In this document: positions 1 to 34,606 of the stretch, piece by piece
Position numbering within the stretch: the first letter of the stretch is position 1
How the letters are laid out: every line of letters starts with the position of its first letter
Assembly: GCA_001778495.1 (NCBI GenBank)
Contig: MFHE01000010.1
Location: 119,292-153,897, forward strand
Direction: 5' to 3'
DNA: 34,606 nucleotides
Origin: Candidatus Giovannonibacteria bacterium RIFCSPHIGHO2_01_FULL_45_24
GTDB taxonomy: Bacteria > Patescibacteriota > Minisyncoccia > UBA11713 > 2-01-FULL-45-33
Made by a program: the position numbers and the translations under genes
Notes under the pieces: generated by a model
Seen by the model: the letters and a program-made list of their open reading frames with translations, nothing else
The model's database searches: none
What the model was told of the DNA's origin: nothing

Positions 1-49
1 TAAAGTACCTATTGAACTCGTGATTGGGATAGCGGCCAATAATTGCCTT

Positions 50-1489
50 TTAAGCTAAAATCATTTGTTCCACTTGCTTTTGCGCCGAAATAACTATGCT
101 TTCCGCCTCTTGTCGCAATTCCGTTGCTTTCGCTCGTATTTTTCTAATTTTACCAACCATTTCATTTTGCTTGTCTTTTGACGGATAAATAACTTGCAAA
201 CTTCCAACTTCATCAAGATTGATATTTGCGCGAGCCGCGTATCTTTTTATGCGATCTAATTCCATTTGCCCAAATTTTGAAAGTAAAAATTCTTTTGCAT
301 ATTCTGGATACACATCATCTTTTAATCTAACGGAGGCTAGATTTTGACTTATATTAGCTTCTCTGTCCATATTGTAAACAGATACTTGTCCAATGGTCGC
401 CCCAATCAGTGCAATAAGCAAATCTCCTTTTTCTAATTGTGAACTTTTAAGTTTTTTATTATGGATTTCTTTTTTAATAAAATTTAAGTTATCAAAATCA
501 ATTTCATTGTCGGGGTTAATGTCTCCGCTTCGCAAAAATGGTATTCCGTCATTTTGATTTGTATAAGCATCTCCACCGGACAAAGGCGTTGAACCACTTG
601 TTATTTTTGTTGAAAGATTTTTCAAAGTTTTAACATTATATTTTGTGGTTGAAAAAATCTTGTCTAACATTTTAAAAATAGGACGAAAATATGAAGGGTC
701 AAGTCGGGTCTGAATTTCATCACTCCAAATCTGAAACACTCGCTCTGGGCTTTCTTTTGGAATATCTATACCAAGCTCACCGAAAACAAAATCATCTATT
801 GAGAATAAAACATTTTCAACTTCCGCTTTTTTCCTTTGTCTCTGCTCGTATGCTTTTTGGATTTTCTTGACGACTTCGTTTTGGATAGAAATAGGCGGGA
901 TTGGAATATCAAAATTCTTTATCGTTTCAATGGTGATATTCCCTTGAATCGCGCCGATTTTCTCTCGTTCAATCAACTTTCGGCTCGCTTCACCATTAAG
1001 CCAAGCGGCGACATATTGTTTATTTATTTTGTCGTTGAGACAAAATTTAATCATAAAAGAACCGAACGCAAAACCTTCCACCTCTTTCGGAACGACAATA
1101 ACAATACCTACCGAGCCACTCCTTGAAATAAGTAAATCGTTCTCGTGAACAACTGCCTTGCCTATTTCATCGCTCCGGCTTTCTGGTAAATAAACAATCT
1201 TACTTAAATCAAGTCCGTCGTTTTTCAAGTTTAGGATACGCAAAAGAGGCACGCCGGAATCCACATATTCGTTTGTCGTTGAAATGCCGTAGCGAATATC
1301 AGTAATAAAATCGCCCAATTTTTGCGATTCGTATTTCCCATGTTGTATCGCTTTTTGAAGTTCACGGATGGCCGGTATCCAATACTTCACGTCAAGGCGG
1401 CGACCCGCTATCGCATCCTCACTCCAAGTTGCAAAAACTTGGAGAGGAGTTGAATCGTTTTTACTTTTTGAATTTCTTGTATTCTTCAT
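50..1489 (-). CDS. hsdS: Type I restriction-modification specificity subunit (HsdS), two target-recognition domains
   Basis: ORF 50..1618; the likely start is the internal Met (MKNTRNSKSKND...) at 1489, overlapping the hsdM end. Two repeated TRD-like halves (LGDFITDIRYGISTTNEYVDSGVPLLRILNLK... and VKTLKNLSTKITSGSTP...DGIPFLRSGDI). Confidence 0.88.
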   Translation of the reverse strand: MKNTRNSKSKNDSTPLQVFATWSEDAIAGRRLDVKYWIPAIRELQKAIQHGKYESQKLGDFITDIRYGISTTNEYVDSGVPLLRILNLKNDGLDLSKIVYLPESRSDEIGKAVVHENDLLISRSGSVGIVIVVPKEVEGFAFGSFMIKFCLNDKINKQYVAAWLNGEASRKLIEREKIGAIQGNITIETIKNFDIPIPPISIQNEVVKKIQKAYEQRQRKKAEVENVLFSIDDFVFGELGIDIPKESPERVFQIWSDEIQTRLDPSYFRPIFKMLDKIFSTTKYNVKTLKNLSTKITSGSTPLSGGDAYTNQNDGIPFLRSGDINPDNEIDFDNLNFIKKEIHNKKLKSSQLEKGDLLIALIGATIGQVSVYNMDREANISQNLASVRLKDDVYPEYAKEFLLSKFGQMELDRIKRYAARANINLDEVGSLQVIYPSKDKQNEMVGKIRKIRAKATELRQEAESIVISAQKQVEQMILA

Positions 1490-3248
1490 AAATATCGTTG
1501 AAATCATTTTTGGCGTCTTTCTTACCTGTCGCTTCGTAGCCAATGTGTTCGGCAATCGCCATAAAAATTTTATAGCGTCCCAGCTTTTCCTTGCCACCCT
1601 TTTTACGAACGAATACAAGCGATGATTTCACGCCTGCGCCGAAGTGGGTAAATGCGAATTGCGGCAAACTGACGATTGCCTGTATCTGTGTTTTTTCTAT
1701 TAGAAAATCTCGGACATATTGTAGGGTTGAGTTAGACAAAATGCCGTCCGGCAAAACGATAGCAATTTGGCCAGTTTCCGGCTTTAGAAAATCTATACAC
1801 CGCTCAATAAATAATACTTCGGTCTTCTGATTATCCATCGCTTTGATTTTGCCTTTGGCGTCTTTTTTCTTCCCAAGAGCAAATTTCTCAAGATATGGAT
1901 GCTCGCTTCTTTTTACATTCGCTCCAAACGGCGGATTGGTAACGATAATGTCAAAGCGATTTTTAGCAAAGCCCGAATTTTTGGCCGTCATTTTTTCTAT
2001 ATCGTTGAGCGCGTCGTGGCCGATGACATTCGTATGGCCGTCGTCGTGAATAATCATATTCATTTTGGCTACACGAGCGATGGAATCGTTAATCTCAATA
2101 CCAAAGAGATTGTTTTGGGCAAAATCGTGCCAGTATCGCCATTGTTCTTTTTCTTCGTCCGGATAATATCCCTTTGCTTGGGCGCGGACTTCGTCAAGCG
2201 CGTGAAGTAGGAAGCCGCCCGAACCGCAAGCGGGGTCAAGCACAAGGTCGTCATTTTTTATACCCATCATCTTTACGGCAAAGCTCACAATGTTGCGCGG
2301 CGTAAAGAACTGGCCGCTTTTGCCTTTGAAAAAGTCCTCCATAAAATGTTCAAAGGCAACGCCCTTTGTATCCAAATCTGTTTTATCAAGAGAAATACCT
2401 TGTAAGTGCTCTACCACCGTATAGAGTTCTTCCGGCTCAATCTTCAAATCCTCCTTGAACACTTCGGGGTCAATCTTTTTCGCCTCTTGATAAATTGCGT
2501 TGATGCGTTTATACACACTCTCCGCGCTTTCGTGCGTCTTAATTTGAAAATCGTAGGGATCGCCTGTCTTGCGCCCTCGCTTTTCATCGCGGATTTTTAC
2601 AAAAATAATTTTTGCGAACTCATCAAACGCTGTTGTCGGCGCACGCTTACCGCCAGCCCATAGCGTATCGTGGCATTTTTGAAAGGCGCGTTTGAGGTCG
2701 TCTTGGTCAATCGGCTTCAAATCCCAGTTTGTATCACCTTTCTTGTAGCGGAACTCCTCAATCTTGCCGTAGGAAATCGGAATGTCGGTAATCGTTGCCT
2801 TCTCCGGTTCTTTGTCGTTCCATGCGGCTGTTTCCATCGCGCGGCGAGTGTTACCGGCAACGCAGTTAGCAAACGGGGCGTGAAGAACGCGCGCATTGGC
2901 TATGGCTTGTTTTGTCGCTTGTTCAAATTCAGCGTCAGAAATACCATCCTTCTTACACTCCACCACGATATACGGTTTACGCTTGCCGTCATCTTCATAA
3001 ATAACAATGTCAGCGTATCGTTCGGGCGTGCGGTCTGGCATTTCCACTTCAAGCTCAATGCGCGCAGCCGGATAGTTGTATTTCTCTATCAAGTCAAAAT
3101 AATACTCGGCTCGGACTTTTTCCTCCGGGTCGTTGAGATTTTCTTTGTGGCCGGACGGAAGATACTCAATCTTCGCCCCGTTGTTGTGGAGACGAAAATA
3201 TCCTTTACGCTCTCCCTCTTTCAAGATTTTCTCAAAAGTGTTTGACAT
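1461..3248 (-). CDS. hsdM: Type I R-M methyltransferase subunit (HsdM) with N-terminal HsdR_N/PD-(D/E)XK-like domain
   Basis: SAM motif DPACGSGGF and catalytic NPPF (VTNPPFGAN); N-terminal RYADIVIYEDDGKRKPYIVVECKK resembles an HsdR_N D...ExK motif. Confidence 0.9.
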   Translation of the reverse strand: MSNTFEKILKEGERKGYFRLHNNGAKIEYLPSGHKENLNDPEEKVRAEYYFDLIEKYNYPAARIELEVEMPDRTPERYADIVIYEDDGKRKPYIVVECKKDGISDAEFEQATKQAIANARVLHAPFANCVAGNTRRAMETAAWNDKEPEKATITDIPISYGKIEEFRYKKGDTNWDLKPIDQDDLKRAFQKCHDTLWAGGKRAPTTAFDEFAKIIFVKIRDEKRGRKTGDPYDFQIKTHESAESVYKRINAIYQEAKKIDPEVFKEDLKIEPEELYTVVEHLQGISLDKTDLDTKGVAFEHFMEDFFKGKSGQFFTPRNIVSFAVKMMGIKNDDLVLDPACGSGGFLLHALDEVRAQAKGYYPDEEKEQWRYWHDFAQNNLFGIEINDSIARVAKMNMIIHDDGHTNVIGHDALNDIEKMTAKNSGFAKNRFDIIVTNPPFGANVKRSEHPYLEKFALGKKKDAKGKIKAMDNQKTEVLFIERCIDFLKPETGQIAIVLPDGILSNSTLQYVRDFLIEKTQIQAIVSLPQFAFTHFGAGVKSSLVFVRKKGGKEKLGRYKIFMAIAEHIGYEATGKKDAKNDFNDIYEEYKKFKK

Positions 3249-3527
3249 AGTTATTTCATTAAATCATCAACACTCATATCAAAAACCGAATGTCTTTAAT
3301 TAGCACCCTGAATCTATCAAGGGGTGTCTGATTCTTTTCGTTTGTGATGAATGTTAGATCGGAAGACATGAAATATCCTTCATCTTCGCATAAAATCCTT
3401 AATTTTTGAAGTGTTTTTTGAGCAACCAAAGTTATCAACTTCGGGCTCTCTGGACTCCCTAGCGGGGTTGCGTCATCCCTTACCTTGATAAAGGTCGGCA
3501 TTATTAAGGGCTTAAAGGGAAAATTGT

Positions 3528-4850
3528 ATGGACTTAACAAAGACTTTGACGCCTAATAAGGCGAGGGAAGAGCAGGCAATCACGGCTATCAAATACGCGC
3601 TTTACGCAAGAAAGAGTACGGAATCGGAAGAGCGCCAAGTGCTTTCCATTGATAGCCAAGTTAAAGAGATGCTGCAGCTTGCTGAAAAAGAAAATCTCAA
3701 TATCGTTGAGATTAAACGCGAAAGCCATTCGGCGAAAAATGTCGGGCAACGCCCAATATTCAACGAACTTATTGGCGATATCCGCGCCGGAAAATTCAAC
3801 GGAATACTTTGCTGGGCTCCCGATCGAATAGCAAGAAATGCCGGAGATCTCGGAGCCGTAGTTGATTTGATAGATCAAAAACTGCTTCTTGAGGTCAGAA
3901 CCTATGGACAGAAATTTTCAAACTCTCCCAGCGAAAAATTCCTTCTCATGATTCTTGGATCGCAAGCCAAGCTCGAAAATGATCAGAAAGGGATAAATGT
4001 GAAAAGAGGCTTGCGAGCCAGAGTGGAGATGGGATTATGGCCGACGACCGCGCCTACAGGATATCTCAATGAAAAACGGACCGACAGAAAAGGCCATATT
4101 CTTACAGACCCGGAACGCGCGCCGATTATCAAGAAAATGTTTGAGAAAGTGGCCAACGAAGGATGGAGCGGAAGGAAATTGTATCACTGGCTGAAGTTTG
4201 AGATAAACTTCAAAACCAAAGGCAACAAGAATTTGTCTTTAAGCAATATTTATCTGATACTTCAGAACCATTTTTACTACGGCGTGTTTGAATATCCGCG
4301 AGGCGGCGGGAACTGGTATACCGGAAAACACGAGCCGTTAATCAATAAAGAATTGTTTCTGCAAGTTCAAGACCGGTTAAAAAGAGACCAGCTGCAGCGC
4401 GAGAATAGAGAGTTCGCTTTTACAAAGCTGCTCACATGCGGTCTCTGCGGATCAGGAATTACGGCTTGCGAGAAATTCAAAAAATTGAAAGACGGCACTA
4501 CTAATAAGTATATCTACTACGGCTGTGCGAGAAGCAAAAACAAAAACTGCGATTTTGGGTATACCAGAGAAGAAGAATTGATAAAGCAACTAATGTCTAT
4601 AATAGACGAAATTGACATGAACGAAGTCGGCATAAGGCACAGATTTGAAAAAGAGATTGAGCGATTCAATAAATTCCAGCAAGGGATTCTCAAGATGAAC
4701 GGCGGTAAAGTAAAAGCCAAGGCAATCAATGTGAGAGAATACGCCAAGTATATTCTTCAGGAAGGAAGCATGATTGAGAAAAGAGAGTTGCTTGGATGTC
4801 TGAAAGGTAAAATTGTTCTGCAGAATAAAACTGTAAGATTATTAAAGTAA
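3528..4850 (+). CDS. Large serine recombinase (resolvase N-terminal domain, recombinase domain, zinc ribbon)
   Basis: ALYARKSTESEERQVLSIDSQ catalytic-serine region, DRIARN, and CGLCGSG...YYGCARSKNKNCDF zinc ribbon. Confidence 0.92.
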   Translation: MDLTKTLTPNKAREEQAITAIKYALYARKSTESEERQVLSIDSQVKEMLQLAEKENLNIVEIKRESHSAKNVGQRPIFNELIGDIRAGKFNGILCWAPDRIARNAGDLGAVVDLIDQKLLLEVRTYGQKFSNSPSEKFLLMILGSQAKLENDQKGINVKRGLRARVEMGLWPTTAPTGYLNEKRTDRKGHILTDPERAPIIKKMFEKVANEGWSGRKLYHWLKFEINFKTKGNKNLSLSNIYLILQNHFYYGVFEYPRGGGNWYTGKHEPLINKELFLQVQDRLKRDQLQRENREFAFTKLLTCGLCGSGITACEKFKKLKDGTTNKYIYYGCARSKNKNCDFGYTREEELIKQLMSIIDEIDMNEVGIRHRFEKEIERFNKFQQGILKMNGGKVKAKAINVREYAKYILQEGSMIEKRELLGCLKGKIVLQNKTVRLLK

Positions 4851-4887
4851 AACAGAATTGGCGGATAAAATCCGCCAATTCTGTTTT
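4849..4887. terminator. Bidirectional intrinsic terminator after the recombinase gene
   Basis: Perfect 18-bp inverted repeat aaaacagaattggcggat-aaa-atccgccaattctgtttt, overlapping the recombinase stop codon; A-tract/T-tract flanks. Confidence 0.85.
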
Positions 4888-4932
4888 GTCACTTTCCAAG
4901 CCGATAGGTCTTCCGATAAAAAGTGTTTCGGG

Positions 4933-5007
4933 CGCAGCCGATGGGATTTGAACCCACGATCTCCTCCGTGACAGGGAGGCGTGTTAACCGGGCTACACTA
5001 CGGCTGC
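4933..5007 (-). tRNA. tRNA-Asp (GTC)
   Basis: Reverse complement GCAGCCG...CTGTCAC anticodon loop...GTGGGTTCAAATCCCAT...CGGCTGC; 7-bp acceptor stem; G73 at 4933; CCA not encoded. Confidence 0.93.
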
Positions 5008-5029
5008 ATAATTTTCGCAATCCGCCGAG

Positions 5030-5102
5030 TGGCTGGGGTGGGGATTGAACCCACGACCTGAGGCTTATGAGTCCTCCGCTCTGCCAACTGAGCTACCCAG
5101 CC
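5030..5102 (-). tRNA. tRNA-Met (CAT), elongator or Ile2-type
   Basis: GGCTGGGTAGCTCAGTTGGCAGAGCGGAGGACTCATAAGCCTC...GTGGGTTCAATCCCCAC...CCCAGCC(A); CAT anticodon. Confidence 0.9.
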
Positions 5103-5107
5103 ATAAT

Positions 5108-5194
5108 TTGGCGCGGGGTGAAAGTCCCCCGCCTGCCGGCAGGCAGGCTCGCTCTGCCACCCACCGCCTCCGGCGGGGTCTCGCTGAAAGCGGT
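5108..5194. repeat. Cluster of GC-rich palindromes downstream of the tRNAs
   Basis: ggcgcggggtgaaagtcccccgcc, cctgccggcaggcagg and ccaccgcctccggcggggt occur in tandem; the middle one resembles sequence inside ybeY. Confidence 0.7.
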
Positions 5195-5292
5195 GATGAG
5201 CTACACCAGCAGTTTGTAGACTACGCAATACCTAATTGGAATTAGTTTATCACAGAATCAATAGTTTGAGAAGTTATTTTTAAGACTAATGT

Positions 5293-5616
5293 TTAATGAA
5301 AGGGCATGTAATATGGGCTAAAACAACTTGCTTTATTTTTTTCGTGAAAATTCTTTGCCCACTCTTCGCACCTATCAAAATCGCACTTCGACGTAAAACC
5401 CTTAAATAGTTCTTGAGCTTCTATGAGACAGCGGTCCACGCTTCTTTTGGTAGCTTCCGGATATAAATTTTTACAAGTACTAATTTCGTTTTTTTGTTGT
5501 TGATAGTTATTATAAAATAAATCATTTGGCAAATCACAATCGCCATTAAACCCATTATCTTTACACCACTTATCACGCTCATTTAAAAACTTTGTTATTG
5601 ACACTTTAGTGCACAT
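5293..5616 (-). CDS. Small cysteine-rich hypothetical protein, possibly the exported C-terminal part of a split gene
   Basis: ORF of 107 aa with 8 Cys. An upstream overlapping ORF (5606..5710 -) encodes a hydrophobic signal/TM-like segment in another frame. Confidence 0.45.
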   Translation of the reverse strand: MCTKVSITKFLNERDKWCKDNGFNGDCDLPNDLFYNNYQQQKNEISTCKNLYPEATKRSVDRCLIEAQELFKGFTSKCDFDRCEEWAKNFHEKNKASCFSPYYMPFH

Positions 5617-5710
5617 TATAAGGGCACCATCTTCTTTCGCTAAAATAATAAGAAACGAACGTGATTATCAAAAGAACAAGCACTATATTTATAGTTTTTT
5701 TATCTTTCAT
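5606..5710 (-). CDS. Small signal/TM-like ORF (MKDKKTINIVLVLLIITFVSYYFSERRWCPYNVH)
   Basis: Translated by hand from the minus strand; ATG at 5710, stop at 5606-5608; overlaps the Cys-rich ORF start by 11 nt. Confidence 0.4.
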   Translation of the reverse strand: MKDKKTINIVLVLLIITFVSYYFSERRWCPYNVH

Positions 5711-5787
5711 AAAAAATAGCTGGCTGATATAATGGCTAGCGTGGGAACACAAAGCCCCGCGCCAATAATGACTTAACTATACCACAT

Positions 5788-6060
5788 TTAATTAGTTAAA
5801 TAATTAGCCATTTGTTTTTTTAAATATTTCCTCCCCGAACCGCTTTTCAAGAATTTTTCGCGGCCGATTGCATCTTCTTTGAGCAAGTATGCTTCGCAAT
5901 AAATTAGTTTCCATTCTCTACCACGGCGAGTAGTTTGGCCGCCTTTGCCGGAATTGTGTTCCAAAAATCTTTTTCTCAAATCAGCCGTGTACCCGATATA
6001 CCATCCTCTGGCGGCTTGGTTTTCGCTGTCGTAGCTCTTGCGAGCCACGAGGCGGCGAAG
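5788..6060 (-). pseudogene. GIY-YIG nuclease-family gene, apparently truncated or altered at the N-terminus
   Basis: GWYIGYTADLRKRFLEHNSGKGGQTTRRGREWKLIYCEAYLLKEDAIGREKFLKSGSGRKYLKKQ is typical of the family. The expected first motif (xVYxLxS) is missing; the region upstream of 6003 is palindromic repeat up to the tRNA-fMet 3' end. Confidence 0.6.
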
Positions 6061-6070
6061 CCGCTTTTCG

Positions 6071-6144
6071 TGGTAGCGGGGGCCGGATTTGAACCGGCGT
6101 CTCAAGGTTATGAGCCTTGCGAGATACCACTTCTCCACCCCGCG
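6071..6144 (-). tRNA. Initiator tRNA-fMet (CAT)
   Basis: CGCGGGGTGGAG...GGCTCATAACC...CCGGTTCAAATCCGG...CCCCGCTACCA; unpaired C1, CCA encoded. Confidence 0.92.
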
Positions 6145-6175
6145 ATGGCAAGTGAGTAAAAGAATAGCAAAAAAA

Positions 6176-6712
6176 TTAAATATATTCAAGCTCGCGGAGC
6201 GCCTTTTCAAAAAGGTTGAGCGCCCGTTCGGCGTCTTCTTTGGGAAGTTGGTAGCCGGCTTCGTGAGCGATGCGGTTTCTGATTTTGTGCGCTTCCCACA
6301 AAGCATCCAGCGAATCTAAATCTGCCGGCTCAATGTTTTTCAGCTTCTCGCCCAAATTCTCCCCGCCGTATCCAGCCATGGCTAAAATTTTCTCAATCAA
6401 AGAATCCGCGGCGATTACGGCCTGCTTCCTGTCATTTTCGTTTTCCGAGCCGCCTTGAACCAGAATTTTTTGCCAAGTTTCCAGATTTACATTGTTCTCC
6501 GGCGAGGCGCTTTGGGGCTCGTCAAAAACATGCATCGCGCGGAAAATCCGATTGGATTTGTAAACGCTGTAAATTATGCCAAAAACCAGCGGGATGGAAA
6601 TATAAACCGCAACCGCCTTAAGCAAAGGAATCGGCTGCGAATAATCATAGTGCAGCAAAAAATCCGCGAGATTGAAAACCAAGTCAAAAACCAAATTTAT
6701 AAAATCAATCAT
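6176..6712 (-). CDS. Membrane-anchored protein with C-terminal HEPN-like helical domain
   Basis: Hydrophobic N-terminal segment (LLKAVAVYISIPLVFGIIYSVYK); C-terminal AADSLIEKILAMAGY...HKIRNRIAHEAGYQLPKEDAERALNLFEKALREL contains an Rx4H motif (RNRIAH). Confidence 0.6.
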   Translation of the reverse strand: MIDFINLVFDLVFNLADFLLHYDYSQPIPLLKAVAVYISIPLVFGIIYSVYKSNRIFRAMHVFDEPQSASPENNVNLETWQKILVQGGSENENDRKQAVIAADSLIEKILAMAGYGGENLGEKLKNIEPADLDSLDALWEAHKIRNRIAHEAGYQLPKEDAERALNLFEKALRELEYI

Positions 6713-8082
6713 TGTTCCAAAAATTTTCCTAATTCAAATAATCTTTTTTCCTCAAAATGCGGGGCAATGAGCTGCGCGCCCGAAGAGAGCGTCAGCGCCG
6801 GCACGCCGGCGAGATTCGCCGGAATCGTGTAAATGTCCGAAAGGTACATTGCCAGAGGGTCCCTTGATTTTTCTCCGATTTTAAACGGCAGGGTAGGAGC
6901 AGTCGGAGCCAAGATTGCGTCAACCTCCTCAAACGCTTTCTTAAAATCTTCCGCAACCAGCGCGCGCGCTCTCTGCGCGCGCGAATAATAAGCGTCGTAG
7001 TATCCTGCTGAAAGGACATACGTGCCCAAAAGAACTCTGCGCCGGACTTCCAAGCCAAGCCCTTCTCCGCGCGATTTTTTGTAAGTCTCAATCAAATTAT
7101 CCCCATCGGTTCTTTTTCCGTATCTCATCCCGTCAAACCGGGCCATGTTGGATGAAACCTCCGCCGGCATAATTATATAGTAGCAAGAAAGCGCGTATTC
7201 TGTGTGAGGCAAAGTGATTTCGCGGATTTCGTACTTTTGCGACAGTTTTTTTACAGCTTCGTCAATATTTTTTTTGATTCCCGGAGCCAAGCCCTCCCCA
7301 AAATATTCTTCTGGGACGCCGATTGTTTTAACCAAGGGGCGCCGGATGTCCACTTGGACGTCCGGCGTCCAAGTAACTGAAGTTGCGTCCATTTCATCTC
7401 TTCCGCGAATCGCATTAAATAAAACTTCCGCGTCCTCCACCGTCTGCGCGATCGGCCCGATCTGGTCCAGAGATGATGCCATGGCGATAAGCCCCGAGCG
7501 CGAAACAGCGCCGTAAGTCGGTTTAAGCCCTACAACCCCGCAAAAAGCCGCGGGCTGGCGGATTGAGCCGCCCGTGTCCGAACCCAAAGCGGCCATAGCG
7601 AGCCCGCCGGCAACGGCGGCGGCGGAGCCGCCGGAGGAGCCGCCGGGGACGCGCGACATGTCGCGCGGATTTTTAACGGGGCCGTAAGCTGAATTTTCAG
7701 TGGAAGACCCCATTGCGAATTCGTCCATGTTCGTCCTCCCCAAAAAAATCGCCCCGGCTTTTTTTAACTTTTCAATCACGAAAGCATCGTAAGAGGCCAC
7801 ATAATTTTCTAAAATTTTTGAAGCTGCGCTGGCAATTTTACCGCGGATTAAAATATTGTCTTTAATCGCCAAAGGCACGCCCCAAAGTTCGCCTGGGGTT
7901 TCGCCGGAAGCGATACGCTCGTCAATTTCTTTTGCCCGTCCCAGCGCATCATTCTCAAAAATCTCAAGATATGCGTTGAGTTCACTGTTTTTCTTTTTAA
8001 TTTCGTCCAAATAAGAAATCACGACCTCGCGCGCGGAGATTTTTCTATTTTTTAGCGCCTCGTGGAATTCTTTTATGGTCAT
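6709..8082 (-). CDS. gatA: Asp-tRNA(Asn)/Glu-tRNA(Gln) amidotransferase subunit A
   Basis: Amidase signature PGGSSGGSAAAVAGGLAMAALGSDTGGSIRQPAAFCGVVGLKPTYG. Confidence 0.97.
   Translation of the reverse strand: MTIKEFHEALKNRKISAREVVISYLDEIKKKNSELNAYLEIFENDALGRAKEIDERIASGETPGELWGVPLAIKDNILIRGKIASAASKILENYVASYDAFVIEKLKKAGAIFLGRTNMDEFAMGSSTENSAYGPVKNPRDMSRVPGGSSGGSAAAVAGGLAMAALGSDTGGSIRQPAAFCGVVGLKPTYGAVSRSGLIAMASSLDQIGPIAQTVEDAEVLFNAIRGRDEMDATSVTWTPDVQVDIRRPLVKTIGVPEEYFGEGLAPGIKKNIDEAVKKLSQKYEIREITLPHTEYALSCYYIIMPAEVSSNMARFDGMRYGKRTDGDNLIETYKKSRGEGLGLEVRRRVLLGTYVLSAGYYDAYYSRAQRARALVAEDFKKAFEEVDAILAPTAPTLPFKIGEKSRDPLAMYLSDIYTIPANLAGVPALTLSSGAQLIAPHFEEKRLFELGKFLEQ
7341..7366. repeat. Palindromic element inside gatA
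   Basis: gccggatgtcca-ct-tggacgtccggc, 12-bp arms with one mismatch; the minus strand also has an overlapping ACTTGGAC/GTCCAAGT 8-bp palindrome. Confidence 0.75.
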
Positions 8083-8369
8083 AGAATGGATTGGACACGC
8101 AAATAATTACTTTTTTTGTCCGGAAACGCATCGATGAGATCAGTGGTGGGGTGGGTTATCTCTTCTTCTTTGTCTTCTTTTCTAAAAACATTCTTAACCT
8201 CCTCCAACGCGCGCGTCATCTCCGGAGCGACGGAAACGTCCGCCTCTTTAAGCCGGTCAACGTACCCCAAAATATCTCCCATATCTTTCGCGAGTTTTTT
8301 TGTCTCCGTCTTGCCGAATTCAACCCGCGCCAAATCCTTCAAATGCTCAATTTCTTCTTCGGAAATCAT
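8079..8369 (-). CDS. gatC: Asp-tRNA(Asn)/Glu-tRNA(Gln) amidotransferase subunit C
   Basis: ISEEEIEHLKDLARVEF...ILGYVDRLKEADV, overlapping the gatA start. Confidence 0.92.
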   Translation of the reverse strand: MISEEEIEHLKDLARVEFGKTETKKLAKDMGDILGYVDRLKEADVSVAPEMTRALEEVKNVFRKEDKEEEITHPTTDLIDAFPDKKSNYLRVQSIL

Positions 8370-8465
8370 TAAAACTATTGTAGCTAAAAAAATGCATAAA
8401 AAAAAGCCCTAAGAGAAAGGTCCGCCGCATAAAAGTGTAGTGTATAGTGCAAAAAAAATAAAACT

Positions 8466-10445
8466 TTATTTAACTAACTGAAAAAATTCTTTTTCGTCAA
8501 TAATTTTTACTCCGAGTTTTTTGGCTTTTTCGTATTTTGAGCCGGGATTTTCTCCAACAACGACGTAGCCAGTATTTTTGCTGACTGTTTCCGAAGGGTC
8601 GCCGCCCAAATTGCGGACTTTTGTTTTGGCTTCGTCACGGCTCATTGATTCAAGCTCGCCCGTGAAAACGAATGTTTTGCCGGCAAGCTTCCCCGGCTTT
8701 TTCCGTTTGGGATTTTCTATTTCAACATATTTTAAAAGTTTTTTTAAAAAATTTTTATTGCGGCCGTCGCGAAACCAATCGTACGTGCTCCGCGCAACGA
8801 CTTCGCCTATGTTTGGCACTTTTTGTAATTCTTCCAAATCAGCTTTTTCTAATTTATCCAAAGAACCAAAATGTTCTGCCAAATCAATCGCCGTTTCCTC
8901 GCCTACGTGCAAAATTCCCAAAGCGTATAAAAATCTGGCAAGCGGAATGCGGCGGGAATTTTTAATGGCTTCAATTATATTTTGAGCCGATTTCTCGCCA
9001 AACCTTTCCAGCGGAGCAATATCTCCCTCTTTCAGCTCAAAAATGTCCGCAGCATCTTGTATAAGGCCGTTGTCCAAAAACGCGTCCAAAATTTTCGGCC
9101 CCAGGCCGTCAATATTGAACGCTTTTCTTGAGACGAAATGATAAAGATTCTCTCTGTGCCTCGCCGGGCAACTTTTATTTACGCAGTAAGAAATCACATC
9201 GCCGTGCGCCTTTTTTACTTCATGCTTGCAAACTGGGCAATGCTTCGGCATATGAAATTCTCTCTCATGCCCGGTGCGGAGCCCTTTTAAAACTTTGCGG
9301 ACGTCCGGAATCACATCTCCGGCGCGCCCAACAATCACACTGTCTCCGATTTTAAGCCCCAATCTTTTAATTTCGTCTTCATTATGAAGCGTCGCGCGGC
9401 TTACGGTTACCCCTCCGATCTCAACCGGACGCAAAACCGCGACCGGCGTCAAGGCGCCCGTGCGCCCGACCTGCACAATAATATCCTCTACCTTTGTCGT
9501 TGCTTCCTTGGGAGAAAATTTAAAAGCGGCCGCCCCGCGCGGCGCCTTGCCCACAACTCCCAGTTTTTTATAAAGTTTATTGGAATCAACGCTGACCACA
9601 AGGCCGTCTATATTGTAAGGTAATTTATCCCGGCGCTCCGCGATGCCTTTATAATGCTTAAAAACTTCTTCCGCGCCCTCGCAACGCCTCTCTAAATCGC
9701 CGCCTGTTTTAAAACCGAGCTTGCGTAAAGTTTTATGCTCTTCGCTGTGGTTTTTAAGGCCCATGCCCAAAAGATCGTATGAAAAAAAATCCAGCCGGCG
9801 TGACGCGGTGATTTTAGGGTCTAATTGCCGCAAAGACCCGGCTGCCAAATTTCTGGGGTTCGCGTAAATCTGCCCGTCTTTCTTTTTTTGCACTTTATTT
9901 ATCGCCTCAAAATTTTTTTTGGTGATGATTGCCTCTCCGCGTACTTCTATTTTCCCTTTCTCTTCAACGTTCAAAGGCACGGATTCAATCGTCCGCACGT
10001 TTTGGGTTACATTTTCCCCAATTTCCCCGTCGCCGCGAGTCGCGGCATATTTTAAAATCCCATTTTCATAAACAACGCTCAAAGCGAGCCCGTCAAATTT
10101 CGGCTCGGCATAAAAACGAAAAGTGTCGCGCGGAGCCAATTTTTTTATTCTTGTAAGCCACTCCGAAAATTCTTCCTCCGAAAAAACGTCTTCCAGGGAC
10201 AGCATTTTGGTCTCGTGCCGGATTTTTTTAAATTCTTTTAGGGGCTTGCCCGCAACCCTTTGCGTCGGCGAATCAGGCGTCACCAAATCCGGAAATTCGT
10301 CTTCCAGCTTTTTCAACTCGTGCTTCAGCGAATCAAGCGCCTCCTCCGAAATTTCAAGCCGATTCAAAACATGATACTGATAGCGATACTTATCTATCAG
10401 CTTTTTTAACTTCTCTATTCTCTCCTTGGCTTCGGTTTGGGTCAT
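8466..10445 (-). CDS. ligA: NAD-dependent DNA ligase
   Basis: KFDGLALSVVYENGIL, VQVGRTGALTPVAVL, Cys4 zinc finger CPVCKHEV...CVNKSCPAR, C-terminal BRCT. Confidence 0.97.
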   Translation of the reverse strand: MTQTEAKERIEKLKKLIDKYRYQYHVLNRLEISEEALDSLKHELKKLEDEFPDLVTPDSPTQRVAGKPLKEFKKIRHETKMLSLEDVFSEEEFSEWLTRIKKLAPRDTFRFYAEPKFDGLALSVVYENGILKYAATRGDGEIGENVTQNVRTIESVPLNVEEKGKIEVRGEAIITKKNFEAINKVQKKKDGQIYANPRNLAAGSLRQLDPKITASRRLDFFSYDLLGMGLKNHSEEHKTLRKLGFKTGGDLERRCEGAEEVFKHYKGIAERRDKLPYNIDGLVVSVDSNKLYKKLGVVGKAPRGAAAFKFSPKEATTKVEDIIVQVGRTGALTPVAVLRPVEIGGVTVSRATLHNEDEIKRLGLKIGDSVIVGRAGDVIPDVRKVLKGLRTGHEREFHMPKHCPVCKHEVKKAHGDVISYCVNKSCPARHRENLYHFVSRKAFNIDGLGPKILDAFLDNGLIQDAADIFELKEGDIAPLERFGEKSAQNIIEAIKNSRRIPLARFLYALGILHVGEETAIDLAEHFGSLDKLEKADLEELQKVPNIGEVVARSTYDWFRDGRNKNFLKKLLKYVEIENPKRKKPGKLAGKTFVFTGELESMSRDEAKTKVRNLGGDPSETVSKNTGYVVVGENPGSKYEKAKKLGVKIIDEKEFFQLVK

Positions 10446-10488
10446 AGTTACTATGAAAAGTTTAACAAATTTAAGGAACGTTTTATGC

Positions 10489-10517
10489 TTGACAGAATTA
10501 AATCAATATGATAGCTT
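10489..10517 (+). promoter_or_regulatory. Sigma-70-like promoter for the following small gene
   Basis: TTGACA (10489-10494), 17-nt spacer, TAGCTT (10512-10517), followed by the strong RBS aggaggt at 10524. Confidence 0.5.
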
Positions 10518-10537
10518 TAAAACAGGAGGTGATTCTA

Positions 10538-10873
10538 ATGGAAAAGTTTAGAGAAAAGTTTTTTGTTGTTTCGAAAATACTTCCGGATGGCGATGAACTA
10601 CTTATAGATTTTGCAAACGGCGATCGAGTGAAGATAATGAAATCTGCTCTTCTTGTAGATCTTGCAGATAAAGATATTGAAATGGTTTATTGGGAAGAGC
10701 TCAGTTTATACCGTAATGGCACAGTGATACTTCTTCCATACAAAGATAAATATAGCAGAACAATAAATACAACGCTTTTGGCCTGCAATATTCGTTGTCT
10801 AACGGATAAAGAATTTACTGATCACGCGATGAAGTTTGGTGCCAAGTCTTTACAGGACATGCGTGACTACTAA
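10538..10873 (+). CDS. Hypothetical small protein
   Basis: ORF with strong SD (aggaggtgattctaATG); MEKFREKFFVVSKILPDGDELLIDFANGDRVKI...; promoter upstream and terminator-like hairpin downstream. Confidence 0.7.
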   Translation: MEKFREKFFVVSKILPDGDELLIDFANGDRVKIMKSALLVDLADKDIEMVYWEELSLYRNGTVILLPYKDKYSRTINTTLLACNIRCLTDKEFTDHAMKFGAKSLQDMRDY

Positions 10874-10912
10874 AAGTGGTGAGGGATAATCCCGATACCC
10901 GCTTTTTTATTT
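10871..10912 (+). terminator. Probable intrinsic terminator
   Basis: aaagtggtgagggataatcccgatacccgcttttttat: imperfect hairpin plus T-run directly after the stop codon. Confidence 0.5.
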
Positions 10913-11134
10913 GTAAATCTGCCCCACTGAATCTTTTATAAAATTCCAGAGGATGGAAAAAGGCGAAGGTTCAGCAGCGGAGACGGCTGGCTCAGAAGGG
11001 GCGATTGAAAAAGTCGTAATCCAGACACCGATGATTATCGTCATAAGCGCGATGACGACAAGCGCGGCGATTGTTCTTCGCTCCGCCTCGGACTTTTGCT
11101 GGAGCTTTTCTACGAAATCCAGCGGGTCCTTCAC
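10907..11134 (-). CDS. Small single-TM membrane protein
   Basis: Charged N-terminus then TIAALVVIALMTIIIGVWITTF; overlaps the upstream MBL gene. Confidence 0.65.
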   Translation of the reverse strand: MKDPLDFVEKLQQKSEAERRTIAALVVIALMTIIIGVWITTFSIAPSEPAVSAAEPSPFSILWNFIKDSVGQIYK

Positions 11135-11781
11135 GGCGTTTTTAAAATTACAATTTTTGACTCTTCCGCCGCCGGCAAACCGCTTTTTTTGATGGTGAAT
11201 TTTTCTTCCGGCTCGGCTTTTTCTCCCATCTCTTTCATAAAAACTTCAATGCCGTCCGGCTTCGCCTTAAGCCCCGAAATTTTGTAATGCATCGGAATTA
11301 TGACGCGCGGCTCAATTTCGTTCACAAGCTTCGCGGCCGCCTCGCCGTCAATAGTATCTCCCCCGCCAACAGGCAAAAACATAATGTCTGGCGTGCCAAG
11401 CGCCTCCTGAACTTCGCTCCGCAAAGCTTCCTCGCCGTAATCTCCCAAATGCGCCAATTTCATCCCTTCCCACTCAATTATATAAATAGTATTTTTACCT
11501 TTCTGTTTTCCATTTTTTGAATCGTGGAACGATTCTATTCCGCGGACAACGATACCTTTAAATTCGTACTCGCCCGGCCCAGTGATTTTAAAAATGTCGG
11601 CACCTTTAGCTGTCAACGTGTCAACGTTGTTGTGATTATCATGACCGTGCGAAATCAAAACGACGTCCGCGCCGAACCTCGGCGGCGTAAGCCCCGACTC
11701 TTTTGAAAACGGGTCAACGGCAAGCACCGTATCCCCGCTTTGAATTTTAAAACACGAAAGTCCGTAATAAGTGATAACCAT
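11131..11781 (-). CDS. MBL-fold metal-dependent hydrolase (UPF0173-like)
   Basis: MVITYYGLSCFKIQSGDTVLAVDPF...VLISHGHDNHN...LAHLGDYG...PVGGGDTIDGEAAAKLVNEIEPRVIIPMHYK. Confidence 0.88.
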   Translation of the reverse strand: MVITYYGLSCFKIQSGDTVLAVDPFSKESGLTPPRFGADVVLISHGHDNHNNVDTLTAKGADIFKITGPGEYEFKGIVVRGIESFHDSKNGKQKGKNTIYIIEWEGMKLAHLGDYGEEALRSEVQEALGTPDIMFLPVGGGDTIDGEAAAKLVNEIEPRVIIPMHYKISGLKAKPDGIEVFMKEMGEKAEPEEKFTIKKSGLPAAEESKIVILKTP

Positions 11782-11789
11782 AATTAGAT

Positions 11790-12764
11790 TTAAACTCTAT
11801 TTAAGCTCTTTAATAATTTTTTAAACCCGGCCGTATTAACAAAATAATTTTGTTTGTTACGTTTTAGTTTTTGTTTTATATTATTGAGTTGATTTAATAT
11901 TTTACCTTTATTTAAGTATTTTGTATTTGTGAAAAGATTAAAATAAATTCCGTCTAAAAATGAAATATAATGAATTTTATTATTACTCTCGCTAAAACTG
12001 ACGAATGAAATTACCTCATTGACTTGTTTATCTTGGCCACCACCACCCTCTTTCATGTGTTTATGCTCAACAATAAAAATACCATCTTTATATCTGATTA
12101 AAAAGTCTGGTATCTTTTGTTCTCTCTTTTTGCTCCAAGAAAAATTTATTTTGTAATAGTTAAGTAATTTTTTAAAAAGCTTTTTTCCTTTTTTATCCGC
12201 TTCAATATATTTTTTATCCCCTTTATTAAAATCTGCTATTGTTTCAACATTCGCCTTTTTAAAACCAGTAATATCTAAAATTTTAGATACTTTATATGTT
12301 CCGAGATTGCCACTCTCTTTATGTGCCTTAGCGTCTTTGCCCACTTGCAATGTGGTTGGGGTATACCCATAGGTTGAATATAGATTATGTCGCAGGTTTA
12401 TATATTTTTCAACGATATTTTTTATAATTTTAATTTGTTCTGTGCCATTCAAGTTTTTGAAAAGGCTGTAAGAAATATCCACAACTGGCCAGAAAGAGAC
12501 GAATTCAGAATAATTAATGTTTTTATTTTTAACAATTTCAAGTATTTTTTCTATTGCCTTTCTTGCCGTTAATTGATTTTTGTTTTTCTTAGCGAAATTA
12601 TACGCAGAAATACTCTCAAGTAAATCAAAATTTTTCCGCATCAAATCTGTTGGGTTCTTTGGGTCTTTAGAAATAATCAAATTTCCGTTTTTTAAATAAA
12701 ATTCATCAATAATCGGTTCTGGATTATTGAGCGAAAATTTAAAAAGTTTTATATTATTTATCAT
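11790..12764 (-). CDS. Probable type II restriction endonuclease (PD-(D/E)XK)
   Basis: KIPDFLIRYKDGIFIVEHKHMKEGGGGQDKQVNEVISFV (PD...ExK); directly downstream of the MTase gene; markedly AT-rich. Confidence 0.72.
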   Translation of the reverse strand: MINNIKLFKFSLNNPEPIIDEFYLKNGNLIISKDPKNPTDLMRKNFDLLESISAYNFAKKNKNQLTARKAIEKILEIVKNKNINYSEFVSFWPVVDISYSLFKNLNGTEQIKIIKNIVEKYINLRHNLYSTYGYTPTTLQVGKDAKAHKESGNLGTYKVSKILDITGFKKANVETIADFNKGDKKYIEADKKGKKLFKKLLNYYKINFSWSKKREQKIPDFLIRYKDGIFIVEHKHMKEGGGGQDKQVNEVISFVSFSESNNKIHYISFLDGIYFNLFTNTKYLNKGKILNQLNNIKQKLKRNKQNYFVNTAGFKKLLKSLNRV

Positions 12765-12780
12765 TTTTATATTTTCTAAA

Positions 12781-13803
12781 CTAAAACAGTTTTAATTTTG
12801 CATCTGGGTTAACAAATTCGTAAGCGTCTTCTAAAATAGCTCTGGCTGTTAAATAATCAAGTCTTCTTCTTCTTTCTCCATTTTTTTTATTTCCCTTGAA
12901 TGGTGACAAAAGAACATCGTGTGTTTTTTTTCTAAAATTAACAAGTGAATCGTTGCTATATTCTATCATTTTATCAATAGCATCATTTTTAGCTTCTAAT
13001 TCAATGACAGTTATAAGTCTAGAACTATGCTTAATATCAGACAGGTCGTAATCAATTTCTTCCGGTTTCATAAAGGATATTGGTTTTTGTGGATTGGTAG
13101 TATCAACGGCTCTCAGCGCAATTTGTCCTTTTGGTGAATTGAATTTCATATAAATATTTTTATGTGGTATTTTTCTCATTTTTTCAAAATAACTCAAATT
13201 GCCAAGTAACTTGTCATTTTTATAAACTTTAATTTTATCATTGAGCTTGTTTTTATTATCAAAACATATTACGCATACTGGATTTTCGGTGTCATTGAAT
13301 AATTGATTTTCAATTATCGTGACACTAATTAATCTGTTTTTTGGAAATCCCGAATTAATAAATGTTTCGGGGATAATCATCACGCCAAAATCATTTGATA
13401 GGCATTTCTCTACAGCTAACTGGTAAAGATCGTCGTATTTGCAAATATCAAAATACTTTTTGACGCTATCATAAATACCTTTTCTTTTCGCGCTATAATT
13501 TGTTAAATACGGCGGATTGGTGATTAAAACTGAATTTTTGACTTTTGGGATATTTAATAAACTATCGTTTATTTTCCAATTCAATGACCTATCAATGTCC
13601 AAACCAGTCATTTTTTTAAACCCGATTTGTTTTGCCAAATTGAGAAGATCGCCATCGCCAGCGAACGGGTCAAATGCTATATTTGCTTTTGTAGATTTAA
13701 TAAATTCAAGAATGTGTTTTTTAAGCCAAAAAGGATTTTTTGTGAAAAACTGACCCAAAGTGCGTTTTTTAAGCGCCAAATTCATATACATATATTTTAT
13801 CAA
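12781..13803 (-). CDS. Type II N6-adenine DNA methyltransferase
   Basis: GQFFTKNPFWLKKHILEF, FDPFAGDGDLL and catalytic NPPY (VLITNPPYLTNYSAK). Confidence 0.88.
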   Translation of the reverse strand: MIKYMYMNLALKKRTLGQFFTKNPFWLKKHILEFIKSTKANIAFDPFAGDGDLLNLAKQIGFKKMTGLDIDRSLNWKINDSLLNIPKVKNSVLITNPPYLTNYSAKRKGIYDSVKKYFDICKYDDLYQLAVEKCLSNDFGVMIIPETFINSGFPKNRLISVTIIENQLFNDTENPVCVICFDNKNKLNDKIKVYKNDKLLGNLSYFEKMRKIPHKNIYMKFNSPKGQIALRAVDTTNPQKPISFMKPEEIDYDLSDIKHSSRLITVIELEAKNDAIDKMIEYSNDSLVNFRKKTHDVLLSPFKGNKKNGERRRRLDYLTARAILEDAYEFVNPDAKLKLF

Positions 13804-13838
13804 TTAAATCCCAATTTGATAAGGTTTAATGCGGCAGT

Positions 13839-15011
13839 GTGGACAAATCTTTTTTTATAACTATAATCCAATCAATGGCGTTGGTTATGGAAAAGGAGGC
13901 CAAAATAGACAACGGGATAATGGAGGGCTTGCTTCAGGCGAAGCCCAAGGTTTTTCTTAAAGTCGGCGACCTCGTCGACGGGCTTTTTCTGTTTAAAGAA
14001 GGCGCCAAAGCATATTTGGATTTAAATCAGTACGGCACGGGAATAATTTACGGCAAGGAATATCAAAACGCGCGGGAGCTCATTAAAAATTTAAAAACGG
14101 GAGATAAGGTCGCGGCCAAAGTGGTTGAGTTGGAAAATGAAGACGGCCTAATTGAGCTTTCTTTAAAGGAAGCCGGGTCGGAAATTGTCTGGAGAGAAAT
14201 CAACGATGCGAAAGAGTCGCAAGAAACTTTGAGCATCAAAACGCTGGAAGCCAACAAAGGCGGGCTGGTGCTGGAGTGGAAAGGAATCAAGGGTTTCTTG
14301 CCCGCCTCGCAGCTTAAGGCCTCGCACTACCCCAGAGTAGAGGGCGGGGAAAAAGAAAAGATTTTTGAGGAACTCAAAAAACTGGTCGGCGAAACCATAG
14401 CCGTCACGGTTTTGGATTTTGAACAGAAAGAAAACAAACTCATTTTTTCAGAAAAAGGCACGGAATCGGAAATCCTCAAAAAAATGGTTGAGAAATACAA
14501 AGTCGGCGATGAAATAGAAGGCGAAATCACCGGCGTGGTTGATTTCGGCATATTTATAAAAATTGAAGAGGGCTTAGAGGGACTCGCGCACATATCGGAG
14601 CTGGACTGGGCACTGGTTGAAGACCCCAACGCGCTCTTTAAAGTCGGTGAAAAAACAAAAGCCAAGATTATTTCCGTAGACGGAGACAAGGTTTCGCTTT
14701 CAGTAAAAGCGCTGAAACCCGACCCCTGGGAAACGCACAAGGAAAAATACAAAAAAGGCGACATCACCTCCGGAAAAGTGCTTCGTTTAAACAAATTCGG
14801 GGCATTGGTTATGCTTGAGACCGGAATTTACGGGCTCGCGCACATATCGGAATTCGGAACGGAGAAAAAAATGCGCGAGATGGTCTCCCCCGGCGAAACT
14901 TACGTTTTTCAAATCGTAAATTACAAGCCGGAAGACAAAAAACTCTCGCTCTCGTTCTTGGGCAAAAACGGCGAGCTGGCAACAGCGAAGACAGAGGGGA
15001 AAAAAGAATAA
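13839..15011 (+). CDS. S1-domain RNA-binding protein (ribosomal protein S1-like); likely start at an internal Met
   Basis: Repeated S1 motifs: GDEIEGEITGVVDFGIFIKIEEGLEGLAHISEL and GDITSGKVLRLNKFGALVMLETGIYGLAHISEF. Confidence 0.9.
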   Translation: MDKSFFITIIQSMALVMEKEAKIDNGIMEGLLQAKPKVFLKVGDLVDGLFLFKEGAKAYLDLNQYGTGIIYGKEYQNARELIKNLKTGDKVAAKVVELENEDGLIELSLKEAGSEIVWREINDAKESQETLSIKTLEANKGGLVLEWKGIKGFLPASQLKASHYPRVEGGEKEKIFEELKKLVGETIAVTVLDFEQKENKLIFSEKGTESEILKKMVEKYKVGDEIEGEITGVVDFGIFIKIEEGLEGLAHISELDWALVEDPNALFKVGEKTKAKIISVDGDKVSLSVKALKPDPWETHKEKYKKGDITSGKVLRLNKFGALVMLETGIYGLAHISEFGTEKKMREMVSPGETYVFQIVNYKPEDKKLSLSFLGKNGELATAKTEGKKE

Positions 15012-15013
15012 AA

Positions 15014-15045
15014 AAGGCCCCGGTCTATAAAAGACCAGGGTTTTG
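15014..15045. terminator. Intrinsic terminator between convergent genes
   Basis: aaaaaggcCCcGGTCTataaaAGACCaGGGtttt: hairpin with flanking A and T runs. Confidence 0.8.
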
Positions 15046-15879
15046 CTGCGCGCTTTGGCGCATATTGGGACAATTTAGCCGGAGAATTTCATCGTGCAGA
15101 AGCCCATTGGAAAAAATCAAACTGGAGCAATTTTCCAACGACCATGGCCTGCCGTAGAAATCTGTGACTTTGCCGCCGGCCTCTTCGGTAAATAGTATGC
15201 CGGGCAGATTGTCCCATGGCCCGTTGCTAAAAGACACAACAGCATCCACTGGCACATAAGCATAGACTCCGGAAACCAAGCAGGTGAATGATACGGCCAT
15301 AGACCAACCGTTTCGGTTACGCACGGAACTTCTCAATCTTTCAGCGAACGGGAAGGTTGGCAGTTTTTTGCTTTCGCCTTCCAAACACACGTTAGCCCTT
15401 CCAAAATCGCGACTGCTGGAAACACGCAACGGCTTGAGACCAATCGGCGTTTTCTGAAAAGCGCCTCTCCCATGAATAGCAAAAAAGAAACCGTCCCCGA
15501 AAACCTGCTCTCTAATCGGGAGATAAATCCACGACAGATAAATTTCACCCATTTCAACCAAGGCGCCCATTGTGCCAAAGTTGAAAGAAAGCATCCCTGT
15601 GTTATCTGTGCCGTCCCACGGGTCAATGATCCAAAAGTTGCTGGTTGGCGGCCACGCGCATTTTATCTCCTCGCTCACGATTTTGCAGTCAACGAGCGAC
15701 GGTAAAAAGTCGCAAAGCGCCGTCTGGAAAAGCAAATCCAACTCCCCGACGAACCCCCCTTGTTCTTTTTCCCGCATCTCCTGACTGCACAGCAAACGAA
15801 GAGTCGCTTGCTGCTGACTTCTTAGAAGTTCGGATATTTTTTGCACCATCTCCACCGCGCTTATCTCATATACAGACAC
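15025..15879 (-). CDS. Inositol monophosphatase-family protein
   Basis: FWIIDPWDGTDN and WDNLPGILFTEEAGGKVTDFYGRPW motifs. Confidence 0.82.
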   Translation of the reverse strand: MSVYEISAVEMVQKISELLRSQQQATLRLLCSQEMREKEQGGFVGELDLLFQTALCDFLPSLVDCKIVSEEIKCAWPPTSNFWIIDPWDGTDNTGMLSFNFGTMGALVEMGEIYLSWIYLPIREQVFGDGFFFAIHGRGAFQKTPIGLKPLRVSSSRDFGRANVCLEGESKKLPTFPFAERLRSSVRNRNGWSMAVSFTCLVSGVYAYVPVDAVVSFSNGPWDNLPGILFTEEAGGKVTDFYGRPWSLENCSSLIFSNGLLHDEILRLNCPNMRQSAQQNPGLL

Positions 15880-15936
15880 TTTATTCCCCTTTCCCCTGAA
15901 AAATTTTTTGTCAAAACCTCAATTATGCTAGCAAAT

Positions 15937-17952
15937 TTAGCTATTTTTGTCAAATATTTTTGCTTCCGCAACCGCTTCTTCCAGAAGTTCAAAGTAAAGG
16001 TTCAAGCCGATGCGGTAGGCGACGCCCGACTGCGCTTTGCCCAAAATATTCCCGGCGCCGCGGATTTCCAAATCCCTCCTTGCAAGTTCCAGCCCCGCGC
16101 CCAGCCATGAATATCTCTCCAGCGCCTCCAATCTCTCCGCCGCGCGCTCCTTTAATTTTTGCGCCGGATACAAAAAATACGCGAATGCTTCTTTTTCTCC
16201 GCGGCCTATGCGGCCGCGGAGCTGATGCGCCTGCGAAAGCCCGAGTTTTGTGGCATCCTCAACAATCAATGTATTTACGTTGGAAATATCCAGCCCGTTT
16301 TCAATAATTGTCGTTGAAACCAGAATGTCTATCTTTCCGGCGCGGAAGTCGCGCATGGTTTTTACAATCGCGCGCTCGTCCATTCTGCCGTGCAAAATCC
16401 CGATTCTGGCGCGCGTTTTCAAATTTTTAATCTCCTCCAAAAGCCGGGGGATTTTGTGGATACGATTTGCCAGAAAATAAATCTGTCCGCCGCGCGCGAG
16501 CTCAAAATCAACGGCTTCTTTCATTGTTTTCTTGTTTTTCGGCAAAACGTAAGTTTTTATCTCTGTCCGCCCTTCCGGCGGCGTTTCAATTGATGAAATC
16601 CGCTTAAGGCCGGAGAGCGCAATATGCAAAGTTCTCGGGATAGGCGTCGCGGACAAAGTAAGAATATCTGGAGTGACTATATTTTTCCCGCCAGAGGTGG
16701 GTCCGCCTATGGCGGAAAACTTTTCTTTCTGGGCTACGCCGAATTTTTGCTCCTCGTCAATTACCAAAAGCCCCAGATTTTTCCAGCCCGAGGCCGACAA
16801 AATTTTATGAGTCCCGATTACAATATCTATTCTGCCTGATTCAAGTTTTGTTAAAATTTCCTTAATTTTCGCCGGGCTTTCCAGCCTGGTAAGCCGCGCG
16901 GTTTCAACCCCGTATTTTTCCATGCGTTTTTTAAAAACCTCCGAATGCTGGTCAGCTAAAATAGTGGTCGGCGCCATAATCGCGGCCTGCCGGCCATTCA
17001 AAACCGCGCGGAAAGCCGCCACGAGCGCGATTTCCGTTTTCCCAAAACCAACGTCGCCAGTCAGCACTCTGTCCATCGGCTCCTGGCGCGACATATCTGA
17101 AAAAATTTCTTCCAGCGCGCTTTTTTGGCCAGTAGTGTATTCATATGGAAAATCCGCGATGAGCTCCTCCTCCAATTCTCCGTGCTCCAAATAGGGCGCG
17201 CGGTAGGCGGTTTTTCTCTCCGCGAGGGTTTTTAAAAGTTCTTTGGCGTAAGCGACAATATCTTCTTTGGCCTTCTTTTTTGTAATTTGCCACATCGGCG
17301 TGCCAAGCCGGTGAATCTCCGGCTTTTTAAAGCCGAGATACGGCTGGATTCTTTTGACTTCTTTTTTTGGCACAAAAAGCAAGTCAGGTGAATTCGGCCG
17401 GTCATGCGGCGGGGCATATTCAATAACAAAATCGTCATTTTTTTCGCCCCTAAAAATCCCGATTCCATGGTCAATATGGACAATATAGTCGCCGGGACTC
17501 ATAACTCCCCTAGCCCCTCTTACCTTAAGAGTGGAACTTCTTTTTTGCTTCCCCCTTAATGTAAGTGGGATTGAGGGGGTTATATCCAAAATAACATTCC
17601 CCTCAAACTCAATCGCGAAAACTTTGTCCGAATTTATCGGAAAAACGCGCACGACTCCTCCACGCCGGGAAAATTCACCGCGGTTTTCGGCCTCCCAAAC
17701 CTTGACGTACCACAGCTCCGCAATTTTTCTTAAAAACTCCGAGAGCTTAATTCGCTCCCCGACCTCAAAAACCAAAGTGTTTCTTGCCCAAAACGCGCTT
17801 TCACGGCGATTTTTCTCAATCTCTTCAAAATTTTCCGAAAACCAACCCGCCCCCTTTTCCAAAAAGAACGGGGTGACAGCAGCTATTAAAATTTTATTTA
17901 AACTTTTCTTCAGTTTCTGAATCCTATCAAAAATTTGATAAAAAATCAACAA
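15937..17952 (-). CDS. mfd: Compact transcription-repair coupling factor (Mfd-like)
   Basis: RID-like GDYIVHIDHGIGIF, helicase motifs GDVGFGKTEIALVAAF, DEEQKFGV, LSATPIPRTL, QLRGRIGRG. No UvrB-like N-terminus and no C-terminal TRCF domain. Confidence 0.9.
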   Translation of the reverse strand: MLIFYQIFDRIQKLKKSLNKILIAAVTPFFLEKGAGWFSENFEEIEKNRRESAFWARNTLVFEVGERIKLSEFLRKIAELWYVKVWEAENRGEFSRRGGVVRVFPINSDKVFAIEFEGNVILDITPSIPLTLRGKQKRSSTLKVRGARGVMSPGDYIVHIDHGIGIFRGEKNDDFVIEYAPPHDRPNSPDLLFVPKKEVKRIQPYLGFKKPEIHRLGTPMWQITKKKAKEDIVAYAKELLKTLAERKTAYRAPYLEHGELEEELIADFPYEYTTGQKSALEEIFSDMSRQEPMDRVLTGDVGFGKTEIALVAAFRAVLNGRQAAIMAPTTILADQHSEVFKKRMEKYGVETARLTRLESPAKIKEILTKLESGRIDIVIGTHKILSASGWKNLGLLVIDEEQKFGVAQKEKFSAIGGPTSGGKNIVTPDILTLSATPIPRTLHIALSGLKRISSIETPPEGRTEIKTYVLPKNKKTMKEAVDFELARGGQIYFLANRIHKIPRLLEEIKNLKTRARIGILHGRMDERAIVKTMRDFRAGKIDILVSTTIIENGLDISNVNTLIVEDATKLGLSQAHQLRGRIGRGEKEAFAYFLYPAQKLKERAAERLEALERYSWLGAGLELARRDLEIRGAGNILGKAQSGVAYRIGLNLYFELLEEAVAEAKIFDKNS
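16681..16719 (-). repeat. Double-hairpin palindromic element, in frame within mfd (FSAIGGPTSGGKN)
   Basis: Minus: TTTTCCGCCATAGGCGGACCCACCTCTGGCGGGAAAAAT; 33/39 identical to 20207-20245 in hisS. Confidence 0.85.
17501..17583 (-). repeat. 83-bp imperfect palindrome, in frame within mfd
   Basis: ataactcccctagcccctcttaccttaagagtggaa...ttcccccttaatgtaagtgggattgagggggttat; ~35-nt arms, loop about 12 nt; encodes ITPSIPLTLRGKQKRSSTLKVRGARGVMS. Confidence 0.8.
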
Positions 17953-17981
17953 TAAACAATAGAAAGAATGAAGGGCAATGT

Positions 17982-18339
17982 TTATTCTTTCCGCAGCGTG
18001 CCGGCGCTATTCACGCTGAAAATATGAATGTGGCGGCGTAAATCCAAATATTCCAGCGCCTCAAAAAATTCTTGCGGCAAAGGACAATAACCGACCCAAA
18101 CACTCTTTTGCAGAATCTTATAACCGCAGGCAAGAAGCTCCAATCTAAGCCATAAACGCTTTTTTCGTTCGCGCTCTGGAACATCAAAAATCACCAAGCG
18201 CATAACGCCGTCATTCTGAAGCGGCTCCGTTGTTTTCTTGAACCATCGTCCGCCTAATTAACCCTTGCTTCTGCAATCTAGAAAGTATCGCCCAAAATGT
18301 TGGTTTAGAAAATCTATGTGAAGAATCCAATCCCAACAT
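17982..18339 (-). pseudogene. PaaX/Cas2-like CPR-type regulator gene disrupted by a frameshift
   Basis: Upstream frame: MLGLDSSHRFSKPTFWAILSRLQKQGLIRRTMVQENNGAASE* (ends 18211). Downstream frame: WFKKTTEPLQNDGVMRLVIFDVPERERKKRLWLRLELLACGYKILQKSVWVGYCPLPQEF... Confidence 0.65.
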
Positions 18340-18376
18340 GCCGCGCCACAATCTCGCCTCAAGTAATAATCAACAA

Positions 18377-18405
18377 TTGACTAATTTGCAATATATTGCT
18401 ATGAA
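18377..18405 (+). promoter_or_regulatory. Sigma-70-like promoter
   Basis: TTGACT (18377-18382), 17-nt spacer, TATGAA (18400-18405), upstream of the small ORF. Confidence 0.5.
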
Positions 18406-18441
18406 CTCCGTAGAGAACAACGGAAATGGGAGGTGGAGTTT

Positions 18442-18624
18442 ATGTATAAAGTCGTCCTGCTAAGGAAAAACGGGCAAAGAGAATTTTTTATTTCGGCAGG
18501 GAAGCCGACCGTCAAGCACAACAGAAATCACACGGAAATCCGCGGGAGAAGCCTGGCAAGGAGACCCTTCATCCTGATAGTAAGCCAGCACGATTCCGCC
18601 AAGATAGAGTTCGTAGTTAACTAG
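18442..18624 (+). CDS. Small hypothetical protein
   Basis: MYKVVLLRKNGQREFFISAGKPTVKHNRNHTEIRGRSLARRPFILIVSQHDSAKIEFVVN with SD gggaggtgg. Confidence 0.55.
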   Translation: MYKVVLLRKNGQREFFISAGKPTVKHNRNHTEIRGRSLARRPFILIVSQHDSAKIEFVVN

Positions 18625-19178
18625 TTAAATTGGCTCATAGCGCTTTCTAACGAGCCGCTAGCCATTGCTTCAAGTGCGTCCGATACGCGCTTGTTTATTT
18701 TCTTAAAAACTTCCAATTCCGATGGTTTGAATTTTCCGACTATGAATTTCATCACCTCCTTTTGCGCCGGCTTTCTTTTGGGCGAAACGCCGATGCGAAT
18801 CCTCACGAAATTTTTTGTCTTGAGCGCGCGCATAACCGATTCCACTCCTTTGTGCCCGCCGGAACTTTTGCCGTAAGAAATTTTGAACCTGCCCAATGGC
18901 AAGTCCAAATCATCGTGAATCACAATCAGTTCTCTCATTTCCCTCTTCGGACGAATCAGTTTGGCCGCCGCGCTTCCCGATTTATTCATGAAAGTTTCCG
19001 GCAAAGCGATTGCCGTCTGCCCACTTTTTGAAACAAGCGAGCTGGATTTTTTGTCGTACTTAAACTCAGGGTAATCATTCTTCCCGGCAAAGCGCAACGC
19101 TGCCATCTTGCCGGCGTTATGCCTTGTGTTTTCGTATTCCGCTCCCGGGTTGCCTAAGCCCAAAATTAAGCGTATCAT
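18621..19178 (-). CDS. pth: Peptidyl-tRNA hydrolase
   Basis: LGLGNPGAEYENTRHNAG, PETFMNKSG, VIHDDLDLPLG. Confidence 0.95.
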   Translation of the reverse strand: MIRLILGLGNPGAEYENTRHNAGKMAALRFAGKNDYPEFKYDKKSSSLVSKSGQTAIALPETFMNKSGSAAAKLIRPKREMRELIVIHDDLDLPLGRFKISYGKSSGGHKGVESVMRALKTKNFVRIRIGVSPKRKPAQKEVMKFIVGKFKPSELEVFKKINKRVSDALEAMASGSLESAMSQFN

Positions 19179-19189
19179 ATGTGAATATT

Positions 19190-19714
19190 ATGGAAGAACG
19201 AAAAGAAAATGCAATTTGGGAATTTATAAAAGTGATTGTCGTCTCTCTGGCCATAGTTTTGCCAGTACGCATATATATTGCCCAGCCGTTCATAGTTTCC
19301 GGAGCTTCCATGGAGCCGAATTTTTATAACGGGGAATATCTGATAATAGACGAACTTACATACGAATTCCGCCCGCCCGAGCGCGGAGAGGTCGTGGTTT
19401 TCAGGTATCCTTTAAACCCGTCGGAATTTTTTATAAAAAGAATCGTCGGCCTGCCGAAAGAAACAGTGGAAGTAAAAAGCGGCAAAATTTCCATAAACGG
19501 CGTCGCCTTTGAAGAACCGTATATTGAAAATTCGCCTGAAACGCTCCCGGACATTAAAATAATGCTTGATGAGGGCGAATATTTCGTCTTGGGTGACAAT
19601 CGTCCCCACAGCTCCGATTCCAGATTCTGGGGGGCGCTACCGAAAGAGAAAATAATGGGGCGCGCGTTTCTGCGCCTTTGGCCGATAGCCAAAGCAGGAT
19701 TTACAACCGACTAA
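19190..19714 (+). CDS. lepB: Signal peptidase I
   Basis: QPFIVSGASMEPNFYNGEYLIIDELTYEF, VVVFRYPLNPSEFFIKRIVGLPKE, YFVLGDNRPHSSDSRFWG; ATG at 19190. Confidence 0.95.
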   Translation: MEERKENAIWEFIKVIVVSLAIVLPVRIYIAQPFIVSGASMEPNFYNGEYLIIDELTYEFRPPERGEVVVFRYPLNPSEFFIKRIVGLPKETVEVKSGKISINGVAFEEPYIENSPETLPDIKIMLDEGEYFVLGDNRPHSSDSRFWGALPKEKIMGRAFLRLWPIAKAGFTTD

Positions 19715-19720
19715 ATTAAC

Positions 19721-21100
19721 ATGCCAAAAAAATCAAGAAAGGAAATTGTCCGCTCGCCGAAGGGCATGCACGATATTCTCCATGGAGACATCAGGTACAT
19801 GGAGCGGATTTTGGAAAAGGCCGGCGAGATCGCCGAGTTTTACGGATTTTTGCCGATTAAAACCCCGCACCTGGAGCAAGCAGAGCTTTTTTTGAGGCCA
19901 TTGGGGGAAACCAGCGACGTCGTGGAGAAAGAAATGTATACTCTCCGCACCAAAGGCGGCGACCTCCTGGCGCTCCGACCGGAGGGAACAGCCGGAATCG
20001 CGCGCGCGTATTTTGAAAATGGGATGGGTTCGTGGCCACAGCCCGTGAAGCTTTACTACGAAGGCGCTTTTTTCAGGCATGAAAAGCCGCAACGCGGACG
20101 CTTCCGCGAATTCCGCCAGTTCGGTGTGGAAATTTTGGGTAGCGACGACGCCGTTTTAGACGCCCTCACTATTAAAATCGCCTATCTTATTCTTCGCGAA
20201 ATCGGATTCTCCGCCAAAGGCGGACCAGCCTCCGGCTGGAAAAATGACCTTCTGGTTCACATAAACAGCATAGGAGACAAAAACTGCCGCCCCGCTTACA
20301 AAAAAGAGCTTACAAATTACTACCGCAAAAAATTCAATTATCTCTGCAAAGACTGCAAGCGCCGGCTCAAAGACAACCCCCTGCGGCTTTTGGACTGCAA
20401 AGAAAAAGAATGCGCGGAGCTCAAAGCCCAGGCTCCGCAGATGATTGAGCGCCTTTGCGAAACGTGCAAAACGCATTTTAAATCCGTTTTGGAATTTCTG
20501 GACGAAGGGCAAATCCCTTACTTTTTGGATAACTTTCTGGTCAGGGGGTTTGATTATTACGGGCGGACGGTATTTGAAATTTTTCTGGAAGAAGAAAAAA
20601 AACAAGATGGGCCGGAAGCGGTTGCCGGGGCGCCAGCGACGGTTCTAGGGGCAGGCGGAAGATATGACGACCTTGCCTCAATTTTGGGAGAAAGGCCCTT
20701 GCCCGCGGTCGGGATGAGCTTGGGCATGGAAAGGATTATCCACGAAATGAAGCGGCTGGAAATCGCCCCGACGCCCCACCCGGAAGCAAAAGTGTTTTTA
20801 ATACACATCGGCCCCGCGGCAAAGAAACGGAGCTTCAACCTTATGGAAGAGCTCCGCGCGGCGGGGGTCAACGCGGGAGAATCAATTTCGCGCGACAATT
20901 TAAAAACCCAGCTGAATATCGCCTCTAAAATCGGCGCCAAACTCGCCCTGATTTTGGGCCAGAAAGAAGCCATGGACGGAAGCATTATCATGCGCGACAT
21001 GGAAGAGGGCTTCCAAGAATCGGTCCTCCAGACTAAGCTGATTGAAAAAATAAAAGCCAGCCTTGCCGAGTCTAGGCGGGCCAGCTTAAAGAAAAAATAA
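19721..21100 (+). CDS. hisS: Histidyl-tRNA synthetase
   Basis: KGMHDIL, LRPEGTAGIARAYFE, RHEKPQRGRFREFRQFGVEILGSDD, GAGGRYDDL. Confidence 0.95.
   Translation: MPKKSRKEIVRSPKGMHDILHGDIRYMERILEKAGEIAEFYGFLPIKTPHLEQAELFLRPLGETSDVVEKEMYTLRTKGGDLLALRPEGTAGIARAYFENGMGSWPQPVKLYYEGAFFRHEKPQRGRFREFRQFGVEILGSDDAVLDALTIKIAYLILREIGFSAKGGPASGWKNDLLVHINSIGDKNCRPAYKKELTNYYRKKFNYLCKDCKRRLKDNPLRLLDCKEKECAELKAQAPQMIERLCETCKTHFKSVLEFLDEGQIPYFLDNFLVRGFDYYGRTVFEIFLEEEKKQDGPEAVAGAPATVLGAGGRYDDLASILGERPLPAVGMSLGMERIIHEMKRLEIAPTPHPEAKVFLIHIGPAAKKRSFNLMEELRAAGVNAGESISRDNLKTQLNIASKIGAKLALILGQKEAMDGSIIMRDMEEGFQESVLQTKLIEKIKASLAESRRASLKKK
20207..20245 (+). repeat. Double-hairpin palindromic element, in frame within hisS (FSAKGGPASGWKN)
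   Basis: TTCTCCGCCAAAGGCGGACCAGCCTCCGGCTGGAAAAAT: two perfect 6-bp hairpins, 33/39 identical to the mfd copy. Confidence 0.85.
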
Positions 21101-21148
21101 TATGGAAAGTTACTCCGAGTGCAGTCTCCAATCCTAAATTCTATACAC

Positions 21149-21505
21149 ATGAACGAAAAAACAGAAAACAAAAATGATAAGCCGGTTCTGTCGAAAACGA
21201 ATAAAGTTATCATATTGGTTCTTGCCATAACTTTTTTTATATTCTCCATATTCAATGTATATTTAGAAATTCGCAGGCAACTGATGTGTAGTCAGATGGC
21301 TACCCAAATAGCCAAGATGAATCTTCAAACGATTCAAAGTACGCAATCTGATATTGATAATTATATCTTGAGAAAGGAAGCTTTTGAAAATGCTTGTCTT
21401 GAAAGAACCGGACTTGGAAGTTATTTTTTGGCATTTGTCAGCTTTGTATTTCTCGGTTATGCATTAAACCTTTTTCGCGTTCCTACAAAAGAGGAACATA
21501 GATAA
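21149..21505 (+). CDS. Hypothetical two-TM membrane protein
   Basis: Hydrophobic segments VIILVLAITFFIFSIFNVYL and YFLAFVSFVFLGYALNLF. Confidence 0.6.
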   Translation: MNEKTENKNDKPVLSKTNKVIILVLAITFFIFSIFNVYLEIRRQLMCSQMATQIAKMNLQTIQSTQSDIDNYILRKEAFENACLERTGLGSYFLAFVSFVFLGYALNLFRVPTKEEHR

Positions 21506-21593
21506 AATAATCAAAAAAATAAATATGGACTCTCAAAACAAAGTGCATAGCATGAGCCTTGAACTATTTTGCTTAATTTGCTAATTTTAAACT

Positions 21594-21818
21594 ATGGTAA
21601 CGGTAACTATCCCCAAAAAAGAATACGAGGAGCTGGTGGAAAAAAGAGTAAAATACGAGTGGCTCAAACAAATAATTGAAGGGAATACTTTTGCCTCTCC
21701 TCCAATCAAGAACGCTAACGAAGTACTGGCGGCTTTTAAATCTACCAAAAAATACAGCCGAGCTTTTCTGGAAAGTCTCAAAGTGGGGTTAAAACGCTCA
21801 TCCTACTTTAGGATATGA
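21594..21818 (+). CDS. Antitoxin of a RelE-family TA module
   Basis: Small ORF with beta-strand start MVTVTIPKKEYEELVE, overlapping the toxin ORF. Confidence 0.6.
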   Translation: MVTVTIPKKEYEELVEKRVKYEWLKQIIEGNTFASPPIKNANEVLAAFKSTKKYSRAFLESLKVGLKRSSYFRI

Positions 21819-22063
21819 AAGTTCTGCCGGTTCATTCAAAACTTGTTGCTTATCTCAAAAAGCGGCATCTTGAGAAAAAATTTGAAAAACAGAGACTGGT
21901 TTTTGAACACAATACTTTTCATCCAAGTTTGGGTACGGAGTTGCTTGAGCCAAAACACATGAGGATTTGGAGTTTTAGAATTGACAAAAAATATCGCGCT
22001 ATTTTTATCTTTAGAGAGAAGAATGTTGTTGAAATTTTAGATATTAACAATCATTATAAGTAG
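21815..22063 (+). CDS. RelE/YafQ-like mRNA interferase toxin
   Basis: MRIWSFRIDKKYRAIFIFREKNVVEILDINNHYK; ATGA overlap with the antitoxin. Confidence 0.75.
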   Translation: MKVLPVHSKLVAYLKKRHLEKKFEKQRLVFEHNTFHPSLGTELLEPKHMRIWSFRIDKKYRAIFIFREKNVVEILDINNHYK

Positions 22064-22064
22064 C

Positions 22065-22385
22065 ATGGAAGACTGTATTTTCTGTAAAATCGTGAAAAAA
22101 GAAATTCCGGCGGAGATGTTGCAGGAAACGCCGGAAGCTGTTATCATCAAGGACATTCATCCTTCGGCGCCCGTGCATTATTTGGCAATTTTAAAAAAGC
22201 ACATTCCTTCTATTAAAGATGTTGGGCATAAAGACGAAGCTCTTTTAGGACATCTCATTCACGAAGCCAAAGAAGGCGCGAAGCGTTTAGGCCTTTCCGG
22301 TTATAAATTAGTGTTTAATGTCGGCCGCGAAGGCGGGCAAGTGATTGACCACATACACCTCCATATTTTAGGCGGGTGGAAATAA
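22065..22385 (+). CDS. HIT-family protein
   Basis: CIFCKIVKKEIPAEML and HIHLHILGG histidine triad. Confidence 0.95.
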   Translation: MEDCIFCKIVKKEIPAEMLQETPEAVIIKDIHPSAPVHYLAILKKHIPSIKDVGHKDEALLGHLIHEAKEGAKRLGLSGYKLVFNVGREGGQVIDHIHLHILGGWK

Positions 22386-22389
22386 AATT

Positions 22390-22605
22390 ATGGTAGAAGT
22401 CAGAAAAAGAGAAAATGAATCGGCGGGAAGCATGCTTCGGCGCTTTGCGAAGATAATCCAGCAAAGCAAGTTTTTGGCGCGCGCCAGAGCCGGAAGGTAT
22501 TACGCGCCATCTAAGTCAGGATACAAAAAAAAGCGCGAGGCCCTGCGCCGCATCCAGTGGGAAAAAGAAATCCACCGCTTAAGAAAGCTGGGCAAAGTCC
22601 AGTAA
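22390..22605 (+). CDS. rpsU: 30S ribosomal protein S21
   Basis: Small basic MVEVRKRENESAGSMLRRFAKIIQQSKFLARARAGRYY... Confidence 0.88.
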   Translation: MVEVRKRENESAGSMLRRFAKIIQQSKFLARARAGRYYAPSKSGYKKKREALRRIQWEKEIHRLRKLGKVQ

Positions 22606-22627
22606 TTCATATAAAATAACACTAGAG

Positions 22628-23095
22628 ATGGCAGAAAATTTAAAAAGCAAAATCGCGGATGACCAAAAGAGCGCCTTAAAAGGCAGGAATGCCGCGCGGC
22701 TTTCCGTTTTGCGCATGCTGGCGGCCGCCATAACCGGCAAAGAAATAGAGTTGAGGAAAAAAGACATCGGCCTTTCAGACGATGAAGTGCTGGGCGTAAT
22801 TTCATCTGAAGCCAAAAAAAGGAAGGATTCCATCGCCGAATACAGAAAGGGCGGCAGGGAAGATTTGGCAAAAAAAGAGGAAGTAGAGCTCAAAATACTC
22901 CGGGAATATCTGCCGCCGGAGCTTCCGGATGACGAGCTTTTGCGGGTCGTGCTTGCGGGCATACGGGAGGCGGGAGCCGCATCCGAAGCGGATTTCGGGA
23001 AGGTTATGAAAATAATTATGCCCACGCTCAAAAATAAGGCCTCGGGCGACCGAATCTCCGAAATGCTCCAGAGGGAGCTCAAGAAGCCGGCATGA
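22628..23095 (+). CDS. yqeY: GatB/YqeY-domain protein
   Basis: LKGRNAARLSVLRMLAAAITGKEIE...EYLPPELPDDEL...DFGKVMKIIMPTLKNKASGDRISEMLQREL. Confidence 0.9.
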   Translation: MAENLKSKIADDQKSALKGRNAARLSVLRMLAAAITGKEIELRKKDIGLSDDEVLGVISSEAKKRKDSIAEYRKGGREDLAKKEEVELKILREYLPPELPDDELLRVVLAGIREAGAASEADFGKVMKIIMPTLKNKASGDRISEMLQRELKKPA

Positions 23096-23472
23096 TTGAG
23101 TTTAAAAACCTTGCCAAGTCCCCAAAGGACACAAAAATTCTGAAAAGGATTTACAATAAAACATTTTCCGCGCGCAAAAATTTTGAGTTGAGCGTAGTTT
23201 TCGCCCCCCCCTCTTTTATGCGGCGGCTGAACAGGATTTACAGAAGTAAAAATAAAACCGCGGACGTGCTTTCATTTTTGCTGGAGAAAAACAGGGGGGA
23301 AATTTTTTTAAACGCCCGCCTACCGGCGAGGCAGGCCGCTGAAAAAAATCTGCCGCGTCTCTTTACGCACGGCGCGCTCCATCTCTTGGGTTTTAACCAC
23401 AAAACAGAGAGAAGCTACAAAATAATGAGGAGAAAAGAATTAAAAACATTAAAAATACTTAAATTAAAATAA
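23092..23472 (+). CDS. ybeY: Endoribonuclease YbeY / rRNA maturation factor
   Basis: NRIYRSKNKTADVLSF and HGALHLLGFNH zinc-binding motif. Confidence 0.9.
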   Translation: MIEFKNLAKSPKDTKILKRIYNKTFSARKNFELSVVFAPPSFMRRLNRIYRSKNKTADVLSFLLEKNRGEIFLNARLPARQAAEKNLPRLFTHGALHLLGFNHKTERSYKIMRRKELKTLKILKLK

Positions 23473-24686
23473 TGCGCCAATCGGGAGCAATCGGAATAGA
23501 TTTAGGCACCGATTCGGTCAAAGCGGTCGCCGTAGAGACCGTCCTCGGAGAAAGCGCTGCGCGGGTAATCGGCGTCGGGGCGTCGCTCGGAAAAGGAATC
23601 AGAAAAGGGACGATCGCCGAGCCGGAGGAAGCGGGGCAGGCGATTAAAGAAGCCGTGGGGGCGCTGGAGAAATCCACCGGCATAAAAAGCCGCGGCGCGC
23701 ACGTTGGCATCGGCGGCGCGGGGCTTGCTTTTCAAAAATCAAAAGGATTGGTCGCGGTGTCAAGGGCCGACAGCGAGGTTACCAAAGAAGACGCCTCCAG
23801 AGCCGTGCAGGCCAGCGAGGCCAATTTAAGCAGATTGCAAAATAAGGAAATCCTCCATAAATTCCCGATAGTTTATCGCGTGGACAATGAAGTTCTTGCG
23901 CGCGACCCTGTTGGGCTTGTCGGAGTCCGGCTGGAAGCGGAGGTTTTATTTATTACCGCTTTTTCGCAAAGTCTTAAAAACGCCATAAAGGCCTTTGACG
24001 AAGCAGACATAAACATAGAAGAGGTCATCGCGAGCCCCTTGGCGGCGGCGAAAGCGGTTTTGGACGAACGGGAAAAAGAGGTCGGCGTGATGCTAATGGA
24101 CATCGGCTCAACCACCACCTCAATAATACTCTTTGAAGAAGGGCTCCCCTATTCGCTGGAGGTTCTGCCTTTCGGGTCGGCGAATATCACTCATGATATT
24201 GCGACGGGATTCCGCACGACTCTTGAAGAAGCGGAGAAGCTAAAAATAAATTACGGTTCTTTGCGCCAGGAAAGCGCGCCACCCAAAAAAACTGCGCGCG
24301 GAGGGGAGGATTTAGTTTACGGGGCTTACTCCAAAAAAAAGCTTTCTGAAATCATAGAAGCGCGACTGGACGATATTTTTGAGCTGGCTGAAAAACATTT
24401 AAAAAAATATGAGCGCGCCGGCCTTTTGGCTTCCGGCGTGGCGCTCGTGGGCGGAGGCGCGAACTTGCCGGGCATAGAAATTTTGGCGAAAGAGCGGCTT
24501 AAGCTCCACGCCCGAGTCGCCGAGCCGGAGAATCTCGGGGGGTTCAAAGAAAAAGTTAAAAATCCGGCCTGGTCTGTCGCTGTCGGCGCAGCGCTTATGG
24601 CTTTGGACCACAACTCTAACACTTCGCCATTTTTCCGCGGACGGACAGGCTCGCTCTTTCACTGGCTCCGCGCTTTTTTGCCATAG
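23472..24686 (+). CDS. ftsA: Cell division protein FtsA
   Basis: GIDLGTDSVKAVAVE, MLMDIGSTTTSIILFEEG, VALVGGGANLPGIE. Confidence 0.93.
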   Translation: MRQSGAIGIDLGTDSVKAVAVETVLGESAARVIGVGASLGKGIRKGTIAEPEEAGQAIKEAVGALEKSTGIKSRGAHVGIGGAGLAFQKSKGLVAVSRADSEVTKEDASRAVQASEANLSRLQNKEILHKFPIVYRVDNEVLARDPVGLVGVRLEAEVLFITAFSQSLKNAIKAFDEADINIEEVIASPLAAAKAVLDEREKEVGVMLMDIGSTTTSIILFEEGLPYSLEVLPFGSANITHDIATGFRTTLEEAEKLKINYGSLRQESAPPKKTARGGEDLVYGAYSKKKLSEIIEARLDDIFELAEKHLKKYERAGLLASGVALVGGGANLPGIEILAKERLKLHARVAEPENLGGFKEKVKNPAWSVAVGAALMALDHNSNTSPFFRGRTGSLFHWLRAFLP

Positions 24687-24718
24687 CTTGTAAATACGCA
24701 ACATGGTAGTATTTAAAT

Positions 24719-24951
24719 ATGGCAGATTCAATCACAAAAAAGGATTTAGAAGAAACATTAGATAAAAAATTCAGCCAATATCAAGGGGCTATCATTGAAG
24801 CTGTTGAATATAAACTTCAGAAAATAGAAACAGAGATAGCCGATTTGAGGTCAGAAATAAAGAAGAATTTATAATTCTGAAAGCGGAAGTGGACCAAATA
24901 AAATCCGTACTCCAAGAAAAATTTGGCATAAAAATAGCCGTTCAAAAATAA
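24719..24951 (+). pseudogene. Coiled-coil small protein with a frameshift near 24860
   Basis: Frame A: MADSITKKDLEETLDKKFSQYQGAIIEAVEYKLQKIETEIADLRSEIKKNL* (stop 24874). Frame B continues EFIILKAEVDQIKSVLQEKFGIKIAVQK* (stop 24951). Confidence 0.6.
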
Positions 24952-24959
24952 AAAAATCG

Positions 24960-24983
24960 CCACACCAACACATTTTGGTGTGG
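24960..24983. other. Hairpin upstream of ftsZ
   Basis: CCACACCAA-cacatt-TTGGTGTGG, 9-bp perfect stem, no U-tract downstream. Confidence 0.55.
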
Positions 24984-25046
24984 GGGTCAACCTTGCGCTA
25001 TTTTACTCTGTCGCTAATATGGAGTTGTTTTACTAAATCAAAAATT

Positions 25047-26180
25047 ATGCCGCATATTAAACCAGATATTGAATCTTTTGCCCGGATAAAAGTCGTTGGC
25101 GTTGGCGGGTCCGGGAAAAACGCGGTAAATCACATGATCCGCTCCAAAGTGCGCGGGGTTGAATTTATCGCGGTAAATACAGACGCGCAGGACCTGCATC
25201 AAAGCATGGCTCACAAAAAAATCAGGATAGGCAAAGGAATAACCAAAGGGCTTGGCACGGGGATGAATGTAGAACTCGGCAGGCAGGCGGCGGAAGAAAC
25301 AAAAGATGAAATCCACGAAGCGCTCAAGGGCGCGGACATGGTGTTTATAACCTGCGGGATGGGCGGAGGAACAGGCACGGGAGTCGCGCCGATAGTCGCC
25401 CAAGCCGCAAAAGCAGACGGCGCGCTGGCTATCGGCGTTGTCACAAAACCATTCGCTTTTGAAGGGCTGGAGCGCTCTCGCATCGCCGAAGGAGGGCTGA
25501 TCAAGCTCCGCGAAGCGGTGGACGCGCTGATTGTGATTCCAAACGATAAACTGCTTTCCATTGTCGCCAAAAGCACGCCTTTTCTTTCCGCTTTCGCCAT
25601 GTGCGACGAAGTCTTGCGCCACGCCGTTGAAAGCATCTCCGACCTCATAACCGTCCCCGGGATAATCAACGTTGATTTCGCCGACGTCCGCGCCGTAATG
25701 CAAAACGCCGGCTCAGCGCTCATGGGCATCGGCCACGGACGGGGCGAAGCGCGCGCCGAAGAAGCCGCCCGGGCCGCGGTCAGTTCCCCTCTTTTGGATA
25801 TTTCAATAAACGGGGCGCGCGGGGTGCTTTTCGCCGTTTCCGGCGGGCCGGACCTCACAATGTGGGAAATAAACGAGGCCGCGAAAATCATCACCTCTTC
25901 AATAGACCAAGACGCCAAAGTCATCTTCGGCGCGATTCAGGACGAACGGCTTAAAAAAGGAGATATAAAAATAACGGTCATTGCCTCCGGCTTTCCGGAC
26001 GACCATGTCGGCAAATCGGCTACGCTTTTCGGGCCGATGAAAGTAACTCAACAATCCGCTCCCAAAATTGTCCAGCAGCCATCACCACAAAACGGAGCCA
26101 AAAAAGTGCTCCCCCAAGCGCCCGAAGAGGACTCCGACTGGGACTCAATCCCCGCTTTCATCCGCAGGCAGAGGAAATAA
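25047..26180 (+). CDS. ftsZ: Cell division protein FtsZ
   Basis: KVVGVGGSGKNAVNHMI, AVNTDAQDL, GMGGGTGTGVAPIVAQAAK; likely ATG at 25047. Confidence 0.97.
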   Translation: MPHIKPDIESFARIKVVGVGGSGKNAVNHMIRSKVRGVEFIAVNTDAQDLHQSMAHKKIRIGKGITKGLGTGMNVELGRQAAEETKDEIHEALKGADMVFITCGMGGGTGTGVAPIVAQAAKADGALAIGVVTKPFAFEGLERSRIAEGGLIKLREAVDALIVIPNDKLLSIVAKSTPFLSAFAMCDEVLRHAVESISDLITVPGIINVDFADVRAVMQNAGSALMGIGHGRGEARAEEAARAAVSSPLLDISINGARGVLFAVSGGPDLTMWEINEAAKIITSSIDQDAKVIFGAIQDERLKKGDIKITVIASGFPDDHVGKSATLFGPMKVTQQSAPKIVQQPSPQNGAKKVLPQAPEEDSDWDSIPAFIRRQRK

Positions 26181-26203
26181 GAAATGTGTTATAATACTCC
26201 TGT

Positions 26204-26737
26204 ATGCCAGATGGGTTTATGAAGCCCGAAGAGGTTTTAGGAGTGTGGGACATCCGCCCGGGCGACAAAGTCGCCGATTTCGGCTGCGGGGCTGGTTTTT
26301 TTTCGTTGCCCTTGGGGCAGAGAGTCGGCCCGCAGGGCAAAATATACGCGCTGGACATCCGCCCGGAAGCGCTTGAAGCAACGCGCGCCAAAATAAAACT
26401 TTTCCATCTTTTTAACATTGAGCCCCAGCGCGCCGATTTGGAGCTTCCACAGGGCTCCGGTTTGCGCGACGAAAGCGCGGACAAAGTTCTTATCGCCAAC
26501 ATACTTTTTCAGGCGGAAGACAAAAACGCGGTAGCCAAAGAAGCTTACAGAATTTTAAAAAAGGGCGGGAGCGCGATGGTGGTGGAATGGGAAGACAGCG
26601 CCTCCGGAGCCGTTCCTCCGCTTGAGCACAGAATAAGCCGCGAAGAATCCAGAAAAAATTTAGAGAGCGCTGGGTTTCAATTCTTCAAGGAATTCGCGGC
26701 TGGCTCGCACCATTACTGCTTAATTTTTAATAAATAA
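26204..26737 (+). CDS. Class I SAM-dependent methyltransferase
   Basis: IRPGDKVADFGCGAGFFSLPLGQRVGPQGKIYALDIRPEAL; RILKKGGSAMVVEW. Confidence 0.88.
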   Translation: MPDGFMKPEEVLGVWDIRPGDKVADFGCGAGFFSLPLGQRVGPQGKIYALDIRPEALEATRAKIKLFHLFNIEPQRADLELPQGSGLRDESADKVLIANILFQAEDKNAVAKEAYRILKKGGSAMVVEWEDSASGAVPPLEHRISREESRKNLESAGFQFFKEFAAGSHHYCLIFNK

Positions 26738-28026
26738 TGGATAAACTGCAGATAGCGATAGTCGGCGGGGCAGTAATACTGGCGGTCGTTGTCGTTTTGG
26801 TATTTATCGGCGCAATACCGGGCCTGCGCACGGACGAAGGAATCGCCGCGAATTTGGTGATGTGGGGATTCGGCGACGAGGTTTTAATGCGCGACCTTAT
26901 TTTAAAATTTTCGGAGAGCAGGCCGGATTTTGAAGTCCGCTACAAAAAAGTCGCCCCGGAAAATTTTGAAAACGACTTCTTAAACGCCCTAGCCGGCGGC
27001 AACGCGCCCGACATAATAGTTTTCCCGGCCGGTTATCTTAAAAAACACAAAGACAAGCTCGCCTCCGCCCCGCCGATCCTTTTTACGGAAAGAGAAATCC
27101 GGCAAAATTACATTGATGCGGGCGCGGCGTTTTTGGGAGACAAAAACGAGGTTCTTGGCGCGCCGTTTTACGCCGACGCGGCGGCGCTTTACTGGAACAA
27201 AGACCTTTTTTCAAAAAATCTGCTCACGCTTCCGCCAAAAACTTGGGATGAATTTCTTGCCGACGCAACTAAATTTACAAAAAAAGATTCTTCCGGCAAT
27301 ATCCTTATCTCCGGCGCGGCTTTGGGGAGAGGAATAAACATCAAAAACGCTCCCTTGGTTTTGACGGCTTTGTTTCTCCAGTCGGGCGAGAAAATAATAA
27401 ATAATTCTGGCGAGATTGTCTTAAACAATCCCTTAAATATCGGGCAGACGAGTCTGCGGCCGGCGGAATCGTCCTTGAGATTTATGGCTGATTTCGCGAA
27501 TCCGAGAAAAACCGCCCAAAGCTGGTCAGGCGCCCTGCCGGAAGCGAAGGAGTTTTTTATAGCAGGGAAGCTCGCGATGTATCTTGGGCGGATATCGGAG
27601 TATGTTGAGATAACAAGCAAAAATCCGCATCTGTCTTTCGGAGTAAGCCCTCTGCCGCAGCTTGCAGACGCCCCCAAAAACATAACCGCCGGCGAAGTTT
27701 TCGCGCTTGCGGTGCCGAAAACTTCGCGGAACCAAAGGCAATCCTGGGAATTTATAAAATTTTTAAGCGAGCAAGAAAATTCCGCCGCCTACGCGGACAA
27801 AGCGGCAAACGTGTCACTCCGCCGCGACGTTTTGCCGGATTATTTCAAAGAGTCCGCAAGAGCGGCTTTCGCCGAATCCGTTTTGGCGCTGCAAATCTGG
27901 CCAAACCCCGACCCACAGAAGACCGACGGGATTTTTAGAGAATTAATAGAGGACGCCGCCACGGGCCGCTTTACGACATTGCGCGACGCCCTGGAAAAGG
28001 CCGGAAGCCGGCTTAGCGAATTATGA
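26737..28026 (+). CDS. Membrane-anchored extracellular solute-binding protein (sugar-binding type)
   Basis: N-terminal TM anchor IVGGAVILAVVVVLVFIG, then a MalE-like body (LVMWGFGDEVLMRDLILKFSE..., GGNAPDIIVFPAGYL, GAPFYADAAALYWNKDLF). Confidence 0.82.
   Translation: MDKLQIAIVGGAVILAVVVVLVFIGAIPGLRTDEGIAANLVMWGFGDEVLMRDLILKFSESRPDFEVRYKKVAPENFENDFLNALAGGNAPDIIVFPAGYLKKHKDKLASAPPILFTEREIRQNYIDAGAAFLGDKNEVLGAPFYADAAALYWNKDLFSKNLLTLPPKTWDEFLADATKFTKKDSSGNILISGAALGRGINIKNAPLVLTALFLQSGEKIINNSGEIVLNNPLNIGQTSLRPAESSLRFMADFANPRKTAQSWSGALPEAKEFFIAGKLAMYLGRISEYVEITSKNPHLSFGVSPLPQLADAPKNITAGEVFALAVPKTSRNQRQSWEFIKFLSEQENSAAYADKAANVSLRRDVLPDYFKESARAAFAESVLALQIWPNPDPQKTDGIFRELIEDAATGRFTTLRDALEKAGSRLSEL
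27444..27457. repeat. Short palindrome inside the solute-binding protein gene
   Basis: GCAGAC-GA-GTCTGC, perfect 6-bp arms; encodes part of IGQTSLRPA. Confidence 0.5.
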
Positions 28027-28925
28027 CGCCTAGAATTTTATTTTTTTGCGGCTTGCTCGTTTTAATCGCCGCTCCGGCTCTGGCCGCGCCGCTGGAAATC
28101 GGTTTAGTCCCCTGCGGCTTTGAAGGACTGCCTGCGTGCGACCCATGCTATCTCTGGTATTTGGCAGGCAACATAGTTGATTTTTTGCTCAAAGGGCTTG
28201 CTCTTCCGATTTTGGCGCTCGCGCTTCTTGCGGGAGGCATCGTCTGGCTAACCAGCTCCGGCAACCCGGCGCAGATTGAAAAAGGCAAAAAAATACTCAC
28301 CTCAAGCGTCTTGGGAATTTTCATTGCCTTCGGAGCGTGGCTAATAGTGAATACCATCATCCACACTCTGGGGCAAGGGGGGCTTTCCTGGGCATGGGAG
28401 TCAACTTACGCCTGCCCCGCGCCGATTGTGACCCCGCCTCCGGTCGCGCCGCCGCCGCCCATTACTCCTCCGGCGGGGACGTTTCAAACAGAAGAAGAAG
28501 CAAGGGCGTATTTTGAAAATACCGGCATAGAAATTAATAAGGACCCGTGCACGGAAACGCAAACGGCAAATTGCACCGACCTTAAAGGCCTGCCGCTGGG
28601 CGCGGCCGCCGGGCTTAAAGCGCTGGCGACGTCCGGAGGATTTTGCATAAGCGGAGGAACGGAAGGCGAAGGCACAATTCATCAGACTCACGGCACAGGA
28701 AAGCCAGTAGTTGACATTAAACCGTCTTGCTCCGGCCCCGTTGAAATTGCGGAACTTACGGCGCTGCGGCAGAGAGCGAGTTTTTTATCTAAAGAGGCAA
28801 TATGCGAAAGCCAGGATGGAAAGCTTCGTTCAAGCAATACCAGTTGTTTGATAAGCAACGGGGGCGCGCCGTTCACGGAAGCCGAGCTTAGGCGGCTAAA
28901 CCATATCCATGTGGTTTTCCCTTAA
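28023..28925 (+). CDS. Two-TM pilin-like (TrbC/VirB2-type) protein fused via a Pro-rich linker to a possible LAS/M15-like peptidase domain
   Basis: TM segments LPILALALLAGGIVWLTSS and SSVLGIFIAFGAWLIVNTIIHTL; linker PPPVAPPPPITPPAG; C-terminal GGTEGEGTIHQTHGTGKPVVDI...NHIHVVF (H/D and HxH pattern). Confidence 0.6.
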   Translation: MTPRILFFCGLLVLIAAPALAAPLEIGLVPCGFEGLPACDPCYLWYLAGNIVDFLLKGLALPILALALLAGGIVWLTSSGNPAQIEKGKKILTSSVLGIFIAFGAWLIVNTIIHTLGQGGLSWAWESTYACPAPIVTPPPVAPPPPITPPAGTFQTEEEARAYFENTGIEINKDPCTETQTANCTDLKGLPLGAAAGLKALATSGGFCISGGTEGEGTIHQTHGTGKPVVDIKPSCSGPVEIAELTALRQRASFLSKEAICESQDGKLRSSNTSCLISNGGAPFTEAELRRLNHIHVVFP

Positions 28926-28944
28926 AAATATGTATAATAAACCC

Positions 28945-29292
28945 ATGCTAAATCGCGCGAAGTTCTTCCTTTTCGGCCTTGTTTATGCTATAGTGAATTT
29001 AGGAGTCCGGGCGATGGCCGATGAGCCGTTTTATAGGATTGAAAACCCGATTAAAGCAGGTTCTTTCGCCGACGTAGTTAAGGGATTCGCCGACCTTATG
29101 GTTAAGATAGGAATCCCATTGGCAACCGTGTTTCTGATTTGGTCGGGGTTTCTCTTCGTATCGGCAAGGGGCAACGACGAACAGCTCAAAAAAGCCAAAT
29201 CAACTTTTTATTGGACAATTGTCGGGACGGCGCTTCTGGTGGGCGCTTACGCCATCGCCAGCGCCATAGTGGATTTCGCTAAGAAACTTTAA
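28945..29292 (+). CDS. Pilin-like two-TM protein (TrbC/VirB2-type)
   Basis: FADLMVKIGIPLATVFLIWSGFLFVSARGNDEQLKKAKSTFYWTIVGTALLVGAYAIASAI. Confidence 0.7.
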   Translation: MLNRAKFFLFGLVYAIVNLGVRAMADEPFYRIENPIKAGSFADVVKGFADLMVKIGIPLATVFLIWSGFLFVSARGNDEQLKKAKSTFYWTIVGTALLVGAYAIASAIVDFAKKL

Positions 29293-29382
29293 AAATTAAA
29301 AAAGGTCGTCCCGCCGAAGGCGGGATATAATTAGCAGCATTCGCACATCATTAGCAGATTAGAATTATACTTAAACAAAATT

Positions 29383-29736
29383 ATGAATAAGAAAACTTTA
29401 GCGCAAATCACAATAAGCTCCGCTTTGGTTCTGCCGCTTTTCGCTTACGCGGCGGACGTGATATCAATCCTGGGGCAGCTTGAAGCCGTTTTGAACCGGG
29501 CCATCCCGATTCTTATGATAGTCGCCACCGTTGTTTTCCTTTGGGGCGTCATCAGATACGTTACCGCCGGCGGGGACGAGGAAAAATTGGCGGACGGCCG
29601 CAGATTTATCATCTTCGGGCTAGTCGGGCTTTTCGTTATGATAGCAATCTGGGGAGTGGTTAGAGCGATAGTCGCGCAATTCGGAGTCGGGGGAGGAACA
29701 ATCCCCGGCGGCCCGGGCGACGTCCGGCCGATTTAA
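29383..29736 (+). CDS. Pilin-like two-TM protein (TrbC/VirB2-type) with signal peptide
   Basis: AIPILMIVATVVFLWGVIRYVTAGGDEEKLADGRRFIIFGLVGLFVMIAIWGVVRAIV. Confidence 0.75.
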   Translation: MNKKTLAQITISSALVLPLFAYAADVISILGQLEAVLNRAIPILMIVATVVFLWGVIRYVTAGGDEEKLADGRRFIIFGLVGLFVMIAIWGVVRAIVAQFGVGGGTIPGGPGDVRPI

Positions 29737-29745
29737 AAAGCGCCG

Positions 29746-30033
29746 ATGCCGCAGGCCCAAGCCAAAACTATAGACGACATTATTGGCATCGTGCAGATGT
29801 CAATCATTGACCCCATAACAATCTTGCTTTTTGCTTTGGCCGCCGTGGTGTTTCTCTTCGGAGTTGTGGAGTTCATCGCCGGGGCTTCGGCGGGGGAAGC
29901 GAGCGCATCCGGCGGGATGAGCTTCAAAACCCGCGCCAGAGGAAAAAAGCACATGACTTGGGGAATAGTCGGCCTTGTCGTTATGACCTCGGCCAAAGCA
30001 ATTATCGCGGTTTTACAAAACTTTTTTAAATGA
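29746..30033 (+). CDS. Pilin-like two-TM protein
   Basis: PITILLFALAAVVFLFGVVEFIAGASAG...RGKKHMTWGIVGLVVMTSAKAIIAVL. Confidence 0.7.
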   Translation: MPQAQAKTIDDIIGIVQMSIIDPITILLFALAAVVFLFGVVEFIAGASAGEASASGGMSFKTRARGKKHMTWGIVGLVVMTSAKAIIAVLQNFFK

Positions 30034-30341
30034 CTATCACAACCATAATCTGCAGGATTGTCGTCGTCTTGGGGCAAGTGGAGGCCCTGCTCTTCATCGT
30101 TGCCACGGTTGTTTTTTCGTGGGGAGCGATACAATATGTAATTGCAGGCGGGGCTGGGGACGAAAAAAAACTGGCGGCAGCCAAAAACTACATTATCTAC
30201 GGGCTTGTCGGACTCTTTGCGATGCTGGCAATGTGGGGAATCACGTTTGCAATTTACAGGACTATTTTGGGCGAGAACCCTTCCATCCCAATCCCTTCCC
30301 CGTCGTCCTGCCAGGAACTAAATCCGCCGGTCTCAACCTAG
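30030..30341 (+). CDS. Pilin-like two-TM protein
   Basis: ALLFIVATVVFSWGAIQYVIAGGAGDEKKLAAAKNYIIYGLVGLFAMLAMWGITFAIY; ATGA overlap with the previous gene. Confidence 0.72.
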   Translation: MTITTIICRIVVVLGQVEALLFIVATVVFSWGAIQYVIAGGAGDEKKLAAAKNYIIYGLVGLFAMLAMWGITFAIYRTILGENPSIPIPSPSSCQELNPPVST

Positions 30342-30364
30342 CAAATTACCTACGCGCTAACTAT

Positions 30365-30445
30365 GCCGGAGTGGTGGAACGGCAGACACGCTCGACTTAA
30401 GATCGAGTGCCGAAAGGCGTGAGAGTTCGAATCTCTCCTCCGGCA
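30365..30445 (+). tRNA. tRNA-Leu (TAA)
   Basis: GCCGGAG...CTCGACTTAAGATCGAG, long variable arm TGCCGAAAGGCG, GAGAGTTCGAATCTCTC, CTCCGGCA; no CCA. Confidence 0.93.
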
Positions 30446-30543
30446 AAAAAATTATGCGAATACGCCCTGAATTTTTTGACATATTCGGACTCGCAACATT
30501 CGGCTTTATTTTTGTTTTGTCTTAAAGGCGGCGGCCTGCCCCG

Positions 30544-30577
30544 TAGCTCCGCCGAAGGCGGATGGTATCGGGGAGCT
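30544..30577. repeat. Nested palindromic repeat
   Basis: ccgtagcTCCGCCgaaGGCGGAtggtatcgg: central TCCGCC/GGCGGA hairpin flanked by outer cccCG/CGggg. Confidence 0.6.
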
Positions 30578-30683
30578 GCACCGCTGACAATTTCAAGTTT
30601 TTCTTTGGCGGAATTCGGATTTACTGAAATTCTACCGAATTTCAGTCTTGGCGGCAAATTCTTTGTTCTTTGAATTATGAAAA

Positions 30684-30912
30684 AGAAGAAGCCCCTCGCA
30701 GCGATATTACCACTGCAAGGGGCTTAGGTTGGAACTTGGCGGGAGAGTGAGATTACTGCTTGCTTTCACGGATCCACTCATCAGCGTAGATACCTAAATT
30801 AGATGTCCAATGCGCTACTCACAGAGTAAACAAAGAGGATTTTCCGCTTTTTTCTCCCGTCTTATCAAAGAGCTATCAGTAATTTGAAGGATAATTCATC
30901 ACCTCAAATCAT
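30684..30912 (-). ncRNA. Unidentified standalone small RNA (~230 nt)
   Basis: Consensus promoter, 5' hairpin, long-range CGGGAGA/TCTCCCG helix and intrinsic terminator; no supported ORF in the region. Confidence 0.6.
30689..30725 (-). terminator. Intrinsic terminator of the ncRNA
   Basis: Minus: AAGCCCCT-t-GCAG...CTGC-g-AGGGGCTT followed by CTTCTTTTT. Confidence 0.82.
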
Positions 30913-30918
30913 GCGCTA

Positions 30919-30947
30919 AGTGTAGCATATTACGTCTATCCTGTCAA
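30919..30947 (-). promoter_or_regulatory. Sigma-70-type promoter of the ncRNA
   Basis: Minus: TTGACA (30942-30947), 17-nt spacer, TACACT (30919-30924). Confidence 0.75.
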
Positions 30948-31058
30948 GCTCAACCGAAAACAATCAAAAAGGCTCTATTTCAGGCCATTCATTACTCTAA
31001 ATCAAATGATTAAAATTTTTCTTTTCTGCTTCTACAAAATATGGTTTGAGCCGATGTT

Positions 31059-31379
31059 TTATTTGCCGCTTTTTATTCCAAGCTTCCTTTCTACCAGAGA
31101 AAGGCGCGCCATAATGTCTTCGATTTCCATGCGCGGGATAAGCTCTTTCCGTATTTCTGCAATATCCCGCTCAATTACAGTTATCCTGGCGTCAATATGA
31201 GCCAATCTTGTCTCAAATCTATCCATTCTTGTTTCAAGCCGATCAAACCGCTTATCAACCTGTTCAAAACGTTTGTCCACTTGTTCAAAACGCTTGTCCA
31301 TGTCAACTTTTTTGGCGGTTTCGTCAAAACCGACTTTTACCATTCTAGCTAAATCGTCTAATGTAATTTTCCTTAGCAT
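31059..31379 (-). CDS. Small coiled-coil protein with heptad repeats
   Basis: KRFEQVDKRFEQVDKRFDRLETRMDRFETRL: tandem heptads encoded by 21-nt DNA repeats. Confidence 0.7.
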   Translation of the reverse strand: MLRKITLDDLARMVKVGFDETAKKVDMDKRFEQVDKRFEQVDKRFDRLETRMDRFETRLAHIDARITVIERDIAEIRKELIPRMEIEDIMARLSLVERKLGIKSGK

Positions 31380-31423
31380 ATTACTTAAATTAATAATAAA
31401 AACAATCTATGTCAAACTTTTTT

Positions 31424-31494
31424 TGCGGCCAGCGAGAATCGAACTCGCGTCTTGTCCTTGGCAAGGACACATTCTGCCACTAAACCATGGCCGC
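31424..31494 (-). tRNA. tRNA-Gly (GCC)
   Basis: GCGGCCATGGTTTAGTGGCAGAATGTGTCCTTGCCAAGGACA...GCGAGTTCGATTCTCGCTGGCCGCA. Confidence 0.93.
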
Positions 31495-31500
31495 GGTTTT

Positions 31501-31582
31501 TGCCTCCGAGAGGATTTGAACCTCTAACCCTTTCGGGATCCCGCTCTAAACGGGACGCGTATGCCAATTCCGCCACGGAGGC
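31501..31582 (-). tRNA. tRNA-Leu (TAG)
   Basis: GCCTCCGTGGCGGAATTGGCATACGCGTCCCGTTTAGAGCGGGA..., long variable arm, GAGGTTCAAATCCTC, CGGAGGCA. Confidence 0.93.
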
Positions 31583-31600
31583 ATGGAATGTTGGCGGAGT

Positions 31601-31676
31601 TGGAGGCGCCGGAGGGAATTGAACCCTCGTATAGCGGTTTTGCAGACCGCCGCGTTAGCCACTTCGCCACGGCGCC
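31601..31676 (-). tRNA. tRNA-Cys (GCA)
   Basis: GGCGCCGTGGCGAAGTGGCTAACGCGGCGGTCTGCAAAACCGC...GGGTTCAATTCCCTCCGGCGCCTCCA; CCA encoded. Confidence 0.93.
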
Positions 31677-31678
31677 AT

Positions 31679-32023
31679 TTATTCATTCTTGACTTTTTCC
31701 AGCAATTTTTCAAGCCGGATAGTCCTCTCCGCGTCTTCTTCTCCCAAAAAAATTATTTTGGGTATAAACCGGCGGCGCGAGCGCGAAGCAAGGTACTTGC
31801 GCGCTTCTCCGGTAAGTTTCTTTACTGATTTTAAAACTTCCTTCGCCGCCTTTTCGGGGAAGACAGATATGGCAACTTCGGCTTTGTCCGACCTTTCGGG
31901 CGCGTAAATTTTCGCAACGGAAATAAACACGCCTTCGTCATGCGGAGTGTTTCGCTGTAAAAATCTGTTGAGTTCGCGTTTTAAAAAAGACGAAAATCTT
32001 TCCGCTTGGTGCGCCATCAGCAC
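31679..32023 (-). CDS. rbfA: Ribosome-binding factor A
   Basis: FLKRELNRFLQRN...FISVAKIYAPERSDKAEVAISVFPEKAAKEVLKSVKKLTGEARKYLASR; adjacent to infB. Confidence 0.82.
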   Translation of the reverse strand: MLMAHQAERFSSFLKRELNRFLQRNTPHDEGVFISVAKIYAPERSDKAEVAISVFPEKAAKEVLKSVKKLTGEARKYLASRSRRRFIPKIIFLGEEDAERTIRLEKLLEKVKNE

Positions 32024-33447
32024 AAAATTTCCAACTCGTCTCCTTCGGCTATTGATATCTTTGAGCTCGCAAGCGCCCCGAATTCTTTTCCGGCTTCAAT
32101 CTCGGAGACGTTTACCCGCCCCTCTTGGAGATTTTCTATTTTTCCATCTCCTATTTTTTTCTCGCGGCGAAAAACGCCGAATTCCGCCCCGCGACGAATC
32201 AGTCCTTCCTGAACTTTTCCGCCTATTATCTGTGTTTTGCCGTCCGCCCTAAAAATTTTGAGTATCTTGGCGTGTCCAAGAATTTTAGTTATTTCTTCTT
32301 TTGGCGAGAGCGCTTCTATTTTTTTCTTAAGAAAATCCGCCAGCTCGTATACGATTTCAAACGATGCCACCTCCACGCCAAGCCGCAAAGCAAGCTCCCG
32401 CAGGTTTGATGAAAGCGCGACTTTGAAAGCCAGAATCAGCGGATTGGCCGCAGATGAGGCGAGCTTGATGTCGTTTTCGGACACATCGCCGACTTCGGAG
32501 CGCAATATTTTTATATCTTTCAGCTTTGCTGCTTCGTGTTCAATCGCCTCTGCCGAGCCCGAAACATCGGCTTTGATGACAAGGCCTATAAAGCCGCCAG
32601 GCGGTTTCGAGGAGCCGGGCGCGGGTTTTTCTCCGGCGGCGCGGGCGGCATCAATTGCTTCTTTTTGAGAGAAAAACGCTTTAAACTCCGCTCCCACCTG
32701 CGGCGGCTTGTCAAAACCGACTACCAAGACGGGCAAAGACGGGCTGGCGGAATCTATCGGGCCGCCTTTGAAATCTTCCAAAATCCTCGCTTTGGCGACC
32801 GCGCCTCCGGCGGCGACATACTCGCCTTTTTTCAAAGTTCCGTTTCTTATGAGCAAAGTGGATGTCACTCCGCGCCTCTGGTCGCGGTGCGATTCAATAA
32901 CCACCCCTGTCGCGAACGCTTTGGTGTCGGCTTGGAGACTTTCCATCTCGGCCATGAGCAAAATGGTTTCCAAGAGCTTGTCCACTCCCGTGCCCTGCTT
33001 TGCCGAAATTTCAATAAATGGCACGTTGCCACCGCGCCCTTCCAAAAAAACCTCTTTTTTGGCAAGCTCGTTTTTCATCCGCTCCGGATCCGCCGCCGGC
33101 TTGTCAATCTTATTTATCGCGACTAAAAAAGGGATGCCAGCGCTTTTTATGGCCGCCAGCGCTTCCTCCGTTTGCGGTTTAACCCCGTCGTCCGCCGCAA
33201 CGACCAATATGGCGATGTCCGCCACTTCTGCCCCACGCGAGCGCATTTTGGAAAACGCCTCGTGCCCGGGAGTATCCAAAAGGGTTATTTTTTTGCCGGC
33301 GTGTTCAACTTCATAAGCGCCTATGTGCTGGGTTATGCCTCCGGATTCACCGGCCACAACATTAGATTTTCTTATATAATCCAAAAGCGTTGTCTTGCCG
33401 TGGTCAATGTGCCCCATCACGACTACGATTGGCGGTCTACTTTGCAT
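32017..33447 (-). CDS. infB: Translation initiation factor IF-2 (compact, no long N-terminal extension)
   Basis: VVVMGHIDHGKTTLLDYIRKSNVV, DTPGHEAFSKMRSRGAEVADIAILVVAADDGVKPQT, NKIDKP. Confidence 0.96.
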   Translation of the reverse strand: MQSRPPIVVVMGHIDHGKTTLLDYIRKSNVVAGESGGITQHIGAYEVEHAGKKITLLDTPGHEAFSKMRSRGAEVADIAILVVAADDGVKPQTEEALAAIKSAGIPFLVAINKIDKPAADPERMKNELAKKEVFLEGRGGNVPFIEISAKQGTGVDKLLETILLMAEMESLQADTKAFATGVVIESHRDQRRGVTSTLLIRNGTLKKGEYVAAGGAVAKARILEDFKGGPIDSASPSLPVLVVGFDKPPQVGAEFKAFFSQKEAIDAARAAGEKPAPGSSKPPGGFIGLVIKADVSGSAEAIEHEAAKLKDIKILRSEVGDVSENDIKLASSAANPLILAFKVALSSNLRELALRLGVEVASFEIVYELADFLKKKIEALSPKEEITKILGHAKILKIFRADGKTQIIGGKVQEGLIRRGAEFGVFRREKKIGDGKIENLQEGRVNVSEIEAGKEFGALASSKISIAEGDELEILC

Positions 33448-33913
33448 CTTGTATGGCCGTTCTTTCTTCTTCCGTTAATTGATACTGCGACCCGCCCCCC
33501 TGTATCGGCTTGGCGTAAATCCTGTTCATCTCCCTTCCGTAAAGAGAAGAAATTACAACACCGTCGTTTTTGTCGTTTAAAAGCGCCAAAGCGAAGCTTT
33601 GGTCGCCGCCGGTGTCCGAAAAAGGATTGTATCTCACAAGCCCGACCTTGCGGATGCCTTTGGGCAAAGCGTCTTCCAAAAACTTTATCCTACCTTTTAG
33701 TTCCTCAAAGGTTTTATCCGCAGAATTTTGGCGGTCTCTTAAATCCAGCAGAACTTTTTCCAAATCCAGCCCGCTGGACGGCTGGTTTTTAAAAATTATC
33801 TTGAAATTTCTGCGCAAAATAAAAACCCACGCAAGGGCGGCGAGATTCAGCGCCAAAAGCCCGAGAAAAAAATATAAGCCGTATTTATCAAATAAGTTAA
33901 TCAGCTGATTCAT
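33437..33913 (-). CDS. DUF4446-like membrane protein
   Basis: N-terminal TM then ...LPKGIRKVGLVRYNPFSDTGGDQSFALALLNDKNDGVVISSLYGREMNRIYAKPI. Confidence 0.8.
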   Translation of the reverse strand: MNQLINLFDKYGLYFFLGLLALNLAALAWVFILRRNFKIIFKNQPSSGLDLEKVLLDLRDRQNSADKTFEELKGRIKFLEDALPKGIRKVGLVRYNPFSDTGGDQSFALALLNDKNDGVVISSLYGREMNRIYAKPIQGGGSQYQLTEEERTAIQDAK

Positions 33914-33994
33914 TATGTAAAAGAGCTTAACATGTTTTGATTTTTGTGGCAAAATTTATTACAATTCAAAAATCTTGCCTGCCGGCAAGCACAG

Positions 33995-34067
33995 CCGCCC
34001 ATAGCTCAATTGGCAGAGCAGGTCCCTCTTAAGGACAAGGTTGGAGGTTCAACTCCTCCTGGGCGGA
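33995..34067 (+). tRNA. tRNA-Lys (CTT)
   Basis: CCGCCCATAGCTCAATTGGCAGAGCAGGTCCCTCTTAAGGACA...GGAGGTTCAACTCCTCCTGGGCGGA. Confidence 0.9.
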
Positions 34068-34076
34068 AAAAAATTT

Positions 34077-34166
34077 GGAAGCGTGGCAGAGCGGACGAAT
34101 GCACCGGTTTCGAAAACCGGAAGCCGCGCAAGCGGCTCGGAGGTTCGAATCCTCCCGCTTCCGCCA
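34077..34166 (+). tRNA. tRNA-Ser (CGA)
   Basis: GGAAGCGTGGCAGAGCGGACGAATGCACCGGTTTCGAAAACCGGAA, long variable arm, GGAGGTTCGAATCCTCC, CGCTTCCGCCA; CCA encoded. Confidence 0.93.
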
Positions 34167-34287
34167 GTTGGGAAAAGATGTGATTATTAAAATTGAATCC
34201 GGCGCAACGTCTAACCCGACGACGATTGAAACGGTCGCCAAGATCGCCAAAGCATTGGATGTTTCAATCGAACAACTAATCGTATGA
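34164..34287 (+). pseudogene. C-terminal remnant of an XRE-family HTH regulator abutting tRNA-Ser
   Basis: QLGKDVIIKIESGATSNPTTIETVAKIAKALDVSIEQLIV* matches the C-terminal half of HTH_3 domains; the N-terminal half is replaced by the tRNA. Confidence 0.7.
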
Positions 34288-34606
34288 AAATTTCACTGAT
34301 ACAAATTGGTTCGGGCGACGACAAGGAAGTCAATCTTCAGAAAGCCAACAAACACATTGCAGAAGCAATAGCGCAAAAAGCTGATGTTATTTGCTTGCCA
34401 GAAGTTTTTTTATATTCAGGCGATGACGAGATTGCAAAAGTGGAAAAGTCATCTTCTCGTTATCTAACGGCTTTTCAGGAACTGGCAAAAACAAAACAGG
34501 TCAACATTATTCTTGGCAGTATTTTATTTTTAGACGAATTGGCAAATAAACCAAAAAATACTTGTTTTGTAATTGATAGACAAGGGAAAATTGTTTATCG
34601 CTACAA
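34284..34606 (+). CDS. Carbon-nitrogen hydrolase (nitrilase superfamily), partial at the window edge
   Basis: MKISLIQIGSGDDKEVNLQKANKHIAEAIAQKADVICLPEVFLYSGDD...ILGSILF; ATGA overlap with the XRE remnant. Confidence 0.82.
   Translation, partial: MKISLIQIGSGDDKEVNLQKANKHIAEAIAQKADVICLPEVFLYSGDDEIAKVEKSSSRYLTAFQELAKTKQVNIILGSILFLDELANKPKNTCFVIDRQGKIVYRY

Follow-up and report, generated by a model that had tools for sequence, protein, structure and literature searches.

Introduction

Palindromic repeats with coding potential have reportedly been found in one archaeon. In Rickettsia and Wolbachia, repeated palindromic DNA (RPE and WPE) lies in frame within conserved genes, where it is tolerated, mostly at exposed positions (PMC2229807, PMC3767692); the length of RPEs is about 100-150 bp (105-146 bp in PMC2229807). 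The palindromic amphipathic repeat coding elements (PARCEL) are coding palindromes for which horizontal spread between distant microbes has been proposed (PMC2996958), and the GC clusters of yeast mitochondrial DNA are short GC-rich palindromes of an AT-rich genome that are also found in VAR1/rps3 (PMC4464245). Outside of coding palindromes, REPs carry a GTAG or CGTC tag (PMC3733652), and they are linked to RAYTs.

We analyzed a stretch of 34,606 nucleotides from a Patescibacteria genome (hereafter, the window), in which an earlier note had pointed to similar double hairpins in mfd and hisS. Our results make it very probable that these are copies of a short mobile DNA element that is non-autonomous, consists of two 15-nt hairpins in tandem (in some cases of only one) and inserts at TTY/RAA. 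We base this reading on dispersed copies, exact gains at positions where close relatives have no insert, a strong bias of reading phase, covariation that preserves the hairpins and occurrence in unrelated phyla. Among mobile palindromes that code for protein, the element is a new type and a short one, located in conserved housekeeping genes of CPR and several other phyla; searching open-licence PMC papers for an earlier report of its core sequence or peptide, we found nothing relevant.

Results

The mfd gene of the window (positions 15937..17952, minus strand) is a 671-aa ORF for TRCF/Mfd, with matches to Pfam CarD_TRCF_RID, DEAD and Helicase_C and to PDB 6ac6 and other Mfd structures; hisS (19721..21100, plus strand) encodes a histidyl-tRNA synthetase of 459 aa (Pfam tRNA-synt_His; PDB 1qe0). 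The mfd element (16687..16716, minus strand) consists of TCCGCC-ATA-GGCGGA and CCCACC-TCT-GGCGGG, is read SAIGGPTSGG, and lies between TTT (16719-16717) and AAAAAT (16686-16681). The hisS element (20210..20239, plus strand) consists of TCCGCC-AAA-GGCGGA and CCAGCC-TCC-GGCTGG, is read SAKGGPASGW, and lies between TTC (20207-20209) and AAAAAT (20240-20245). Taken with their flanks, TTTTCCGCCATAGGCGGACCCACCTCTGGCGGGAAAAAT of mfd (16719-16681, minus strand) and TTCTCCGCCAAAGGCGGACCAGCCTCCGGCTGGAAAAAT of hisS (20207-20245, plus strand) are, as first described, identical at 33 of 39 positions and in the same codon phase. The earlier note had also described both copies as two tandem hairpins with a compensatory change in the second one. 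The mfd copy alone can also form one long hairpin, but covariation across the family (see below) favors two local ones. The replacement of an A-T pair (hisS) by a C-G pair (mfd) is indeed compensated; it is, however, the only change that counts as compensatory because hairpin 2 of mfd (CCCACC/GGCGGG) has a neighboring A.C mismatch.

The window contains two further features of this type. A probable scar of an older element, recognized in the codon alignment of mfd from the order, is present in the same gene (16783..16797, minus strand), where TCGGCCTCGGGCTGG, read SASGW, is followed by AAAAAT; the corresponding site holds FSAKGGPASGWKN and FSAQGARLPDGQGLALGWKK in two other genomes of the order (G002 and G003 below). 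A single hairpin TCCGCC-GAA-GGCGGA (30548..30562, plus strand), located outside the called genes, is possibly a single-unit copy, the mobility of which has not been shown.

The elements in mfd and hisS belong to one dispersed family, and their likeness exceeds chance. There are 9 occurrences of TCCGCCNNNGGCGGA in the 531-kb genome, versus 0 for the reversed control. The canonical form is TCCGCC-NNN-GGCGGA-TCCGCC-NNN-GGCGGA between TTY and RAA, i.e., two 15-nt hairpins with a net insert of 30 nt; a single-hairpin version that adds 15 nt also occurs, and such units, read FSAxGGK, were found in a methyltransferase and several other ORFs. A copy in recG of the same genome is close to the consensus (TTC, TCCGCCAAAGGCGGA, TCCGCCTATGGCGGG, AAAAAA; read VVF-SAKGGSAYGG-KKLGL). 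The search pattern that had been derived from mfd and hisS fits these two copies only; the commonest form of the family has TCCGCC...GGCGGA in both hairpins. The flanks are T-rich upstream and A-rich downstream even when the search pattern contains no flank (position -3 is T in 89%), and some inserts sit in flanks other than TTY/RAA, e.g., K-PARGGSASGG-K.

Using codon alignments of mfd, hisS and recG from 11 genomes of the order, G000 being the genome of the window, we compared filled and empty sites. The hisS site is empty in seven of the 11 genomes (F-KN or F-EN; L-KN in G005), the 30-nt insert is present in G000 and G004, G001 has the insert plus further nested codons (a nested second palindrome), and G008 retains a 6-nt remnant, TTT TCC GCC AAA AAT, read FSA-KN. 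The recG site is filled in G000 only. Both hisS and recG have TTY^AAR junctions, where exactly 30 nt were gained without a target site duplication. The mfd site at 16687..16716 is filled in G000 and G004 and empty (F-KK) in the nine other genomes. The residues after this insert differ as well (KNIVTPD in filled versus KKxNPALD in empty sites); thus, either the insert did not arrive as a clean gain of 30 nt, or replacement followed. The insert and the downstream ATAGTCACTCCAGA are common to G000 and G004 and missing in their sister genomes; from this we infer that lineages have recombined with each other. Further upstream, mfd has a second site. It holds an insert in G002 (NFSAKGGPASGWKN) and in G003, the latter with a nested second palindrome, and the scar SASGW in G000 and G001. 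The scars (FSA-KN in hisS of G008, SASGW in mfd of G000 and G001) and the nested inserts show turnover of the element.

The claim that the peptide falls where homologues run straight on is thus borne out for HisS and Mfd by relatives within the same order. It should be noted that an ancestral conserved loop had been named beforehand as an observation that would refute mobility. Loops that were ancestral in these proteins and lost in relatives would be consistent with the site shared by a few genera, and nothing further speaks for them. A near-identical peptide is found at unrelated sites of many unrelated proteins, the loop is missing in solved homologues of other bacteria, and the sites are mostly empty within the order, so that an ancestral loop is refuted for hisS, recG and mfd, and we regard this explanation as virtually ruled out. 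In all six proteins checked (HisS, Mfd, AtpD, DnaK, L21 and GlnA), the insert aligns to a gap in solved homologues, in the case of DnaK at E. coli DK^GTGNRT; no insert-bearing structure was modelled. Judging by the folds, the insert sites in HisS and Mfd are presumably turns that join a helix to a strand.

We counted 125 perfect tandem double hairpins in the 0.86 Mb of collected loci, versus 0 in each of five Markov shuffles; the loci were picked for holding the element, and the comparison therefore checks structure, not abundance. Downstream of TTY and hairpin 1, a second hairpin with at least five of six pairs was found in 253 of 283 sequences. Among 247 distinct copies, 40 have two substitutions compared to the consensus, and 30 of these 40 are fully compensated within the local hairpin, whereas the rate expected by chance, by our own estimate, is approximately 1 in 70. 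Another 8 copies have four substitutions that make two compensated pairs. In sum, 60 compensated pairs fit two local hairpins versus 2 that fit a single long palindrome, which indicates that copies retain the two-hairpin form, and disfavors one long hairpin. The compensation counts are inflated by shared ancestry of variants. Given this local covariation, the compensatory change between mfd and hisS is one case of a family-wide pattern.

Of the 392 class genomes sampled, 148 have double elements with up to two substitutions (range over all genomes, 0-36 per genome); the reversed control gave matches in a single one of the class genomes listed. The copy number varies widely inside one family (0, 1, 20 and 25), and several genomes have one copy only. 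A scan for exact copies, with one genome per species, yielded at least 118 loci holding 122 doubles. According to the record titles, the matches listed include many lineages of Patescibacteria, as well as Omnitrophota, Ignavibacteria/Bacteroidetes, Zixibacteria, Elusimicrobia, Lentisphaerae/Kiritimatiellaeota, Margulisiibacteriota, Auribacterota and Planctomycetota, i.e., about ten phylum-level groups among these matches. The element, first noted in an apparent CPR genome, is not confined to CPR. The absence of further copies, the second observation that would have argued against mobility, is likewise excluded, with copies dispersed at every level from the genome to the order, the class and further phyla.

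Some copies, in DnaJ and in a methyltransferase, are common to different genera. Together with the hairpins kept by covariation, these shared copies could suggest a selected host function, such as a regulatory RNA hairpin, a translational pause, a protein linker, a DNA uptake signal or a terminator. However, orthologues of the same gene lack the element, the host genes are functionally unrelated, and copies decay to scars; furthermore, the copies per genome are far too few for a DNA uptake signal, and a T run before the hairpin with an A run after it is the reverse of an intrinsic terminator. We find a host function very improbable. We view the copies as selfish and close to neutral; a functional role within Mfd or HisS is the poorer reading.

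Next to the structure, the reading phase of the copies is strongly biased. We denote as phase 0 the reading SAxGGSAxGG, as phase 2 the Pro-rich reading PPxADPPxA, and as phase 1 the Arg-rich reading. In the exact scan, among the matches listed, 86 of 122 doubles lie in ORFs, with phases 0:1:2 = 74:4:8. A second set, drawn mostly from class genomes with a few stretches from the order, was selected by a pattern lacking any flank; here, the corresponding numbers are 68 of 82 and 62:1:5. When both sets are pooled (n = 154 doubles inside ORFs), 136 are in the SAxGGSAxGG phase, and 13 and 5 are in the other two. In the genome richest in copies, 9 are in SAxGGSAxGG, 2 in PPxADPPxA and none in the Arg-rich phase, a few copies being double-counted in overlapping loci. 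Within the long ORFs of these loci, TTYRAA targets are distributed as 0:1:2 = 1041:182:1000; since they are equally common in phases 0 and 2, target choice does not explain the bias, which is significant compared to this background (p ~6e-24; copies are not all independent). Rough numbers of insertions per target are 136/1041 for phase 0, 50/518 outside ORFs and 13/1000 for phase 2. The rate for phase 0 at least equals that outside ORFs, and phase 2 is approximately ten times rarer; we infer that these rates match survivorship of a tolerated linker. It should be noted that ORF calls were mechanical, and some intergenic and off-phase assignments are therefore uncertain. Other hosts, by sequence recognition alone, are presumably AtpA, a GyrA/ParC-type subunit, AspS, AlaS, RecG, MiaA, transketolase, Pgk, an EF-G-like GTPase and Dus, and, in Ignavibacteria, the T9SS motif YPNPF-NP.

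Under the mobile-element reading, insertion would take place between TTY and RAA (TTT^AAA-like targets), adding 30 or 15 nt without target duplication, and a trans-acting enzyme, not identified, or hairpin/ssDNA-dependent recombination may copy or move the folded strand. Genic insertions would survive when read F-SAxGGSAxGG-K, possibly because a Gly/Ser/Ala linker is tolerated in surface turns, and those in the Pro-rich and Arg-rich phases would be purged. We found no mobilizing enzyme, and transposition was not seen directly. These two points weigh against the mobile-element reading, as do the inserts in other flanks, the changed residues after the mfd insert, the genomes with a single copy and the uncertain ORF assignments. 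Among the genes next to copies, none recurs beyond T9SS-type, sensor-kinase-like and housekeeping genes, and no family suggests a mobilizer. An autonomous copy was searched for in the 118 loci listed, and none was found; the element as a whole is near-palindromic.

Two candidates for a mobilizer were considered. A GIY-YIG endonuclease is a neighbor of two copies, yet none of 30 GIY-YIG loci has an adjoining hairpin; two genomes with 13 and 7 copies have no GIY-YIG match, and this enzyme is not required. A sequence of the REP/REPIN type moved by a cognate RAYT (TnpA_REP, Y1_Tnp) transposase would share with the element short, repeated, non-autonomous hairpins, and each of the 11 genomes of the order carries 2-8 Y1_Tnp genes. 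Nevertheless, 15 doubles go with only 2 Y1 genes in one genome of the order and 1 double with 6 in another, a CCGCC hairpin lies within ~1.5 kb of only 2 of 30 Y1 loci, roughly the background rate, the canonical sequence has no GTAG or CGTC tag, and most copies are intragenic. Because the genome richest in copies (36) and four other copy-rich ones (24, 16, 15 and 14) have no Y1_Tnp match, RAYT/Y1 is not required, and we consider mobilization by RAYT very improbable.

The dispensability of both enzymes, as well as the lack of any enzyme family recurring next to copies, leaves room for spread without a dedicated transposase: foreign DNA would be taken up and enter by short-patch illegitimate recombination, its folded single strands annealing at TTTAAA through their T-rich and A-rich ends. 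This possibility, unlikely but deserving attention, would agree with elements that are nearly identical across unrelated phyla (in many cases in groundwater or sediment MAGs), and the mfd insert with its tail in G000 and G004 only likewise suggests transfer. Uptake alone does not account for one conserved two-hairpin sequence and for bursts of up to 36 copies per genome.

Discussion

Protein-coding palindromes have so far come from Rickettsia, Wolbachia and, reportedly, one archaeon; here, a 30-bp version is present in many phyla, with hundreds of copies. Because close relatives have empty sites and the frame bias can be measured, the entry of selfish DNA into essential proteins becomes testable, as do the means of its mobilization and the frequency with which new surface loops arise. 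A warning follows for CPR: short inserts are present in many conserved proteins, and these are probably not ancestral and probably serve no function. We tentatively suggest, as a possibility that we do not favor at present, that a cross-phylum palindrome is pre-adapted to coding DNA by its multiples of 15 nt, its Phe^Lys target and its Gly/Ser/Ala linker, and is moved by an undescribed hairpin-dependent mechanism. Insertion into essential genes would then be nearly neutral because of length, target and linker sequence, and, if so, the element would be a common natural source of new protein loops.

Among the known systems, REP/REPIN with RAYT has short (20-40 bp) non-autonomous hairpins in paired copies as well; the present element differs in being mostly intragenic, without a GTAG/CGTC tag and without a linked or required Y1 transposase. 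It differs from MITEs in the absence of a target site duplication (hisS, recG), and from intrinsic terminators in that its T run precedes the hairpin and its A run follows. The yeast GC clusters are likewise palindromes inside a ribosomal protein gene, but of an organelle and of another sequence, and, besides rRNA genes, one protein gene is named. PARCELs form 25-residue tandem arrays in ORFs without assigned function, unlike single inserts in housekeeping genes. The archaeal repeats are said to be palindromic with coding potential too, but come from one archaeon. The closest likeness proposed at the outset, that to RPE/WPE, is supported by in-frame behavior, empty sites and dispersed copies: these elements are also palindromic, dispersed, in frame in conserved genes and missing from homologues. 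They are, however, found in Rickettsia/Wolbachia, and the net insert of 30 (or 15) nt, a hairpin tandem, does not reach the 100-150 bp expected of them; the present element occurs in Patescibacteria, Omnitrophota, Ignavibacteria and others, in almost one phase only, and with presence and absence inside one order. Much shorter, cross-phylum and strictly phased, it is by these features a family separate from RPEs, though behaving alike.

Shared filled sites and probable transfer of element-bearing alleles

The mfd insert of the double-hairpin element, together with the downstream ATAGTCACTCCAGA, is common to the genome under study, G000 (window 16681-16720), and to G004 (locus L063), a genome of the same order, while mfd has the empty form, without the element, in the sister genomes G001 and G008. 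Because the insert and ATAGTCACTCCAGA are shared in this way and the sisters are empty, a transfer of a gene segment between genera is likely to be behind this allele. An identical gene position carries the element in different organisms in recG (L201, L206 and L322), dus (L314, L332 and L341), aspS (L209, L319 and L339) and atpA (L231 and L376), and this suggests either insertion hot spots or the transfer of filled alleles.

The highest copy number among all genomes seen is that of G215, which has an element subfamily with the reversed loop pattern (TNC first, followed by GNA; L409-L422), and in which no match to Y1_Tnp, the RAYT-type transposase domain, was found.

Other palindromes and neighboring genes

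A palindrome CCCGCCTGCCGGACGGGCAGG, read in frame as ARLPDGQ, is nested within the double-hairpin element in two genomes (L051, hisS of G001; L070, mfd of G003); further loci with it are L013, L058, L067 and L187. Since CCCGCCTGCCGGACGGGCAGG is also found by itself, outside the element, at other loci, there is probably at least one additional family of protein-coding palindromes.

Another palindrome, CCTGCCGGCAGGCAGG (window 5132-5147), adjoins a tRNA cluster and looks like another dispersed repeat of this lineage. It was also observed 5' of a GIY-YIG endonuclease-domain gene in L392. The window has this domain in a 172-aa ORF (5788-6306, minus strand), and most genomes of the class hold multiple copies of GIY-YIG genes.

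Judged by sequence recognition only, window 50-4850 has S-like and M-like ORFs that resemble a Type I restriction-modification system, with an adjoining ORF that is resolvase/recombinase-like.
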